From Alphaproteobacteria bacterium (GTDB lineage: Bacteria > Pseudomonadota > Alphaproteobacteria > UBA7887): a DNA stretch of 64,000 nucleotides. The position numbers were made by a program, and so were the translations under genes. How positions within the stretch are numbered: position 1 is the first letter of the stretch; every line of letters begins with the position of its first letter. The notes under the pieces are model-generated. The model made no database searches, was not told the origin of the DNA, and saw only the letters and a program-made list of their open reading frames with translations. Location: contig JASLYQ010000017.1 in the NCBI GenBank assembly GCA_030739735.1, positions 1 through 64,000 of the forward strand, written 5' to 3'. This document shows, one piece after another, positions 1-64,000 of this stretch.

Positions 1-424
1 GCCAGTTCACCAGCTTCGACTTCATCGGCGCGCTCGGGGATGCCGGCATCCGTATCTCCATGGATGGCCGGGGCCGGTGTATGGACAACATCTTCATCGA
101 GCGCCTGTGGCGGTCGCTCAAATACGAGGCGGTCTATCTGCACGAACTGACGGATGGCTTCGTGGCGCAGTGGGTGATCAGCGAATGGATCGGCTTCTAC
201 AACACCGAGCGGCCACACTCCGCCCTCGACGGCCGGACGCCGGCGGAGGCCTACGGCGCCAGGCGGCCTATGGATATGATGGATAAGCCTGACGGCTTAC
301 CCACATCCCCACAGGCTCAACAACAGCAACCGGACATGATAAACAGGATTCTGGCGGCATGATCAGCAGGCGGAATACACCTTAACTTCGCCGCCAAGCT
401 GTCCAACAATGTGGGACCACCTCA
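1..424 (+). mobile_element. Right end of an IS3-family insertion sequence
   Basis: The window opens inside an IS3-family element. It holds the C-terminal part of the OrfB transposase, then about 60 bp of non-coding DNA ending in TGGGACCACCTCA at 412-424. That end resembles the terminal inverted repeat of IS3-group elements, which often begin TGAGGTGGTCCCA on the other side; this is recalled knowledge, and the left end lies outside the window. Immediately beyond 424 the minus strand reads as the decayed start of hemF, so the element appears to sit inside that gene. The exact boundary is inferred. Confidence 0.75.
3..362 (+). CDS. IS3-family transposase OrfB, C-terminal fragment (partial at window edge)
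   Basis: The frame is open from the window edge to a TGA at 360-362, giving about 119 residues. It is the C-terminal end of an rve-type integrase-fold transposase, which cuts and joins IS ends. The block GIRISMDGRGRCMDN followed by FIERLWRSLKYE is characteristic of the IS3 group. The last catalytic acid of the DDE triad should be the Glu of FIERLW. YNTERPHSAL and TPAEAY are the usual C-terminal motifs. The N-terminal part and OrfA lie upstream of the window, so whether the full element is intact cannot be judged. Confidence 0.9.
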   Translation, partial: QFTSFDFIGALGDAGIRISMDGRGRCMDNIFIERLWRSLKYEAVYLHELTDGFVAQWVISEWIGFYNTERPHSALDGRTPAEAYGARRPMDMMDKPDGLPTSPQAQQQQPDMINRILAA

Positions 425-659
425 TCAGTCCCTGAACGAATCTCAATTCTCGACCATACGATTTCCAATGTTGTCCGCGCCTCGCGGCCGCTCCCTGGCC
501 TTGTCCCCAAAGCCGTCCGCTTTAGCGCCACACAGCCTGGGACCCGGCGGAAAGCTTGTCCTCGAGCGCCTTGAAGGCCGTGCAAGTGCGGTTGCGCAAC
601 TCGGTGAACCAGGCAACGCTGCGGACCCTCCTCTGCTTCGTGGTATCGCTGTCACTCAC
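425..659 (-). pseudogene. hemF: hemF relic: decayed N-terminus of oxygen-dependent coproporphyrinogen III oxidase
   Basis: Read on the minus strand from a GTG at 659-657, the sequence gives SDTTKQRRVRSVAWFTELRN and then a CTAFKALEDKLSAG segment. This matches the usual start of HemF, where a WFExLRDxICxAFEALED helix opens the protein. A TAA follows after roughly 45 codons, and the expected RFxRTxWxRPxGGG segment continues in another frame (KRTALGTRPGSGREAR). The gene is therefore frameshifted, and it is cut at 424 by the IS3 element. HemF oxidises coproporphyrinogen III with O2 in haem synthesis. It is divergent from petABC. The remainder may lie beyond the IS, outside the window. Confidence 0.6.
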
Positions 660-806
660 ATCCCCTACCGGGCTCGGCGCAGACACACAGTCGTGGCATG
701 CGCGCTACCCTGGAAGAGCTATGATTCCAGGCTATATCCCTGGACAACCCTCGCGGATTGAGGCACACAGGCGGCGTCCTATCGGAGTGGCGAAAAAGGA
801 TCCCGG
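660..806. promoter_or_regulatory. Divergent region between the hemF relic and petABC
   Basis: This 147-bp stretch separates two divergent transcription units and should hold the petABC promoter. TTGAGG at 758-763 and TATCGG at 780-785 are 16 bp apart and loosely resemble a sigma-70 promoter, but the match is weak. I see no clear FNR-like palindrome and no coding sequence. Confidence 0.3.
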
Positions 807-1334
807 ATGACCGACAATACTGCCCACGGGCCAGATGGAGAGGCCCGGCGCGATTTCCTGTACCTGACGACAGCCGCGGTTGCGACGGTCGGTACCGTCG
901 CCGCGGTATGGCCGCTCATTCACCAGATGAATCCGGCTCGCGACGTGCTCGCGTTGGCCTCGACAGAGGTTGACCTGTCGGCCATCGAGATCGGTCAGTC
1001 TATCAAGGTCATGTGGCGCGGCAAGCCAGTCTTCGTGCGTCACCGCACAGCCGAAGAAATCGCCGAGGCCAAGGCTGTGCCACTCGATGACTTGCGCGAC
1101 CCGCAGCCTGACGGGGAGCGGGTGCAAAAGGCGCAGTGGCTGATCATGGTCGGCGTTTGCACCCACCTCGGTTGCATTCCCCTCGGCGATGCGGGCGAGT
1201 ACGGCGGCTGGTTTTGCCCCTGCCACGCCTCGCACTACGACACCTCTGGCCGCATCCGCAAAGGCCCTGCGCCAGAGAACCTGCTGATTCCGGAGTACGT
1301 CTTTCTCGACGATACTACCGTCAAGATTGGCTGA
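807..1334 (+). CDS. petA: Ubiquinol-cytochrome c reductase, Rieske iron-sulfur subunit
   Basis: This is the Rieske [2Fe-2S] subunit of cytochrome bc1, which takes the first electron from ubiquinol and passes it to cytochrome c1 on the periplasmic face. The 175-residue length is typical. An N-terminal signal-anchor helix lies at about 17-38. The cluster motifs are both present: CTHLGC at 118-123 and CPCH at 137-140, giving two Cys and two His ligands plus the disulfide pair. The ATG lies 12 nt after a GGAT-rich stretch. petB follows 12 bp downstream, so petABC is one operon. Confidence 0.97.
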
Positions 1335-1346
1335 GGGGCCCAGGGC

Positions 1347-2624
1347 ATGAGCGATTCCTCGATGTTTGTGCGAGTTGGCAAATGGATCGATTACCGGATG
1401 CCGATCTTCACCATGATGAACCACGCGGTGGTCATCTACCGGACGCCACGGAACCTGAATTACTGGTGGAACTTCGGCTCACTGGCCGGGCTGGTGCTGG
1501 TGATCCAGCTAGCCACCGGCATCGTGTTAGCGATGCACTACACGCCACATGTGGAGATGGCCTTCGACAGCACCGAGCACATCATGCGCGACGTGAACTA
1601 TGGCTGGCTGCTGCGCTACGTGCATGCGAACGGGGCCGCGGCTTTCTTCGCTGTAGTCTACATCCACATCTTCCGCGGCCTTTATTACGGCTCCTATCGC
1701 GAGCCGCGCGAACTCCTGTGGTGGCTCGGTATTTTTATCCTACTGGCAATGATGGCGACGGCCTTCATGGGCTACGTACTACCCTGGGGTCAGATGAGCT
1801 TCTGGGCCGCGACGGTGATTACCAACCTGTTCTCCGCCATACCCCTAGTGGGAACGGACATCGTCGAATGGATGTGGGGCGGCTTCGCGGTCGGCAATCC
1901 GACACTGCAGCGCTTCTACAGCCTGCATTACTTGCTGCCTTTCGTCATCGTCGCGCTGGTCGTGCTGCACCTGTGGGCACTCCACCGTTTCGGCTCAAAC
2001 AATCCAATCGGCATCGAGACTAAAGGCGACAAGGACACGCTGCCCTTCCATCCCTATTACACGGTGAAGGACCTGTACGGCGTCGGCGTCTTCTTTATCG
2101 CCTTTTTTGCCTTCGTCTTCTTCGCGCCAAACTATATGGGCCATCCGGACAACTACATTCCAGCCGACCCCCTGGTGACGCCCTCGCACATCGTTCCTGA
2201 ATGGTACTTCCTGCCGTTCTACGCCATCCTGCGCTCGGCTACCTTTGACGTCTGGTTCCTCTCGGCCAAGCTGATCGGCGTGATCCTCATGTTCGCCTCT
2301 ATCCTGATCCTGTTGGCCCTGCCCTGGCTTGATCGCTCACCGGTGCGCAGCGCTCGCTTCCGCCCAGTCTACAAGTACATGTTCTGGATTCTGGTGACCG
2401 ACTCCATCATCCTTGGCATCGTCGGTGGCAAGGTGCCGAGCGATCCCGTCTTCTCCGGCACGGACGGCTTCCAGTATGTGCATCTGGGGCAGATCGCCAC
2501 GCTCTACTATTTCGTGCATTTCGTGGTGTTCGTGCCGCTCTTGTCGCGCTTCGAGCAGACCAGGCCGGTGCCGACGAGCCTGTCGGAGCCGGTCTTGAAA
2601 AGCGGTGCCGGGGGGACTGCATGA
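1347..2624 (+). CDS. petB: Ubiquinol-cytochrome c reductase, cytochrome b subunit
   Basis: This 425-residue integral membrane subunit carries the two b haems and both quinone sites (Qo and Qi) of complex III. The sequence is strongly hydrophobic, with about eight transmembrane helices. The conserved blocks are [12 protein letters not shown] at the start, [20 protein letters not shown] in the middle, the [14 protein letters not shown] Qo-site loop containing the PEWY motif, and paired His residues in helices B and D (around [10 protein letters not shown] and [18 protein letters not shown]). Its TGA overlaps the petC ATG (ATGATG at 2621), which suggests translational coupling. Confidence 0.98.
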
Positions 2625-3394
2625 TGGGCATGGAACTTGGGCTTCGCACCGCCGTGGCGGCGACCGTGCTGTGCCTGGCCACGGGCGGAGTGCAGGCAGC
2701 GGGCAATGCCGAGCATCCGCTCACGGAACATTGGAGCTTCAACGGCATCTTCGGCCATTACGATCGCGCCGAGGCTCAGCGTGGGCTGCAGGTCTTCCTA
2801 GAGATCTGCGCCCAGTGCCACGGCGCCAAGTATCTGCGGTACGGCGATCTAGCCGACCTCGGCTACGACGAGGACCAAATCGATGCCATAGCGGCGCAGT
2901 TCGAGGTAGAGGACGGTCCCGACGACGAGGGCGAGATGTTCATGCGCGCGGCGCGGCCGACAGACACCTTTCCCGAGCCCTATGCCAACGAAAAGGCCGC
3001 AGCCGCGATGAACAATGGTAAGGCGCCGCCAGACCTCTCGCTGATGGTCAAGGCGCGCCATGATGGCGCCAACTACATCTATGCGCTCATGACTGGCTAT
3101 GACGAGCCCCCAGAGGAACTCGAGCTGAGCGACGGCCTGACCTACAACCCCTATTTTCCCAGCCACCAGATCGCCATGCCGCAGCCCTTGTGGGGCGAGG
3201 ACGTGGAATATGCCGACGGCACCGAGACCTCGATCGAGCAGGAAGCGCGCGACGTTGTCACCTTCCTAGCCTGGGCTTCGGAGCCCGGCATGGAGCGGCG
3301 CAAGAACATGGGCCTGAAGGTCATGCTTTTCGTGCTGATCATGACCGGCTTATTCTACGCCACTAAGCGCAAGGTTTGGAAAGACGTGCACTAG
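2621..3394 (+). CDS. petC: Ubiquinol-cytochrome c reductase, cytochrome c1 subunit
   Basis: Cytochrome c1 accepts electrons from the Rieske protein and passes them to a soluble or membrane cytochrome c. The protein has 257 residues with an N-terminal signal peptide to about residue 26, a haem-binding CAQCH motif at 63-67 and a single C-terminal anchor helix (about 232-250) followed by KRKVWKDVH. The expected [11 protein letters not shown] block is present. The start overlaps the petB stop by 4 bp. The stop at 3392-3394 overlaps the end of a minus-strand gene relic. Confidence 0.96.
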
Positions 3395-3621
3395 ACGACG
3401 ACTTGCAGGCCGATCGGTATCCGAGCTCTGATCGCCGCATATGCTGTTGCGGCCACGTTAATGATGTCGGCACGGCCGAGGCGCGTCACTTGGCCGGCCA
3501 TGATCGGCATGTTCCAATGGGCGTGGCCGTAGGCCTCGATGGGGGACATCAACCCGAGGGTCAATCGTTCCGGTTGGAAGAGGCGGGCAAAATCTCTATT
3601 GAAGCGGGCGAAGTCATCTTT
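3391..3621 (-). pseudogene. Relic of a luciferase-like (LLM-class) flavin oxidoreductase
   Basis: The minus strand is open for 76 codons between in-frame stops at 3622-3624 and 3391-3393, with no start codon. It reads DFARFNRDFARLFQPERLTL and then GLMSPIEAY. This resembles the N-terminus of LLM-class flavin-dependent oxidoreductases (FxRxFxxxxLTLGLxxPIExY). After this point the resemblance fades and the frame stops, so most of the roughly 300-residue enzyme is missing. A GTG lies just upstream in another frame, consistent with an early frameshift. The family call rests on recalled motifs and needs a homology search. Confidence 0.5.
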
Positions 3622-3659
3622 TCACGATTCGCCCATTCTGGTCAGTATATCAATTCGTT

Positions 3660-4577
3660 ATGCCGACACCCGAGTCCTCACTAGCGATCGAGACCGGCAG
3701 CAAGGCCCACGGCATAGCCTTCGTACTCGGGGCCACGCTGTGCTGGAGCACGAGCGGTATTCTACTGCGCATCATCGATGTCTCCGAATGGACGGCGGTG
3801 TTCTGGCGCTCGAGCTTCCTGGCACTGACCATAACCACCTTCGTGCTGTGGCATTATGGCGCTCGCGCCCCGCAGGCCGTGCGCGCGCTTGGCGGCGTAG
3901 GCATTTTGGTGGCTGCGCTGATTGCCGCCACGTTCATCCTTTACGTCATGGCGATCAGCCTCACCCTGGTGGCAAACGCGCTCGTTCTCATGAGCGCAGC
4001 ACCCCTGGTGGCGGCCAGCTTCGGCTGGTTACTGCTTGGCGAGCGCCCGCGCATCCACACCGTCATGGCACTCGCCGTGGCCAGCGGCGGCGTGCTGGTC
4101 ATGCTGCTCGGCCCACGCGACGCGGCTTTTGCGGGAACGGCCAGACTCGGCAACCTACTCGCCCTTGGCGTGGCGCTGTGTTTCGGCCTCGCCATTGTGC
4201 TTATGCGCCGTGCCAAGCATGTGGACATGGTGCCGGCCATGGGCCTAGCAGGGGTATTCGCTGCCCTCACCGCCCTGCCATTTGCAACCATCGGCTCACC
4301 TGGGCCTGTGGATTTCGCGCTGCTCGCCGGCATGGGGGTCTTTCAGCTGGCGCTCGGCTTTCTGTTGTTCGCTCGCGGTGCGCCTTTATTGACGCCGGCG
4401 GAGGTGGGCCTACTGACCCTGCTCGAAGTGGTGATCTCACCGCTCTGGGTCTGGATCGGCATTGGCGAAGTTCCCGGCCAAACCACATTCCTCGGCGGCG
4501 GCATCATCCTCGGCGCCCTCGTGGTCCACTCCGCCTACGGCATCCGCCGCAGCAAACCCTCGGTGGGAATGGCCTGA
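3660..4577 (+). CDS. EamA/DMT-family membrane transporter
   Basis: This 305-residue protein has about ten hydrophobic helices arranged as two EamA repeats (roughly 15-150 and 165-295). The first repeat contains LGATLCWSTSGILLRI and NALVLMSAAPLVAASFGWLLLGERP, the second ends with LLEVVISPLWVWIGIGEVPG. Members export amino acids, metabolites or drugs across the inner membrane; the substrate cannot be told from sequence. The ATG at 3660 directly follows the relic on the other strand. The gene stands alone on the plus strand. Confidence 0.88.
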   Translation: MPTPESSLAIETGSKAHGIAFVLGATLCWSTSGILLRIIDVSEWTAVFWRSSFLALTITTFVLWHYGARAPQAVRALGGVGILVAALIAATFILYVMAISLTLVANALVLMSAAPLVAASFGWLLLGERPRIHTVMALAVASGGVLVMLLGPRDAAFAGTARLGNLLALGVALCFGLAIVLMRRAKHVDMVPAMGLAGVFAALTALPFATIGSPGPVDFALLAGMGVFQLALGFLLFARGAPLLTPAEVGLLTLLEVVISPLWVWIGIGEVPGQTTFLGGGIILGALVVHSAYGIRRSKPSVGMA

Positions 4578-4636
4578 CTAAACTTCAACTGTTGATTGCA
4601 CGATACTTCCAGGGGTTGTGGTTAACCTGAGGTATC

Positions 4637-5107
4637 ATGCGCAAGACGCTAAACCTGCTTCTATCGATTCCCATCGCCGTCTGCACGGCCGCAGCCCAAG
4701 CCGCAACCTTCCCCGAGAAGCCGCAGGACGAGAACTTTTTTGCCCACGAAGGCAACCTGATCAGGCCAGAGCATTACAGAGAGATCAACTCGACCGGCAC
4801 TGCTCTTAGCGAGGGCAATGTGCCACTTCGAGCCGTAACAATTCGAGGTCTAGCTAGCCACGATGCCGATGGCACCGTATTTGAGAATGCCGCGTCCTCC
4901 AATCGTCATGAGATTCTCCTAGAGCACCCGCCCCGCGACCGCGTCAAGTTTGGCCAATATCTCGGGGTCGCGCGCCTCTGGCGCGGTGATCAGTGCAGTA
5001 TCGAGCGCCGTCTGGCAGCCGCGCGCGCAGGGCCGCGCGCTGTCACCATGGACATGGGGCACGGTCGCCTTGACCAGCGAGCGTGCATTGTCCGCGTTGG
5101 CCAATAG
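4637..5107 (+). CDS. Possible secreted protein, probably decayed; 3' half overlaps mtnP
   Basis: The ATG at 4637 opens with a clear signal peptide (MRKTLNLLLSIPIAVCTAAA, then QA-ATFPEK), so the start of a real exported protein is plausible. The first roughly 95 codons lie outside other genes. The rest runs antisense through the 3' end of mtnP and has no protein-like character, which suggests an old gene whose true 3' end was lost. The segment with IRPEHYREI and STGTAL faintly recalls the cytochrome P460 family, but I would not rely on that. It may be a remnant rather than a functional gene. Confidence 0.35.
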   Translation: MRKTLNLLLSIPIAVCTAAAQAATFPEKPQDENFFAHEGNLIRPEHYREINSTGTALSEGNVPLRAVTIRGLASHDADGTVFENAASSNRHEILLEHPPRDRVKFGQYLGVARLWRGDQCSIERRLAAARAGPRAVTMDMGHGRLDQRACIVRVGQ

Positions 5108-5797
5108 CACTGCAATGATGGCATCGACCGTGACATCGTCATGATGGGGATGCCAGCAGTCGTAATCGGTGACCATGGCGACGGTTGCGTAGCACATCTC
5201 CGCCTCGCGGGAGAGCTTAGCCTCGGGCATATTGGTCATGCCGATGACATCGCAGCCCCAGCTGCGATAGAGCTCAGACTCGGCGAGAGTGGAGAATTGA
5301 GGACCCTCCATCACCAGATAGGTGCCACCGCGCACCATCGAGACGCCGGCCTCGGCCGCGCCCCGCATCAGATGCTCGCCGAGGCGCCCACAAACAGGAT
5401 GCGCCATCGAGACATGGCCCACCATACCGCTCGAGAAAAAGCTCTTCACACGCGCAAATGTGCGATCGATGAACTGATCCACCAGCACGAAGGTGCCCGG
5501 CGAAAGTTCCTCCTTGAGCGAGCCGACGGCGCTGACCGATATCACCTGCGAGCAGCCGGCCCGCTTCAAGGCATCGATATTAGCGCGGAAATTAAGCTCG
5601 CTCGGCGGCACTCTGTGGCCGCGGCCGTGGCGCGGCAGGAAGACCAGGCGCTGACCGTCGAGCGTACCCTGCAGCATCGCGTCGGACGGCGCCCCGAACG
5701 GCGTCTCGACCGTCTGCCATTCCGCATCCTCGAAGCCGTCGAGGTCATAGACCCCGCTGCCGCCGATAATGCCGACAGCATCGCCCGTCGCAGCCAT
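4919..5797 (-). CDS. mtnP: S-methyl-5'-thioadenosine phosphorylase
   Basis: This 292-residue enzyme splits methylthioadenosine with phosphate into adenine and methylthioribose-1-phosphate in methionine and purine salvage. The PNP/MTAP fold is evident from GIIGGSGVYDLDGF at the N-terminus, PRHGRGHRVPPSELNFRANI, SAVGSL, YLVMEGPQFSTLAES and the substrate-binding IGMTNMPEAKLSREAEMCY, with DYDCWH near residue 220. Length and motifs are complete. The ATG at 5797 lies 1 bp from the stop of the upstream FKBP relic. Confidence 0.95.
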   Translation of the reverse strand: MAATGDAVGIIGGSGVYDLDGFEDAEWQTVETPFGAPSDAMLQGTLDGQRLVFLPRHGRGHRVPPSELNFRANIDALKRAGCSQVISVSAVGSLKEELSPGTFVLVDQFIDRTFARVKSFFSSGMVGHVSMAHPVCGRLGEHLMRGAAEAGVSMVRGGTYLVMEGPQFSTLAESELYRSWGCDVIGMTNMPEAKLSREAEMCYATVAMVTDYDCWHPHHDDVTVDAIIAVLLANADNARSLVKATVPHVHGDSARPCARGCQTALDTALITAPEARDPEILAKLDAVAGRVL

Positions 5798-5798
5798 G

Positions 5799-5936
5799 CT
5801 ATTCGATCTCCAACAGCTCGACCTCGAAAATCAGGGCCGAGTTAGCGGGTAAGAGACCGCCGCCGACGGCGCGGCCGGCACATGGTAGGCGTCGAATGTG
5901 TGGTCGTTGGCAGTCTTCATCCCGACCATCACCCGT
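5799..5936 (-). pseudogene. Relics of an FKBP-type peptidyl-prolyl isomerase (C-terminus) and an unidentified N-terminus
   Basis: Reading the minus strand into a TAG at 5799-5801 gives AVGGGLLPANSALIFEVELL ending in EIE. This matches the C-terminus of FKBP-type isomerases (GAGGxIPPNATLIFEVELLEI). Only about 25 residues of the roughly 110-residue domain remain. Upstream, in another frame, MKTANDHTFDAYHV resembles the start of a dienelactone-hydrolase-like protein, a weaker guess. The two pieces abut near 5880, which suggests deletions fused two gene ends. Neither can make a working enzyme. Confidence 0.5.
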
Positions 5937-5981
5937 CCCTCTCCCATGTTCCGCTTCTTCTTATAGCAGAGACGCGCGGAT

Positions 5982-7079
5982 TTACACATTGAAGCGAAAC
6001 AGGATAACGTCGCCGTCGTGCAGGCGATAGTCGCGTCCCTCCTGGCGCATGAGACCGGTTTCCTTGGCCTTCAACTCACCTCCGACGCGTATATAGTCAA
6101 CATAGGCGATGGTCTCGGCGCAGATGAAGCCGCGGGCGAAGTCGGTGTGAATGACTGCCGCCGCGTCGACGGCGCTAGCGCCCTCGGCGACCGTCCGGGC
6201 GCGGGTCTCCTTGGGCCCGGCGGTCAGAAACGTTATAAGGCCGAGCAGGCGGTAGCCAGCTTGCACGAGCCGGACAAGCCCCGAGCCCTCGAGACCCAGG
6301 CTGTCGAGAAAATCCTGCTTCTCGTCGGCGTCGGTGAGTTGGGCTATCTCAGATTCGATAGCGGCAGAGATCACCACGACTTCGGCCCCCTGCTCGGCCG
6401 CCATCGCCTCGACCTTTGCGCTGAAGTCGTTGCCCGCAGCCGAGTTCTCGTCGACATTGCAGACATAGAGAACGGGTTTGGCCGTAAGCAGTTGCATCTG
6501 ACGCCACAGCGCCTCCGCCCCCTCGCTCACCTCGTGCGCACGTGCGGGGATACCGTCCGCCAACAGGGGCATAGCCCTATCGACCAGCGCTAGGGTCGTT
6601 TCTGCATCGCCATCGCCGCCGCGGGTGCGCTTGACCAGGCCTTCGCGCCGCCTCTCAAGGCTTTGCAGGTCCGCAAGCATGAGTTCGGTATCGACAATCT
6701 CAGCGTCGGCCAGCGGATCTACGGTCCCAGAGACATGGCTGATATCGTCATTCTCGAAGCAACGCAGCACATGCACAATCGCATCGACCTCGCGGATATG
6801 GGAGAGGAAGGTGTTGCCGAGCCCCTCACCGCAGCTGGCACCCGACACCAACCCTGCAATATCGACGAAATCGATGTGGGTAGGCACGGCACGTGTCGAC
6901 TTGGCAATCTCGGCAACCCGTAGCAACCGTGCGTCAGGCACCGGCACGCGCCCAACATTGGGCTCAATGGTGCAAAAGGGATAGTTCGCGGCCTCAGCCG
7001 CCGCGGCGCCGGCAAGAGCATTGAACAAAGTCGATTTGCCGACATTGGGTAGGCCGACGATGCCGCACCTAAACCCCAT
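5982..7079 (-). CDS. ychF: YchF/OLA1-family ATPase (Obg-like P-loop protein)
   Basis: YchF is a ribosome-associated P-loop NTPase that prefers ATP and is linked to stress control and translation. The MGFRCGIVGLPNVGKSTLFN start contains the Walker A motif GLPNVGKS. Further motifs are DIAGLVSGASCGEGLGN (G3), the coiled-coil region around LMLADLQSLERRREGLVKR, and the C-terminal TGS-type domain with FITAGPKETRAR-like LTFLTAGPKETRARTV and HTDFARGFICAETI. An upstream ATG at 7088 is possible, but 7079 matches the conserved family start. The first codons overlap the pth 3' end, so the two genes are co-transcribed. Confidence 0.95.
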   Translation of the reverse strand: MGFRCGIVGLPNVGKSTLFNALAGAAAAEAANYPFCTIEPNVGRVPVPDARLLRVAEIAKSTRAVPTHIDFVDIAGLVSGASCGEGLGNTFLSHIREVDAIVHVLRCFENDDISHVSGTVDPLADAEIVDTELMLADLQSLERRREGLVKRTRGGDGDAETTLALVDRAMPLLADGIPARAHEVSEGAEALWRQMQLLTAKPVLYVCNVDENSAAGNDFSAKVEAMAAEQGAEVVVISAAIESEIAQLTDADEKQDFLDSLGLEGSGLVRLVQAGYRLLGLITFLTAGPKETRARTVAEGASAVDAAAVIHTDFARGFICAETIAYVDYIRVGGELKAKETGLMRQEGRDYRLHDGDVILFRFNV

Positions 7080-7680
7080 GGTTGCCATCGTTCTCGTTGT
7101 CTCGGCGGGACCGTGGATTGAGGATCACCTGCACCCGGTTCATGAAACCGCCATCATCATGCCGCGCCAGATGCGGCGCCGCCTCAGCCATGGCAGACAA
7201 CAGCGGGTCAAGCCACTCCTGATCGTCACGGCTAAAATCGTTCAGCACATAGGAGTGGACCCTGCGCTGGTCGCCCGGATGCCCTATGCCGATACGCAGG
7301 CGCCGATAGGTCTTGCCATAATGGCTGTCGATGCTGCGCAGTCCATTATGGCCCGCCGTGCTGCCGCCGACCTTGATCCTGATCTTGCCGGGCGCGAGAT
7401 CGAGCTCGTCGTGCAGCACCACCACGTCCTCACCGTCAAGCTTGTAGAAGCGTGCCGCCTCGCCGACGGCAATGCCGGAGCGGTTCATGTAGGTACGGGG
7501 CTTGACGGCTACGACACGCTCACCGTCGATGGACCCGTCGGCCACGAGGCCGTGGAAGCGCGCCCGATACGGTGCAAAGCCATAACGTTGCACAATGGCG
7601 TCGAGCGCCATGAAGCCCACATTGTGACGGTTCCGAGCATGCTCCGGTCCAGGGTTTCCGAGACCGGCAAACAGGAGCAT
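7069..7680 (-). CDS. pth: Peptidyl-tRNA hydrolase
   Basis: Pth frees tRNA from peptidyl-tRNAs that drop off the ribosome. At 203 residues it has the family length. The motifs are complete: LLFAGLGNPGPEHARNRHNVGF (with the Asn and catalytic His), KPRTYMNRSG, HDELDLAPGKIRIKVGGS and the GHNGLRSI block. The 3' end carries a charged, low-complexity tail that overlaps the ychF start by 11 bp. It lies 31 bp downstream of rplY, the common rplY-pth-ychF order in alphaproteobacteria. Confidence 0.96.
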   Translation of the reverse strand: MLLFAGLGNPGPEHARNRHNVGFMALDAIVQRYGFAPYRARFHGLVADGSIDGERVVAVKPRTYMNRSGIAVGEAARFYKLDGEDVVVLHDELDLAPGKIRIKVGGSTAGHNGLRSIDSHYGKTYRRLRIGIGHPGDQRRVHSYVLNDFSRDDQEWLDPLLSAMAEAAPHLARHDDGGFMNRVQVILNPRSRRDNENDGNHGV

Positions 7681-7711
7681 AACAGGCTGTGGTGAGGCGT
7701 GCGCGAAGTGC

Positions 7712-8428
7712 TCAGTCTTCGTCGCCGCCCGCTTCCTCTTCGACTGCGGCGTCTTCCCCCTCGAGAGCCTCTTCGCCCTCGAGCTCGAGACCTTCTTCGT
7801 CGAGCTCGGCCTCGGCCTCGGCCTCGGCTGCCGCGGCCGCGGCTATGGCCTCGTCACGTACCACGGTCGGTGCAGCGACGGTCGCTACCGTAAAGTCGCG
7901 GTCGGTGATGGTGGGCACGGCACCCTCGGGCAAAGTGATCGCCGAAATATGCACCGAGTCGCCGATCTCGAGACCCTCGAGGTCGATCACCAGGGACTCG
8001 GGGATGGCATCAACGCTGCAATTCAGCTCGACCGTATGACGAACGACATTGACGACACCGCCGCGGCGCAAGCCCGGCGACTCCTCCTCATTGATAAAGC
8101 GCACCGCCACATCAACATTGATGCGTGCGCCCGAGACGAGCTGCAAGAAATCGACATGCAACGGCACATCGCTGACCGGATGGGTCTGCACCTCGCGCGG
8201 CAGCACGCGCAGTGTCTCACCGTTGAGCGCCAGCGAATAGTGCCGGCTGAAAAACCCGCCGCGCCCATATTCGGCATTGAGGTCGTCGAGCGCCAGCGAT
8301 ACCGGCACCGGCTCCATGCTCGAGCCATAGACGATACCCGGCACTCGGCCCTCGCGGCGCAGCGCCCGCGCGCCGCCTTTGCCGCGCGTGGCGCGCGTTT
8401 CGGCGCTTAAGGTCACGACGTCTGCCAT
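7712..8428 (-). CDS. rplY: 50S ribosomal protein L25 (TL5/CTC type)
   Basis: L25 binds 5S rRNA. The start at 8428 (MADVVTLSAETRATRGKGGA) is preceded by AAGGAG about 10 nt upstream and fits the family start better than the longer frame beginning at 8503. The N-terminal 5S-binding domain covers about 1-95 and the TL5/CTC beta domain about 100-190. The last roughly 45 residues are a very acidic Glu/Ala tail, common in alphaproteobacterial L25. The protein has 238 residues. Confidence 0.94.
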   Translation of the reverse strand: MADVVTLSAETRATRGKGGARALRREGRVPGIVYGSSMEPVPVSLALDDLNAEYGRGGFFSRHYSLALNGETLRVLPREVQTHPVSDVPLHVDFLQLVSGARINVDVAVRFINEEESPGLRRGGVVNVVRHTVELNCSVDAIPESLVIDLEGLEIGDSVHISAITLPEGAVPTITDRDFTVATVAAPTVVRDEAIAAAAAAEAEAEAELDEEGLELEGEEALEGEDAAVEEEAGGDED

Positions 8429-8468
8429 CGCTCGAACTCCTTCACTTTCTTCTCGGCCACCGCCCGGT

Positions 8469-9401
8469 TCAGTCGAACAGGCTGGAAACCGAGCTTTCCT
8501 CACTGATCCGCCGCATTGCCTCCGCCATGAGCTCCGACATCGACAGGACCCGAATGTTGTTTGTCAGGCGCACCGCCTCGGTGGCCAGGACGGTGTCGGT
8601 AATTACTATCATCTCCAGCTCCGATGCGGCCACCCGCGCCACCGCACCACCCGACAGAACACCGTGGGTGACATAGGCGATGACGGACGTGGCACCAGCC
8701 TCCCTGAGCGCCACCGCAGCATTGCACAAGGTGCCGGCTGAATCGACAATATCGTCCACCAGAATGCAGCGTCGGCCGTCAACATCGCCGATGATGTTCA
8801 CCACCTCGGAAACGCCGGCACGCTCGCGCCTCTTATCGACGATGGCAAGATCGGCGTCAATGCGCTTGGCCACAGCACGGGCGCGAACTACACCACCGAC
8901 GTCCGGTGACACGACCACGAGATCGTCGCCGGCATAGGTTGCCTGGATATCGGCGATCATCACTGGCGCAGCAAACAAATTGTCCACCGGGATATCGAAA
9001 AAACCTTGAATCTGGCCGGCATGCAAGTCGATGGTCAGCATGCGGTCGGCGCCAGCGGTGGTGATCAGATTGGCCACCAGCTTGGCCGAGATCGGCGTCC
9101 GCGGCCCCGGCTTACGATCCTGGCGGGCATAGCCGAAATAGGGTACCACCGCCGTGATACGCCGTGCCGACGCGCGCTTGAGCGCATCCAGCGTGACCAG
9201 CAGCTCCATCAGGTTGTCGTTCGCCGGATATGACGTCGCCTGAACAAGAAACATGTCTTCGCCGCGCACGTTCTCGTGAATCTCGACGAAGACTTCCTGG
9301 TCCGAAAAGCGGCGAATGCTGGCATTGACCAGCGGCAAATTGCAGAAGGTCGCCACCGCCTTGGCTAGGGACGGATTGCTATTGCCCGCGACTATTTTCA
9401 T
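8469..9401 (-). CDS. prs: Ribose-phosphate pyrophosphokinase
   Basis: This enzyme makes PRPP from ribose 5-phosphate and ATP for nucleotide, histidine and tryptophan synthesis. The 310-residue start at 9401 ([17 protein letters not shown]) is chosen because it matches the family; an upstream ATG at 9434 behind a GGCGAGG sequence is an alternative. Signatures are [20 protein letters not shown], the ATP-binding [38 protein letters not shown] and the PRPP loop [14 protein letters not shown]. It lies 40 bp before rplY in the same direction. Confidence 0.96.
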
Positions 9402-9495
9402 TCTAGCTGGTCCCGATTGGCGTCCGCGTGCCATTTTCGCCTCGCCACACTGGCGAACGGGCGCGGAACTTAGCAAGCTGGCGGACGCCTGTAAA

Positions 9496-10416
9496 TCACG
9501 GTTTGCGTGCAGCCTCGTGTAAGACGGTAACAATGCCCTCGGCGGCCCCGAAGGCCACCGCTTCCGCCGTCTCGCCCCAAGCTCCGTCAAGGCTACCTGA
9601 AGGGATACGGTTGGCTTGATCGACCGCGCCGAGAGAATTGCCATCGCCGTCGCGCACTGTCCATTTCAGGGAGATAAGATCGCCGCGCTCGCCGGGCTTG
9701 ACTGTGACCACACCGGCCACCACCATATCCGCCTCATCCTCGGGCAGGACGCCTACCCCAGCCGCTCGGAGGATCGCCCGCAGAGCCCCAGCCAGTGAAA
9801 TCGCGCCGTCGCCTGGCGCCCCGGTCACCGGCAGCAAGGCAAGCGAAGGCAAGGTGGGGGACGGCACTGCTGCAGCGACAGGCACCGTATTGTCACGAAT
9901 AATCGCCGCCAGGCGCGGCGCCGCGCCGTCAACGATGCGCCCAGCCAGCTTGGGATCGGCCCGCGTCCAAGCGGCAACATCTCCCGGCAACACCTGATCG
10001 ACCAGGCCCACGACCAGGCCTTCGGCATCGATCAGGCGCCAGGCCAGCACCGGCTCGGCGGTGGAGCCGGTGAGCACGCAAGACAGCAAATAGCTGTGAC
10101 GATTGGCGGCGCCAGCGCTGGCTGCAATATCGAGCTCGCCGAGCCGCGCCGCCAGGCCCTCGCGCACGGCTGCATCGAGCGGTGGCGGCGCCTGGTCGAT
10201 GCCGGCCACGAACACTCCAAGCTTGTCGGCCACGCCGTCAAGCGCTGCCAATCCCTGCTCGCGATCGCCGGGGCGGAAGACATGCGGGCGCGACTGACAA
10301 GCAAGCAACAGAACAGCCGCCAGGGCACAGATCAGACCAGCACGCAACTCGCCGCCATACAAATGAACAAAAGGGTCACGAAGATGACCAGATAGGGCAT
10401 TCAGAGCATATCTCAC
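9496..10416 (-). CDS. Putative lipoprotein of unknown function
   Basis: This 306-residue protein has a hydrophobic segment at about 27-38 ending in a lipobox LLAC (Cys40), so it is probably processed by Lgt and signal peptidase II and anchored in a membrane. The n-region is unusually long at about 25 residues, and a later start is possible. The mature part is rich in Ala, Leu and Gly without a motif I recognise. It contains repeated hydrophobic strand and helix elements and a segment [20 protein letters not shown]. The ATG overlaps the pgeF stop by 4 bp, so it is co-translated with that gene. Confidence 0.8.
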
Positions 10417-11177
10417 GCTAGAGCTACGGCCGACAGACAGCGACCGTAATCATCCTCACCGCGATGGCAAGCACGGCGATAACTGAAGAAACGGTCTTGT
10501 TCGTCATAAGAATCATGGCCGAGCGCGACCGCCTCGCCTAGCCCCAATCTTGCAAGACGCGCCACGACATAACCTGGCAAATCGAATTGCCAATGGCCTG
10601 GACGCGGCGCCGGCTCAAAAAAGCACCCATCCGCCGCCTCATGGTCACGAAACGCACCCGGAAAGTCTGGCCCAACCTCGTAGGAGGCCTGCGCAATGCA
10701 GGGCCCGACCACGGCGACAAGCGCGGCGCGGGACGCGCCAAGCCTCTCCATCGCCCCGACGGTTTTCTCCAGCACCCCGTCAAGCGCCCCACGCCAGCCA
10801 GCATGGGCCGCACCGACCACCCCAGCGACGGCATCGTGCAGCAGCACCGGCGCACAGTCAGCAGTGAGCACGCCGAGCGCGATACCACGAGCGCGCGTGA
10901 CCAGTGCATCGGCCTCGATGCCACTTTCGGTGGCCACGTCCTCAACCGTAAAGACGCGCGTACCATGGACCTGATGGCAGGTGCGCAGAACACCGAGACC
11001 CAGAGCTGCGGCCGCGCGGCGCCGATTCTCGAGCACACACGCCGCGGCGTCGCGCGAGCCCGACCCACAGTTAAGCGACTCGTAGAGGCCGTCCGAGACA
11101 CCGCCCTGGCGCGTGAAAAAGCCGTGTGCGACGCCATCGCCCGATAGGGCCTTAGCGGTGATGGCCAGCGTGCTCAC
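10413..11177 (-). CDS. pgeF: Peptidoglycan editing factor PgeF (YfiH, DUF152/laccase-domain)
   Basis: PgeF proteins remove wrongly added amino acids from cell-wall precursors; related family members act as purine nucleoside enzymes. The 254-residue protein shows the full set of family motifs: FFTRQGGVSDGLYESLNCG, the CHQVHG zinc-ligand region, TADCAPVLLHD, AHAGWRGALDGVL and VGPCIAQASYEV. These supply the His/Cys/His metal site. Its start overlaps the stop of the upstream methyltransferase by 4 bp, within a tightly packed operon. Confidence 0.93.
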   Translation of the reverse strand: MSTLAITAKALSGDGVAHGFFTRQGGVSDGLYESLNCGSGSRDAAACVLENRRRAAAALGLGVLRTCHQVHGTRVFTVEDVATESGIEADALVTRARGIALGVLTADCAPVLLHDAVAGVVGAAHAGWRGALDGVLEKTVGAMERLGASRAALVAVVGPCIAQASYEVGPDFPGAFRDHEAADGCFFEPAPRPGHWQFDLPGYVVARLARLGLGEAVALGHDSYDEQDRFFSYRRACHRGEDDYGRCLSAVALA

Positions 11178-12256
11178 GCTGCAAGCCCCGCCGGGACCGG
11201 CAGCAGCGGATCCGCAATGGCTAGCACCTGAAACAACTCGCCCATGCCTTCAGGCGAGGTCAGACGCGATAATGCTGAAGTGATATCGACTATCTGGCTT
11301 TCATCGGCCACGCGAGACAACGCAGCGGCGCGCATCTCGATGCCGAGAGCCCGCAGAAACGCCCCTTGCGGGACCGGTCCGTGTACCGCAGCCCCAGCCT
11401 CCGCCGCACTGCGGGTAAGGGCCGCGAAATCGACTAGTGCAGTGAGATCAACCTCGCCGGGATCGCTGAGCGGGTCGTGCCGGCAATGGCCGCGTACAGC
11501 CTGCAGACTATCGCCGCTGGCGCCGTTGCGGCCGTAATCGATGACCAGGGCGGCGCCACCCTCGACCGCGACGCGGGTGGCAATCTCACCCGCCAAGGTC
11601 AGGCCAGCCGGACAAACCTCGGCGACGCCTGTCTCATCAGCCTCCAGGGCCAAGAGCAGGGCGAGCGCCGGTGTCGGACCGGGTGCTAGGCGCAGCGCGA
11701 AACCCTCACTGTCCTCGGCCAAGCCGACCAGGCGCTCGCGCCAGCCGCATGGCGTGGCAGCGAACTGATGCACCGGCAACGCATCGAAAAACTCGTTGGC
11801 GATGACGATGGCCGGGCCCTCGGGCACCTCGGAAAAATCGTTGTGCCAGTGTGGCGCCTGGCAAGACAGGGTCTGCCGCTGGCGTTCACGCAAGGCGCCG
11901 CTACGCTCGATCAGATGCAGGGTCGCGGCACCGCCAAACTCCGGGACTTTGGCCGCGGCCCGCAGGGCGTCCACCATCAAAGTGCCGCGCCCCGGCCCGA
12001 GCTCGACCAGGCGGAAAGGCTCTGGTGCTCCCATCGCCTGCCACGTATCGACAAACCAGAGCCCGATCAGCTCGCCAAACATCTGTGAGATCTCGGGTGC
12101 GGTGATGAAATCGCCCGCAACGCCGAGCGGATCGCGTCCGCCGCCGGCATAGTAGCCGTGCGCCCGATGGCCCAGCGCCTCGGCTATAAAGCGAGCCACC
12201 GTTATCGGCCCACCGACGGCGATATCGCGGCGCAGGCTGTCAGCCAGGATGCTCAT
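11174..12256 (-). CDS. SAM-dependent methyltransferase of the MidA/NDUFAF7 family
   Basis: Relatives such as NDUFAF7 methylate an arginine of a complex I subunit; bacterial members are usually uncharacterised. The 360-residue protein carries GGRDPLGVAGDFITAPEISQ, MFGELIGLWFVDTWQ, the SAM-binding VELGPGRGTLMVDALRA and NEFFDALPVHQF, all hallmark blocks of the family. The ATG overlaps the lgt stop (ATGA at 12253-12256). Its place between lgt and pgeF is a common alphaproteobacterial arrangement. Confidence 0.93.
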   Translation of the reverse strand: MSILADSLRRDIAVGGPITVARFIAEALGHRAHGYYAGGGRDPLGVAGDFITAPEISQMFGELIGLWFVDTWQAMGAPEPFRLVELGPGRGTLMVDALRAAAKVPEFGGAATLHLIERSGALRERQRQTLSCQAPHWHNDFSEVPEGPAIVIANEFFDALPVHQFAATPCGWRERLVGLAEDSEGFALRLAPGPTPALALLLALEADETGVAEVCPAGLTLAGEIATRVAVEGGAALVIDYGRNGASGDSLQAVRGHCRHDPLSDPGEVDLTALVDFAALTRSAAEAGAAVHGPVPQGAFLRALGIEMRAAALSRVADESQIVDITSALSRLTSPEGMGELFQVLAIADPLLPVPAGLAA

Positions 12257-13050
12257 GCGCGGCGCGTCCGCAGAATCAACCAGACGCCGACAATCAGCAT
12301 CGGCAGGCAGAGCAACTGGCCCATGGTCACCGGCCCGAGCAGAAATCCGATATGCTCATCGGGTTGGCGGAAAAATTCGACAAAACCGCGCGCCAGGCTA
12401 TAGCCGGCAAGAAAGGCACCGGTCAGCATACCCGGCTTGGCCAGCGCGCCACGGCAGTATACGAGCCAGGTGAGCAATACAAACAATACCAAGCCTTCCA
12501 GAGCCGCCTCGTAAAGCTGGCTCGGATGGCGAGGAAACAGTCCGGCGCCGGGAAAGTGTATGGCCCAAGGCACATTGCTAGTACGCCCCCAAAGCTCGCC
12601 GTTGATGAAATTCGCGATGCGTCCGAAGAACAGCCCGATGGGGATCGCCGCCACCACCGTGTCGGCGACCACCAACGGCGAGAGGGCTCGCCGGCGGGCA
12701 AACCAGACTGTGACCACCGCGACCCCCAGCAAGCCACCATGGAAGGCCATGCCGCCCCGCCAGACCATGAGAATCTCATGCGGGTTGGGCAGGTAATAGC
12801 CGGGCCAATAGAACAGCACATAGCCAAGCCGACCGCCGAGGATGACCCCGAGCGCGACCCAAACTAGCAGGTCATCGATCGTCGCCTCGTCTAGGCTGCT
12901 CACGCCGCGGCGCGCCAGACGCTTGACGTAAGTCCAGCCGAGCACCAGTCCGGCGATATAGGCCAGCGCGTACCAGCGTATGGCGAAGGGGCCGATCGCA
13001 ACGGCCACCGGATCGATGGCGGGAAAGGCCAGCGCGGCAAGCCACTCCAC
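12253..13050 (-). CDS. lgt: Prolipoprotein diacylglyceryl transferase
   Basis: Lgt adds a diacylglyceryl group to the lipobox cysteine of lipoproteins at the inner membrane. The 265-residue protein has about seven transmembrane helices and the conserved motifs GLVLGWTYVKRLARR, GGRLGYVLFYWP, WRGGMAFHGGLLGV, FFGRIANFINGELWGR and RHPSQLYEAALEG. The GRIANFINGELWGR block is the family signature. It overlaps the MidA-like gene by 4 bp and follows hldD by 5 bp. Confidence 0.97.
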   Translation of the reverse strand: MEWLAALAFPAIDPVAVAIGPFAIRWYALAYIAGLVLGWTYVKRLARRGVSSLDEATIDDLLVWVALGVILGGRLGYVLFYWPGYYLPNPHEILMVWRGGMAFHGGLLGVAVVTVWFARRRALSPLVVADTVVAAIPIGLFFGRIANFINGELWGRTSNVPWAIHFPGAGLFPRHPSQLYEAALEGLVLFVLLTWLVYCRGALAKPGMLTGAFLAGYSLARGFVEFFRQPDEHIGFLLGPVTMGQLLCLPMLIVGVWLILRTRRA

Positions 13051-13055
13051 CGACG

Positions 13056-14045
13056 TCAGCCTTCGTCGAGATAGGCGCGGACGGTGGCAGCGACACCGTC
13101 TTCAAGGCTAGTGAAGGGGGCGCTGAAACCGGCAGCGCGCAGGTGCTGGAGCTTCGCCTCAGTGAAATACTGGTACTGCGAGCGAATATGCCCGGGCGTG
13201 TCTATATAGTTGATGTTCTCCGCTTTTCCCATGGCGGCATAGATGGCGCGGGCGAGATCGAGGAAGCTGCGCGCCTTGCCCGTCCCAACGTTGAACAGTC
13301 CGTTGACCTGCGGATTATCGAGTAGCCAGAGCATCACAGCAACGCAATCGCCGACATAAACAAAATCGCGCATCTGGCCGCCGTCAGCATAGTCGGGATT
13401 GTGCGAGCGAAACAGTGTCAGCGGTTGGTCGTCACGTACGGCGGGGTATTTCTGGGCGACGACGCTCTTCATGCAGCCCTTGTGGCCCTCGTTGGGGCCG
13501 TAGACGTTGAAGAACCTGAGCCCGGCCCATTGCGGCGGCCGGGTTGTCTCACTTCCTGCCAACGCCAACGCGCGGCGGTCGAAGACAAGCTTGCTCCAGC
13601 CATAGGCGTTGAGCGGGCGCAAGCGCTCTTGCGCCTCGGGCGCCGGATCGTCGTCGAAGCCAGCGCTACCGTCGCCGTAAGTCGCCGCCGAAGACGCGTA
13701 GATCAAGCGCAGGCCTAGCCCGCTGCATTGGCGCCAAAGGCGCAGGCTGAAGCCGAAGTTTTGCTTGAGGATCAGATCCACATCGGTCTCGGTGGTGGAC
13801 GAATTGGCACCCATGTGTACCACCGCCTCGACGCGCCCCCAGCGCCCGTCGTCTCGCGCCTGGTGACGCAGATAGGCGAATAAGCGCTCAGGCCGGATGA
13901 TGTCGGCAATCCCGACCGCAGCGATGTTACGCCACTTGTCACCATCGCCGAGCACGTCGCACACGACGACCTCCGCGCCGCGCGCCACCAGCGCCGCGAC
14001 CATGTGGGATCCGATGAAGCCGGCGCCGCCGGTGACCACGATCAT
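13056..14045 (-). CDS. hldD: ADP-L-glycero-D-manno-heptose-6-epimerase
   Basis: This NAD(P)-dependent short-chain-type epimerase makes the heptose donor for the LPS inner core. The start at 14045 (MIVVTGGAGFIGSHMVAALV) matches the family; the longer frame to 14081 overlaps the divergent ubiK leader. The TGGAGFIGSH nucleotide loop, NSSTTETDVDLILKQNF, the YGWSKLVFDRR catalytic Tyr-Lys pair and GLRFFNVYGPNE are all present. The protein has 329 residues. It is the first gene of the long minus-strand run. Confidence 0.94.
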   Translation of the reverse strand: MIVVTGGAGFIGSHMVAALVARGAEVVVCDVLGDGDKWRNIAAVGIADIIRPERLFAYLRHQARDDGRWGRVEAVVHMGANSSTTETDVDLILKQNFGFSLRLWRQCSGLGLRLIYASSAATYGDGSAGFDDDPAPEAQERLRPLNAYGWSKLVFDRRALALAGSETTRPPQWAGLRFFNVYGPNEGHKGCMKSVVAQKYPAVRDDQPLTLFRSHNPDYADGGQMRDFVYVGDCVAVMLWLLDNPQVNGLFNVGTGKARSFLDLARAIYAAMGKAENINYIDTPGHIRSQYQYFTEAKLQHLRAAGFSAPFTSLEDGVAATVRAYLDEG

Positions 14046-14120
14046 GGCAGCGTTATAGCAAGTTGCACCACGGTCCCACACTGCTTAAGTCTATGGCAAA
14101 CGCAAGCTCAGGAGGCCGCG

Positions 14121-14426
14121 ATGCCCAACGACAACCGCCTGTTCGAGGATTTTACGCGCATGGCCGGCGGCGCCATGTCGTCTTTCACAGCGCTGCGCGA
14201 GGAGATGGAGGCGCGTTTGCGCGAGCAGGTCGAGCACATGCTGATCGGCATGGATCTGGTTCGCCGCGACGAATTCGAGGCCGTCCAAGCCATGGCCGAA
14301 GCAGCAAGGACGGAGAACGCCGAACTGACCAGGCGCATCAAGGCGCTGGAGACGAAGTTCGCCAGGCCGGCCAGGCCGGCGGCGCGAAAACGTACCCACA
14401 AGCCGAAAAGCAAGGGCACCGACTAG
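14121..14426 (+). CDS. ubiK: Accessory factor UbiK family (BMFP domain) protein
   Basis: UbiK assists ubiquinone assembly and binds lipid membranes through a C-terminal coiled coil. The 101-residue protein begins MPNDNRLFEDFTRMAGGAMS, followed by an amphipathic N-terminal helix and the REEMEARLREQVEHMLIGMD, then VRRDEFEAVQAMAEAARTEN segment typical of the YqiC family. It ends in a basic tail. The ATG at 14121 has AGGAGG at 14109-14115. It is divergent from hldD. Confidence 0.88.
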   Translation: MPNDNRLFEDFTRMAGGAMSSFTALREEMEARLREQVEHMLIGMDLVRRDEFEAVQAMAEAARTENAELTRRIKALETKFARPARPAARKRTHKPKSKGTD

Positions 14427-14464
14427 TCGCGCAGACCACGCCTTAACTCGATGGAAGCCTATTA

Positions 14465-14536
14465 CGGGGACAGCGTACCTAATTCTGACTCGTGACCTGC
14501 CGAAAGTGCGAAAGCGAATTAGGTTTTCTGTCCCCG
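14465..14536. repeat. REP/RAYT-type palindromic repeat (GGGGACAG...CTGTCCCC)
   Basis: Two 21-nt arms at 14465-14485 and 14516-14536 are inverted copies with 18 of 21 positions matching. Each starts with CGGGGACAG and ends near CCTAATTC. They can fold into a hairpin with a 30-nt loop. Sequences of this kind (GGGGACAGxxTACCTAATTC) commonly accompany REP-associated tyrosine transposases (RAYT/IS200-like). No transposase is present here, so this would be a non-autonomous copy. Confidence 0.65.
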
Positions 14537-14705
14537 CAGTAAGCAGGCAGGACTGACGGTACCGCTTGCGCAACTCGCACCCTCGGCGCTTGCGTTCCTA
14601 ACCGACTTCTGGCACCCTACTGAATGTTGTGGTCGGTCGTATGATCACCCACAATATGCGCGATTTAGACTGCCGATTAGACAATCTTCACGAAAGGACA
14701 CCGCG

Positions 14706-15209
14706 GTGGCCAAGCTGTCGGTTCTGGAGCCCGAAGGCACGATCCATCCGATCGACACCGTCGAAGAAGTGATGCTCTCCTACGAGTGGTCATTCGAGCG
14801 CCAGGGCGAGGACGAGATCGCAGTGCAGATCACCGGCCAGTGGTGCGATCTGCATATGTGGTTCGCCTGGCGCAGCGAGACGCACTCGCTGTTCTACACC
14901 TGTGCGCTCGACATGCGCGTGCCGGACGAGCGTCGCGAGGTGGTCTATCCGCTGCTCGCCAAAATCAACGAAAAGCTTTGGTTCGGCCATTTCGAACTTT
15001 GGTCGGAAGGGGGCTGGCCGACTTTTCGGCATACGCTTCTAGCAGGCCGCGGCAGCGCCGTCGGGGCCGATCTGGTTGAGGAGATGGTGGATGCGGCGCG
15101 CAGCGAGTGCGACCGCTTCTATCCGGCCTTCCAGTTCGTCATCTGGGGTGACAAGGATGCCGAGGGCGCCATCGAGGCGGCGCTGATCGAGCCAATCGGC
15201 GAGGCCTAG
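14706..15209 (+). CDS. YbjN domain-containing protein
   Basis: The 167-residue protein starts with GTG at 14706 and has the YbjN/type III chaperone-like fold pattern: a beta segment IAVQITGQWCDLHMWFAWR, FYTCALDMRVPDERREVVYP, LLAKINEKLWFGHFELWSEG, then a helical end. The function of YbjN proteins is not settled; they are linked to stress and motility regulation in enterics. It lies 4 bp before proC, and the pair is a conserved alphaproteobacterial couple, so proC is probably co-transcribed. Confidence 0.9.
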   Translation: MAKLSVLEPEGTIHPIDTVEEVMLSYEWSFERQGEDEIAVQITGQWCDLHMWFAWRSETHSLFYTCALDMRVPDERREVVYPLLAKINEKLWFGHFELWSEGGWPTFRHTLLAGRGSAVGADLVEEMVDAARSECDRFYPAFQFVIWGDKDAEGAIEAALIEPIGEA

Positions 15210-15213
15210 CACC

Positions 15214-16032
15214 ATGGCAGGGCTACTCGTGCTTGTCGGCGGCGGCAAAATGGGCGGCGCCCTGCTGGCGGGCTGGCTGGACAAGGGTGGCATTTCCGCC
15301 GACGACGTCATCGTGGTCGAGCCGTCGCTGGGCGCTGCACGTGACTTGAACGGCCGCCACGGCGTTCGTGTAGTGGCCGATCCGGCCGACATCGACGAAA
15401 CCCCGGCGCTGGTACTGTTCGCCATAAAGCCCCAGGTGATCGGTGATGTGGTTGGCGACTACCGCCGCTTCGCCACAACGACTCCTGCTTCGGCCTTCCT
15501 CTCGATCGCGGCCGGTACCCGTCTAGCATTATTCGAGGAGGCCCTCAGCGACACGACGGCCATCATCCGTGCTATGCCCAACACGCCCGCAGCAGTGGGC
15601 CGCGGCATTACCGTCTGCTGCCCCAACGCCCGTGCCGAGACCGAGCAGATTGCGCTGTGCACGCACCTGCTCGAAGCCGTCGGCGAGGTTGCCTGGATCG
15701 ACGACGAAGACGACATGGACGCAGTAACCGGCGTCTCGGGCAGTGGCCCGGCCTATGTCTTCTTGATGATAGAAAGCCTGACCGCTGCCGGCATCGCCGC
15801 CGGCCTAAAGCCTGAGCTTTCCGCCAGCCTCGCCACCGCCACGGTCTCAGGCGCCGGCGAACTCGCCTTTCGCTCCGACGAGGACGCCGAAATTCTGCGC
15901 CGCAACGTCACCAGCCCCGGCGGCACCACCGCCGCGGCACTCGCCGTGCTGATGGCCGGCGATGGGCTGAATGCGCTGATGACGAAAGCGGTACAGGCGG
16001 CGACGGATCGGAGCCGGGAATTGGCGGGGTAA
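15214..16032 (+). CDS. proC: Pyrroline-5-carboxylate reductase
   Basis: ProC performs the last step of proline synthesis, reducing pyrroline-5-carboxylate with NAD(P)H. The 272-residue protein has an N-terminal Rossmann loop VLVGGGKMGGALLAGWL, FAIKPQVIGDVV, RAMPNTPAAVGRGIT and the C-terminal signature GVSGSGPAYVFLMIESLTAA followed by VTSPGGTTAAALAVL. It is complete. It follows the YbjN gene after 4 bp. Confidence 0.96.
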   Translation: MAGLLVLVGGGKMGGALLAGWLDKGGISADDVIVVEPSLGAARDLNGRHGVRVVADPADIDETPALVLFAIKPQVIGDVVGDYRRFATTTPASAFLSIAAGTRLALFEEALSDTTAIIRAMPNTPAAVGRGITVCCPNARAETEQIALCTHLLEAVGEVAWIDDEDDMDAVTGVSGSGPAYVFLMIESLTAAGIAAGLKPELSASLATATVSGAGELAFRSDEDAEILRRNVTSPGGTTAAALAVLMAGDGLNALMTKAVQAATDRSRELAG

Positions 16033-16301
16033 GGCCATGAGCATCGAGGATGTTACTAATTCACAATATTGCCCTTGTCCTATTGCTGTTGATTCGAGAT
16101 CCACCTTTCAAAATAAAAATCAGTAACGATATTTTTGTTCTTACTATTTTTTCATCCCGTAATCACGAATTCTCAATTATCTCAATGCCTGCTATACGTC
16201 TTCTTCAAGTAGGCAAAATACTCATCCTAAAATGTGAAACCCTCTCTAAACTTAAGTAGACATGCTGCCTCATGTTCTAGCAGAGATTTATTGCTTTTTA
16301 T
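16033..16301. other. AT-rich intergenic stretch at the start of an atypical patch
   Basis: Base composition drops sharply compared with flanking genes. Open frames here are short and look like random AT-rich reading. A TTGCTTTTTATGTGTTATTA stretch near 16290-16310 could act as a promoter for the secreted protein downstream, but the match is not convincing. Nothing else is recognised. Confidence 0.5.
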
Positions 16302-16340
16302 GTGTTATTATCAAATGCGAAAATAGAGGAGGAGACAATA

Positions 16341-16832
16341 ATGAAAAATCTTTTAGGGAGCCTGTTAACGAGTTTACTCGTAGCATCCTTTAGTACCGCT
16401 GTAATTGCAGACGACCTTCCAAAATCAGGCACTATAAGTTGGGTGACTGGCTGGGTTTTTGACGGTCCAACCCTAGCACCACAGGCGGACGGGTATGCCA
16501 TTGGCCATGCCCAAGCGGTTGGCGCGACTTTCAACACAACTGGTGCCGGCCCGCTGCACGAGGGACGTGCACTTTGCGTCGTGACCTTTATTGCGAACCC
16601 TTGCGGCGCAACGAACAAAGGTAATTGTTACTTCGGGGACCAGAATGGGGACAGAATTTTTACTTCGTTCACTGGTGATATCGTTGCTAACAAGGGAATA
16701 AATACAATCGTCGGAGGCACGGGGAAATACGCTGGCATCAGCGGTAGCGGACCATGGGAATGCGATGCGGCAGGACCTGCTGATAATGGCGGAATGAATT
16801 GTCGCCAAAGCCTCACTTACGAGTTGCCATAG
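16341..16832 (+). CDS. Small secreted protein, possible beta-barrel (AOC/dirigent-like) fold
   Basis: The start at 16341 is well supported by GAGGAGGAGA just upstream. The first roughly 23 residues form a signal peptide (MKNLLGSLLTSLLVASFSTA, then VIA-DDLPKSG). The mature 140 residues are rich in Gly, Thr and beta-forming residues. They contain a GGTGKYAGISGSGPWEC motif that recalls allene-oxide-cyclase/dirigent-type barrels, and four or five Cys. No enzyme family can be assigned. Codon use is more AT-rich than in neighbouring genes, which suggests transfer. A strong terminator follows at 16921. Confidence 0.75.
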   Translation: MKNLLGSLLTSLLVASFSTAVIADDLPKSGTISWVTGWVFDGPTLAPQADGYAIGHAQAVGATFNTTGAGPLHEGRALCVVTFIANPCGATNKGNCYFGDQNGDRIFTSFTGDIVANKGINTIVGGTGKYAGISGSGPWECDAAGPADNGGMNCRQSLTYELP

Positions 16833-16920
16833 TTAAGCATCCTCAAGGCTGATCTGGACATACTGAATGTTGGTGCTTATTGACAATTTCAGAACTAGGT
16901 AGCCTGAGAGAAGAGAACAA

Positions 16921-16964
16921 AACTAAATAGGTCCCAGTATGGAAAACTGGGACCTATTTTAGTT
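16921..16964. terminator. Strong Rho-independent terminator, possibly bidirectional
   Basis: Arms at 16921-16938 and 16946-16964 are almost perfect inverted copies around TAGGTCCCAGT, with a 7-nt loop and a single bulge. The stem is flanked by A-rich sequence on the left and CTATTTTAG on the right, so it can terminate transcription in either direction. It ends the secreted-protein gene. Confidence 0.85.
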
Positions 16965-16990
16965 CTCTGAATCTTTCTCGGTTGCCCTGA

Positions 16991-17152
16991 GAAGATAGAA
17001 GAGAAGCGCTGGAGATAGGTTTCGAGAATTCAAGTACGCGCGAGGGTTTAGAACAAAAACTGACTTTCACCTTTAACTTAGACACCGCAACTGAGATTGA
17101 GGTGTTCGAAGCAGAACTGGTCAGGGAAATAACGCCTCAAGAGAAAATTTAA
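16991..17152 (+). other. Unassigned open frame, C-terminal remnant-like
   Basis: A 53-codon frame without a start codon runs from a TGA at 16988 to a TAA at 17150. It reads FENSSTREGLEQKLTFTFNL and ends with a charged ELVREITPQEKI. It looks like the tail of a lost protein but I cannot name the family. The rest of 17153-17281 holds no recognisable gene. Confidence 0.3.
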
Positions 17153-17281
17153 GTTGAATATTTACCACGGCTAGACGCCCTGTTAAGTGCACGAAAGATT
17201 TTTAAGCTCTTTTTCTCACCCTCCGGTTGGTTTAGCAAAAAGTCTAGCAAAGCGCGCGATCGTACCCATGGTACAGTCGCA

Positions 17282-17899
17282 CTATGCGACGTCGACCGAT
17301 TCGGATGCGACTTCAACCTTTCGGCGCGGCACGATCCATCTGAACACGGCCGCTGGGATTAATGTCACGCTGTTGCAGAGCGAGAGCAGCACGATGGCGT
17401 AGACGGCGGCAGCGGCAGTGTGCGCGTGGGCGAAGGCGATACCTTCAGCAAGCACTGGCAGCACCTGCTCTTGCCACAGCACAGGGCAGCCTGTGACCAG
17501 CAGCGCTGGTAGTGCGGCAAGGCTGATGAGACTGAACAGCCAATTGCCAAGTGGCAGCGCCTCTAACCGATGCCGCAGGTCGATAGTGTTATAGACCAAG
17601 CCCGCAACCAGCGTCGGCAACACCAGCAGATTGATGCGCCGGACGAGGACGAGTCCCGGCCCCGGCTCGCTCGACCCGCACTCGAGCCGCACCAGACAAA
17701 ATGGATCAAGCGGCAGGGCATCGAGCATCGTCACGCCAACGGCAAAGGCCTCCGGGTGCAGCTCATAGGCCAGGATAAGCAGCACTACATAAGTGGCGAT
17801 GGCCAACAGAAAAAAGACGAAAAGCCAATCCCGTCCCTTCAAAAGAATGTCGTCGCGTACGCTCACCGTCTCAGCAGCGGTTACCGGCCCGCGCTCCAA
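17282..17899 (-). CDS. Hypothetical membrane protein with four helices
   Basis: The 205-residue protein has hydrophobic helices at about 25-47, 86-102, 115-137 and 160-184. The first loop contains a conserved-looking segment with two Cys (FCLVRLECGSSEPGPG). Nothing identifies a function. The start at 17899 gives the longest frame; GTG or ATG codons further in would remove only the N-terminal tail. It is a lone gene in the minus direction, downstream of a histidine-kinase relic. Confidence 0.6.
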   Translation of the reverse strand: MERGPVTAAETVSVRDDILLKGRDWLFVFFLLAIATYVVLLILAYELHPEAFAVGVTMLDALPLDPFCLVRLECGSSEPGPGLVLVRRINLLVLPTLVAGLVYNTIDLRHRLEALPLGNWLFSLISLAALPALLVTGCPVLWQEQVLPVLAEGIAFAHAHTAAAAVYAIVLLSLCNSVTLIPAAVFRWIVPRRKVEVASESVDVA

Positions 17900-17969
17900 A
17901 AGATTCTGATCGTGTGCCTAGTTTACGGTCTCGCCGGGGCCCATGGCCAGCCTATCGGGACGTAATAGG

Positions 17970-18359
17970 CTACTCTAGCCAGCAGGCACCACTCTCGTCG
18001 GCCTTGCTGTCGAAATCAAGATTGCCGCCTAGGCGCTCGATGAGATGGCGGTTGATGGTCAAGCCGATGCCAGTGCCTTCGATATTCGAGCCGTCCATGC
18101 CGAGACTCGAGAAGGGGCGGAACACCTTGCCGCGGTGGTTGGCGGATATGCTCGATCCTTCGTCGCTGTCATCGAGAGTGCGCAAGTCCGCTGGCACCGG
18201 CTTTAACTACGACGACACTGATGCCGCGCTCGTCCGCCAGCGGCTACACCAGTGCCATGCCCTCCTGCAACACCTGCGCCGCAACCAGCGGCTCCACGAC
18301 CGTCTCCATATGGCTCGACTAGATTTTCGAGAGATCGGGAACGTCGTTGCGCCGTCTTA
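17970..18359 (-). pseudogene. Sensor histidine kinase relic 1 (dimerisation and ATPase domains)
   Basis: Reading the minus strand downward gives NDVPDLSKI (the NDVLDLSKIE motif of the HisKA domain), then an EPLVAAQVLQEGMALV stretch matching the inter-domain helix. The end of the HATPase_c domain follows: KVFRPFSSLGMDGSNIEGTG and IGLTINRHLIERLGGNLDFD, ending in GACWLE. TAG and TGA codons interrupt the middle, and the N-box and upstream sensor part are not recognisable. It resembles the second relic at 47940-48420. Confidence 0.8.
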
Positions 18360-18538
18360 GCAGATCAAATCGCTGTGGCGATCAGCCCACATGATACACA
18401 CGAAAGTCACGTCATGCGCATTTGTCTTCAAATCGACAATAGTGTGTCACCGGCTGACAGCGACCCGTTATGCTTGCGATCGCAATGGCTTGGGCAGCAT
18501 GCTATGAGAGGTGGCAAGCCTATGTCGAGGAGCGAATC

Positions 18539-19969
18539 ATGACCGATTCCGAAACCATCAACCGGCCTTTGTGGCAGTGGAGTGCCTGCGAGCTAACTTC
18601 CGCCATCGCTGCGAAGCAGGTGAGCTGTGCCAAGGTGATGGAGAGTGTGGTTTCGCGCTTGCACGCAACCAACGGACGGATCAATGCCGTGGTCGACGAT
18701 TTGAGCGAGGCCGCGCTCGTGCAGGCGCGCGATTATGACAGGGCACTTGCCGCGGGAGAAGCCCTCGGACCGCTACATGGGGTGCCAGTCACGATTAAGG
18801 AGAATATCGACCAGAATGGCCGCGCAACGCCCAACGGTGTCACCGCCTATGCCGGCGTGATTGCAGCGGACGATTCTCCTGTCGTGCGCAATTTGTGTGC
18901 TGCCGGCGCCATCGTCGTCGGCCGCACCAACACGCCGGAATTCTCGTTCCGCGCCACCACGGTCAACGAGTTGCACGGACGCACCTACAATCCCTGGAAC
19001 GACTGGGCCAGCGCCGGCGGCTCCTCGGGCGGCGCCGCGGCGGCTGCCATGATGGGTTACGCGCCGCTCAACCACGGCAACGACATCGGGGGCTCACTAC
19101 GTTTTCCTGCCGCCGCCTGTGGTGCGGCGACGATCAAGCCGGGCTTGGGACGCACACCCGCCTACAATCCGTCCGCGCCGGTCGAACGCGGCATGCTAGC
19201 GCAGATCATGTCCGTGCAGGGCATCATCGCGCGCGAGGTGCGCGACGTGCGGCTAGGGATGCGCTCGCTCGTGCGCTACGATGCGCACGACCCCTGGATG
19301 GTGCCGATGCCCTTCGACGGCGACGCACCAGAGGAACCTATCACGGTCGGCTTCACCAAGCAGACCTTCGAGTTCGACCTGCACTCGGCGGTTTCAGACG
19401 CGCTCGATGCCGCGCGCGAAGCACTGGTCGACGCCGGCTACATCGTGCGTGAGATGGAGCCGCCCCTGCTGCGCGAAGCGGCGGAGATGGGTGGGCGCTG
19501 CTTATTTGGCGAAACTATTCTGATGCTCGGCACTGAAATCGAAAAGCACGGCAGCGACACCCTGAAGCGCATTTTCACCGAGTATGGCCACGCCTTCACA
19601 CCGTTGTCGGGTGACGACCTGCTGCATGCCATGGCCGAGCGCGCCCGCTTCGTGCGCGCCTGGACCACGTTTCTGAACCAGACGCCACTCATGCTGACGC
19701 CATTCATGTTGCAGCCGACCTTTGCCTGGGACCGCGACACGCAAGGACCGGAGGGTGTGCGCGAGGTGCTGCACAGTGCCATCTATTCCTATGCCATGAA
19801 CTTTCTCGGCCTGCCCGCGGGCAATGTGCCCGCAGCCTATAATGACGGCCTGCCCCTCAGTGTGCAGATCGTCGGGCGGCGCTTCCGCGAGGACATGATC
19901 CTCGATGCACTCGAGGCTATCGAGAGCCGTGTTGGAGCTATGGCGCCGCGGCTGTGGGCACGCAACTGA
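18539..19969 (+). CDS. Amidase-signature family hydrolase
   Basis: This 476-residue enzyme hydrolyses amide bonds through a Ser-cisSer-Lys triad. The VTIKENID block holds the catalytic Lys, AGGSSGGAAAAAM the cis-Ser and DIGGSLRFPAA the nucleophilic Ser. The ATG at 18539 is preferred over the upstream frame start at 18470. It opens a run of co-directional catabolic genes; its stop is 2 bp before the ATG of the NicX-like gene. The substrate is unknown; in this context it may act on an amide intermediate of ring cleavage, which is inference. Confidence 0.9.
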   Translation: MTDSETINRPLWQWSACELTSAIAAKQVSCAKVMESVVSRLHATNGRINAVVDDLSEAALVQARDYDRALAAGEALGPLHGVPVTIKENIDQNGRATPNGVTAYAGVIAADDSPVVRNLCAAGAIVVGRTNTPEFSFRATTVNELHGRTYNPWNDWASAGGSSGGAAAAAMMGYAPLNHGNDIGGSLRFPAAACGAATIKPGLGRTPAYNPSAPVERGMLAQIMSVQGIIAREVRDVRLGMRSLVRYDAHDPWMVPMPFDGDAPEEPITVGFTKQTFEFDLHSAVSDALDAAREALVDAGYIVREMEPPLLREAAEMGGRCLFGETILMLGTEIEKHGSDTLKRIFTEYGHAFTPLSGDDLLHAMAERARFVRAWTTFLNQTPLMLTPFMLQPTFAWDRDTQGPEGVREVLHSAIYSYAMNFLGLPAGNVPAAYNDGLPLSVQIVGRRFREDMILDALEAIESRVGAMAPRLWARN

Positions 19970-19971
19970 CC

Positions 19972-21018
19972 ATGTTGCGGAACCGTATAGAGGGAAAGTG
20001 GATCAACGCCTTCGCCGAGACCTTTGCCATGTGCAAGGTAGCCGACGGCGAAGTGGTAGCGATTCTCTCCGAGACCCAATCGCGCGAACTCAACGTGCAA
20101 CTCACCGAGCTAGCACTGCTACGCCTCGGCGCGCGACCGTATCACATGGTATTGCCAACGCCACAGCAAAGCCAGGCCGTCCCCATCCGCTCCACCGGCG
20201 CTTCGCTGGCGGTGGGCGGGCTCAAGCCCGTCATAGACGCGCTTGGCGCCAGCGGCCTCGTTGTGGACCTAACTGTTGAAGGCATGCTGCACGCGCCCGA
20301 GATGCCGGCCATTCTCAGTGGCGGCACGCGTGTGCTCATGGTCTCCAACGAGCACCCCGAGGTGCTCGAGCGCTTGCGTCCCGATGCGGCGCTCGAAGCC
20401 AAGGTCAAGACCGGCATCAAGCGTCTCGCTGCGGCGAAGAAGATGCATGTGACCTCGGCCGCAGGCACGGATCTTCTGATCGACGTAGCCGAGGCCCGGG
20501 TCGGTGGGGTCTGGGGCTGGTGCAATAAGCCAGGCCGGGTCGCCCATTGGCCGGGGGGCATTTGCTTGTGCTTTCCTGCTAAGGGCAGCACTAATGGCCG
20601 CCTCGTTCTCGCCGCCGGCGACATCAACTTGACTTTTAAGCGTTACCTCGAAAGCGCAGTGACGCTAACCATCGTCGACGACTACGTCACCAAGATCGAC
20701 GGCGACGGCGTTGATTCCGAGTTGATGCGGAGCTATTTCAGTGCCTGGGACGACCGCGACGCCTATGCGGTGAGCCATGTCGGGTGGGGCATGAATCCGG
20801 CCGCACGCTGGGACGCCATGGTGATGTACGATAAGCGCGACATCAACGGCACGGAGCTGCGCGCCTTCGCCGGCAACTTCCTCTATTCAACGGGGGCCAA
20901 CGAGGTCGCCGGCCGCTACACTGCCGGCCATTTCGACCTACCACTGCGCCATTGCACGGTGACGCTCGACGGCGAGACCGTGGTCAGCGATGGGGTCTTA
21001 CAGAGTGATCTCGCATGA
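19972..21018 (+). CDS. NicX-like (2,5-dihydroxypyridine 5,6-dioxygenase/M29-like) enzyme
   Basis: The 348-residue protein closely resembles NicX, an iron-dependent extradiol dioxygenase that opens the pyridine ring in nicotinate breakdown. I recall from NicX the blocks SHIGWGL, DARAFYGNFLFSTGPN and HLDIPLRNC; here they read SHVGWGMNPAARWDAM, AFAGNFLYSTGANEVAG and HFDLPLRHC, so the expected metal-ligand His and His-x-Asp are kept. Another NicX acid in the GYADEPG region is not conserved. The family also includes M29-type peptidases, but the C-terminal motifs favour NicX. The next ATG overlaps its stop. Confidence 0.8.
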   Translation: MLRNRIEGKWINAFAETFAMCKVADGEVVAILSETQSRELNVQLTELALLRLGARPYHMVLPTPQQSQAVPIRSTGASLAVGGLKPVIDALGASGLVVDLTVEGMLHAPEMPAILSGGTRVLMVSNEHPEVLERLRPDAALEAKVKTGIKRLAAAKKMHVTSAAGTDLLIDVAEARVGGVWGWCNKPGRVAHWPGGICLCFPAKGSTNGRLVLAAGDINLTFKRYLESAVTLTIVDDYVTKIDGDGVDSELMRSYFSAWDDRDAYAVSHVGWGMNPAARWDAMVMYDKRDINGTELRAFAGNFLYSTGANEVAGRYTAGHFDLPLRHCTVTLDGETVVSDGVLQSDLA

Positions 21019-21839
21019 CCCCACTCGGCGACATGCTGACGCCTGCCTATCGCATGGTCGGCGACGGCCCCCAGACGGTCCTATTTTTGCACGGCATCGG
21101 CGGTGGACGCGGCAGCTTCGATGCCCAGATCGGCGCCTTCGGGCCCACTTATCGCCACCTCGCCTGGGATATGCCGGGCTATGGCGACTCATCACCGCTG
21201 CCGGAGATGACCTTTGCAGCATTGGCCGCAGCGGCCATACGGCTGCTTGACGCGCTCGGCGTCGTCCGGGCGCATGTTATCGGTCACTCCATGGGCGGCA
21301 TGGTCGCGCAGGAGATAGCCATCGAGCACAGTGACCGCGTCGCCTCGCTAGTTCTGTCCGCCACCAGCCCGGCCTTCGGCAAACCCGACGGCGACTGGCA
21401 AAAAGAGTTTCTGGCGGAACGCCTGGCGCCACTCGACCGCGGTCAGACCCCCGCCGACCTGGCGCCGGTGGTAGTCAGCGGGTTGGTGGCCGAGAACGCA
21501 CCAGCGGCTGCAATCGACGCCGCCACCGCCTCCATGCGCCAGCTCTCCTCCGCTACCTACCGCACAGCGCTGGCTTGCCTTGTCACTTTTGACCGTCGCC
21601 ATGCGCTCGACCGCATCGTCGCACCATGTCTGCTGATCGCGGGTGAAGCCGATACCCTAGCCCGGGCGCCCATGATGGCGCGCATGGCGAAGCACATCGC
21701 CGGCGCGCAATACATAGCGATACCCGGCGCGGGCCATCTCGCCAATCTCGAGACGCCGGCCGCTTTCAATGCTGCCTGTGCGAATTTCCTTGCCTTACAA
21801 ACATATACAAGAGTTTATGACACAGGATTTGACCGATAG
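21015..21839 (+). CDS. Alpha/beta hydrolase, candidate deformylase or amide/ester hydrolase
   Basis: The 274-residue alpha/beta hydrolase has an oxyanion region TVLFLHGIGGGRGSFDAQ, the nucleophile elbow GHSMGGM (Ser about 92), the acid around GEADTLA and the His in GAGHLANLE. It directly follows the NicX-like gene with a 4-bp overlap. In nicotinate degradation a similar hydrolase (NicD) removes formate from N-formylmaleamate made by NicX, so a deformylase role is plausible but not shown. The 3' end runs 23 bp into the next gene. Confidence 0.85.
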   Translation: MTPLGDMLTPAYRMVGDGPQTVLFLHGIGGGRGSFDAQIGAFGPTYRHLAWDMPGYGDSSPLPEMTFAALAAAAIRLLDALGVVRAHVIGHSMGGMVAQEIAIEHSDRVASLVLSATSPAFGKPDGDWQKEFLAERLAPLDRGQTPADLAPVVVSGLVAENAPAAAIDAATASMRQLSSATYRTALACLVTFDRRHALDRIVAPCLLIAGEADTLARAPMMARMAKHIAGAQYIAIPGAGHLANLETPAAFNAACANFLALQTYTRVYDTGFDR

Positions 21840-23028
21840 ACAGCGCGACCTGATTGAGCGCGCCGGACACCTCGGACGCGAGCGCTTCGCCGAGCGCGCC
21901 GCGCGCTATGATACAGAAGCGAGCTTTCCCTTCGAAAATTATGCCGACCTGCGCGAAGCCGGCTTGCTCGCCCTTTGCGTACCCGAAAGCCACGGTGGGT
22001 TGGGCGCCGATTTTGAGACCTATTGCCTAGTCTCGGCCGAGATCGGACGCTACTGCGGCGCCACTGCACTAACCTTTAACATGCACGCCTGCTCAATGCT
22101 GTGGTCGGGCACCATGACCGACGAGTTCGACATGGATGACGCGGTGCGCCGCGTCCACGCAAAGCGCCAGGCCCTACATTTCCGCCGCGTCGTCGAGGAC
22201 GGCGCCATTTATGCCCAACCCTTCTCGGAAGGCAATGCTTCGGCAGCCGGCCAAGCACCCTTCGGTACCCTCGCCAAAAAAGTCGAGGGCGGCTATGTGT
22301 TGAACGGCCGCAAGATCTTTGCTTCACTGGCGGGCGCAGCCGATTATTACGGCATTCTCTGCACCGAAGACGTGAAAGACGCGGGGCGCAAGGACACCAT
22401 ATACCTCGCCGTACCCAAGGATGCGGATGGCATCACCGTCACCGGCCCGTGGGATCCGCTGGGCATGCGCGGCACGGTCTCGCGCACGCTGGTTATGGAA
22501 AACGTATTCGTGGCCGAAGAGAATGAATTAATGCCGCGCGGTATCTACTTTCAAGCGGCGAACCGCTGGCCGCACATGTTCATCACGTTGTCACCAACCT
22601 ATATGGGCATCAGCCAGGCGGCCTATGATTTCACGCTCAAGTACCTGCGCGGCGAGGTCGGGGGGCTGCCGCCGGTTAAGCGGCGCCAGTTCGCTACCAA
22701 GCAGCTCGCCGTGGCCGAAATGTACGTCAAGCTGGAACAGACGCGGGCGTTATTCCGCCGCGCCATCGCTGAAGCTTCAATCGATCCGACCAAAGACCAG
22801 CGCATGCGCGCTTGGGCGACGCAATACACGATCATGGAGAACGCTAACGATCTGTGCCGACTTGCCATCCGCACCTGCGGCGGCCAGTCGATGCTCAAGA
22901 CCCTGCCCCTCGAGCGCCTCTATCGCGACAGCCGCTGCGGCTCTCTGATGCTGCCGCTGACGGCCGAGCTCTGCCTCGTCCGCCTCGGCACCGACGCCCT
23001 TTACGAGCCAGGCGAGAGCGACGAGTGA
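21817..23028 (+). CDS. Acyl-CoA dehydrogenase
   Basis: The start at 21817 (MTQDLTDRQRDLIERAGHLG) is chosen over the longer frame at 21769 because it removes a non-conserved extension. The 403-residue FAD enzyme oxidises an acyl-CoA or similar substrate. N-terminal, middle and C-terminal domains are recognisable; LPLERLYRDSRCG near the end contains the usual Glu region. It has an unusual NGRKIFASLAGAADYYGI segment matching FAD-binding blocks. It lies in the NicX-like cluster. Confidence 0.88.
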   Translation: MTQDLTDRQRDLIERAGHLGRERFAERAARYDTEASFPFENYADLREAGLLALCVPESHGGLGADFETYCLVSAEIGRYCGATALTFNMHACSMLWSGTMTDEFDMDDAVRRVHAKRQALHFRRVVEDGAIYAQPFSEGNASAAGQAPFGTLAKKVEGGYVLNGRKIFASLAGAADYYGILCTEDVKDAGRKDTIYLAVPKDADGITVTGPWDPLGMRGTVSRTLVMENVFVAEENELMPRGIYFQAANRWPHMFITLSPTYMGISQAAYDFTLKYLRGEVGGLPPVKRRQFATKQLAVAEMYVKLEQTRALFRRAIAEASIDPTKDQRMRAWATQYTIMENANDLCRLAIRTCGGQSMLKTLPLERLYRDSRCGSLMLPLTAELCLVRLGTDALYEPGESDE

Positions 23029-23393
23029 TAAAGGGGCGCTGGCGAGACAGCTACCCACCATCGTCTTGTTGCCGCTTGCCTTGGTGCGGGCGGGCATCGG
23101 CGGCAACGCGGTGTGCGCGATACAGTGCTGCTCAACGGCAACTATCTCGCCGAGGTCTAGGCAACACACAACTTTGTAGGTCAGCCTGTGGTGACGATCA
23201 CGGGTAGCATCGCTCAGATAAGTAGAAATTTCTCCTTCGCAAAAGTACGGAAGTTGGAGTTTGTTCTCTCAGCCCGCGCGCTGCCCCCACCCCTGACGAT
23301 CGTGGAAGAGCGCTGGCTCGATCGCGACAGCGACGAGAGACGCCGTCCGTGCTACCATTGCCACTGGAATTGTCAAACAGTTAGGGGGTTTTC
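23029..23393. other. Intergenic stretch with no recognisable gene
   Basis: About 365 bp between the acyl-CoA dehydrogenase and a truncated periplasmic-protein start. No open frame shows family motifs. It may carry the promoter for the downstream ligase and TRAP genes, but I see no clear site. Confidence 0.4.
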
Positions 23394-23522
23394 ATGGGAT
23401 GCAATCGCATTCGACAGGCCGTTATGGCGGGAGCCGTGGCACTCACCTTATGGCCGCCCGCACCGCGCTCCGTAGCTCAACCGCCCGCCATCACAGTCGA
23501 TGCGGGATACATGCCCTACTAA
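23394..23522 (+). pseudogene. Signal-peptide stub of a periplasmic substrate-binding protein
   Basis: A 42-codon ORF starts at ATG 23394 after TTAGGGGG, a good ribosome site. The peptide reads MGCNRIRQAVMAGAVALTLW followed by PPAPRSVAQPPAITVDAGYM, then PY and a stop. This looks like a signal peptide followed by the first strand of an ABC-type binding protein (xITVDAGYMPY), cut off at once. Its stop lies three bases before the ligase start. It is probably a relic. Confidence 0.45.
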
Positions 23523-23525
23523 TAC

Positions 23526-24965
23526 ATGCTGGATCTTTCTACCTGGATAGACCGCTGGGCCGCACATTCTCCGGATAAGACCGCCATCAACTGGGGCGGA
23601 GGGCAGCTGAGCTACGGAGCGCTAGCAAAGCGCATTAGGATGCTGGCGGCGACTCTTGGTGCCGAGCCAGGCGACCGTATTGCCTATCTCGGGCAGAACT
23701 CGCCGCATCTGATCGAGCTGGTCTTCGCCTGCGCGCGTCTCGGTGCCATCGCCGTGCCGCTGAACTGGCGGCTAGCCATGGACGAGCATCGCTACGTGCT
23801 GGAGGATTGCGGCGCGCGCACGCTGATCTATGAACCGAACTATGCCGAGACCACAGCAAACCTAGGCCTGACGCGGATCAAAGCTAATACCTGGAACAGC
23901 GCAGCATTGCCGCGGTCACGCGGTGGGCCCGACAGCCGCGTGCTGATTGTCTACACTTCGGGCACAACGGGGCGCCCCAAGGGCGCGGTTCTGGACCAGC
24001 GTGCCCTCGCCTGTAACGCCATCAACAGCACCGTGATGCACAACCTAACCAGCGCCGACCGGGTGCTCACCACCATCCCACTGTTCCACATCGGCGGCCT
24101 CAACATCCAAACTCTACCGGCGCTACATGCGGGAGCCACCATCTATCTCCACAGCGTGTTCGATGTTGAAGCTACCTTCGCCGCCATCGCCCGCGACCGC
24201 CCTACCCTGATGGTGCTGGTGCCGGCACAGATGCAAGCAATGCTCGCTCATCCCTCCTGGGCCGATTGCGATCTCTCCTGCCTGCGCATGGTAACCACCG
24301 GCTCGACCACCGTGCCGCACGGACTGATAGAGGCCTTTCACGCACGCGGCGTGCCGGTCGGGCAAGTTTATGGTTGCACCGAGACAGCACCGATCGCCAC
24401 CTGTCTGTGCGCTGAGCAGGCCAGCGATCATGTCGGCTCCGTTGGCCTGCCGGCGCGGCATTGCGAGGTGCGCGTGGTGGACGATGACGGCCGCGATGTG
24501 GCGGCCGGAGAACGCGGCGAGATCTGGGTGCGTGGCGACAACGTGATGCGCGAATACTGGAATAACCCCAAGGCTAGTGCGGCCGCTTTTAGCGACGGCT
24601 GGTTCCGCACCGGCGATATCGCCGAGCGTGACGATGACGGCTTTCTCTCGGTGGTCGACCGCAAGCACGACATGATCATCTCGGGCAGCGAAAACATCTA
24701 TCCGGCCGAGATTGAGCGCGTGCTTGCCGATGCGCCCGCCATCTCTGCGGTCGCCGTGGTCGGCCGCGCCGACCAACGCTGGGGCGAGGTTGCGGTGGCA
24801 GTGGTGGTGCGTCGCGATGCGGGCCTAGACGAAAGCGGCGTGCTGGCATTGCTTGAGGGGCGACTAGCACGCTACAAGCATCCCCACGACGTGATTTTCG
24901 TCGATGCCCTGCCGCGCAACGCCATGGGCAAGGTTGAGAAGCACGTGCTGCGCAGCATGGTTTAG
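23526..24965 (+). CDS. AMP-forming acyl-CoA/aryl-CoA ligase
   Basis: This 479-residue ANL-family enzyme activates a carboxylic acid with ATP and CoA. It carries the phosphate-binding YTSGTTGRPKGAVLD, GCTETAPIATC, GWFRTGDIAERDDDGFLSVV, DRKHDMIISGSENIYPAEIE and a C-terminal Lys in PRNAMGKVEKHVLR. The chain starts with LDLSTWIDRWAAHSPDKTAI. The substrate is unknown; its position between the catabolic enzymes and the TRAP genes suggests a carboxylate taken up or made in the pathway. Confidence 0.93.
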   Translation: MLDLSTWIDRWAAHSPDKTAINWGGGQLSYGALAKRIRMLAATLGAEPGDRIAYLGQNSPHLIELVFACARLGAIAVPLNWRLAMDEHRYVLEDCGARTLIYEPNYAETTANLGLTRIKANTWNSAALPRSRGGPDSRVLIVYTSGTTGRPKGAVLDQRALACNAINSTVMHNLTSADRVLTTIPLFHIGGLNIQTLPALHAGATIYLHSVFDVEATFAAIARDRPTLMVLVPAQMQAMLAHPSWADCDLSCLRMVTTGSTTVPHGLIEAFHARGVPVGQVYGCTETAPIATCLCAEQASDHVGSVGLPARHCEVRVVDDDGRDVAAGERGEIWVRGDNVMREYWNNPKASAAAFSDGWFRTGDIAERDDDGFLSVVDRKHDMIISGSENIYPAEIERVLADAPAISAVAVVGRADQRWGEVAVAVVVRRDAGLDESGVLALLEGRLARYKHPHDVIFVDALPRNAMGKVEKHVLRSMV

Positions 24966-24980
24966 AACCTGAAGGATAAC

Positions 24981-26000
24981 GTGATGGTGACGATACACAA
25001 ACTGACGGTCCTTCTTGTCGCCTTGACGGTCCTGGCCGATCCGGCGGCGGCCGAGACGGTGCTACGACTGTCGAACTGGGTGCCACAGAGCCACGTCATC
25101 ACGCGCAATATTCTCGCCCCCTGGGCCAAGGACGTAGTGCGCGTCACCGATGGGCGCGTACGTGTCGAGATGCTCAAGACACCGCTCGGCAAGCCGCCGG
25201 CTCATTACGACATCGCCCGCGACGGCCTTGCCGATATCACTATCGGCGTGCACGGCTACACGCCCGGACGTTTCATACTCACGCAAATCGCCGAGCTGCC
25301 TTTCTTGAGCGACAGCGCGGAAGCTCTCTCTGTCGCCTATTGGCGCGTGCACGAGCGCTACCTGGCACCCCACGGCGAACATCGCGGCGTGCACTTGCTG
25401 GCGCTCTGGACACACGGGCCCGGCCATATCTTCAATGCCAAGCGCGACATCCTTACCGTCGCCGATCTTGACGGCCTCAAGTTCCGCGTCGGCGGCGCCT
25501 CGGTAAGCCGCATTTCCGATGCGCTAGGCACGGTGGGCATACCGGTGCCGGCCACCAAGGCCTATGAGCTGCTGTCCAATGGCGTTGCCGACGGCATCTA
25601 CTTTCCCGCCGAGTCAATCGAGTTCTTCAACCTGACTCCGTTCATGCACCACGGCACGCTGATCCCAGGCGGACTCTACAATGCGAGCTTCTTCCTAATC
25701 GCCAATACCGATAGCTGGCGGAAAATCACCGTGGCCGACCGCGACGCCATCATGGCCGTCTCGGGCGAAGTGCTAGCCAAGCGCGCGGGCATCGCCTGGG
25801 ACCACTCCGACCATGCGGCAATGCAGGCGTTGATGGCCGCCGGTACCGCCTTAACGTTGGCCGAGACACCCATGATCCAGGAGTTGCAATATCGCCTGGC
25901 TTTCGCCGAGGCCGACTGGGTAGCCAATGCCAGCGACGCCGGGGCGGACGCAGCGCTGGCGCTGGCAGCGCTGCGCACGGAGATCGAGGGCTATCGCTGA
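24981..26000 (+). CDS. dctP: TRAP transporter substrate-binding protein (DctP family)
   Basis: The 339-residue periplasmic protein has a signal peptide to about residue 24 and typical DctP elements: LRLSNWVPQSHVITRNILAP, KTPLGKPPAHYDIARDGLAD and the FHPETWRK-like central region around KFRVGGASVSRISDALGTVG. DctP binds a carboxylate, often with a conserved Arg; KFRVGG matches this region. The ATGATGG start allows codon 24981 or 24984. dctQ follows with its start overlapping the stop. Confidence 0.93.
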   Translation: MMVTIHKLTVLLVALTVLADPAAAETVLRLSNWVPQSHVITRNILAPWAKDVVRVTDGRVRVEMLKTPLGKPPAHYDIARDGLADITIGVHGYTPGRFILTQIAELPFLSDSAEALSVAYWRVHERYLAPHGEHRGVHLLALWTHGPGHIFNAKRDILTVADLDGLKFRVGGASVSRISDALGTVGIPVPATKAYELLSNGVADGIYFPAESIEFFNLTPFMHHGTLIPGGLYNASFFLIANTDSWRKITVADRDAIMAVSGEVLAKRAGIAWDHSDHAAMQALMAAGTALTLAETPMIQELQYRLAFAEADWVANASDAGADAALALAALRTEIEGYR

Positions 26001-26475
26001 GTCAAGAGTAGAGCGCACCCTCGACCGCCTGTTCTTGGCCGGCGGCTGGATCGCTGCCGCCCTGGTCTTTGCCATGATGGCGCTAACGGTCGCCGACGTG
26101 GCGGGACGCTATCTCTTCAACTCTCCGGTGCACGGCGCCTTCGAGCTGACCCAGGCGATGCTGGCCCTGACCATATTTTCGGGCCTGCCCTTGGTGAGTT
26201 GGCACGGTGGGCACGTGACGATCGTCCTGACCGATCGCTGGTTCTCGCCTGCCCTAGCACGCCTACGTGATCGCCTGCTGGCCACGGTTTGCGCGTTAGT
26301 TGCCACGATCATGGCCTGGCGCCTCTGGTTGCTGGCTGGCCGTCAGGCTGAATATGGCGACCGCTTCGAGCTCATCGGCGTGACCCATGCCACGATCAGC
26401 TATCCCATGAGCGCCATGACAGGTCTTTGCGCCCTCGCCCTGTTGTCGCGCGCCGTTCTGCCCCAGAAACGTTGA
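25927..26475 (+). CDS. dctQ: TRAP transporter small permease (DctQ family)
   Basis: DctQ has four membrane helices and partners DctM. The conserved part begins with ERTLDRLFLAGGWIAAALVF and contains DVAGRYLFNSPVHGAFELTQ. The first ATG at 25927 overlaps dctP by 74 bp, and the residues before about position 24 are not DctQ-like. The true start is therefore probably near 25993-26035, perhaps a non-ATG codon translated by coupling to the dctP stop. From the likely start the protein has about 150-160 residues, the usual DctQ length. Confidence 0.85.
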   Translation: MPATPGRTQRWRWQRCARRSRAIAESRVERTLDRLFLAGGWIAAALVFAMMALTVADVAGRYLFNSPVHGAFELTQAMLALTIFSGLPLVSWHGGHVTIVLTDRWFSPALARLRDRLLATVCALVATIMAWRLWLLAGRQAEYGDRFELIGVTHATISYPMSAMTGLCALALLSRAVLPQKR

Positions 26476-26479
26476 TCCT

Positions 26480-27772
26480 ATGGATACGATCATAGCCGGC
26501 TTTGCCGGCTTATTCTTGCTCATATTGCTGCGGCTGCCCATCGCCTTCGCCATGGCGCTGGTAGGCACTGTCGGCGTAGCCTCGGTCGTCGGCTGGGGCC
26601 CGGCGCTCGCACTGGTGCAACAGACTACTTTCGACACCGGCTTGTCCTACGAGCTATCGGTGGTGCCGTTATTCGTGCTGATGGGCAATCTGGTGGCACG
26701 CGCAGGCCTCTCGGACGAACTCTACGCCGCCTCCAACGCCTGGCTCGGGCATCGCCGCGGCGGCCTTGCTATGGCAACGGTGCTGGCCTGCGGCGGCTTC
26801 AGCGCCATCTGTGGCTCCAGCCTAGCAACCGCGGCGACTATGGCGCGGGTGGCGATGCCGTCGATGCGGCGTTATGGCTACGCCGATTCGCTCGCCGCTG
26901 GATCGATCGCTGCTGGCGGCACCCTCGGTATTCTGATTCCGCCGAGCGTAATCCTGGTGCTCTACGGCATTCTCGCCGGCCAGGATATCGGCCTGTTGTT
27001 TGCCGCCGGCCTGCTTCCCGGCCTACTCGGCATCATGGGCTATATGGCCGCCGTTGCCGCCGTCACCCGCCTACGACCTGAACTCGGCCCGCGGGCCCAG
27101 CGTGCCGGCATGGCCGAGCGCTGGCGAACAACTCGCCAGGTCTGGGGTGTGCTACTGCTCTTCGTGGTCGTGATGGGCGGTATCTATGGCGGTGTCTTCA
27201 CGCCGACAGAGGCAGCCGGCGTCGGTGCGTTCGGTAGCTTCCTATTCGCCCTCGCGCGGCGCCGTATCAACGCGCGCAGCTTGATCGACGTACTCGTACA
27301 GGCGATCGAGACCACTGCAATGCTGTTTTTCATATTGATCGGCGCGCTGCTATTCTCCGGCTTTCTCAACATGGCCGGTCTACCGGACCTCCTGGCCAAG
27401 TTGGTAGCCGGAATCGCTGCGCCACCGGTAGCAGTGCTCGCCTGCCTGCTCGCCATCTACCTTCTGCTTGGCTGCGTGCTCGAGAGCCTAGCCATGGTGC
27501 TGCTGACGGTGCCGGTCTTCACCCCCATCGTCGCCGATCTCGGCTTCGACTTGATCTGGTTCGGCATTGTCGTTGTCGTGGTCACCGAGATCAGCCTCAT
27601 CACGCCGCCGATCGGGCTCAACGTGTTCGTGCTGCGCAGTGTGCTACCAGACGTTAAGACCGGCGACATCTTTCGCGGTGTGGTGCCGTTCTGGATGGCC
27701 GACATCGTCCGGCTCACCTTGATTGTAGCGGTGCCCGCCATCGCCCTCGCACTTCCCGGAACGATGCGTTAG
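26480..27772 (+). CDS. dctM: TRAP transporter large permease (DctM family)
   Basis: This 430-residue protein has about 12 helices and forms the sodium-driven transport channel. It starts MDTIIAGFAGLFLLILLRLP. Family blocks are VPLFVLMGNLVARAGLS, FSAICGSSLATAATMARVAM, GGTLGILIPPSVILVLYGIL, GGIYGGVFTPTEAAGVGAFG and EISLITPPIGLNVFVLRSVL. The ATG is 4 bp after the dctQ stop. With DctP and DctQ it makes a complete TRAP system in the NicX-like block. Confidence 0.95.
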   Translation: MDTIIAGFAGLFLLILLRLPIAFAMALVGTVGVASVVGWGPALALVQQTTFDTGLSYELSVVPLFVLMGNLVARAGLSDELYAASNAWLGHRRGGLAMATVLACGGFSAICGSSLATAATMARVAMPSMRRYGYADSLAAGSIAAGGTLGILIPPSVILVLYGILAGQDIGLLFAAGLLPGLLGIMGYMAAVAAVTRLRPELGPRAQRAGMAERWRTTRQVWGVLLLFVVVMGGIYGGVFTPTEAAGVGAFGSFLFALARRRINARSLIDVLVQAIETTAMLFFILIGALLFSGFLNMAGLPDLLAKLVAGIAAPPVAVLACLLAIYLLLGCVLESLAMVLLTVPVFTPIVADLGFDLIWFGIVVVVVTEISLITPPIGLNVFVLRSVLPDVKTGDIFRGVVPFWMADIVRLTLIVAVPAIALALPGTMR

Positions 27773-27781
27773 GTATTCTGC

Positions 27782-28912
27782 ATGGCAAGTTGGGATTTCA
27801 TCGTTATCGGCGGCGGCATTGCCGGCGTCTCGGCAGCGGCCGAGCTAGCACGCTCGGGCCGCGTGCTGCTACTGGAGCGGGAGGAGCGGCTTGCCTATCA
27901 CACCACGGGGCGTTCGGCGGCTTTCTTTACAATGAATTACGGCAACGCGATGATCCGCGGCCTGACGGCGGCGAGCGGCCCTTTTCTCACCAAGCCACCG
28001 GACGGCTTTGCCGAGGCGCCGCTCATGAGCCCTCACCCGGCGGTAACGGTGGCGCGCCATGACCAGGACACGGCCTTCGAAACGAACCTCGCGAAAGCCA
28101 CGGCCTCATCCGGCAACATCGTCGAGATCAGCCCGGGTGAGGCCGAGGCCATGATCGGCGTCATGGCACCGGGCTATGTCGCCCGCGCCCATCTCGAGCC
28201 CGACGCCATGGCCATGGATGTGGACCTCATCCATAGCGGCTTCCGACGCCAGCTCACGGCGCGCGGCGGCGAGATCACCTGTCGTGCGGAAGTACAAAGC
28301 CTGAGGCGCAAGAACGGCCTCTGGCAGGTCGCGACCGGCACCCAGACCTTCCAGGCTCCGGTAGTCGTCAATGCCGCGGGCGCCTGGGCCGATGAAGTGG
28401 CCGGGCTTGCCGGCGCGCGGCCGCTTGGGCTGCAGCCCAAGCGGCGCACGGTCATCCTCTTCGCGCCGCCTGAGGGTGTCGACCTGCGCCGCTGTCCGCT
28501 GGTGATCGACTGCGAGGAGCTCTTCTATTTCAAGCCAGAGGCGGGCATTGTCCTTGGGAGCCCGGCGGACGAGACGGATTCACCGCCTTGCGATGCCCAG
28601 CCCGAGGAGTTCGATATCGCCCGCGTGGTGGAGCGGATAGAAGCCGCCACGACGCTGCGCATCCGCCGCTTGGCACACAAATGGGCCGGCCTACGCAGTT
28701 TCGTTACCGACCGCACGCCAGTAGTTGGTCACGACCCGGAGATCAAAGGCTTCGTGTGGCTAGCCGGCCAGGGCGGGTACGGCATTATGACTTCGCCGGC
28801 CATGTCCCGCGCCGCCGCAACGCTGGCAACCGGTAACGCCTGGCCCCTGGATATCGCAGCGCACGGCATTCATGCCGAGGACCTATCGCCGGCCCGCCCA
28901 AGCCTGGCGTAG
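27782..28912 (+). CDS. FAD-dependent oxidoreductase (DAO family)
   Basis: The 376-residue enzyme has the FAD-binding loop VIGGGIAGVSAAAELARSGR followed by LLLEREERLAYHTTGRSAAF, and the C-terminal GFVWLAGQGGYGIMTSPAMS. These place it in the D-amino acid oxidase superfamily, similar to DadA or D-arginine dehydrogenase-type proteins. The exact amine substrate is unknown. It is 9 bp after dctM and ends the block, so it probably acts on the same compound or its amine. Confidence 0.9.
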   Translation: MASWDFIVIGGGIAGVSAAAELARSGRVLLLEREERLAYHTTGRSAAFFTMNYGNAMIRGLTAASGPFLTKPPDGFAEAPLMSPHPAVTVARHDQDTAFETNLAKATASSGNIVEISPGEAEAMIGVMAPGYVARAHLEPDAMAMDVDLIHSGFRRQLTARGGEITCRAEVQSLRRKNGLWQVATGTQTFQAPVVVNAAGAWADEVAGLAGARPLGLQPKRRTVILFAPPEGVDLRRCPLVIDCEELFYFKPEAGIVLGSPADETDSPPCDAQPEEFDIARVVERIEAATTLRIRRLAHKWAGLRSFVTDRTPVVGHDPEIKGFVWLAGQGGYGIMTSPAMSRAAATLATGNAWPLDIAAHGIHAEDLSPARPSLA

Positions 28913-28949
28913 CCTGGCCACCGATATAGGTGCCCTTCGTTAGATCGGT

Positions 28950-29687
28950 TTACGGGTAGGCACAGACCTGCTCGGTGACGAGGAGAAAGCCGCGCGCGTC
29001 CGCGGCAGCCATGGTGAAGCGGTGGTCGCGGTCGTTAATCATCGCCGAATGATATAGTGGCAGCGTGCCTTCCACCTTTTCGGTACGCCCGCCAGGAAGC
29101 GTGAAGAAGACGCCAACGGGCTTAGCCTCGTCGTACCAACCCTCCTTGTTGCCCGCCGCATTAACGCTGCTCTCACCGATCGCGGTGACCGTGATCAGGT
29201 TATCGGCAAAGCTGACGAAGGCATTGCGGCCGTCCGATATCGGCGTCTGCACGATGAAGCGCCGGCTCGTCACTTCGGCATCGCAATCAGTCTCGTCACT
29301 CGCCAAGCTTATGACATGGCTGATGCGCTCGGTCGATACCCCCGTCTCGAGCCGCCCGCGAACCACGGTCATGATGTCGTAGACCTCGCCCTGGGGCACC
29401 TCGGCCTCGTAACGCTGGCGGTAGCGCGTGGCCCTTTCCAGCGCCGTAGCTCTAGCCGCGACCGCCTCGTCGGTCTCCGCCCGCAGACGCTCATTCTCGT
29501 CGGTCATCGCGGTCATGCGCGTTTCGAGCACGCGGTTGCGGCTCCCGGCATGCTCACCACCCATGGTGTAGGCCCAATACGAGATCACGCCGATGATGGC
29601 GCCATAGAACACCAGGCGCACCATCGCCATGCGCCAGCGGTCGCGGCGGCGGCGATCGAAACGACTACCATGGCTACTGAAGGTCAC
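28950..29687 (-). CDS. Membrane-anchored coiled-coil protein
   Basis: The 245-residue protein begins with a basic region (RFDRRRRDRWRMAM), then one transmembrane helix (about 24-42). A coiled coil with Glu and Arg heptads covers roughly 52-95 (ETRMTAMTDENERLRAETDE), and the C-terminus is a beta-rich domain. I do not recognise the family. It is 13 bp after the MotB-like gene and in the same direction, so it may belong to the same envelope complex. Confidence 0.8.
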   Translation of the reverse strand: MTFSSHGSRFDRRRRDRWRMAMVRLVFYGAIIGVISYWAYTMGGEHAGSRNRVLETRMTAMTDENERLRAETDEAVAARATALERATRYRQRYEAEVPQGEVYDIMTVVRGRLETGVSTERISHVISLASDETDCDAEVTSRRFIVQTPISDGRNAFVSFADNLITVTAIGESSVNAAGNKEGWYDEAKPVGVFFTLPGGRTEKVEGTLPLYHSAMINDRDHRFTMAAADARGFLLVTEQVCAYP

Positions 29688-29700
29688 CAGCCCACCCTTA

Positions 29701-30852
29701 CTATCGCTCGGTAAGTTTCAGCTCAATGCGCCGATTCTGGCGGAAGGCCTCGGTGGTCTCCTGGTCATCGAGCGGATGAAACTCACCAAATCCCGTAGCA
29801 GCCAACCTCTCCGGCGGCACGCCACTAGCAACTAATTGGTTGGCAACGATAATCGCACGAGCGGAAGAGAGCTGCCAGTTATTCTGAAACTGCGGTGTGT
29901 TTATGGGGCGCTTGTCCGTATGCCCGTCGATGCGCAAGATCCAGTCTACGTCCTCGGGAATCTCGACGGTGATATCGAGCAGCAGTGAGGCAAGATCTGT
30001 GACTTGCCGCCTACCGGCGGGTCCGAGATCTGCCGAGCCAGAATCAAACAGCACGCCCGACTGGATCACGAAACGGTCGCCCTCGACAGAGACGTCGCTA
30101 CGACCGGCCAGCACTTCGCGTAAGCGACCGAAGAATTCCGAGCGGTAGCGCGACAATTCCCCAACCTTGCTAGCAAGCGCAATATTGAGCCGGCTGCCAA
30201 GATTGGCAATCTGGATATCACGCTCCGCAACGTCAGCCACCGCAATATCGAGTGCGTTCTGAATAGCGGCTAGTTGCATCCGAAGCTGGGCGATTTGTTG
30301 GTTGAGCAGGGCCACCTGACGCTGAGCATTGGTTGATATTCGCCGCTGCTTGGCAAAAGCTCGCCGCGCCTCGGCCGCTTCCAAACTGAGATCCTGCTCG
30401 TTGGCTTGGGCCGCCTCCAGCATCGCCATGGCCGCGGCCAGCTGCAACTGTATATCCTTGACCGTTTCGTCCTGGGTACTAGCGGAAATTCCTGCCTCTT
30501 CGAGCAAACGCCGCAGCGCTTCCTTGTCGGCCGAAAGCACCGTCACCCTCTCCCGTAACGCATCGCGCTCGGTCGTGGACGACCGTAATTGCGCCGAAAG
30601 CTGATTGAAATCGCCCCGCAGCTCATTATTCGCCTGCTTCTCAAGTCCCAGAAGCTGCTGCAGGGCCACCACCTCCTCCGACAGCTGGGCTAGGGCGGCA
30701 TCACGACCAGACAGGGCACGGCCGAGAAAAAACTCCGATAGCACGAAAACGACGATAAGAAAGATCAACACCAACAATAGCGTCGACAGGGCATCGACGA
30801 AGCCAGGCCAGATGTTCGACGATTGTGAGACACGGCGCGAGCGCACGGCCAT
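29701..30852 (-). CDS. MotB/OmpA-like peptidoglycan-binding protein
   Basis: The 383-residue protein has an N-terminal helix with WPGFVDALSTLLLVLIFLIV, in which Asp20 matches the proton-carrying Asp of MotB and TolR. A long coiled coil follows (about 50-220), and an OmpA domain covers about 265-380: LFDSGSADLGPAGRRQ, WILRIDGHTDKRPINT, NWQLSSARA and FRQNRRIELKL. It should anchor in the inner membrane and bind the wall. The MotA/ExbB-like partner lies 18 bp upstream. Confidence 0.92.
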   Translation of the reverse strand: MAVRSRRVSQSSNIWPGFVDALSTLLLVLIFLIVVFVLSEFFLGRALSGRDAALAQLSEEVVALQQLLGLEKQANNELRGDFNQLSAQLRSSTTERDALRERVTVLSADKEALRRLLEEAGISASTQDETVKDIQLQLAAAMAMLEAAQANEQDLSLEAAEARRAFAKQRRISTNAQRQVALLNQQIAQLRMQLAAIQNALDIAVADVAERDIQIANLGSRLNIALASKVGELSRYRSEFFGRLREVLAGRSDVSVEGDRFVIQSGVLFDSGSADLGPAGRRQVTDLASLLLDITVEIPEDVDWILRIDGHTDKRPINTPQFQNNWQLSSARAIIVANQLVASGVPPERLAATGFGEFHPLDDQETTEAFRQNRRIELKLTER

Positions 30853-30870
30853 TTAGCGAGCCCTCCCTGC

Positions 30871-32178
30871 TCACGACCCGTCGTCGTCGCGGCGCGGTGA
30901 CGTTGGCGCGCGCACGGTTATCCGCGGCCCCACCCGCTCCGTTGGGGCATCGGCCCGCAGCGCGGGCTGGGGCGGGGGTGTCGCTGCCAGGCCGGTAGCA
31001 GCAGATGGCGTAGGTGGCGGCGGGGTCTCACCAGCTGGGGACTGGTCTCTGGCCATCGCAGCAGCGATAGTGCGCGCCAACAACTTGATCTCGCTGCGCA
31101 GCTCATTGGCGAGCTGCTGGCGCCCATTGATGGCCTCCTCCAACAGGCGTGTCACGTAGACGTCGAGATTGCGGATATGGTCGCGAGAAGCTTCGTCGAA
31201 TCCGCTGTCCTGACCAGTAGACTCTGCGATCCGCTGCAAGACCGGCCTGATGTCAGATTGACCCTCGACCAGCTTGACCATAAGATTCTGCTCAGAGCGC
31301 ATTTGGTCGGTCAGGGTGGCAAGTTTCTCGGTCAGCTGCAGAATGTTCGAGTTAGCCGCGCGCCTGTCCTCCTCACCGCGAGAAAGCGTGCGTTGCAGTT
31401 CCTCCAGCGAGTCTGCGGTTTGCTCAAGAAGCGCCTGCACATAGACCGGCATCGACTGATCACCCTCGCCGACAGCGCCGCCGCTGCCCAGCCGCGTAAC
31501 ACTTGACAGCCATTCTTCTAGGTCGTTGTAGAACTGGTTCTGCGCCTGACCCGACTGGAGATCGAGAAAGCCGAGCACCAACGAGCCGGCAAGGCCGAAC
31601 AGCGAGGACGAAAATGCCGTCCCCATGCCACGCAAAGGCGCGTCGAGTCCCTGCTTCAAGGCGGCAAAGGTAGCGACGATATCCTCGTCCGCTATGGCCA
31701 GGCTTTGGATCACCGAGCCAACCGAGCCGACGGTATCCAACAGGCCCCAAAAGGTGCCGAGCAGACCGAGAAAAACTAGCAAGCCGATCATGTAGCGCGT
31801 TATGTCGCGCGATTCGTCGAGCCGCGCGCCGATGCTGTCGAGCATCGAGCGCATCGCCATCGTCGACAGCATCATTTTGCCCTTGCGATCCGACAGCATC
31901 TTGGCCATCGGCGCTAGTAGGTTCGGCGGCGCCTGTGAGGTCGAAGTGGCCTTGCTGTCGGCGCGGAAGGTCTCGATCCAGCGTGCTTCGGGGCGGAGGC
32001 TCAACACCTGACGGAAACTGTGGCCGATGCCGATCAGCAAGACGCCAAGGATGAGGCCGTTGAGCGGCGGGTTGGCCGTAAAGGCCCCGAGCAATTGCTC
32101 GAGCAGGACGAACACCACCGCCACGGAAAGCAGCAGAAACGCGATCATGCGGACGAGAAAACGGCGGGAACTATTCAT
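30871..32178 (-). CDS. MotA/TolQ/ExbB-like proton channel protein
   Basis: The 435-residue protein has two N-terminal helices (about 9-30 and 39-57), and a MotA/ExbB core with LVFLGLLGTFWGLLDTVGSV, LKQGLDAPLRGMGTAFSSSL and LFGLAGSLVLGFLDLQSGQA. After about 230 it becomes a long coiled coil with a Pro-rich C-terminal tail. With the MotB/OmpA partner it should form a 5:2-type ion-driven motor. No flagellar genes are nearby, so a role in envelope work is likelier than motility. Confidence 0.9.
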   Translation of the reverse strand: MNSSRRFLVRMIAFLLLSVAVVFVLLEQLLGAFTANPPLNGLILGVLLIGIGHSFRQVLSLRPEARWIETFRADSKATSTSQAPPNLLAPMAKMLSDRKGKMMLSTMAMRSMLDSIGARLDESRDITRYMIGLLVFLGLLGTFWGLLDTVGSVGSVIQSLAIADEDIVATFAALKQGLDAPLRGMGTAFSSSLFGLAGSLVLGFLDLQSGQAQNQFYNDLEEWLSSVTRLGSGGAVGEGDQSMPVYVQALLEQTADSLEELQRTLSRGEEDRRAANSNILQLTEKLATLTDQMRSEQNLMVKLVEGQSDIRPVLQRIAESTGQDSGFDEASRDHIRNLDVYVTRLLEEAINGRQQLANELRSEIKLLARTIAAAMARDQSPAGETPPPPTPSAATGLAATPPPQPALRADAPTERVGPRITVRAPTSPRRDDDGS

Positions 32179-32258
32179 AGGCTCGCATCACGCCTTGCTG
32201 AGACAGTATCGGGTTAGCGCTATGTGGTAATTGCCACCGCGTTTCGCCAGCTGGATTC

Positions 32259-33329
32259 TCATCGCACAGTAATGACATCGACCCGGTCAGGCGGACCGCT
32301 TTCATACTTTGCCCCGAGGGCACGAACATCGATGCGCGTCGAATTGACGCCAGTATGGATGAGGAAGGAGCGGACCGCCAAGGCGCGCGACAGCGACAGA
32401 CGCCGTGCCGCGCTGGCAACACTGTGCTCGGCACTGGCATAGGCCTTGAGCTGCAATCGCAGTGCTTCGTTCACCGTCAGGCTGGCGGCTAACTCGCGCA
32501 AGGGACCCTCGGCCTCAGGTGAGAGTTCGGCGCCGCCAGGCACAAACGGGATCAGCAACGCCACCCCGGAGCCCGGGAGGGGCGCCACCGCAGCAACAGC
32601 GGTCTCAGGTGCTGCAGCCCGCCCCGGTCCGGCAACAGGACCTGGAGCCGAGGCAGGCTCAGCTGCTGGCTCGGGCGTGGTATCTGGCACGGATGGCAGC
32701 GCTGGCACGGTCTCCGAGGCCTCCTCGGCCGTCGCGGTCGGTGAAATCTCCGGCGCCTCAACCTCGCTACGGGCTATATCGACGACAGGTGGCGGGGCTT
32801 CCGGCGCAGATGGCACCGTGACCACCGACGACCGCTCTGGCGCTGGCATTGGATCCGGCAGCGGCTGCACCGTGACCACTGGCGACACTTCACGGTCCAG
32901 TGGGGTCGGCGTCGTTGTTTCGATCGTTGAGGGCCGGCGCAGTACAATTGGCGCGGGCGATGACAAGATCGCGGGGACACGCCCACCATCAGGCACCAAG
33001 CCGATCAAGCGTGAGCGCAGCGGCCCCAAGGCCGGATCGTAGAGCGGTAGCCCATCGGAGCCGATGCCCTGACCGAACCCGCCGGCACGGTATGGCGAGC
33101 CCCGCTGCACATCAAAAATATTGGTCTCATTGACCTCCGCTGCCGGGCCACCACCGCCTACTATGACGGTCTCCTGGGCAGATACCGCACCAGCAAACGC
33201 ATACAATATAGCCGCGAGGAACACCCCGCGCAGTCCCGACGCCATCGCTCTCATGCCGGACACGGCCAAGCCCTCGAACCCGAGCGGCCGCCAAGCGACC
33301 GCCGCCACAGACAGTCTCCTGGGAATCAT
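32259..33329 (-). CDS. OmpA-domain protein with Pro/Ala-rich linker
   Basis: The chosen start at 33329 (MIPRRLSVAAVAWRPLGF) gives 356 residues; ATGs at 33254 and 33245 would make a neater signal peptide (MRAMASGLRGVFLAAILYAF, then AGAVSAQE). The mature protein has a long Pro/Ala/Glu-rich linker from about 100 to 240 and a C-terminal OmpA domain (IPFVPGGAELSPEAEGPLRE, LQLKAYASAEHSV, LSLSRALAVRSFL, IDVRALG). It lacks the N-terminal MotB helix. It is probably the periplasmic or outer-membrane partner of the preceding pair. Confidence 0.82.
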   Translation of the reverse strand: MIPRRLSVAAVAWRPLGFEGLAVSGMRAMASGLRGVFLAAILYAFAGAVSAQETVIVGGGGPAAEVNETNIFDVQRGSPYRAGGFGQGIGSDGLPLYDPALGPLRSRLIGLVPDGGRVPAILSSPAPIVLRRPSTIETTTPTPLDREVSPVVTVQPLPDPMPAPERSSVVTVPSAPEAPPPVVDIARSEVEAPEISPTATAEEASETVPALPSVPDTTPEPAAEPASAPGPVAGPGRAAAPETAVAAVAPLPGSGVALLIPFVPGGAELSPEAEGPLRELAASLTVNEALRLQLKAYASAEHSVASAARRLSLSRALAVRSFLIHTGVNSTRIDVRALGAKYESGPPDRVDVITVR

Positions 33330-33357
33330 AGCCCGAGAAGCTGGGTCGAACAACCGC

Positions 33358-34140
33358 TTATGGTGTAGCAGGTGGCTGTGCCACCTGCGAGAGAATCGCA
33401 GCGAGATCGCGACCGATAAAACCATTGCCAGCCACCATGGCCCCGGTGGTCGGCGAAACTGCTTCCACCAAGCCGCCGGCTTCCCGCACTATAAGCTCGC
33501 CGACCGCGGCCACCACGGGGGCAACACCAGCACCCCAGAAGCCATCGAAACGGCCGCAAGACACGGCAGCCAGGTCAAGCGCCGAGCAACCCGTCTGGCG
33601 AGTCAGAGCGCCCTTAGCTGCTAGGGTGCTCAACCAAGCCGCGTGCACGGCAGTATCGCCGGACGGTGGTGCCAGCGCGACCAGCGCTTTAGCCACGGCG
33701 CCATGAGCAGAAACGCGCATGCGCTGGTGATTAGCGTAGGCACCGATGCCGTCCTCGGCCCAATGCAGAATATCGCGCAACGGGTCGTAGATGGCGCCAG
33801 CCACGATGCGCCCTTCCTCGCGCAGGCCGATGACGATGGCGAACCAGGGCAGGCCGCGGCCGAAATTACGCAGGCCCGCAACCGGAGCTAACAACCAGGC
33901 TGGCTCACCAACATCGCCAAGCGCCATATCGCCGCGGATCACGCGATGGCCGCGTCGCACCCGGGTAAGCTCGCGCAGTAGGCCGTCCTCGGCCCGCGAT
34001 AAGGCAGCTGCAGCAAACTTACTCGGTCCTTTGGGGCTTGATTGTAGTGATTCGATCTCACCGAAGTCGCGATTGAGGCCGCGCGCAACCTTGACCACGG
34101 CCCCGGCAATGACGTTGACGACCGCCGAGCGCTGAGCCAT
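33358..34140 (-). CDS. Inositol monophosphatase-family protein that lacks its metal-binding motifs
   Basis: Fold, length (260) and location beside efp match SuhB-type inositol monophosphatases: FGRGLPWFAIVIGL, GAIYDPLRDILHWAEDGIGA and CGRFDGFW are conserved. The catalytic signatures are gone. The family DPLDGT motif reads APVAGL at 85-90, the WDxAAG motif reads APVVAAVG at 207-214, and the Glu-Glu and Asp ligands near 40-70 are replaced. The frame is intact. It is therefore probably a non-enzymatic relative that keeps a structural or RNA-related role, unless it is an early pseudogene. Confidence 0.85.
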   Translation of the reverse strand: MAQRSAVVNVIAGAVVKVARGLNRDFGEIESLQSSPKGPSKFAAAALSRAEDGLLRELTRVRRGHRVIRGDMALGDVGEPAWLLAPVAGLRNFGRGLPWFAIVIGLREEGRIVAGAIYDPLRDILHWAEDGIGAYANHQRMRVSAHGAVAKALVALAPPSGDTAVHAAWLSTLAAKGALTRQTGCSALDLAAVSCGRFDGFWGAGVAPVVAAVGELIVREAGGLVEAVSPTTGAMVAGNGFIGRDLAAILSQVAQPPATP

Positions 34141-34146
34141 CCGCGG

Positions 34147-34713
34147 CTAGTCCTTGGCCCGCTCGGCGTAAGTCGCTTCGGCGATATTGACGACGATGCG
34201 CGCGCCTACCTCAATATGGGGCGGCACCATGACGCGCTCACCGTTCTCCAGCAACGCCGGCTTGAAGCTTGAGGCCGCGGTCTGCCCTTTCACCACGGGC
34301 TCGGTCTCACTGACGGTTATGGTCACGGTATCGGGCAGCACGACACCGATAGGTTGACCCTCAAACATCTCCACGGTCAGCTCCATGCCTTCCTGCAGGA
34401 AAGGCAAGCCGACTTCGATCAGGCCCGTCTCGATCATGATCTGTTCATAGGTCTCGCCATCCATCAGCGTGAGCAGCTCACCGTCGGCATAGAGATACTG
34501 ATACGGCTTCTGTTCGAGATAGGCGCGCTCCACGGTCTCGGCGGCGCGGAAGCGCTCGTTCAGCTTGGTGCCGTCGCGCAGATTTTTCATCTCGACCTGA
34601 TTGTAGGCACCGCCCTTGCCGGGCTGGGTTGCCTGGGTGCGCGCAACGCGCCAGAGAGCGCCTTTGTGCTCCAACACCATACCGGGACGCACGGCATTGC
34701 CGTTGATTTTCAT
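34147..34713 (-). CDS. efp: Translation elongation factor P
   Basis: EF-P rescues ribosomes at polyproline motifs. The 188-residue protein has three beta domains. The loop QPGKGGA contains the Lys34 site that may be modified, within [20 protein letters not shown]. Other features are the [20 protein letters not shown] start of domain II and [18 protein letters not shown]. The gene has a normal length. It is 7 bp before the SuhB-like gene. An AGGG-type sequence lies upstream of the ATG at 34713. Confidence 0.96.
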
Positions 34714-35224
34714 TATTCGCTCGGAGGGTATGAGAGGATATTAGGAACCGGAGCAGACCCTACCAGCATGCCCCGGAGGAGGCAATGGCGAGCCGGTCGG
34801 GACAAGGAAAGTCAATGGGGAAATTTGCGTAATACCGACCTTTCTCTTGGATACCGCCATACTCACTCACGTTGCGAGCGTGATCTCGCCAATCGGCTTC
34901 ACCGTGCGCGATCAGCTGCTGCTGCACCGCCTGATCGCCATCAACGCCGGCGGTAAAATCGGCGTCTCGACAAAACCCGATGGCTCTTTCTCATCGACGA
35001 TCGGTCCGCACCACTGATGGATGAAGATTCTCTTAGCTATGGGCGAACGTGTCGAACCGGCAGTGGCGGAAGGGAGTCGCTCGAGGCCGCGCTGGCGGCC
35101 AAGGTAACGGCGGACTTCGACACCCGCTGGACTAACGGTCTGGCTTCTTCATCAACAAGAACGATCTGGTAACGACGATTTATATGAAGGGCGCCTCGAT
35201 AAATCCCATTGTCTGGGCCTACTG
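34714..35224. other. Intergenic region between efp and the IS5 element
   Basis: About 510 bp without an assignable gene. A frame running roughly 34788-35016 on the plus strand ends IGVSTKPDGSFSSTIGPHH and reads like the C-terminal tail of a protein I cannot name. A 15-codon ORF at 34785 sits behind a strong GGAGGAGG but is unlikely to matter. Nothing else is recognised up to the IS edge at about 35225. Confidence 0.4.
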
Positions 35225-36335
35225 GGGTAGAATCCGGGGGACTTAACGCGGAAGTGGGGCGGCGGCCATGGGCCAGATGGGTTTTTCGACATTGCTAAGC
35301 GGTACGCGGGCCTTGACGCCAAGAACGATCCGCTGGCGAGGATCGACGAGGTTGTTGCGTGGGACGTCTTCCGGCCCCGGCTGGAGGCGGCTTGGCGCAA
35401 GCCGCCCGAGCAACGCAAATCGAAGGCTGGTCGCAAGCCGTGGGACGTGGTGGTGATGTTCAAGGCTATCGTGCTTTGCGAGCTTTACAACCTGTCGGAC
35501 GAACAGGTCGAGTTCCAGCTTCGTGATCGCCTTTCCTTCGTGCGGTTCTTGGGCTTGGGGCTTGAGGACCCGGTTCCGGATGCCACGACGGTGTGGGTCT
35601 ACCGGGATCTGCTAGCGCAAGCAGGTCTGGTGGAGCCCCTGTTCGACGAGTTCGATGGCTTTTTGAAGGAGCGGGGTTGGTTGGCGATGGGCGGCCAGAT
35701 CATCGACGCCTCGATCGTGCCGGTTCCGAGGCAGCGCAACCGGCGTGACGAGAACACGACGATCAAGGAGGGCAAGACGCCCGAGGACTGGGAGAAGCAG
35801 CCGGCCAAGCGTTCCCAGAAAGACACCGACGCGCGTTGGACCAAGAAGCACGGCAAGAGCTATTTCGGCTACAAGAACCACGTGAGCGTGGACCGCCGGC
35901 ACAAGCTGGTGCGGCGCTACCATGTAACGGACGCGGCGGTGCACGACAGCCAGGTCCTGGACGAAATCCTGGATGGGGACAACACGTCGTCTGAGGTTTG
36001 GGCGGACAGCGCCTATCGGTCGGCGGAGATCGAGGCGAAGCTGAAGGGGAAGGGGCTGAAGAGCCGGATCCACCGCAAGGGCCGCCGCAACAAGCCGCTG
36101 AACGAGCGGGAGAAGCTGGGCAACAAGACCCGCTCGAAGGTGCGGGCGCGGGTCGAGCACGTGTTCGGCGCCCAAAGCAACGACATGGGTGGGCCGCTGG
36201 TGCGGGCCATCGGGCTGACACGGGCCAACGCGCGCATCGGCCTGAAGAATCTTGCCTACAACATGCGCCGTCTGGTGGTGTTGGAGCGCCTCGCGGCGGC
36301 GCCGACATGACGGAGTTCAGGGGAGGAGTCTGCCC
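35225..36335 (+). mobile_element. IS5-family insertion sequence, transposase frame disrupted
   Basis: The element is bounded by imperfect 11-bp inverted repeats: GGGTAGAATCC at 35225-35235 and GGAGTCTGCCC at 36325-36335 (9 of 11 match in inverted comparison). It encodes one transposase whose N-terminus is in another frame. I could not find a clean target-site duplication, so the exact ends are approximate. It lies between efp and ubiT. Confidence 0.7.
35268..36310 (+). pseudogene. IS5-family transposase, split by a one-base deficit in a T run
   Basis: The ATG at 35268 reads MGQMGF and then fails, while FFDIAKRYAGLDAKNDPLAR continues in the -1 frame from 35282, followed by the long frame from 35447 (MVVMFKAIVLCELYNLSDEQ). 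Joining them needs a -1 shift at T5 (35282-35286); a T6 would restore the frame. DDE residues are present in IIDASIV, WADSAYRS and RARVEHVFG. The break is either a loss-of-function indel or a programmed shift. The C-terminal part from 35447 is intact (287 residues). Confidence 0.85.
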
Positions 36336-36489
36336 GAAATACGCGCTTTGGCATCAAATCAACCACTCAAGAGCAAGCGCAGGCCAGCACCCCCAAGGCA
36401 CGATGACGTCCGTCACCTCATCTGGCCCTCTGGCGAGCATTTATCGAGGCGCCCTGAAGCTTAGCGGCAATGGCTGACGCTGGTCTGGC
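36336..36489. other. Intergenic stretch before the ubiTUV regulatory site
   Basis: About 150 bp between the IS5 right end and the FNR-type box. I see no gene and no clear secondary structure. It may include the upstream promoter elements of ubiT. Confidence 0.4.
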
Positions 36490-36503
36490 TTGACCCACAT
36501 CAA
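36490..36503 (+). promoter_or_regulatory. FNR/Anr-type box upstream of ubiTUV
   Basis: TTGACCCACATCAA matches the FNR consensus TTGAT-N4-ATCAA at nine of ten defined positions. It lies 56 bp before the ubiT start. FNR-type regulators activate such genes without oxygen, so the operon is probably induced in oxygen-poor conditions. Support is one good palindrome plus the expected target genes. Confidence 0.75.
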
Positions 36504-36558
36504 TACGCCGCGACAGCAGAACAGCTAGAGGTGGTCTACTGAGCTCAGGAGACTGCTC

Positions 36559-37110
36559 ATGGTCGACGATTCCAGCCGTGGTACCGTGCCAGAATTCGTC
36601 CAAACACTGATACGTCCACTGCCACGCCTGCCGCTCACGCTGGTGTTGACGCGGATCGTACGGCGGTTCGGTGCTCGCCGGCCCGAGGTTTTCGAGCGGC
36701 TGGCGGAATACGATCCACTCACCTTGCTAATCGATCCCTCCGATTTGCCTTTCAGCTTCCGCGTACGACTCGCCGGCACGCGCTCACAGGTCGATGTCGT
36801 CGGCAAAACCGCGCCTTGCGAAGCAGCCACGCGAGTGCGCGCGTCCCTGCTCGTGCTGATGGGTCTGCTCGACGGTACCTACGATGCCGACGCACTGTTC
36901 TTCTCGCGCGATCTGACGATCGAAGGCGACACTGAGGCCGTGCTTGCCCTGCGCAACGCTATCGAGGAAGCCGAACTGACCCCGGCCGAGTTGCTCGGCT
37001 TGACCGGCCTACCGGCGCACCTGCTCGACCGCACCGCGGGCGATAGCCTGGCACTATTGCGCCGGCAACTCGGCGCACCCGCGCCATCGCACGTAGCAAG
37101 AGGACAATAG
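36559..37110 (+). CDS. ubiT: UbiT: SCP2-domain ubiquinone biosynthesis factor
   Basis: This 183-residue SCP2-type lipid carrier is needed for oxygen-independent ubiquinone synthesis. Markers are LPRLPLTLVLTRIVRRFGAR near the N-terminus, PSDLPFSFRVRLAG and VGKTAPCEAATRVRASLLVL, then GLLDGTYDADALFFSRDLTI EGDTEA-type strands. The ATG lies behind CTCAGGAGAC. ubiU begins 2 bp after its stop. Calling it UbiT rests on the domain plus its neighbours. Confidence 0.9.
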   Translation: MVDDSSRGTVPEFVQTLIRPLPRLPLTLVLTRIVRRFGARRPEVFERLAEYDPLTLLIDPSDLPFSFRVRLAGTRSQVDVVGKTAPCEAATRVRASLLVLMGLLDGTYDADALFFSRDLTIEGDTEAVLALRNAIEEAELTPAELLGLTGLPAHLLDRTAGDSLALLRRQLGAPAPSHVARGQ

Positions 37111-37111
37111 G

Positions 37112-38113
37112 GTGGCAGCGGTACAGAGCGCCGAACTGGTCTGCCCGGCCGGTACCCCCGCTGCCTTGCGAGCCGCTGTCGCGGCCGGCGCGCATGCAGT
37201 CTATTGCGGCTTTCGAAACGAGACCAATGCGCGGAACTTTCCCGGCCTGAACTTTTCCGAGTCCGAGCTTGCCAATGCCGTGGAATTCGCGCACGGCCGC
37301 GGCTCCCGCGTCTTCGTCACGGTCAACACCTTCGCCCGCGCCGGCGCGGTGGATCTTTGGCGACAAGCGGTGGATGCGGCGGCAGCGGCCGGCGCCGATG
37401 CCATTCTGGCATCGGATATCGCCGTACTCGACCACGCCGCCACACGGCACCCAAATCTGCGCCTGCATCTCTCGGTACAGGCCGCCGCCGGTACGCCCGA
37501 GGCGATCGGCTTCTATGCGGAAACTTTTGGCATCAAGCGCGCGGTACTGCCACGGGTTCTCAGCGTCGAGGAGATTGCGCGCCTCAATACCGAGATCGAT
37601 GTCGAGACAGAGGTCTTCGTCTTCGGCGGCCTTTGCGTCATGGCGGAGGGGCGCTGCGCGCTGTCATCCTATGCCACAGGCAAATCGCCCAATCTCACGG
37701 GTGTCTGTTCGCCGCCCAGTCATGTCAACTATATCGAAGACGAGGACATGCTGACCGCCAAGCTAGGTGGCTTCACCATCGACCGCTTTGCCCCCGACGA
37801 ACCGGCCGGCTATCCCACCTTGTGCAAGGGCCGCTTCATTACCAAAGGCTGTGCGTCGCACCTGTTCGAGGACCCAGTCACCCTCAATGCGGCAGCGCTC
37901 CTGGTAAGCCTCTATCGCGCCGGGGCCTCTGCCTTCAAGATTGAAGGCCGGCAGCGAGGCAAAGCCTATGTCACCCAAGTGGTGAAAGCCTTCCGCTCCG
38001 CGGTCGATTCCCTCGACGATGACGAGGCCGCAGCGGCCGTGGCGCCGCGCCTCGCGACTTTGACCGAGGGTGGTCGCCAGACTGCCGGTGCCTATCGCAA
38101 GGTGTGGCGATGA
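37112..38113 (+). CDS. ubiU: UbiU: U32-type protein for O2-independent ubiquinone hydroxylation
   Basis: UbiU and UbiV form a [4Fe-4S] complex that hydroxylates ubiquinone intermediates without O2. The start is GTG at 37112, 2 bp after ubiT. The 333-residue protein has four conserved cysteines at 175, 182, 199 and 238, with the same spacing (7, 17, 39) as in the E. coli UbiU cluster ligands. GGLCVMAEGRC and TGVCSPPSH surround them. It overlaps ubiV by 10 bp. Confidence 0.95.
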   Translation: MAAVQSAELVCPAGTPAALRAAVAAGAHAVYCGFRNETNARNFPGLNFSESELANAVEFAHGRGSRVFVTVNTFARAGAVDLWRQAVDAAAAAGADAILASDIAVLDHAATRHPNLRLHLSVQAAAGTPEAIGFYAETFGIKRAVLPRVLSVEEIARLNTEIDVETEVFVFGGLCVMAEGRCALSSYATGKSPNLTGVCSPPSHVNYIEDEDMLTAKLGGFTIDRFAPDEPAGYPTLCKGRFITKGCASHLFEDPVTLNAAALLVSLYRAGASAFKIEGRQRGKAYVTQVVKAFRSAVDSLDDDEAAAAVAPRLATLTEGGRQTAGAYRKVWR

Positions 38114-39009
38114 GCGATCGTATTTTGCTCTCACTCGGCCCCTGCTTCTTCAATTGGTCAACGAACGATCTCGCTAACTTCTATGCCCGTATCGCCGACG
38201 AAGCGCCCGTGGACCGCGTCTATCTCGGCGAGGTAATTTGCGGCAAGCGCATGCCGTTCACCGATCCCCTATGGCCAGGGCTGATCGAGCGGCTGGAGCG
38301 TGCCGGCAAGTCGGTGGTGGTATCGATGCTAGCGCTTCCGACGACGACGCGCGAGCGCGCAGCCATGCAGGAGCTTGTTACGCTCGATCGCGCCGTCGAG
38401 ATCAACGATGTCTCGGGGATTGCCGCGCGCGAAGGTCGGCCGAGTGTCGCCGGGCCGTTTCTCAATATCTACAACGAGGTCGCCCTGACTGCGCTAGCGG
38501 CGCACGGCATCGACTGCTGGTGCCCGACGGTCGAGCTACCGCTTGCGTCAATTACCACTGTGGCGCAGGCCTGCCCCGATATCGAGGTAGAGTTGTTCGC
38601 CTTCGGGCGCCTACCGTTGGCCGTCTCGGGCCGCTGTACACACGCGCGCTTACACGGGCTAAACAAGGATTCCTGTGGCTTCGTCTGTGAGAACGACAAG
38701 GAAGGCATGGCCGTCGAGACACTTGATGGACGGGCGTTCCTTGCTGCCAACGGTATTCAAACCCTGTCAGCGAACGTACAGTGCACTCTGATGACGACGG
38801 AAGCCCTGCAAACCGCAGGCGTGAGCCGATTGCGGCTATCGCCACACAGCGTGGATATGATCGTGGTGGCAAGAATCTATCGCGCGATGCTCGATCGCGA
38901 GCTAACCCCGACGGAAGCGGAAAACTGCCTCACCGAGCTTTCGCTCCCAGGCGAGCCGTGCAACGCCTATCTCGCCGGCGAACCCGGCTGGCAGAAGATC
39001 CCCGTCTAA
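38104..39009 (+). CDS. ubiV: UbiV: U32-type partner of UbiU
   Basis: The 301-residue protein has cysteines at 44, 176, 189 and 193, matching the 13 and 4 residue spacing of the last three UbiV cluster ligands in E. coli. The ligand regions are VICGKRMPF and SGRCTHARLHG with LNKDSCGFVC. It overlaps ubiU by 10 bp and should be co-translated. Together with ubiT the three genes let the cell make ubiquinone without oxygen, for example for anaerobic respiration. Confidence 0.95.
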   Translation: MAMSDRILLSLGPCFFNWSTNDLANFYARIADEAPVDRVYLGEVICGKRMPFTDPLWPGLIERLERAGKSVVVSMLALPTTTRERAAMQELVTLDRAVEINDVSGIAAREGRPSVAGPFLNIYNEVALTALAAHGIDCWCPTVELPLASITTVAQACPDIEVELFAFGRLPLAVSGRCTHARLHGLNKDSCGFVCENDKEGMAVETLDGRAFLAANGIQTLSANVQCTLMTTEALQTAGVSRLRLSPHSVDMIVVARIYRAMLDRELTPTEAENCLTELSLPGEPCNAYLAGEPGWQKIPV

Positions 39010-39059
39010 TCGGCATCCTCAGCCAGAAAGCTGCGCACTTCTTCCGCGAAGCGCGCCCA

Positions 39060-39226
39060 CCCTCAGCTGTTATATGTTCATGAAAGACGGCACTGTAGTC
39101 GTCGAGCACGGCGATGGTCACCAACTTGTCATCGCTCATCAGGCGCGAATAGCCCATTACACCCGCCGCTTGGATTCCGGCAACCCGCTCCGTGATGTCG
39201 TCTTCGAGTATCCCGTCCTCGCTCAC
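39060..39226 (-). pseudogene. Adenylate/guanylate cyclase N-terminal stub
   Basis: The minus-strand frame from ATG 39226 reads RVAGIQAAGVMGYSRLMSDD and then LDDYSAVFHEHITAEGGR. It matches the start of class III cyclase catalytic domains (RxLAAILAADVVGYSRLM). After about 58 residues the sequence loses the pattern and runs into the ubiV end. The rest of the catalytic domain is missing. It cannot make cAMP. Confidence 0.7.
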
Positions 39227-39280
39227 GCCCCAATGCCCCTACGCCAGGGTGAGATAACTCGGTTAGGCGATAGGGTTTTC

Positions 39281-39943
39281 TCAACTTTGGCGCAATTCAA
39301 GATCGCGTCGCGCCATCCCTTTGTCGATCTTGGCGTTATAAGCGCGCACAGCGGCCCCCGGGCCAGGTCGGTAATCCCAGATGCCGGAGACAACGGCGAG
39401 AAAGTCGGCACCGGCCTCAACCAAATCGCCGCAGTTCTCTGCCGTGATGCCGCCGATGGCAACGCAGGGTACAGTGACCATAGCCTGCCACCAGCGTAGC
39501 AGGTCGAGGTCGGCGCGAGTCGGCGGGATCTTGGTGGCGGTAGGGAAGAAGGCGCCGAACGCGATATAGTCGGCGCCGGCCTCAGCAGCCTCGAGCGCCA
39601 GGTGACGGGAGTCGTAACAGCTCACGCCAACGATGGCATCAGGACCGACGGCGGCGCGAGCGTCCGCGTAAGAGCCGTCCTCGGCGCCAATATGCACACC
39701 GTCAACGCCGAGCGCAGCGGCGAGGTCAGGCCGGTCGTTGACGATCAGGGCAACGTCGCTGGCGTGGCAGAGGGGACGCGCAGCCTCAACCGCACGCGCT
39801 ATCTCCGTGTCGTCGACGTTTTTTAAGCGGACTTGCAGGCAGGCGATATCGCCTCCGGCCAGCGCCTCGCCGAGGCGATCAACAAAACTCTCGTCAAGGT
39901 GTGGCGGCGTGATTAGGTAGAGGCGGCAGCGGTCTTCCGTCAC
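39281..39943 (-). CDS. thiE: Thiamine-phosphate synthase
   Basis: ThiE joins the pyrimidine and thiazole parts of thiamine. The 220-residue TIM-barrel protein has CLQVRLKNVDDTEI, ALIVNDRPDLAAALGVDGVH, IGAEDGSYADARAAVGPDAI, VGVSCYDSRHLALEAAEAGA, FGAFFPTATK and VAIGGITAENCGDLVEAGAD. The usual phosphate-binding motifs are intact. It overlaps the aldolase stop by 4 bp. The C-terminus is not extended. Confidence 0.94.
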   Translation of the reverse strand: MTEDRCRLYLITPPHLDESFVDRLGEALAGGDIACLQVRLKNVDDTEIARAVEAARPLCHASDVALIVNDRPDLAAALGVDGVHIGAEDGSYADARAAVGPDAIVGVSCYDSRHLALEAAEAGADYIAFGAFFPTATKIPPTRADLDLLRWWQAMVTVPCVAIGGITAENCGDLVEAGADFLAVVSGIWDYRPGPGAAVRAYNAKIDKGMARRDLELRQS

Positions 39944-40860
39944 GCCTTGCCCTGGTAGATCTTGATGATTGTGTCGAGCATAGCCAGTGCTTCCTCCCGC
40001 GGGCGCTGGAAGGTGTTGCGGCCAATGATAGAGCCGTTGGCACCGCCGTCGCGAATCTCGCGGATCTCAGTTAACAACCCATCTATGCCTTTGGCCGAGC
40101 CACCCGAGAAAACGACTATGCGCCGTCCGTTAAAGGCTGAGGTCATAACGTGAGAGATGCGTGCACTGAGCGTCGAGATATCGATCTTCTCCGCCTCGTA
40201 GACTTTACGCGCCTCGTCCTGCTCAATGTGGTCGGTGGGCGGCTTGACCTTGATGATATGGGCGCCGAGCAGGGCCGCCATCTGTGCCGCATAGGCGCAA
40301 ATATCAACCGCTGTTTCGCCCGCTTTTGACAGGTTACCGCCCCGGGGATAGGACCAGACAACCACGGCAAGACCAACCGACTTTGCCTCTTCCGCCAACT
40401 CGCGCAACTCCTCGATCATCTCGAACTGCTCTTCGGAGCCGGGATAGATGGTGAAGCCGATGGCGGCGCAGCCTAACCGCAGGGCGTCGCCAACAGTGCC
40501 GGTCACGGCCTGGTCCTTGGTTACGGCGAGACTGTTGGCGTTGTTGACCTTTAGAATGGTCGGTACGGCGCCAGCAAAAGTATCAGCGCCAGCCTCGATC
40601 ATGCCAAGCGGCGCCGCATACGCACTCAAGCCCGCATCGACGGCCAGCTGATAGTGGTAATGGGGGTCGTAAGCCGGCGGGTTGGATGCAAAGCTGCGCG
40701 CCGGGCCGTGCTCGAAGCCCTGGTCTACAGGCAGGATGACAAGCTTGCCCGAACCAGCGAGGCGTCCGTTCATCAGAATGCGCGCCAGATTGGCCTTAGT
40801 ACCCGGTGTATCACTCTCATAATTAGCGAGCATCTTGCGGACTCGCTGCGTGATTTTCAT
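39940..40860 (-). CDS. Class I fructose-bisphosphate aldolase (FbaB/DhnA family)
   Basis: The start at 40860 (MKITQRVRKMLANYESDTPG) has GGGAGG just upstream and is preferred over the longer frame at 40917. The 306-residue protein is a DeoC/FbaB-type aldolase with VILPVDQGFEHGPARSFASN, VTKDQAVTGTVGDALRLGCA and VVWSYPRGGNLSKAGETAVD. GAHIIKVKPPTDHIE contains the Schiff-base Lys region. It splits fructose bisphosphate or makes it in gluconeogenesis. thiE overlaps its end. Confidence 0.93.
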   Translation of the reverse strand: MKITQRVRKMLANYESDTPGTKANLARILMNGRLAGSGKLVILPVDQGFEHGPARSFASNPPAYDPHYHYQLAVDAGLSAYAAPLGMIEAGADTFAGAVPTILKVNNANSLAVTKDQAVTGTVGDALRLGCAAIGFTIYPGSEEQFEMIEELRELAEEAKSVGLAVVVWSYPRGGNLSKAGETAVDICAYAAQMAALLGAHIIKVKPPTDHIEQDEARKVYEAEKIDISTLSARISHVMTSAFNGRRIVVFSGGSAKGIDGLLTEIREIRDGGANGSIIGRNTFQRPREEALAMLDTIIKIYQGKA

Positions 40861-40924
40861 GCTGCCCTCCCAGTGACTGATCGGCCCCGGTCTAGCCCAG
40901 CATGCAGCGCTTTGCAATTACACG

Positions 40925-41764
40925 CTAGACCCGCGCGCCAGCGGCGAAATCGAAGTACAGCTCGCGCGCGCGGCGAAAGACGGACCCAGGTTGAAAACGC
41001 CGTTCGTCGACGCGGGTTACGGGCAGCACCTTGCCGAGATTGCCGGTCGAGAAAACCTCGTCGGCGGCCAGCAATTCCGCCACCGTAACTACCTGCTCGC
41101 GCACCTCGATGCCGTCGGCCCGCAGCAGATCACGCACCCGGCGGCGGGTGATTCCCGAAAGAAACGTGCCGTTAGCGGCCGGCGTGATAGCGACACCGTC
41201 TTTGGCAAACCAGAGGTTCGAGGTACCGAACTCGACCACCTCACCGCGGCCATCGCGCATGACCACGTTATCGAAGCCTTGCTGCGTTGCCTCGCGCAGG
41301 GCCAACGAGGTATTGGGGTAGAGGCAGGTAGCCTTGGCCGCGGTCGGCGCCATGTCCGGATCAGGCCGGCGAAAGCGCGAGACACAGGTGGTAAAACCCC
41401 TGGGCTCAGGCATCGACGTCTCGAACAAGGTGAGCGAGAAGCGCGCCCCGCCCTCAGGCATGAGAAAACCTTCCTCGGCGAACAGAGCCGGACGGATATA
41501 GAGCTCTGCGTCGTCCGGAAAGCGTTGGATGCCCTCGATTGCGAGTACCGCGATCTCCTCCGCCGTTATCTCGGTCTGCAGTCCCATTACGGCGGCCGAA
41601 TTGATCAAACGCTGGCAATGGCGGTCGAGGTCAGGCGCCTGGCGCGAAAAAGCACGCGCGCCATCAAACACCATCGCGCCGTGCATGAAGCATTGCGACA
41701 TCGGCCCGACCACGGCCGGGCTGCCGTCAACCCACTCTTCTTGCCAATAGGTCAGTATTGCCAC
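40925..41764 (-). CDS. Class IV aminotransferase (branched-chain type)
   Basis: The start is GTG at 41764, behind AGGAGGAAG; the frame above it is not conserved. The 279-residue PLP enzyme has MSQCFMHGAMVFDGARAFSR and the family's Lys region in APTAAKATCLYPNTSLALRE, then EVVEFGTSNLWFAKDG and TFLSGITRRRVRDLLRADG. It resembles branched-chain aminotransferase IlvE but could prefer another substrate, since class IV members vary. A second class IV aminotransferase is at 52860. Confidence 0.9.
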   Translation of the reverse strand: MAILTYWQEEWVDGSPAVVGPMSQCFMHGAMVFDGARAFSRQAPDLDRHCQRLINSAAVMGLQTEITAEEIAVLAIEGIQRFPDDAELYIRPALFAEEGFLMPEGGARFSLTLFETSMPEPRGFTTCVSRFRRPDPDMAPTAAKATCLYPNTSLALREATQQGFDNVVMRDGRGEVVEFGTSNLWFAKDGVAITPAANGTFLSGITRRRVRDLLRADGIEVREQVVTVAELLAADEVFSTGNLGKVLPVTRVDERRFQPGSVFRRARELYFDFAAGARV

Positions 41765-41845
41765 GACCTTCCTCCTGGCCAGGGCATAGCAGATAAAGGG
41801 GGTAACTGAAAAACGTGCAATCTGTAATACCAAGCTGGCAGCCAC

Positions 41846-42131
41846 CCCTGTAGCTGAGGGAATTGGCGTGGTATTTTCTTGCTGGCTGGGTAAGTGCTAA
41901 TTAACAACGGTTTTGTGTCCCATCGTCTGGTGGCTCGGAATATCGTCCTCTCACACTGAATAACGGCATTCGGGGACGCCAATACGGCATAAGTGATACA
42001 ACGTTGGTCAAGGCGGTACATGGAAATGAGTTTGGTGTGTTCTGATGAGTCTAGCGTCAGACTGTAGGTAGATTTCTCAGCAAAAAAAGGGGGGGTAGAA
42101 AAGGTATTTATTTTTAGTTAATCGACGATAA
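41846..42131. other. AT-rich intergenic stretch upstream of the frameshifted gene
   Basis: Nothing coding is recognised. A run of G residues (GGGGGGG) around 42089-42096 and an AT-rich flank mark a change in base composition from the neighbouring genes. The segment is the left part of a 1.3-kb AT-rich island. Confidence 0.4.
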
Positions 42132-42660
42132 ATGACAGGAGATATCTCGAAAATAACTAAGAGAAACATGGGTGGTAGTTTACAAATTAATGAGAATGGG
42201 CTGGCAACCCAAACCTGGACCGACAATCTTTTTTCTATCACGAAAAAAGTGCATGGATTTCTGCCATTGATGGAGCAGAAATCGGATGGAGAAGAAGCAA
42301 ATTGCTTTTTGGACTCTTTGTGATTTCTAGCATTCTTCTCATTGGGGAATTGCACATACTCTACGGCAATTTCACTCTTTCTCAATCAGAGACGCTGAAA
42401 TCTATTCAGAGCACTGACTGGCTGGTAGCATTTGTTATTTTCACAGTTATTTTTTTGGCATTTTTCTACCTTAAAAACGTCGGTTGCTTAGAATTTTTGC
42501 TGGAACGATTGTACTTGAAGAGCAGGTAAAGAAGAGTCATCAAGATGCCTTAGAATTTATCAAAAAGCTGGAATTAGCAAGGGATAAATACGAAAATTTA
42601 TGTAATTTATCTGAAAATAAAACAATAGATAATATAATATTTAATAGAAATCTGGATTAA
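42132..42660 (+). pseudogene. Frameshifted two-helix membrane protein with coiled-coil tail (AT-rich)
   Basis: Three overlapping frames look like one broken gene. Frame A starts at ATG 42132 (MTGDISKITKRNMGGSLQIN). Frame B, with no ATG but a possible TTG at 42302, encodes two helices (LLFGLFVISSILLIGELHIL and WLVAFVIFTVIFLAFFYL). Frame C runs from about 42478 to 42660 and reads EEQVKKSHQDALEFIKKLEL, a coiled coil. Joining them gives a plausible membrane protein of about 170 residues. The AT-rich composition suggests acquired DNA. No family is recognised. Confidence 0.45.
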
Positions 42661-42940
42661 AATTTCTCGAAACTTCATGAATTTCTAAAAATATTTTAAT
42701 AATATTTTGGAAATCAAATATAGTTTTTTAAACATATACGAAATTATTTTTCTCACCAACATAGCCTCTAATGGCTCAGAAATTCCTAGGTTATGAGGAG
42801 TATCTACCAATTGGAAGAGGGGTCATAATGTTTCAGAGAACGGAACGGTTTGCAAACAGAGGACACTGAGTGCAAACTGAAAAATTCAGAGTGCCCGCAT
42901 TTCATGCGTTAAAGTGCATAAATTAAATCGGCACACCCAG
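42661..42940. other. AT-rich stretch without genes
   Basis: Very AT-rich DNA with only short frames and homopolymer runs. No motif is recognised; it forms the middle of the island. Confidence 0.45.
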
Positions 42941-42948
42941 CGCAAGGA

Positions 42949-43125
42949 AGGAAGACAGGGGACGATGGGGAGGGGACCACAACAATCATCCCCCGTCTTC
43001 CCTGCCCCAACCCGGAGCCGGTGGACCTGTCCGGTGGGTGGAGCGTTTCGCTGGGTGCCCAGGTGGGCATGAGAAACATGGGGCCCAGCTGCGGCGAGCG
43101 CTTGACCAAAGCTGGGTCAGGACAA
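42949..43125. ncRNA. Structured GC-rich block, possible non-coding RNA or small mobile element
   Basis: Composition switches from AT-rich to GC-rich. An imperfect inverted repeat pairs GGAAGACAGGGGA at 42949-42961 with the region ending in CCCCGTCTTCC near 43003. Further stems include GCCCAGGTGGGC, CCGGTGGACCTGTCCGG and CCCAGCT with AGCTGGG about 30 nt away. It does not match the rnpB, ssrA or 4.5S cores I know. A minus-strand ORF (42909-43109) also covers it and cannot be excluded. Confidence 0.25.
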
Positions 43126-43130
43126 GGTCA

Positions 43131-43143
43131 TTTTGTGACAAAA
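43131..43143. promoter_or_regulatory. Perfect palindrome TTTTGTGACAAAA before pyrD
   Basis: Six-base arms flank a single G, a size and symmetry typical of a dimeric regulator site. It lies 48 bp before the pyrD start. No regulator can be named. Confidence 0.35.
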
Positions 43144-43190
43144 ACAAGGCGACACTGGTCTGCTAGGTCGGCGTGAGTTAGCCTAAGCTC

Positions 43191-44183
43191 ATGACAGCGC
43201 TCGCCAATTTCGCAACCTGTGCGCTACATCGCCTACCCGCCGAGATGGCCCACCGGATTGCCGTCAGCGCCCTTGCCGCCGGCCTTGGCCCGCGCGCGGC
43301 AACCGACCCGTCCGCTCTCAGTGTCAAGCTCTGGGGGCTCACCTTCCCCAATCCTATCGGTATCGCCGCCGGCTTCGATAAAGACGCCGAAGCCTATGCT
43401 GGGTTGCTGCGCGCGGGCGCGGGATTCGTGGAAGTCGGCACAGTGACGCCACACCCGCAGGGCGGCAACCCGCGCCCGCGCCTCTTTCGTCTACCCGCCG
43501 ACGGCGCCGTAATCAACCGCATGGGCTTTAACAACCGGGGCATGGCAACGACGGCCCAGCGCCTTGCGAGGCGCGACCGGAGCGCCGGCATCGTCGGCGT
43601 AAATATCGGCCGCAACAAGGACGGCGACGACAGCGACTACAAAACCTGCTTCAAGACCATGGCGCCACTCGCCGACTACATCACCGTTAATGTCTCCTCG
43701 CCCAACACCTTGGGTTTGCGCCAATTACAAGGCCGCGACGCCCTCTCCGCCCTTATCGAATCCCTGCAGGAGGCGCGAACACGCCTCGGCCTGACCCTGC
43801 CGCTGCTGGTCAAGATCGCGCCCGATCTCACCCATGAGCAGCGCCAGGACATCGCCGACGTAGCACTATCGAGCGACCTCGACGGCTTGGTCATCAGCAA
43901 CACCACGATCGCCCGCGCAGATACCCTGCAAAGCCGCGCCCGCAGCGAGAAAGGTGGCCTAAGCGGGCGCCCCCTCATGGCACCCTCAACAGCCCTGCTA
44001 GCAGAAATGCATCAGCTCACCGAAGCCAAGCTCCCCCTCATCGGCACCGGTGGCATCGCCAGCGCCGCAGACGCCCGCGCCAAGATCGCGGCCGGCGCGA
44101 CGCTTGTACAGCTCTATACAGCGCTGACCTATCGGGGTCCCAGACTGATCAGAGAAATCAAGCGAGGGCTGGCAACCGCCTAG
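43191..44183 (+). CDS. pyrD: Dihydroorotate dehydrogenase (quinone)
   Basis: This membrane-associated flavoprotein oxidises dihydroorotate in pyrimidine synthesis and passes electrons to the quinone pool. The 330-residue class 2 enzyme shows an N-terminal quinone-binding helix region, FPNPIGIAAGFDKDAEAYAG, GFVEVGTVTPHPQGGNPRPR, INRMGFNNRGM, NIGRNKDGDD, ITVNVSSPNTLGLRQLQGRD and the final LIGTGGIASAADARAKIAAG. Its stop overlaps the stop of tyrA on the other strand. Confidence 0.96.
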   Translation: MTALANFATCALHRLPAEMAHRIAVSALAAGLGPRAATDPSALSVKLWGLTFPNPIGIAAGFDKDAEAYAGLLRAGAGFVEVGTVTPHPQGGNPRPRLFRLPADGAVINRMGFNNRGMATTAQRLARRDRSAGIVGVNIGRNKDGDDSDYKTCFKTMAPLADYITVNVSSPNTLGLRQLQGRDALSALIESLQEARTRLGLTLPLLVKIAPDLTHEQRQDIADVALSSDLDGLVISNTTIARADTLQSRARSEKGGLSGRPLMAPSTALLAEMHQLTEAKLPLIGTGGIASAADARAKIAAGATLVQLYTALTYRGPRLIREIKRGLATA

Positions 44184-45073
44184 GCCTGCTCCGCCTCTAT
44201 GACGCCGCGGCGTACGGCGCGGGTTTCAGTGAAAAGCTCTTCAAGAAAGTCGCCTTCGCCGCGGCGTATAGCACGTTGTACGCGCGTCAGGTCCTCGTTG
44301 AAGGTGGCCAGCATCTCCAGCACCGCCTCGCGGTTGGCGAGAAAGACGTCCCGCCACATGACCGGATCTGAGGCAGCAATGCGGGTGAAGTCGCGAAAGC
44401 CCCCGGCAGCGTATTTGATCACTTCCTTCTTGGTGCGGTCCTCAAGATCGCTGACCGTGGCTACAATATTATAGGCTATCAGATGGGGAATGTGCGAGGT
44501 GATAGCGAGCACTACGTCGTGATGCTCCGGGTCCATTATATCGACGCGACTACCGATAGCGCGCCACAGCGCCGCGACGCGCTCTATTGCGGCCGCATCG
44601 GTCTCAGGCGTCGGCGTCAGCACGCACCAACGGCCCTCGAAAAGCTCGGCAAAGCCTGCATCGGGCCCGGAATGCTCGGTGCCGGCGATGGGATGGCCGG
44701 GCACAAAACTGACACCATCCGGCAGCAGTGGCTGCACTACTTTGATCACCGAGCCTTTGACTGAGCCCACATCGGTGACGATGACACCGGGCGCAAGACC
44801 CGGCGCGATGGCCGCTGCGACGGAACCACTCGCGCGCACAGGTACGGCGAGGACCACCAGATCGGCGCCACTCGCGCACTCGGCCGCATCGTCGAACACC
44901 ACATCAACGATGCCGAGCTCCGCCGCACGAGCGCGGGTCTCGGCACTGCGCGAGGTTGCCACGACCTCAACCGCCAGGCCATGCGCACGAATGGCGCGGG
45001 CCAGCGAGCTCGCGATAAGACCGATACCGATCAGCGCGACGCGCTGAAACAATGGCTCAGCTGTGTCAGACAT
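44180..45073 (-). CDS. tyrA: Prephenate/arogenate dehydrogenase
   Basis: TyrA makes 4-hydroxyphenylpyruvate or tyrosine precursors. The start at 45073 (MSDTAEPLFQRVALIGIGLI) fits better than the longer frame. The nucleotide loop reads GIGLIASS, so the third Gly of GxGxxG is Ala; this may favour NADP+, an inference. DVGSVKGSVIKVVQPLLPDG, FVPGHPIAGTEHSGPDAGF and ITSHIPHLIAYNIVATVSD follow. The protein has 297 residues. It is 10 bp downstream of the chorismate mutase gene, with no hisC between them. Confidence 0.9.
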   Translation of the reverse strand: MSDTAEPLFQRVALIGIGLIASSLARAIRAHGLAVEVVATSRSAETRARAAELGIVDVVFDDAAECASGADLVVLAVPVRASGSVAAAIAPGLAPGVIVTDVGSVKGSVIKVVQPLLPDGVSFVPGHPIAGTEHSGPDAGFAELFEGRWCVLTPTPETDAAAIERVAALWRAIGSRVDIMDPEHHDVVLAITSHIPHLIAYNIVATVSDLEDRTKKEVIKYAAGGFRDFTRIAASDPVMWRDVFLANREAVLEMLATFNEDLTRVQRAIRRGEGDFLEELFTETRAVRRGVIEAEQA

Positions 45074-45083
45074 CACGCCTCGG

Positions 45084-45938
45084 CTATGACACAGGCCGGG
45101 CATAGGCGCCTAGAACGACAGCGCGCACGACAGCTTCACCGGCATGGTTGCGATAGGCTTCGAGGCGGCGATCGTCGCGCGCTAGGAAGCCCTCGACCGA
45201 GACCAGATACATGGCATACCCCTCTTTCTCGGGATCTTGCCAAGCGGCCATCCAGTGGACATCGAGACCGCTTTCTGCAAGACCTGTGAACACCTGGTCG
45301 CGACTAATGTCGGCAACGCGCTCTATGCCGACTAGGCTGACATCGTCCTCGGTCTCCTCTGGCTCGATCATGGCGACGGCAAAGGCTACCGGCAGATCAC
45401 CTTCTCCCATCCTCTCGTAAAAGGGAAGCCGAGCAATGATCTTTGGCGCACCCTCACCATCGACAACCAGAGCCCGCCACCAGGGGTCGGACTCCTCACC
45501 TTCAGGCACTGGTAAAATGCCAACAGAAATATTGCCATTCCTAATATCCGAGACAATCTGGCTCACCGCTGAGTATTTGTGCAGCGGCGTGCCGACACCG
45601 AATTGATCCTGTGCCAGTCCGCAATATATATCGAGACCCTCTGGCGCAAAGGTGGCAATACTAAAATCACCTTGCAATGCTACTTGAGCTGAGAGCAGCT
45701 CACGCCAGATACGAACCAGCACCGGCCGCGGGAAGGGGCCGGAATGCCGCGCGAGAAGACGCCGTAGAATAGCCGCCTCGCGACCTGGCCTGAGCGCAAG
45801 CGTTACTACCTCGGAACGCCGCTTGAGAGCACCAACCTCGGATACGATATCTGTCCGGCGCATCAAGAGATCGTGAATCTGGTCGTCAATCCGATCAATC
45901 TCACGGCGTAGATTGTCGAGCGGTTGGTCCTTGGCCAT
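45084..45938 (-). CDS. Chorismate mutase (AroQ) fused to a prephenate-dehydratase-like domain
   Basis: The start at 45938 (MAKDQPLDNLRREIDRIDDQ) gives 284 residues. The first roughly 90 form an AroQ domain (LRREIDRIDDQIHDLLMRRT, then VGALKRR and the AILRRLLARHSG helix). The rest resembles a prephenate dehydratase fold (ATFAPEGLDIYCGLAQDQFG, VSDIRNGNISVGILPVPEGE) but I do not see the catalytic Thr-Arg-Phe motif. The second domain may be regulatory. It is in an operon with tyrA. Confidence 0.8.
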   Translation of the reverse strand: MAKDQPLDNLRREIDRIDDQIHDLLMRRTDIVSEVGALKRRSEVVTLALRPGREAAILRRLLARHSGPFPRPVLVRIWRELLSAQVALQGDFSIATFAPEGLDIYCGLAQDQFGVGTPLHKYSAVSQIVSDIRNGNISVGILPVPEGEESDPWWRALVVDGEGAPKIIARLPFYERMGEGDLPVAFAVAMIEPEETEDDVSLVGIERVADISRDQVFTGLAESGLDVHWMAAWQDPEKEGYAMYLVSVEGFLARDDRRLEAYRNHAGEAVVRAVVLGAYARPVS

Positions 45939-46105
45939 GCCTAGTTCGAATGTGCTGTTTTGTGGGAGATCGTGGCGCCAAGTGTACAAGGACACCGGCG
46001 CGGGGAAAAGGGAAACCGCACATGCAAGGCAATCAAAGAAAGCGTTGACAGAGGCGCGGCGACGCTCCTACCAATGCGGTGTCCCTACGCTAAAGAGTCA
46101 ATCCG

Positions 46106-47290
46106 ATGGGCCAGCCTGAGACGTTCGAGGCCCGGGTGGCCATGCACCCGGGTGGCGCAGTCGAGCATCACCCCGCCGTCATTCTCGGCGAGAACAAGCC
46201 GTTGCGCCTCGCCAGCGGCGCAGAGCTTGGCCCCTTTACGGTTGCCTATCAGACTTGTGGCACGCTCAATGCGGACCGCAACAATGTGGTATTGGTATGC
46301 CATGCCCTGACTGGGGACCAATACATGGTCGGTACCCACCCCATCACCGGACGCCCCGGCTGGTGGCAGGACATGATCGGCCCGAGTAAGCCTTTGGACA
46401 CCTCACGATATTTCATCATCTGCGCCAACGTGCTCGGCGGCTGTATGGGCACGACAGGTCCCGCCGACATCCATCCCAAGAGCGGCAAGCCCTATGGCAT
46501 GCGCTTTCCCCTGATCACCATCGGGGACATGGTAGAGGCGCAGGCGATGTTACTTGACCACCTGGAGATCGATAGCGTGCTTGCCGTGGTCGGCGGCTCC
46601 ATGGGCGCCATGCAAGCGCTGGAGTGGGCACATCGCTATCCGGAGCGCGTCTACGCCTCGGTGCCCGTCGCCGGGTCGGCGCGACACACCGCCCAGAACA
46701 TTGCCTTCAACGAAGTCGGACGACAGGCGATCATCTCCGACCCCAACTGGCATGACGGTGATTACTCAGCCCGTGGCACGCGCCCGGCACAAGGCCTAGC
46801 CGTGGCGCGCATGGCCGCCCATATCACCTATCTCTCCGACGAGGCCCTGCATCGCAAGTTCGGCCGTGGTCTGCAGGATCGCGACCAGGTCACCTACGGT
46901 TTCGAGGCGGATTTCCAGGTCGAGAGCTATCTGCGCCATCAGGGTCGCACATTCGTCGAGCGCTTCGATGCCAACTCCTATCTCTACATCACGCGGGCGA
47001 TGGACTATTTTGACCTGACGGCGGAGCACGACGGCTCTCTGCAGGCGGCCTTCACGGATACGCCGGTGCGCTTTTGCCTGATCTCATTTACCAGCGACTG
47101 GTTGTTCCCCACCGCGGAAAGCCGGGCCGTGGTGCACGCGCTGAATGCCAACGCCGCCAATGTCAGCTTCGTCGAGATCGACACCGACAAGGGACATGAC
47201 AGCTTCCTTCTGGATGTGCCGGAATTTCATACCATCCTGGCCGGCTTTCTCGACGGCGTTGCGGTCCAACGCGGGCTCGTGCGGCGGTGA
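46106..47290 (+). CDS. metX: Homoserine O-acetyltransferase
   Basis: MetX activates homoserine for methionine synthesis. The 394-residue alpha/beta hydrolase has a [11 protein letters not shown] nucleophile elbow, [35 protein letters not shown], and a C-terminal [20 protein letters not shown] with the Asp-His pair ([12 protein letters not shown]). The ATG at 46106 lies behind an AAAGAG-type sequence. metW overlaps its end by 4 bp. The upstream leader shows no clear SAM-II riboswitch. Confidence 0.95.
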
Positions 47291-47937
47291 ACAACCAGAC
47301 GCCGGTGACCGCGGCGGCCCGGGCAGCGCCAATTCGTGTGGACTTACAGCTCATTGCCGACATGGTCGAGCCGGGCTGTCGCCTGCTCGACGTCGGCTGC
47401 GGCGACGGTGCGCTGCTGCGCCATTTGGTGCAGAACAAGAGCGTCGACGGCCGCGGCATCGAGATCAGCCGCGAAGGAGTGAACGCCTGCGTGCGCGAGG
47501 GTTTATCAGTAATCCAGGGGGATGCGGACACCGACCTCGCGGACTATCCCGACGATGCCTTCGACATGGTGGTCCTGAGTCAGACCCTGCAAGCCACGCA
47601 CAACCCGCGGCTGGTCCTGTTGCAGCTGTTGCGCATCGGCCATCAGGCCATCGTCTCTTTCCCCAATTTTGCCTATTGGAACTGCCGTTTACAGCTGGCC
47701 TTCGGCGGACGCATGCCGGTAACAGAGAGCCTCAACAATCCATGGTACACGACGCCCAATATCCACTTCTGCACCATTCGTGATTTTACGCGCCTGTGCC
47801 GCGACGAAGCCATCATCGTAGAGCGCAGCTATGGGTTGAAGAATGACGGCTCGAAAGGTGGATTTTCAGGAGACGGCCTGTTCGCCAACGTGCTCGGCGA
47901 ACAAGGGGTCTTTCTGCTAAAACGGGAACCTCTCTAA
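47287..47937 (+). CDS. metW: MetW methyltransferase-like protein
   Basis: MetW is a SAM-binding protein paired with MetX. The 216-residue sequence has the SAM loop [15 protein letters not shown] and family blocks [61 protein letters not shown]-like and [19 protein letters not shown]. Start is GTG at 47287, overlapping the metX stop. The pair is very common in alphaproteobacteria. Confidence 0.95.
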
Positions 47938-47939
47938 AA

Positions 47940-48420
47940 CATATTTTGATGATGCGCGACTGCTGAAATCGAGCTTGTCGCCCACGCTTTCTGAGAGCTT
48001 CCAGCTAATGCTCAAACCGATCCCGGCGCATGCGATCTTGGATATCTCCATACCGAGCCGCGAGAAAGGCTCGCCAATCCACCGGTATTCTCTGGCCAAT
48101 ATCGGCAATCTCTGTCCACAAGACCTGCCCGTTATTGAACGAGGCGCCAACCCTGACCCTGCCACCCGACCAATATACTTGACGGCATCGGATAGCAGGT
48201 TGAGCAGTACTTACTTCAGATAATTCATACAGGCCCTGACCAAACTATCCTCTGAGAACTCATCATTAACAGTTAGGGTTTCTCATTATGGTGAGCAGGA
48301 GCTTGCACGGGTACCAGATACCCCCCCAGAGTTTGCGTGGATTCAATATCGATCAGAGACATATCGAGCTGACCGGTCTCTATCTTCGACAAAACCAAAA
48401 CGTCATTGACCAGTGCTAAA
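47940..48420 (-). pseudogene. Sensor histidine kinase relic 2
   Basis: Reading down the minus strand from 48420 gives HLLALVNDVLVLSKIETGQL followed by DMSLIDIE, the HisKA end. Then comes VLLNLLSDAVKYIGR, which is the N-box. EPFSRLGMEISKIACAGIGL SISWKL is a damaged F/G box and GDKLDFSSRA the end. Frames shift between segments and an early stop follows the N-box. The sensor part and phospho-His are missing. It resembles the relic at 17970-18359. Confidence 0.8.
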
Positions 48421-48435
48421 AGATGCTAGCCGACG

Positions 48436-48462
48436 AGAAAAACCCACTCAACATGGGTTCTC
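48436..48462 (-). terminator. Rho-independent terminator of the downstream-reading methyltransferase
   Basis: On the minus strand AACCCA pairs with TGGGTT across a 7-nt loop (TGTTGAG), followed by TTTCTC. It lies 45 bp beyond the methyltransferase stop. Confidence 0.7.
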
Positions 48463-48506
48463 TGCTCGTCTTTCGACGGTTGATCCGGGTAGTTCCACGG
48501 CAGAGA

Positions 48507-49229
48507 TCACTTTCCAAATACTACCGGGCTCGTCTTGGGGTGACGGCCACGAGTTTCGGCCCGCAGAGTGGTGCCGACATAGACCTGTTTCTCGACCTCG
48601 GAGACAAGCACGCCCGAGAAGGGCCGTGCCCAACGCTCACCCAGGTGCTCCCAGGCCGGAGCCAGGCGCAACAGGGCGCGGCGCCGGCTGGGCGGAACGT
48701 AGAGCGCGGGCGCATTGCGGATCGGCAGGAAGAGATTGTCCGTCAACACGCGGTCGAGTTGAGGCTGGCTGTAAGGGCGGCCGGCGCCAAACGGCGTACG
48801 CTCGAAGCGCGCCCACAAGCCGCGCCGGTTGGGCACTACCACCAGCAGCCGCCCGCCGCCGGCCAGCACGCGCCACACCTCTCGCAGCAACCGCCGCAGG
48901 TCTTCCGAATGTTCCACAGCGTGGATCAACAATATACGGTCAATCGAGGTGTCGGGCAGTGGCAGAGCCGCCTCTTCGCACAAACCCACCAACCCCGGCT
49001 CACCGACCGGCCACGGTGACGCTCCCTGGCGCTCTGGCATCAGGGCGACAACCCGCTCAGCCTGCTCCATGAAGGGTCGCAAGTACGGCGTGCCATAGCC
49101 CATCGCCAGCACCCGCATACCCGCAAGATCCGGCCACAACAGCCGCAGCCGCCGCCGGATCAGCCGCCGCGCCACCTGCCCCAGCCGCGAGCAGTAAAAC
49201 TGCCTAAGTTCGGAAACGTCATGCCACAT
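48507..49229 (-). CDS. SAM-dependent methyltransferase (class I)
   Basis: The 240-residue protein has a Rossmann-like core. MRVLAMGYGTPYLRPFMEQA is a divergent SAM loop (GYGTPY in place of GxGxG). LPLPDTSIDRILLIHAVEHS and LREVWRVLAGGGRLLVVVPN are typical post-motif blocks. No substrate is evident. A Rho-independent terminator follows it. The ATG at 49229 begins MWHDVSELRQFYCSRLGQVA. It is independent of the AhpD gene upstream. Confidence 0.85.
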   Translation of the reverse strand: MWHDVSELRQFYCSRLGQVARRLIRRRLRLLWPDLAGMRVLAMGYGTPYLRPFMEQAERVVALMPERQGASPWPVGEPGLVGLCEEAALPLPDTSIDRILLIHAVEHSEDLRRLLREVWRVLAGGGRLLVVVPNRRGLWARFERTPFGAGRPYSQPQLDRVLTDNLFLPIRNAPALYVPPSRRRALLRLAPAWEHLGERWARPFSGVLVSEVEKQVYVGTTLRAETRGRHPKTSPVVFGK

Positions 49230-49413
49230 GGAGCAAAACTAGAACACCCGCCACCCTACCGACGAGAAAAATCCGGAATCCCAATCGGCGAGAGACGCAT
49301 CGAGGCCCTGCTCCCAGACGCGCTGAAAGGTGCCCACCTGCGCCTCAGTCCATTCGACAAGGCGATATCGACGAGATCGCGTAAGATCGGATTGCCGCCT
49401 TGCCGGTCGTGCC
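49230..49413. other. Short non-coding or remnant stretch
   Basis: About 180 bp between two minus-strand genes. A frame with TEAQVGTFQRVWEQGLDASL has some protein-like character but no start or family match. Nothing else is seen. Confidence 0.3.
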
Positions 49414-49815
49414 TCACGGCGTCTTGTGATAAACGTCGTCGACCTCAACCTGGTAGCCGTTGGCGAGCCGATTGGTCTGGTTGAACATGCCGACCACAGC
49501 CAAAAGCTCGCCCAGCATTTCATCATCCATGCCAAGCTTACGGGCAACAGCGGTGTGGGAGGCGATGCAGTATTCGCAGCCGTTGGTGGCGCTGACAGCA
49601 ACCGCAATCATCTCTTTGGTCAGGCGGTCGAGGCGACCGTCGACCATCACCGCCTCGATGCCGCGCCAGATGCGCTCCAGCGTTGGCGGGTGAGTCGCCA
49701 GCGTCTTCCAGATATTGGGCACGAAGTTTATGCCGCGCCTCTCCATGATCTCGTCATAGAGCGCGCGCACCGCCTCGCTCGCGTCGTCATATTCCACCAT
49801 CGTCACGGTCGGCAT
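49414..49815 (-). CDS. AhpD-like/carboxymuconolactone decarboxylase-family protein
   Basis: The 133-residue helical protein has the redox motif ATNGCEYCIASHTAVARKLG, with CxxC and His, as in AhpD peroxidase-type members. It is probably a peroxidase or reductant helper in the cytoplasm. The start MPTVTMVEYDDASEAVRALY follows a GGAGGAG-like sequence (GGAGGAGATCCGC). It sits 31 bp from the phbB stop and in the same direction. Confidence 0.9.
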   Translation of the reverse strand: MPTVTMVEYDDASEAVRALYDEIMERRGINFVPNIWKTLATHPPTLERIWRGIEAVMVDGRLDRLTKEMIAVAVSATNGCEYCIASHTAVARKLGMDDEMLGELLAVVGMFNQTNRLANGYQVEVDDVYHKTP

Positions 49816-49846
49816 GCGGATCTCCTCCTATGCTGCGAGGAGCAGC

Positions 49847-50572
49847 CTAGTACATATGCTGGCCACCGTTGATCGATAAAGTGGAGCCGGTAATGAAACC
49901 GGCGTGGTCGGCGGCCAGGAAGAGCACGCCGCGAGCGATCTCCTCGGCCTTACCGAGGCGACCGACGGGTATGCGGGCGACGATCTTCTCCAGCACCGTC
50001 TCGGGCACGGCAGCGACCATATCCGTATCGATATAGCCTGGCGCGATGGCGTTTACTGTGATGCCCTTTCCGGCACCTTCCTGGGCCAACGCTTTGGTGA
50101 AGCCATGGATGCCTGACTTGGCGGCGGCATAGTTGACCTGACCGTATTGGCCCGCCTGGCCGTTAATCGATCCTATATTGACGATGCGGCCGAAGCCTCT
50201 GGCGCGCATGGAATCGATGACCGCGTGGCTCATGTTGAAGCAGGAGCCGAGATTGGTATCGATCACTGCCTGCCACTGGTCAGGGCCCATCTTGTGCACG
50301 GTGGCGTCGCGGGTAATCCCGGCGTTGTTAACGAGCACCTCGACCGGGCCAAGCTCTTCCGTCACATTGGCGACGCCGACCTCGCAGGCTGCAAAGTCGG
50401 CAACGTCCCAGCGATAGACCACGACGCCATTGGCCTCGGCAAAGGCCTGGGCGCGCTCATCGTTGGACAGGTAGACTGCGGCCACATGATAGCCTGAGTC
50501 CCGAAGCATGATCGAAATAGCGGCGCCGATGCCCCGCGTGCCGCCGGTTACGATCGCAACCCGTTCCGTCAT
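49847..50572 (-). CDS. phbB: Acetoacetyl-CoA reductase (PhbB)
   Basis: This NADPH-dependent SDR makes (R)-3-hydroxybutyryl-CoA for polyhydroxybutyrate. The 241-residue protein has the nucleotide loop VTGGTRGIGAAISIML, NNAGITRDATVHKM, the catalytic Ser/Tyr/Lys in IGSINGQAGQYGQVNYAAAK and the C-terminal TGSTLSINGGQHMY, all diagnostic. The start is 46 bp downstream of a TGC-rich palindrome that could be a PhaR operator. The PhaC-like gene lies upstream in the same direction. Confidence 0.95.
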   Translation of the reverse strand: MTERVAIVTGGTRGIGAAISIMLRDSGYHVAAVYLSNDERAQAFAEANGVVVYRWDVADFAACEVGVANVTEELGPVEVLVNNAGITRDATVHKMGPDQWQAVIDTNLGSCFNMSHAVIDSMRARGFGRIVNIGSINGQAGQYGQVNYAAAKSGIHGFTKALAQEGAGKGITVNAIAPGYIDTDMVAAVPETVLEKIVARIPVGRLGKAEEIARGVLFLAADHAGFITGSTLSINGGQHMY

Positions 50573-50617
50573 CGCAGCCTCCCTCGCCGCATTTGTGAAA
50601 TGAATAGCGCCTGTTTA

Positions 50618-50632
50618 TGTTGCGTTGCAACA
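50618..50632. promoter_or_regulatory. Possible PhaR-type operator (TGTTGC-GTT-GCAACA)
   Basis: A perfect 6-bp inverted repeat with a 3-bp spacer lies 46 bp before the phbB start. PhaR repressors bind TGC-rich palindromes with a YTGC-N3-GCAR-like core, and this fits (TTGC-GTT-GCAA). phaR itself is 1.4 kb away. The identification is inference. Confidence 0.45.
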
Positions 50633-50643
50633 AAAGACAACCG

Positions 50644-51849
50644 CTAAGTTGCCACCCCCTCGATCCAGTCGGCCAGAGGACGCCAGCAGGCGGCCTCGGC
50701 GCAGCTGCCGACGACCATGCCGATATGGCCCACCGGAACGCGCTGGCAGGCGGCGCCGGCGATAGCGTTGGCAAGTGCCGAAGCGGAGGCTGCAGGCACG
50801 ATGCGGTCGCGTTCCGGGATCAGCGCCAGGCAGGGCAGTTGCAAGGCGGTAGGCCGCACCGGCGCTCCGTCAATACACCATTGCTCGCGTGCCGGCGTGT
50901 TCTCGCCGTACCAGCCGAGCAGACATTCGCGCGCCACCGGCGCTGCCAGCGGCACGCCGTCATTGAGCCAGTCCTCTATCTGAACAAAGCGCAGTGCAGC
51001 GTCGCTGTGGGAATCGAGACCGGCAAAGGCACGGAATTTATCCGCGACCTGCATAGGCTGTAGCGCCGCAAAGCAGGCCTGCAGGGCATCGACCGATAAG
51101 GTCTGGGCCGCAGCAAGTTGAGCTTCGAGCAATGGTCCAAGGGCACGCAAGGCGCCCCCACCGGCAGCATCGGCAAAGAAGTCCCAGGGTGTCGCCAGCA
51201 AGGCGAGTCCGGCCACGAGCTCAGGCCGTCTTTCGGCGGCAGCGACAGCAAGAGTGCCGCCCATGCAATAGCCCACCACGGGGACCGGGCCGACCGCTGC
51301 GGCCGCCTTGAGCGCCGGACACAAGCGCTGCACAATATAATCACTCAGGTCGAACGCCTGCTCAGTGCCCCGTGGCTCGCCCCAATCCAGCAAGAGCGGC
51401 CGCAGGCGGCGCGATGCCAAGTAGGCAGTGAGACTGTTCTTCGGCGCCAGATCAAGCACATAGGCCTTATTGACCAGCGACGGCACGAGAAGGACCCGTG
51501 CACCCGTGCCGCTTGGCGCCATGTCGAGCAGGCGCACGTTACCCTCCTGCCAGAGGACGGGCATATCCACCGCCTTGCGCCGATAGGGATGCGCCCAATA
51601 GGCTTCGATACCGGCAAGAAAATCAGTGTGACGCGCGGCAACCTCATTGGCAAGCGCTGCGCTCAGCTTTGCGGCATCGGCGGCGAGCAAGCTGTCGCAG
51701 AGGGTGGCAGCCTCGCCTGCCAGGGCCGGCGCCCACAGCATAGCACCGCTGCGCGCGGCACCGAGACCGGCCAGGGCCCCGAGCCAGACAGCGCTAGCGG
51801 CGCCGAGGTGCGCTGAGAGCGGCCGCGGGCCGATCCTTGCCGTCGCCAT
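50644..51849 (-). CDS. PhaC-like alpha/beta hydrolase (PHA synthase-type)
   Basis: The start at 51849 (MATARIGPRPLSAHLGAASA) gives 401 residues. The catalytic box GYCMGGTLAVAAAERRPE uses Cys in place of Ser, as in PHA synthases. The remaining triad is ERDRIVPA and VGHIGMVVG. It is shorter than class I PhaC, without the usual long N-terminal domain, though the lid and LPFLNVWSDE-like regions are less clear. It may be a PHA synthase or a PhaC-related hydrolase. The phbB and phaR neighbours favour a PHA role. Confidence 0.85.
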   Translation of the reverse strand: MATARIGPRPLSAHLGAASAVWLGALAGLGAARSGAMLWAPALAGEAATLCDSLLAADAAKLSAALANEVAARHTDFLAGIEAYWAHPYRRKAVDMPVLWQEGNVRLLDMAPSGTGARVLLVPSLVNKAYVLDLAPKNSLTAYLASRRLRPLLLDWGEPRGTEQAFDLSDYIVQRLCPALKAAAAVGPVPVVGYCMGGTLAVAAAERRPELVAGLALLATPWDFFADAAGGGALRALGPLLEAQLAAAQTLSVDALQACFAALQPMQVADKFRAFAGLDSHSDAALRFVQIEDWLNDGVPLAAPVARECLLGWYGENTPAREQWCIDGAPVRPTALQLPCLALIPERDRIVPAASASALANAIAGAACQRVPVGHIGMVVGSCAEAACWRPLADWIEGVAT

Positions 51850-51967
51850 GTCCCGCCCCATCGTCGCCGAGCTGCACCGCCGCCGCCGCTATCGTGGCCT
51901 CGGCCTGAGCCTGCCAGAGCTCGAGAAACCGCACCGCTAGGGCGCGCATATCGGGGTCTGCGTCCAT
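51794..51967 (-). CDS. Small helical ORF overlapping the PhaC-like start
   Basis: From ATG 51967 a 57-residue frame reads MDADPDMRALAVRFLELWQA and continues with QAEATIAAAAVQLG. The LELWQAQ helix resembles the N-terminus of PhaE/PhaM-like or PhaC helper proteins (LARRYLELWQ). The C-terminal half overlaps the PhaC-like gene by 56 bp in another frame and is basic. It may be a true short subunit or a chance frame. Confidence 0.5.
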   Translation of the reverse strand: MDADPDMRALAVRFLELWQAQAEATIAAAAVQLGDDGAGHGDGKDRPAAALSAPRRR

Positions 51968-52072
51968 GGCACCACTATAAAGCGCGCGGGCCCAAGGAGG
52001 CCATGCTTTCCGCACTGCAACAATTTCGATATAGTCGCCGCGAGCGAGCGACAAGCAAGGAGATGCCTGGGC

Positions 52073-52663
52073 ATGGCAAAAACAAAACCCGCTGACGGCG
52101 ACGCGGTGGTCATCAAGAAATACGCCAACCGACGCCTCTACAATACCGCGACCAGCAGTTACGTCACTCTTGACGACCTTTGCGACATGGTCAAGGACGG
52201 CGTTGAATTCGTCGTCTACGACGCCCGCAGCGACGAGGACATCACTCGCTCGGTGCTGACCCAAATCATTTTCGAGCAAGAAGCCAAGGGTCATAATCTC
52301 CTGCCAATCAGTTTTTTGCGCCAGCTTATCGGCTACTATGACGACCGCCTGCACGCCGTGGTGCCACATTATCTCGAAGCCACCATGGAGGCCTTCGCGC
52401 GCAACCAAGAACAGATGCGCCAGCAAATGGAAGAGGCCTTCGGCGACCTCCTTCCCGTGCGCCAATTGCAGGAGCTTGGGCAGCAGAACATGGCCATGTT
52501 CCGGGATGCCCTGAGCATGTTCTCGCCACCTGGCGAGCACCCCAACGTCGGCTCAGAGACGTCGCCCAAGGGGGGCAGCGAGAACGCTTCCATGGACGCC
52601 TTGAAGCGCCAGGTTGAGCTCATCCAGGCCCGGCTCGATGCACTCAGCAGAAAAGAAGAATAG
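52073..52663 (+). CDS. phaR: Polyhydroxyalkanoate synthesis repressor PhaR
   Basis: PhaR binds PHB and DNA and represses phasin and PHA genes. The 196-residue protein starts MAKTKPADGDAVVIKKYANR and has the N-terminal DNA-binding block RLYNTATSSYVTLDDLCDMV, EFVVYDARSDEDITRSVLTQ and IIFEQEAKGHNLLP. A Gln/Glu-rich coiled region and a final coiled coil follow (DALKRQVELIQARLDALSRK). An AAGGAG lies 12 bp upstream. It is divergent from the PhaC-like gene. Confidence 0.95.
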   Translation: MAKTKPADGDAVVIKKYANRRLYNTATSSYVTLDDLCDMVKDGVEFVVYDARSDEDITRSVLTQIIFEQEAKGHNLLPISFLRQLIGYYDDRLHAVVPHYLEATMEAFARNQEQMRQQMEEAFGDLLPVRQLQELGQQNMAMFRDALSMFSPPGEHPNVGSETSPKGGSENASMDALKRQVELIQARLDALSRKEE

Positions 52664-52688
52664 CTATACAAACAGGGGGGAACACATC

Positions 52689-52850
52689 ATGCGCTTCAAA
52701 AACAAAGTGGTGTTGATCACGGCAGCGGCATCTGGCATGGGCCGCGCCGGCGCGCTTTTGTTCGCCGAGGAAGGCGCTAAAGTGGTCGCCGTCGATGTCG
52801 ACGAGGCCGGCGTGGCGCTGCCCATCGACGGCGGCTATCTGGCAAAATAG
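52689..52850 (+). pseudogene. Short-chain dehydrogenase deletion relic (N-terminus joined to C-terminus)
   Basis: The 53-codon frame from ATG 52689 reads FKNKVVLITAAASGMGRAGA, the SDR nucleotide-binding start, then VDVDEAGVALPIDGGYLAK. The last part is the end of the family (LPxDGGYLAK). The roughly 190 residues of catalytic core between them are missing, so an in-frame internal deletion probably made it. A GGGGGGAAC sequence lies upstream. It ends 9 bp before the aminotransferase. Confidence 0.75.
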
Positions 52851-52859
52851 GAGACGTGC

Positions 52860-53789
52860 ATGTCAGACCTTGCCAATCAGCGAATCGTCTATTTCAACGG
52901 CGAGTACGTACCTGAGAGCGAGGCGCTACTGCCCTTCCGTGACCGCGGCTTTCGTTACGGAGATGCCGTATTCGACATGACGCGGACCTTCGGCGGACGC
53001 ATCTTCAAGATCGAGGAACACATCAAGCGCTTATATAAGTCGCTGCGCTACGTGCAGATCGATCCGGGCCTCAGCGCCGACGAGGTCATTGCCATCAGCC
53101 ACGAGGTGCTGGACCGCAACTGCCACCTGCTCGGCGAAGGCGACGATTACTGGGTCGGTCAGCGCGTCTCGCGCGGAACGGACGTGCCCGGCGGCGACAT
53201 CGCCGCCCATTCAGGGCCGAACGTCATCGTCGAATGCACGCCACTACCTCTCGGGCCCCGCGCGCGGGTCTTCCGCGACGGCATCGACATCATCGTGCCC
53301 TCGGTGCGGCGCACCGCGCCTGATGCGCTAAGCCCCAACGCCAAGACCCACAATTACCTCAATCTCATCATGGGCGATCTCGAGGTGAAGGCGCGCGACC
53401 CGGAAGCCTGGGCCGTAACACTCGATGTCAACGGCAATCTCTGCGAAGGCATGGGAAGCAACATCTTCATTTTGCGCGACGGCGAAATCATCACGCCAAA
53501 AGTCAAATACGTGCTGCCCGGAGTGAGCCGGCAGACCGCCATCGACCTGGCGTGCGAAGAGGGCATCACCGTGATCGAAGAGGATATCTCACTCTACGAC
53601 GCCTATAACGCGGACGAAGTCTTCCTCACCTCTACCAGTCTCTGCCTCTGCGGCGTGCGCACAATCAACGGCGTAACGATCAGCGACGGCTTACCGCCGG
53701 GAGAGATCACACAGCGCCTGACCGAGGCCTATGTGCGGCTAGTCGATTTCGATTTCGTCAAACAGTATCTGGATCGTCTGGCGGCATAG
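52860..53789 (+). CDS. Class IV aminotransferase (branched-chain or D-amino acid type)
   Basis: The 309-residue PLP enzyme starts MSDLANQRIVYFNGEYVPES and has FRDRGFRYGDAVFDMTRTFG, the PLP Lys in NAKTHNYLNLIM, and LCEGMGSNIFILRDGEIITP and LPGVSRQTAIDLACEEGI. The family includes branched-chain and D-amino acid aminotransferases; I cannot choose between them. Its 3' end overlaps the 3' end of the enoyl-CoA hydratase on the other strand by 32 bp. Confidence 0.9.
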   Translation: MSDLANQRIVYFNGEYVPESEALLPFRDRGFRYGDAVFDMTRTFGGRIFKIEEHIKRLYKSLRYVQIDPGLSADEVIAISHEVLDRNCHLLGEGDDYWVGQRVSRGTDVPGGDIAAHSGPNVIVECTPLPLGPRARVFRDGIDIIVPSVRRTAPDALSPNAKTHNYLNLIMGDLEVKARDPEAWAVTLDVNGNLCEGMGSNIFILRDGEIITPKVKYVLPGVSRQTAIDLACEEGITVIEEDISLYDAYNADEVFLTSTSLCLCGVRTINGVTISDGLPPGEITQRLTEAYVRLVDFDFVKQYLDRLAA

Positions 53790-54582
53790 CCCGGATATCC
53801 CGCCTGCCAGCATTGAACGCGGCCATCTGAGCGATGGCCTCGTTCTGCATGACGGTGTCGCAGAACAGGGTGCGCTCGTCGGCCAGGCCCTCGTCGAGCG
53901 GGCGCGAGGTAGCTCCGCGTATCAGCCGCTTGATATGGGCGAGCGCCAACGGCGGCTTGGCAGCGAGGTCGTGCGCAACCGCAAGCGCCGCCTCGACCAC
54001 GTTGCCGGCGACACACTGCCCGACCAAGCCCCATTTGGCCGCCTCCGCGGGCCCCACCGTGCGCCCCTGCAGAATCAGCTCGAGCGCCCTGCCCTCGCCG
54101 ATCAGGCGCGCCAAACGCTGGGTGCCGCCGGCACCGGGCAGCAAGCCGATATTGATCTCCGGCAGGCCCAACCAATAAGGACCGTCTTTGGCCAGGCGGA
54201 TGTCACAGGCCAGTGCAAGCTCGAAGCCGCCACCCATGGCGGTACCGTTGATCGCCGCGACGAAGGCCTTGGGCATTGTCGCGATACGGCGTAGGCACAC
54301 GTGGTACGGCGATTCGGGAACGGCGCGCGAGGTATCGAATTCGAGGTCGCGCGCCGCCAAGTCTCGGCCCAAAGTTTCCAGCACCCCGACATCGTAGTGA
54401 CGCACAAACACGTCCGACAGCCCACCCGTAAGCACCACCGCGCGCACGGTTGCATCAGTGTCGACCTCGTCGAGGACTGTCTCGAGTTCGGACTCGGTCT
54501 CCGCATCCATGTAGCCATGCGGCGGATTGGCGATGGTCGCTATCAGCACCGCGCCGTCTCGCTGTGTGGTGATCTGGCTCAT
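53758..54582 (-). CDS. Enoyl-CoA hydratase/isomerase family protein
   Basis: The start at 54582 follows GGGAGGAGTC. The 274-residue crotonase-fold enzyme has FVAAINGTAMGGGFELALAC, the oxyanion-hole segment, DIRLAKDGPYWLGLPEINIG LLPGAGGTQRL and GRTVGPAEAAKWGL. The catalytic Glu pair is not fully clear; one Glu is in LPEINIG. It probably hydrates an enoyl-CoA. Its 3' end converges with the aminotransferase. Confidence 0.9.
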   Translation of the reverse strand: MSQITTQRDGAVLIATIANPPHGYMDAETESELETVLDEVDTDATVRAVVLTGGLSDVFVRHYDVGVLETLGRDLAARDLEFDTSRAVPESPYHVCLRRIATMPKAFVAAINGTAMGGGFELALACDIRLAKDGPYWLGLPEINIGLLPGAGGTQRLARLIGEGRALELILQGRTVGPAEAAKWGLVGQCVAGNVVEAALAVAHDLAAKPPLALAHIKRLIRGATSRPLDEGLADERTLFCDTVMQNEAIAQMAAFNAGRRDIRAMPPDDPDTV

Positions 54583-55046
54583 GACTCCTCCCATAATTTC
54601 TTCAGGACCAGGCAATCTTCCTCAGGTAAAGTCGTCGCCGGCATAGGTTCGCGACAGCACGACATCCCCGGCAGCAGCCCATGATGCGCTGATTAGCTGA
54701 TCCACCCGTGGCTGTTGTTCACGATAGGCATATAGACCGGCTAGACCGGCTCCGGATGACCGTCCGTGACCGGGGTGCGGGCTCACGCTTCATCAACGCA
54801 TCCGCTGCCCGGCCGCACGGTCGGCGAAATACAGGCCGAAGCCATCAGCTCGATCATGGCCGCGCAAACCAATGTCTTGAGGGATGTCATGACGGCGACC
54901 CCTCCTTTTCCAGATATGTTCGTGTCGATGCTCAAAATGGGCGCCCCCGGATGCTCTCATCCAGTGATATCGCGGGCGCGAACGGGTTCAAGCCGGACAT
55001 CTTTCGGCTATGCTGATCTCTCTGACGACAAGTGCCAGGACATACC
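54583..55046. other. Intergenic region with an unassigned protein-like fragment
   Basis: About 460 bp. A plus-strand stretch near 54850-54950 reads AQTNVLRDVMTATPPFPDMF VSMLK, which has protein character but no start and no known family. No other gene is seen. The promoters of the two divergent genes should be here. Confidence 0.35.
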
Positions 55047-55937
55047 ATGACCGATGTTATTGCATTTCTTGGATTGGGCAAGATGGGTGAACCCATGGCG
55101 AGGCGCCTGCTGGAAGCAGGCCTTCCTCTCACCGTCTACAATCGCACGGCCGAGAAGACCGCAGCACTGGTGGCAGCCGGTGCCACGACAGCCGACACCC
55201 CAGCCGAAGCGGTCAGCGCAGGCGGTGTCGTCTTCACCATGGTCGCGAACGACGCAGCGCTCGAAGAGGTGACCCTCGGCGATCACGGTTTTCTCAACAG
55301 GCTCGGCGAGGGTGGCGTGCACATCTCGCTCAGCACCATCGGCGTCAAGACGGCGACCCACATGGGAAACATTCACGCCAAGGCGGGCGCCGCCTACCTC
55401 TGCGCGCCAGTGTTCGGCCGTCCGCCTGCCGCTGCGGCGGGTCAGCTCGGCGTTGCGATCTCGGGCGACCCCACCGCCAAGGCGCGGATCCGTCCGCTCC
55501 TCGAGCCACTGAGCCGACGGGTGGATGATTTCGGCGACGCGCCGGGCGCCGCTAATCTAGTCAAGCTCGCCGGCAATTTCATGATTGGCAGCGCCATTGA
55601 GGCGCTAGCCGAAGCCTGCGCCCTGGTGGAAAAGGGCGGGGTCGATCGCCAGGCTTTCGTGGATCTGCTGAGCAATACCCTATTCGATTGCCCGGTCTAC
55701 AAGATCTATGGCGACGGCATTGCCCAGAGCGTCTACCAGCCGGCCGGGATGCGCCTTGTGCTCGGTCTCAAGGATATAGAGCTCGTGCTCGATGCCGCTC
55801 ATGGCATGGGTGTCGCCATGCCGCTCGGCAGCCTGATACGCGATCGTTTGATCCGCGCGGTAACGGGGGGTCATGGCGAGGATGACTGGATGGCGGCGGA
55901 CGTCGCCGCGCGCGAAGACGCGGGGCTGACATCGTGA
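55047..55937 (+). CDS. NAD(P)-dependent 3-hydroxyacid dehydrogenase (HIBADH family)
   Basis: The start at 55047 (MTDVIAFLGLGKMGEPMARR) fits the GxGxMG motif. The 296-residue protein has the substrate-binding GGVHISLSTIGVKTATHMGN, PVFGRPPAAAAGQLGVAISG, and the catalytic-Lys region KLAGNFMIGSAIEALAEACA. It may oxidise 3-hydroxyisobutyrate or reduce a related semialdehyde. The next gene starts at the stop (GTGA overlap). Confidence 0.92.
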   Translation: MTDVIAFLGLGKMGEPMARRLLEAGLPLTVYNRTAEKTAALVAAGATTADTPAEAVSAGGVVFTMVANDAALEEVTLGDHGFLNRLGEGGVHISLSTIGVKTATHMGNIHAKAGAAYLCAPVFGRPPAAAAGQLGVAISGDPTAKARIRPLLEPLSRRVDDFGDAPGAANLVKLAGNFMIGSAIEALAEACALVEKGGVDRQAFVDLLSNTLFDCPVYKIYGDGIAQSVYQPAGMRLVLGLKDIELVLDAAHGMGVAMPLGSLIRDRLIRAVTGGHGEDDWMAADVAAREDAGLTS

Positions 55938-57646
55938 CAGTCATGGGAAACAGTGTCGCCGCCTATATCGCCCGCACATTGCGCGCGCGCGGCGTCAAGC
56001 GGGTCTTCGCGCTCTGCGGCGGGCACATCATGCCCATCTGGATGCGTCTCGATGCCGAAGGCATCACTATCGTAGACGTACGCGACGAGCGCGCCGCGGT
56101 GCATATGGCGCAAGCTCATGCCGAGTTGACGGGCAAGATCGGCGTTGCCTTGGCCACGGCCGGACCGGGCCTGACCAATGCCATAACCGGCATCGCCAAC
56201 GCCCATGTCTCGCGTGCACCGGTGCTGGTGATCTCCGGGATACCGCCCAAGGCGCAGGAGAACCGTGGCGCCCTACAGGACATCGACCATACCCAACTGG
56301 TACGCCCAATCACCCGCTACGCCCGCACTGTCCGCGAGCCGAACCTGGTGCCGGCCGAGCTCGACGAGGCCCTGGCGCGTGCCCTTGGCGAAGGCAGCGA
56401 GCCCGGCCCCGCTTTTCTCGACTTTCCCACCGATTGTCTGCGCGCAGCCATCCCCGAAGCCCTACAGCTCACAGAGCATATCGCGCTAAAACCCCGCCCG
56501 CTGACCTTTCCTGACCCGGAGATGGTTGCACAGGCTACCGACCTGCTGTGGTCGGCGCGCAAGCCGTTGGTGATTTCCGGACGCGGTGCGCGCAACGCCG
56601 GGCCGGAGCTAGTGCGCTTACTCAATCGGGTCGGGGCGGCTTATCTTGATACCGGAGAGAGCCGCGGCTTGGTGCCCGACGACCACCCCACCACCGTCGC
56701 GGCCATGCGTGGGCGCGTCATGGGCGATGTCGATCTCGTGGTCACGGTCGGTCGATGTCTAGACTTTCAGCTCGCTTATGGCTCGCCCGCTATTTTTGGT
56801 AACGCCAAGTTTCTCCGTATTGCCGACGTGCCTAGCGAGCTGCGCGACAACCGGCGTGGCGCGGTCGAGGTGCTGGCCAACCCCGCGCGCGCTCTAGCCG
56901 CCATGCTGGATGTCGCCGGCAACCGCACACCCGCTATCGACAGCGATTGGATCACCGGCCTGCGCGCGGGCCATGCCGACCGTGCAACCAGACTGCGTGA
57001 TGCCATGGCCAACGCGGCTCCGGGCGCAGATGGACGCATGCATCCCAACCGCATGCTCGGCGCCTTGCAGGACCAACTCGATAAAGACAGTGTCGTAGTG
57101 ATAGATGGCGGCGATTTCCTCAGCTTCGCCCGCGTGGCTCTATCGGCCTCAACGGTGCTCGATCCCGGCCCCTTCGGCTGCATCGGCGTCGGCGTGCCGT
57201 ACGGAATTGCCGCGGCACTTGAATATCCCGAGCAAAAGGTGCTAGTCGCCACGGGCGATGGCGCTTTTGGCTTCAACGCCATGGAAATCGACACTGCCGT
57301 CCGCCACAAGGCCCCCGTGGTCATCGCCGTCGCCAACAACGGCGCCTGGCAGGTGGAGGTTCACGACCAGACCGTAACCCATGGCAAAGTGGTGGGAACG
57401 CGCCTCCACTTCTCCGATTATGCAGCCATGGCGCGCACCTTCGGCATGCACGGCGAGCGCGTAGAAAAGGCCGAGGACTTGCCGGACGCGATCGCCCGTG
57501 CCTTCGCCAACGCGCCTGCCCTGCTTGATGTGATAGTGACGCCGGAGGCGGTATCATCCGACGCCAAGGCCGGATTGGCCTGGGTGCCCGATCTACAACC
57601 GCTCGCGGTATGGGACGAGAAGGAGCGAGCTTGGCGTGACACCTAA
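55934..57646 (+). CDS. Thiamine diphosphate enzyme (acetolactate synthase / 2-hydroxyacyl-CoA lyase family)
   Basis: The 570-residue protein has a ThDP fold: ARGVKRVFALCGGHIMPIWM, the glutamate region VRDERAAVHMAQAHAELTGK, DFPTDCLRAAIPEALQL and the ThDP motif GDGAFGFNAMEIDTAVRHKA PVVIAVANN. No FAD-specific signature is evident. It could be acetolactate synthase-like, oxalyl-CoA decarboxylase or 2-hydroxyacyl-CoA lyase. The neighbouring CoA-transferase and beta-oxidation genes make the last two plausible; the sequence does not decide. Confidence 0.85.
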   Translation: MTVMGNSVAAYIARTLRARGVKRVFALCGGHIMPIWMRLDAEGITIVDVRDERAAVHMAQAHAELTGKIGVALATAGPGLTNAITGIANAHVSRAPVLVISGIPPKAQENRGALQDIDHTQLVRPITRYARTVREPNLVPAELDEALARALGEGSEPGPAFLDFPTDCLRAAIPEALQLTEHIALKPRPLTFPDPEMVAQATDLLWSARKPLVISGRGARNAGPELVRLLNRVGAAYLDTGESRGLVPDDHPTTVAAMRGRVMGDVDLVVTVGRCLDFQLAYGSPAIFGNAKFLRIADVPSELRDNRRGAVEVLANPARALAAMLDVAGNRTPAIDSDWITGLRAGHADRATRLRDAMANAAPGADGRMHPNRMLGALQDQLDKDSVVVIDGGDFLSFARVALSASTVLDPGPFGCIGVGVPYGIAAALEYPEQKVLVATGDGAFGFNAMEIDTAVRHKAPVVIAVANNGAWQVEVHDQTVTHGKVVGTRLHFSDYAAMARTFGMHGERVEKAEDLPDAIARAFANAPALLDVIVTPEAVSSDAKAGLAWVPDLQPLAVWDEKERAWRDT

Positions 57647-57704
57647 GCTAGAAATTTGAACATCGCTGCGCCCACTTCGTCCAGCTTCTCCTCGGGAATG
57701 AATG

Positions 57705-57782
57705 ACCAACGACGGCGCCGCTTACATCACGGCGATTTTCCTGCCAATCGACGGCAGCTTGACCGCGGGGGTCCGTGGGTGA
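57705..57782 (+). pseudogene. Short-chain dehydrogenase C-terminal relic
   Basis: The 25-codon frame TNDGAAYITAIFLPIDGSLT, then AGVRG and a stop, is the final SDR block (xxAxYITGxxLPVDGGxTA). Nothing upstream continues it. It sits between the ThDP enzyme and an acyl-CoA dehydrogenase tail. Confidence 0.6.
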
Positions 57783-57824
57783 CAATGGAGGACATGGACA
57801 TGACTAAAACCAGTGCAACATTAG

Positions 57825-58136
57825 GTGAGTATGCTTCGGGCATCTCTTGCGACGCGCACCGAGGCGGCACGCCTGCTTATCGAACAGGCAGCCAAGGCCT
57901 ACGATTCTGGCGAGCGCTGCGACATGGAAGCGGGCATGGCTAAACTATTCGCCACGGAGGCAGCGCTCGAGAATAGCCTCGAGGCCATGCGCATCCACGG
58001 CGCGCAAGGCTATTCCAAGGAACTCGACATCGAGCGCATGTATTGCGACGCACCACTGCTGGCCATCGGCGAAGGCACCAACGAGCTACAGCGCATCCTG
58101 ATCGCGCGCCAACTCATACAGCGGAACCCAATATGA
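57825..58136 (+). pseudogene. Acyl-CoA dehydrogenase C-terminal domain fragment
   Basis: The 103-residue frame begins with an odd stretch, then TEAARLLIEQAAKAYDSGER, AGMAKLFATEAALENSLEAM, RIHGAQGYSKELDIERMYCD and GEGTNELQRILIARQLI. This is the C-terminal domain of an acyl-CoA dehydrogenase, holding the catalytic-region helix. The N-terminal and FAD-binding parts are missing. Its stop overlaps the CoA-transferase start (ATGA), so it stayed coupled to the operon after truncation. Confidence 0.85.
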
Positions 58137-59323
58137 CTTTGCCCCTCGCAGGCGTGCGCGTCCTCGCGGTCGAGCAATATGGTGCCGGGCCCTTCGGCAC
58201 CATGTTCCTCGCCGATCAAGGCGCCGAGGTCATCAAGATCGAGAATCCGCACGATGGCGGCGACATGTCCCGCGTGGCGGGGCCGCATTTCTTCGCCCCC
58301 GGCGACAGCGTCTTCTTCCACGCGCTAAACCGCAACAAGCGATCGCTGACCCTCGATTTGTCGAAACCCAAGGGCCGCACAGTGTTGCACGATCTGGTTA
58401 AAAGTGCCGACGCCGTAGCCAACAATCTGCGCGGCGACGTGCCGGAAAAGCTTGGGCTCGATTATGCCCAGCTCAAGGCGCACAACCCGCGCATCATCTG
58501 CGCCCACCTGAGCGCCTATGGCCGCAAGGGTCCGCGTAAAAGTTGGCCGGGTTACGATTACCTGATGCAGGCGGAGACCGGCTATTTCTCGCTCACCGGC
58601 GAGCCAGACAGCCTCCCGACTCGCTGCGGGCTCTCGATCATCGACTTGATGACGGGCGTTGCCATGGCCTTCGGCCTGGTCTCGGCGCTGACTGCAGCGC
58701 GCGCCACGGGCGAAGGTCGCGATATTGATGTAAGCCTGTTCGACCTAGCGCTCGGCAATCTAAACTATCTCGCCGCCTGGTATCTCAACAATGGTGATGC
58801 CCAGGCGCGCCGACCGCGCTCAGCCCATCCCACCATGACCCCCTGCCAGCTTTTCCCCACTGCTGACGGCTGGATATTTCTGATGTGCAACAAGGAGAAG
58901 TTCTGGCCAGCACTGTGCCAGGCGCTGGGCCAGCCGGGGTGGGCCGACGATCCACGCTTCCGAACCTTCCCCGACCGCCTGGAGAACCGTGACGCGGTGG
59001 TGGCGTTACTCGACGGCGCGCTCAAGGAACGTACGACCGCCGAATGGCTCGCCGACTTTGCCGGCGTCGTGCCCGCCGCCCCTGTACTTGACGTCGCCCA
59101 GGCCCTCGACAACCCCTTCGTTACCGAGCACGGCCGGCTGCACACCGTCGAGCACCCCGACGCGGGACCGTTCCAACTCGTTGCCCCAGCGATCCGCTCC
59201 GCCGGCGATCCACCACCCGCCAACCCCGCTCCACCCCTTGGCGGCGATACCGACGACATCCTCGGTGGCTTAGGCTACAACACCTCGCGCATCGCCAGCT
59301 TGCGTGACGACGGAGTGATCTAA
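58133..59323 (+). CDS. CoA-transferase family III (CaiB/BaiF)
   Basis: The start at 58133 overlaps the preceding stop. The 396-residue protein has LAGVRVLAVEQYGAGPFGTM, FLADQGAEVIKIENPHDGGD, the catalytic Asp region SIIDLMTGVAMAFGLVSALT and RSAHPTMTPCQLFPTADGWI. It moves CoA between acids, as formyl-CoA, carnitine or crotonobetaine transferases do. Its actual substrate is unknown. It belongs to the acyl-CoA gene cluster. Confidence 0.94.
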   Translation: MTLPLAGVRVLAVEQYGAGPFGTMFLADQGAEVIKIENPHDGGDMSRVAGPHFFAPGDSVFFHALNRNKRSLTLDLSKPKGRTVLHDLVKSADAVANNLRGDVPEKLGLDYAQLKAHNPRIICAHLSAYGRKGPRKSWPGYDYLMQAETGYFSLTGEPDSLPTRCGLSIIDLMTGVAMAFGLVSALTAARATGEGRDIDVSLFDLALGNLNYLAAWYLNNGDAQARRPRSAHPTMTPCQLFPTADGWIFLMCNKEKFWPALCQALGQPGWADDPRFRTFPDRLENRDAVVALLDGALKERTTAEWLADFAGVVPAAPVLDVAQALDNPFVTEHGRLHTVEHPDAGPFQLVAPAIRSAGDPPPANPAPPLGGDTDDILGGLGYNTSRIASLRDDGVI

Positions 59324-59390
59324 ATGCCGCACCTTGCATCTTCGTCCGAGCTATGGGAATGGTCGGAGCGCACCATAGAGCGAGGGACAG

Positions 59391-60206
59391 ATGGCGGCAT
59401 TTGGGACGTATGGGGATATCGCGGTCGATCTTAGCGATCATGTGGCTGTCGTGGAGATTCGCCGCCCACCATACAATTTTTTCGACCACGGGCTAATCGC
59501 TGAGATCGCCCAGGCTTTCGAGGCGCTGGACGAGAGTGACGACTGCAGGGCGCTGGTGTTGGCAGCCCAGGGCAAGGCTTTTTGCGCAGGCGCCAATTTC
59601 GCTGCCGGCGGCGATTTCAGCGAGCGCGCTACCGCGGACGGCGGCGGCCAGGGCACGCGGCCCCTGCAGGCCAATTCGCTCTATCAGGAGGCGGTGCGCC
59701 TGTTTCGCACGAGCAAGCCCGTGATCGGCGCCATCCACGGCGCTGCGGTCGGCGGTGGGCTCGGGCTCGCCATGGTGCCCGACCTGCGCATCGCCTGTCC
59801 TGAAACACGCTTCTGCGCCAACTTCACGCGCCTCGGCTTCCATCCGGGCTTCGGGCTGACCGTGACCCTACCTGAGGTCATCGGGAAGAGCGCGGCGGCA
59901 CTAATGTTCTATACCAGCCGCCGCATCAAGGGCGAAGAGGCGCATGCCATGGGCCTCGCCGACGTGCTGGTACCACAAGACGAGGTACGGGCCACCGCCA
60001 TCGCGCTCGCGGGCGAGATCGCGGAAAACTCGCCACTGGGGGTCACCGCGACACGCGCGACGATGCGCCAGGGCCTGGCCGAGCGCGTTGCCGCTGCCAC
60101 CGACCGCGAACTCGCCGAGCAGACGCGACTGCGCGCCACGGAGGACTTCGCCGAGGGCGTCAAGGCTATGGGCGAGCGCCGCATACCCAATTTCGTTGGG
60201 CGTTAG
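59391..60206 (+). CDS. Enoyl-CoA hydratase/isomerase family protein
   Basis: The 271-residue crotonase-family enzyme has VVEIRRPPYNFFDHGLIAEI, LAAQGKAFCAGANFAAGGDF, PVIGAIHGAAVGGGLGLAMV and RFCANFTRLGFHPGFGLTVT. The oxyanion-hole residues (AGANF, GAAVGGG) are conserved. The second catalytic Glu is replaced by a Gly or Phe region (GFHPGFG), so isomerase or another activity is possible. It is 3 bp before the next acyl-CoA dehydrogenase. Confidence 0.92.
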   Translation: MAAFGTYGDIAVDLSDHVAVVEIRRPPYNFFDHGLIAEIAQAFEALDESDDCRALVLAAQGKAFCAGANFAAGGDFSERATADGGGQGTRPLQANSLYQEAVRLFRTSKPVIGAIHGAAVGGGLGLAMVPDLRIACPETRFCANFTRLGFHPGFGLTVTLPEVIGKSAAALMFYTSRRIKGEEAHAMGLADVLVPQDEVRATAIALAGEIAENSPLGVTATRATMRQGLAERVAAATDRELAEQTRLRATEDFAEGVKAMGERRIPNFVGR

Positions 60207-60209
60207 GCG

Positions 60210-61268
60210 ATGAGCAACGCGGACGACATCGTTATCGAGACCGCGACGCGCATCTTTCACGACCTCGCCAACCCGCAGGCCCTTAACGCCGCCTCGGATG
60301 ACAGCTGGCGCGCACCACTGTGGAACGCGCTTGAGGAATCGGGGCTAACCAAGGCCTGGCTCGGCGACGACCTTGGCGGTGCGGGTGGTTCGCTCGCTGA
60401 TGGCTTCGCCATTCTGCGCGCGGCAGGCGCCCACGCCGTGCCCGTGGCGCTTGCCGAGACCTTACATGCCACCTGGTTGCTCGGCCGCGCCGGGCTCAGC
60501 GCACCGGACGGCGCCATGACCGTTGCGCCAGCTGTCGAAAGCGACAGTGTGGCACTCAATGCCAATGGCCGCCTCGACGGCAGCGTCCGCGCGGTACCTT
60601 TTGCCAGCGAGGCTGAGCACATCGCGGTGCTCACGCACGATGGCGAGACCGCCGTGGCGGCCTTGGTCGCCGCCGCCGACTGCACCGTGGCCGTGAGCAG
60701 AAATCTCGCCGGTGAGCCGCGCGATACCGTGACCTTCGCCGATGCCGCGCCGCAAACCATGGCGCCGATCTCCGCCGAGGTGAGCGACATCATGCTTATG
60801 GGCGCCGCTATCCGTGCGTCGCAGATGACCGGCGCGTTGGAAACTATCCTCGACATCGCCGTGACCTATGCCGGCGAGCGTATCGCTTTCGGCCGGCCTA
60901 TCTCGCGCTTCCAGGCGGTGCAGCACGAGTTAGCCAAACTGGCGGGCGAGACAGCAGCGGCCATTGCCGCATCGGGCGCGACCGCCATGGCGATCGCGGA
61001 AGCGGCGTCGTTCGACGAGCGGCTTTTCTTCGAGGTCGCCGCTGCCAAGGTGCGGGTCGGCGAAGCGGCCCGCGACGGCGCCGCCATCGCCCATCAGGTA
61101 TATGGCGCCATCGGCTTCACCGAAGAGCACGTGCTGCACCGCTTCACGTGCCGCGTGCTTGCCTGGCGCGACGACTTCGGTAGTGAGAGCATCTGGGCGG
61201 CACGGCTTGGCAACCTGGTCGCCCGGGCCGGCGGCGACGCGCTGTGGCCGACCATCACTGCGGCCTGA
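60210..61268 (+). CDS. Acyl-CoA dehydrogenase, short
   Basis: The 352-residue protein has a weak N-terminal half and a clear C-terminal domain: YAGERIAFGRPISRFQAVQH ELAKLAGE, then GAIGFTEEHVLHRFTCRVLA. The middle FAD domain is divergent (VALNANGRLDGSVRAVPFAS). It may pair with the next acyl-CoA dehydrogenase, as FadE subunits often do (for example in sterol degradation). It lies 13 bp before that gene. Confidence 0.88.
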   Translation: MSNADDIVIETATRIFHDLANPQALNAASDDSWRAPLWNALEESGLTKAWLGDDLGGAGGSLADGFAILRAAGAHAVPVALAETLHATWLLGRAGLSAPDGAMTVAPAVESDSVALNANGRLDGSVRAVPFASEAEHIAVLTHDGETAVAALVAAADCTVAVSRNLAGEPRDTVTFADAAPQTMAPISAEVSDIMLMGAAIRASQMTGALETILDIAVTYAGERIAFGRPISRFQAVQHELAKLAGETAAAIAASGATAMAIAEAASFDERLFFEVAAAKVRVGEAARDGAAIAHQVYGAIGFTEEHVLHRFTCRVLAWRDDFGSESIWAARLGNLVARAGGDALWPTITAA

Positions 61269-61281
61269 GAGGAGGACGATC

Positions 61282-62442
61282 ATGACCGGTAGGATCGCCT
61301 TCGACCCCATCCATCTGCCGCCGAAGACCAAGGCCTTGCGCGACGAAGTGCGTGCTTTTTTGGCCGAAGAGATCGCCGCTGGCCATTTCAATCCCGCCGG
61401 CCAGGGCGCCCGGGGCAGCTATGACCGCGAATTTTCGCGCCGCGTCGGCGCCAAGGGCTGGATCGGCATGACCTGGCCCAAAGCCTATGGCGGGCACGAG
61501 CGCACGTTCTTCGAGCGCTATGTCGTGACCGAGGAGATGCTCGTCGCCAGCGCGCCGACGCAGGGCCATTTCGTCGCCGACAGACAAAGCGGGCCGATCC
61601 TACTGCGCTATGCTGACGAAGAAATCAAACGCGACGTGGTGCCGCGCATCGCCCGCGGTGACTGCGGCTTCTGCATTGGCATGAGCGAGCCCGATTCGGG
61701 CTCCGACCTATTCGCCGCCAAAACCCGTGCCGAAAAGACCACGGACGGCTGGCTGGTCAACGGGCGCAAGCTGTGGACAAGCTACGCCCATCGTGCCGAC
61801 TATATGATTGCCCTACTACGCACCTCGCCGCCAACGGAAGAGAACAGGCGGCATGGACTAAGCCAGTTTCTGGTTGACCTCAAGACACCCGGCGTCACCA
61901 TCCGCCCGGTGCCCTTCATGACCGGAGAACACGAGTTCAACGAGGTAACGTTCGACGATGCGGCTCTGCCCGAGAACGCCCTGCTCGGCGAGATCGATAT
62001 GGCCTGGAAGCAGGCGACGGCCGAACTCGCTTACGAGCGCAGCGGGCCTGAGCGGTTCCTAGAAACCTATCAAGTGCTGACGCATCTGATCGGCGCGCTC
62101 GGCGCAGAACCCGATCTGCGCGGCGCGGAAGGCTTGGGGCGGTTGGTGGCGCAGCTCAACACCTTGCGCCGCATGTCAATCTCTGTCGCTGGCATGCTGG
62201 CCGCCGGCAAGGAGCCGGTGCTCGAAGCCTCGATGGTCAAGGACGTCGGTACGAATTGGGAGCAGCTTCTACCGGCTCGCGCCCGCGACCTCGCCGCCTT
62301 CGTCGATCCCACAGAGAGTAATAGCCCGGGCTTTCAGGCGGTACTCAATCACGCCACCCTGATCGCGCCCAAGCTCACCATCCAGGGTGGCACCCGCGAG
62401 ATCCTGCGCGGCATTATCGCGCGCGGGCTCGGCTTGCGATAG
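61282..62442 (+). CDS. Acyl-CoA dehydrogenase, partner of the upstream gene
   Basis: The start at 61282 follows GAGGAGGAC and is preferred over the longer frame from 60964. The 386-residue protein carries CGFCIGMSEPDSGSDLFAAK, DGWLVNGRKLWTSYAHRADY, GEHEFNEVTFDDAALPENAL and the C-terminal KLTIQGGTREILRGIIARGL. It is a normal-length acyl-CoA dehydrogenase. The adjacency of a short and a long member suggests a heteromeric enzyme, an inference. Confidence 0.93.
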   Translation: MTGRIAFDPIHLPPKTKALRDEVRAFLAEEIAAGHFNPAGQGARGSYDREFSRRVGAKGWIGMTWPKAYGGHERTFFERYVVTEEMLVASAPTQGHFVADRQSGPILLRYADEEIKRDVVPRIARGDCGFCIGMSEPDSGSDLFAAKTRAEKTTDGWLVNGRKLWTSYAHRADYMIALLRTSPPTEENRRHGLSQFLVDLKTPGVTIRPVPFMTGEHEFNEVTFDDAALPENALLGEIDMAWKQATAELAYERSGPERFLETYQVLTHLIGALGAEPDLRGAEGLGRLVAQLNTLRRMSISVAGMLAAGKEPVLEASMVKDVGTNWEQLLPARARDLAAFVDPTESNSPGFQAVLNHATLIAPKLTIQGGTREILRGIIARGLGLR

Positions 62443-62602
62443 CGGCGGAGGCCCGGAGGTGAAAATTCGGTGACTAGAAGTCGATAACTGGCACCAAACT
62501 CTACGTGACTTCGCAAAGAGCGCCGTGAATCGATGATAAACGGCTGGCATAAAGCAGGGCCAACACGCACGTGATTATCAGTAAAAGGGGGGACGTCGCC
62601 GG
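62443..62602. other. Intergenic region between convergent genes
   Basis: About 160 bp with no reading frame of note. A terminator could be here, but no good hairpin is seen. Nothing else is recognised. Confidence 0.4.
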
Positions 62603-63010
62603 TTAAGTCTTTGCGGCCAGGGCGGCAGCCTTGGCCTTAAGGCGGGCGTCTAGCTTGGCAACTGGCGCAAAGAAGCGCTGGTGGCTGCCTTTGCCGACCT
62701 GCTCGATGGCGTCGCGCACGGCGACGTCGAAGGTGATGAGCGGGCCGGCGATCTCTGCGACGGTGACGGTGATCTCGACCCAGGCACCCATAGTAGTGGG
62801 CGCCAGATGGGCGATATTAATATGGGCGCCAACCGAATCCTTCGCCGCCCCACCGACTTTCGCCAGCCAGTCGCGGCAGCAATATTCCACGTCGTGCACC
62901 ATGGCGGGTGTGGCATAGACGCGCAGGTCTTCGCCTAGGAAGCTGATTGTGTTTTCCTCGTCGACGGTGATGCAAAGGCTATGCCTTGCGCCAACTTCAA
63001 GCTCTGACAT
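62603..63010 (-). CDS. FlK-like hot-dog thioesterase
   Basis: The start at 63010 (MSELEVGARHSLCITVDEEN) is chosen over the frame at 63046. The 135-residue protein has the helix HDVEYCCRDWLAKVG and GAHINIAHLAPTTMGAWVEI, which resemble the fluoroacetyl-CoA thioesterase FlK (GTHLNVRHLA). The His in AHLAP is likely catalytic. FlK's specificity for a fluorinated acyl group cannot be inferred. It may clear acyl-CoA from the neighbouring cluster. It overlaps the Nudix gene by 14 bp. Confidence 0.85.
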   Translation of the reverse strand: MSELEVGARHSLCITVDEENTISFLGEDLRVYATPAMVHDVEYCCRDWLAKVGGAAKDSVGAHINIAHLAPTTMGAWVEITVTVAEIAGPLITFDVAVRDAIEQVGKGSHQRFFAPVAKLDARLKAKAAALAAKT

Positions 63011-63818
63011 CGGGTCTCCCTCCTCGCAGGCCATCACAAATTTCAATGTAGTTCGGATGGTCCGCCGCGATCAGGCCGTGACGGACAAAAAAGTCGACCA
63101 GCACCAAAGCACAGTTGAACTTGAAGTCGCGCGTTTCGGCAATGCATGCCATCGCCCTGGCCACAGGCCAGAGCGCAAAATTCTCGACCTCGCCGTCTCG
63201 GTTGACCGGTGTGAAGTCGCCACAATCGAGTTCATAGCAGAAGATCACGTCATCGCGTTGGCCAACCTCGCCGTCGACGCGATAGCGCAGAGTGCCGCAA
63301 GGCGTGGCGTGGCGCGCCAACGTTTCCGGCATACCCGCTTCCTCGGCACATTCCTTGACCAGATTGTCGAGCACCCCGAGTCCCACCGGCTGGCCGCCAG
63401 CCACCGTACTGTCGAGCTTGCCCGGATAGGTTGGGCGGTCGGCGGTGCGCCGAGGTACCCACACATGCAGGCCATCCGGTCGTTGGACGAAGCCCGTCAG
63501 ATGCACGCCATAGGCCGTGATGCCGAGGCATTCGACGGCAGCACGCTCCACGGTCAGCCAAGTCTCGTCGAAGCGCGGGCCGACGCGGTAACGCTCACCA
63601 CACGCGGGCGGCGTTAGGCCGGTTTCGATCAGGGCCCTGGCAGCAGCATCGAGCGTCTGCTGATCGTCGATACGCACTTCGGACTCATCGGCAAACGGCG
63701 CCAGGATCGGCAGCAAGACCTTACGCACCTGCCCCAGCCGGAGGCCTTTAATGATCACGGGAGTATAGAGCGTGTGATCGTGACGGTTGCATTCGGCGAT
63801 GCGATCGAGAAAGCTCAT
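62997..63818 (-). CDS. Nudix hydrolase with DUF4743-type N-terminal domain
   Basis: The start at 63818 (MSFLDRIAECNRHDHTLYTP) gives 273 residues. The N-terminal part, about 1-130, is typical of DUF4743 proteins. The Nudix box is near VGLGVLDNLVKECAEEAGMP, with the Gly and the Glu-Glu residues of GX5EX7REUXEEXGU; the REU position reads KEC, so the box is not perfect. VWVPRRTADRPTYPGKLDST precedes it. Relatives are thiamine pyrophosphatase-like proteins (for example TPK-Nudix), so its substrate is unknown. Confidence 0.88.
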   Translation of the reverse strand: MSFLDRIAECNRHDHTLYTPVIIKGLRLGQVRKVLLPILAPFADESEVRIDDQQTLDAAARALIETGLTPPACGERYRVGPRFDETWLTVERAAVECLGITAYGVHLTGFVQRPDGLHVWVPRRTADRPTYPGKLDSTVAGGQPVGLGVLDNLVKECAEEAGMPETLARHATPCGTLRYRVDGEVGQRDDVIFCYELDCGDFTPVNRDGEVENFALWPVARAMACIAETRDFKFNCALVLVDFFVRHGLIAADHPNYIEICDGLRGGRPDVRA

Positions 63819-63858
63819 AGGCGAGGATACTCCTTGGCTAGCGAGGCCCCTATAACTC

Positions 63859-64000
63859 ATGCGGATGCGCGCTCCCACCCTATTTCTCACGCTGCTGCTG
63901 GCGGCCTGCACGCCGCGCCAGCAGGTCGTGGGCGAGCGCGAGGTGGCGCCGCGCCTCGATGTGGACGCGGTGATCGCCGGCGATGGCGCGCGCCTACCGC
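63859..64000 (+). CDS. Putative alpha/beta hydrolase lipoprotein, 5' end only
   Basis: From ATG 63859 the frame reads MRMRAPTLFLTLLLAACTPR, a signal peptide with an LAAC lipobox (Cys17). It then continues VAPRLDVDAVIAGDGARLP to the window edge. This matches the start of alphaproteobacterial lysophospholipase-like lipoproteins, where a DGxxLPxR strand follows. Only 47 codons are visible, so the class is a tentative guess. It is divergent from the Nudix gene. Confidence 0.6.
   Translation, partial: MRMRAPTLFLTLLLAACTPRQQVVGEREVAPRLDVDAVIAGDGARLP

Follow-up and report, generated by a model that had tools for sequence, protein, structure and literature searches.

The window analysed here, a 64,000-nucleotide stretch of an alphaproteobacterial genome (assembly GCA_030739735.1, contig JASLYQ010000017.1, positions 1 to 64,000), carries at 33358..34140 on the minus strand a gene for a 260-residue protein of the IMPase fold, a putative pseudo-SuhB recognized from its open reading frame, PF00459 match, AF2 model, Foldseek matches, and a motif survey. 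Its frame, already described as intact when the sequence alone was read, runs from ATG to stop over 260 codons with zero internal stops. Directly upstream, across a gap of 6 bp, lies efp (elongation factor P; 34147..34713), and downstream follow genes for an OmpA-like protein (32259..33425) and for a MotA/TolQ/ExbB-like protein (30871..32178, named from the Pfam match of a sister copy), all on the minus strand. These three are conserved neighbours, and in the sister genomes, where the stretches were read, efp is followed by pseudo-SuhB and then by the OmpA-like and MotA-like genes. Read from its first ATG, the OmpA-like frame overlaps the final 68 bases of pseudo-SuhB (33358-33425), and its start probably lies further downstream. 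The sisters have thiE upstream of efp; in the window this place is taken, about 475 bp before efp starts, by an IS element (35188-36455) whose 17-bp terminal inverted repeats match perfectly (35188-35204 and 36439-36455) and which encodes a DDE-type transposase (35447-36310; DUF772 and DDE_Tnp_1).

The protein matches the PF00459 (Inositol_P) profile with an E-value of 1.8e-27 over profile positions 11-242 of 271, scoring 97 bits against a gathering score of 27 bits, and NCBIfam inositol-1-monophosphatase models reach 100 bits against a cut-off of 332; a family-level PF00459 match would still give it a phosphatase label. The AF2 model (input of 42 sequences) has a pLDDT of 90.7 and a pTM of 0.90, and Foldseek with this predicted model returned SuhB structures at TM 0.8-0.9, including 6ib8, the SuhB-NusA AR2 complex, and 6tqn, the rrn antitermination complex. 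The three-dimensional IMPase fold is predicted to be retained. Moreover, the alphaproteobacterial SuhB motif RDFGE is kept in the first helix (residues 24-28; 34057..34071, minus strand) and is prevalent in both intact and pseudo alphaproteobacterial SuhB rows. Having both same-strand efp adjacency and RDFGE, the features by which the efp-linked alphaproteobacterial SuhB group is delimited, the window protein is, as judged from its sequence, a member of PF00459 and of this group that stands outside the active IMPases.

For motif reading, the window protein was aligned with more than 40 relatives and numbered after E. coli SuhB, where D44, E67, D84, D87, T89, and D212 are the established metal-binding and nucleophile-activating residues of the IMPase family. 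All six are replaced in the window protein, which reads LGAALV vs DEDDTD. On the minus strand, residue 47 (E. coli D44), the invariant D of the (S/T)xxD stretch, has become L (34000..34002); the invariant EE at residues 70-71 (E. coli E67 and E68) has become GD (33928..33933); DPLDGT at residues 85-90 (E. coli D84, D87, and T89) has become APVAGL (33871..33888); and WD at residues 209-210 (E. coli W211 and D212) has become VV (33511..33516), so that PWD reads PVV at 208-210. The sequence-only reading had claimed the loss of every catalytic metal motif, on the basis of APVAGL and of APVVAAVG in the WDxAAG region; the alignment bears out both replacements and the general claim, and adds the EE to GD and D44 to L changes, which had been omitted. 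Intact being defined as all six catalytic residues present, none of these columns varies among the 168 intact alphaproteobacterial SuhBs (100% invariance), and departures occur in only 44 of 212 loci. We infer that metal-ion binding and phosphomonoester hydrolysis have been lost in the window protein. The idea that a duplicated SuhB gene makes up for the loss was considered and rejected, as no second close copy was seen and the other three PF00459 proteins are different, intact members of the superfamily.

The loss is a property of the whole order to which the window genome belongs, represented here by nine genomes of one family. The gene is present in eight of them, and none of the eight copies has most of the catalytic site, the states being LGAALV (window), VQADLV, FANCRD, FTNSRD (twice), FANCKD, and FPDSKE (twice) vs DEDDTD; in the ninth (G003, completeness 86%) the gene was not detected. 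This comparison with efp-adjacent orthologs of related genomes, proposed earlier as a check, rules out a strain-private or recent loss, and the suggestion of a recent loss of function has to be abandoned, given that the site is missing in every gene-bearing sister and that the dN/dS values reported below are low. On the efp tree, which is independent of the SuhB data, the eight genomes form one starred group (95*), which makes a single ancestral loss followed by further erosion the simplest history; SuhB would then have become a pseudoenzyme in the ancestor of the order.

Similar losses are scattered across the Alphaproteobacteria. In a survey of one SuhB locus per genome, covering 212 genomes and 137 GTDB families, 168 loci were fully intact at the six positions, and at least three of the six residues were lost in 37 (17%, not an unbiased rate, since low-scoring genomes were favoured for inspection, and with residue calls that depend on the alignment in the most divergent rows). 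These 37 loci fall into 20 families (f1, f9, f22, f30, f48, f59, f68, f69, f90, f95, f103, f107, f108, f109, f129, f130, f132, f144, f149, and f150), and 30 of them have efp on the same strand within the fetched stretch. Among evenly drawn alphaproteobacterial genomes, at least 31 of 289 carry a pseudo copy, a lower bound. Four families (f30, f35, f68, and f108) hold intact and damaged SuhBs side by side. Parsimony gave at least nine state changes on the SuhB tree built with the catalytic columns removed (three forced by starred branches); for the efp tree the minimum is 13 (five forced). These numbers of independent losses are approximate because both trees are quick ones with long branches. 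In the control set of other Pseudomonadota, 38 of 40 loci were intact; one exception, in a 1.1-Mb genome of family f178 (G397), has lost most of the site. Two further observations concern the course of erosion. One otherwise intact SuhB (L186, G261) shows the single catalytic change D87N, either a sequencing error or possibly an early step of loss, and two members of f103 (L303 and L256, in G215 and G110) retain very different remains, VESVTE and LENDTN, which may be useful for dating erosion.

Family f178 provides a parallel case. Some of its SuhBs are nearly letter-for-letter identical to the E. coli sequence, and because of this closeness we take f178 to be the Enterobacteriaceae, its many members of 0.2-1.6 Mb presumably being insect endosymbionts. 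Of the 392 members sampled, 375 have a SuhB match, and the 17 that lack one are mostly genomes of 0.2-0.5 Mb. The site was intact in all 30 large-genome members that were read. Another 50 members, with genomes that are small or degenerate (0.4-3.3 Mb; each from a different genus and picked for having a SuhB match), had lost at least one residue in 49 cases: one copy was intact (G480), one had a single change (D44A, G504), and 48 had more changes. The frame was open in 49 of the 50, one homologous frame (G517) containing an internal stop. The sole fully intact site among the 50 (L443, G480) belongs to a 2.0-Mb genome, possibly an early-stage case.

Small AT-rich genomes drift, so that the catalytic positions have to be weighed against other invariant residues. 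Among the 48 small-genome SuhBs of f178 with more than one change, catalytic positions are retained in 13-27% (D87 in 60%) and other invariant positions in 58%, with means of 0.26 vs 0.58 (Mann-Whitney p 0.004), and Y59, W81, N91, P97, Y117, F125, N136, L190, Y194, and E222 are retained in all 48. K251 and L254 are retained in 65% and 69% of the small-genome set, only slightly above the average invariant residue. In alphaproteobacterial pseudo-SuhBs, the mean is 0.17 for the catalytic columns vs 0.76 for other invariant positions (same test, p 0.0003); the pseudo sets are defined by catalytic changes, so that these contrasts are partly built in, but neither their size nor the 100% retention of other residues is. 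RDFGE is among the most conserved features that remain, with D25 retained at 0.92 and E28 at 0.97. The catalytic columns collapse selectively, with the fold residues, RDFGE, and, in the small-genome set, K251 and L254 being kept better.

Several studies bear on what such a protein may do. In E. coli, SuhB acts as a Nus factor, and IMPase-defective suhB mutants do not show the growth defect (PMC4807359); its K251 and L254 are contact residues for NusA-AR2 (PMC6614801). Furthermore, suhB is listed as an ancestrally essential gene in Enterobacteriaceae (PMC11481867) and was removed from a Buchnera metabolic model as unconnected to biomass (PMC2649895). In this context, we consider it rather probable that the efp-linked SuhB of the window is a pseudoenzyme whose retained role is non-catalytic, probably the one that SuhB plays in E. 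coli as a Nus factor. That it is a pseudoenzyme is well supported, and the mechanism, from loss of activity and dimer to NusA binding and rRNA role, is inferred. In the most economical account, the need for the phosphatase would have vanished, leaving a Nus-type factor stripped of a dispensable enzyme activity, whose folded, probably dimeric body could act in binding protein or RNA, dock on the AR2 domain of NusA, and help to form an rRNA antitermination and processing complex that serves the assembly of ribosomes, in the way E. coli SuhB works with no need for its phosphatase activity. A role in RNA work together with NusA is plausible and agrees with the parallel losses found in the probable family of E. 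coli.

The AR2 region is present in NusA of the window genome (L159; HHH_5 at 446-499), which aligns with E. coli NusA through the AR2 end. We rejected NusA-AR2 as a discriminating test, however, since the C-terminal AR region also occurs in genomes without detectable SuhB. Inspected by eye, alphaproteobacterial SuhBs, both intact and pseudo, offer no clear equivalent of K251 and L254, the C-terminal helix being too divergent, so that the docking surface known from E. coli may not apply to them; the conservation of RDFGE hints at a contact that is absent from E. coli. The strongest rival starts from here: the protein could have another non-catalytic function, as a scaffold, an RNA chaperone, or a partner of EF-P or of the envelope proteins of the operon, without relying on NusA-AR2. 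This would account for the tight efp linkage and for best-kept features that include the alphaproteobacteria-specific RDFGE rather than the mapped E. coli AR2 surface. The E. coli-like family, for which a role of SuhB in the Nus complex is known, nevertheless shows the same selective loss, which argues for one shared role, and we regard this other function as unlikely while still giving it a substantial share of our doubt.

Distinctly improbable is a remodelling of the site to suit another chemistry or another ligand, as in a neofunctionalized enzyme or a phosphate sensor. The larger f1 subclade does have consistent replacements, NPI(S/C)G(R/K) and SDCASG, so that the pocket may remain under some constraint there, but the lineages differ from one another (LGAALV, VQADLV, FTNSRD, FPDSKE, and others), as expected of eroded rather than rebuilt sites.

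A pseudogene in slow neutral decay, its frame open by chance, would be in keeping with the faster protein evolution of these copies relative to intact SuhBs and with the interrupted frame of G517. In our own GY94 maximum-likelihood estimates, made pairwise between sisters, pseudo-SuhB gave an omega of 0.143 (G001/G005), 0.258 (G006/G007), and 0.118, 0.130, and 0.104 in other sister pairs, with 2*deltaLnL of 35-147 against omega = 1; efp in the same pairs gave 0.03-0.24. Pseudo-SuhB in these pairs is under purifying selection, weaker than that on efp, and neutral decay is rejected for them, the value near 1 that the sequence-only reading had named as its mark not being seen. Estimates for f103 and f22 were saturated and left out, and since omega covers sister pairs and the window lineage has no close relative to pair with, the latter was judged by its branches: its SuhB terminal branch measures 1.58 vs a median of 0.59 and its efp branch 0.19 vs 0.33, which, with the open frame and kept fold residues, indicates a constraint that is relaxed yet present. 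The eight frames of the order are open even though their products share 35-48% identity with the window protein, as are nearly all small-genome copies of f178, and we hold decay to be very improbable. The earlier proposal of selection for a non-enzymatic role gains support from this purifying selection and from the many parallel losses.

A sequencing or assembly artefact, conceivable in a single draft of 69 contigs, can practically be dismissed, as the same losses recur in independent assemblies, including the genome AG-404-I19, one of the eight, and the three PF00459 paralogues of the window assembly all read DEDDTD, so that neither a general assembly fault nor a general loss of IMPase chemistry is the cause (paralogues of the sister genomes are likewise intact, apart from two truncated rows and a distant hit in G004 that reads DEDDSS).

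Pseudo-SuhB, as read from these sequences, is real, conserved, and recurrent. With its retention as a Nus-type factor as the preferred reading, a broader claim seems to us about evenly balanced, namely that across Pseudomonadota the selected, essential function of SuhB is non-enzymatic, and that lineages with no further need of its phosphatase have repeatedly and independently converted it to a pseudoenzyme Nus or ribosome-assembly factor, almost every small-genome relative of E. coli among them, with alphaproteobacteria acting via an RDFGE-containing surface. Until now, mutants of E. coli were the basis for judging whether the conserved phosphatase site matters to the Nus-factor job. Dozens of natural SuhBs that lack the site and are kept under selection give an evolutionary answer to this question and point to the surfaces that count. 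They also suggest that, in many draft and symbiont genomes, proteins with an inositol monophosphatase annotation are not enzymes. We found no description of a SuhB pseudoenzyme in the open-access literature, which misses most subscription journals, so that this absence counts for little.

Among known systems, the IMPase-type phosphatases HisN and CysQ share the PF00459 superfamily with the window protein at the level of weak matches, and both are catalytic. Mycobacterium tuberculosis SuhB, an IMPase (PDB 2Q74), has the same fold; its dimerization is reported to be Mg2+-induced (PMC2080633), and on that account a metal-free pseudo-SuhB would need to dimerize independently of Mg2+. The closest solved structure is Bartonella henselae SuhB (PDB 3LUZ/3LV0; phmmer E 4.7e-41, Foldseek rank 1), whose DPLDGTTNF-type motif is intact in the alignment, unlike that of the window protein. 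E. coli SuhB (PDB 6IB7, 6IB8, and 6TQN) has the same fold as well (Foldseek E 4e-20 to 6ib8; sequence match 4e-27), but it still has IMPase activity and every one of the catalytic residues, whereas the window protein keeps none of these residues, and it carries a KNYE-like sequence where the window protein has RDFGE.
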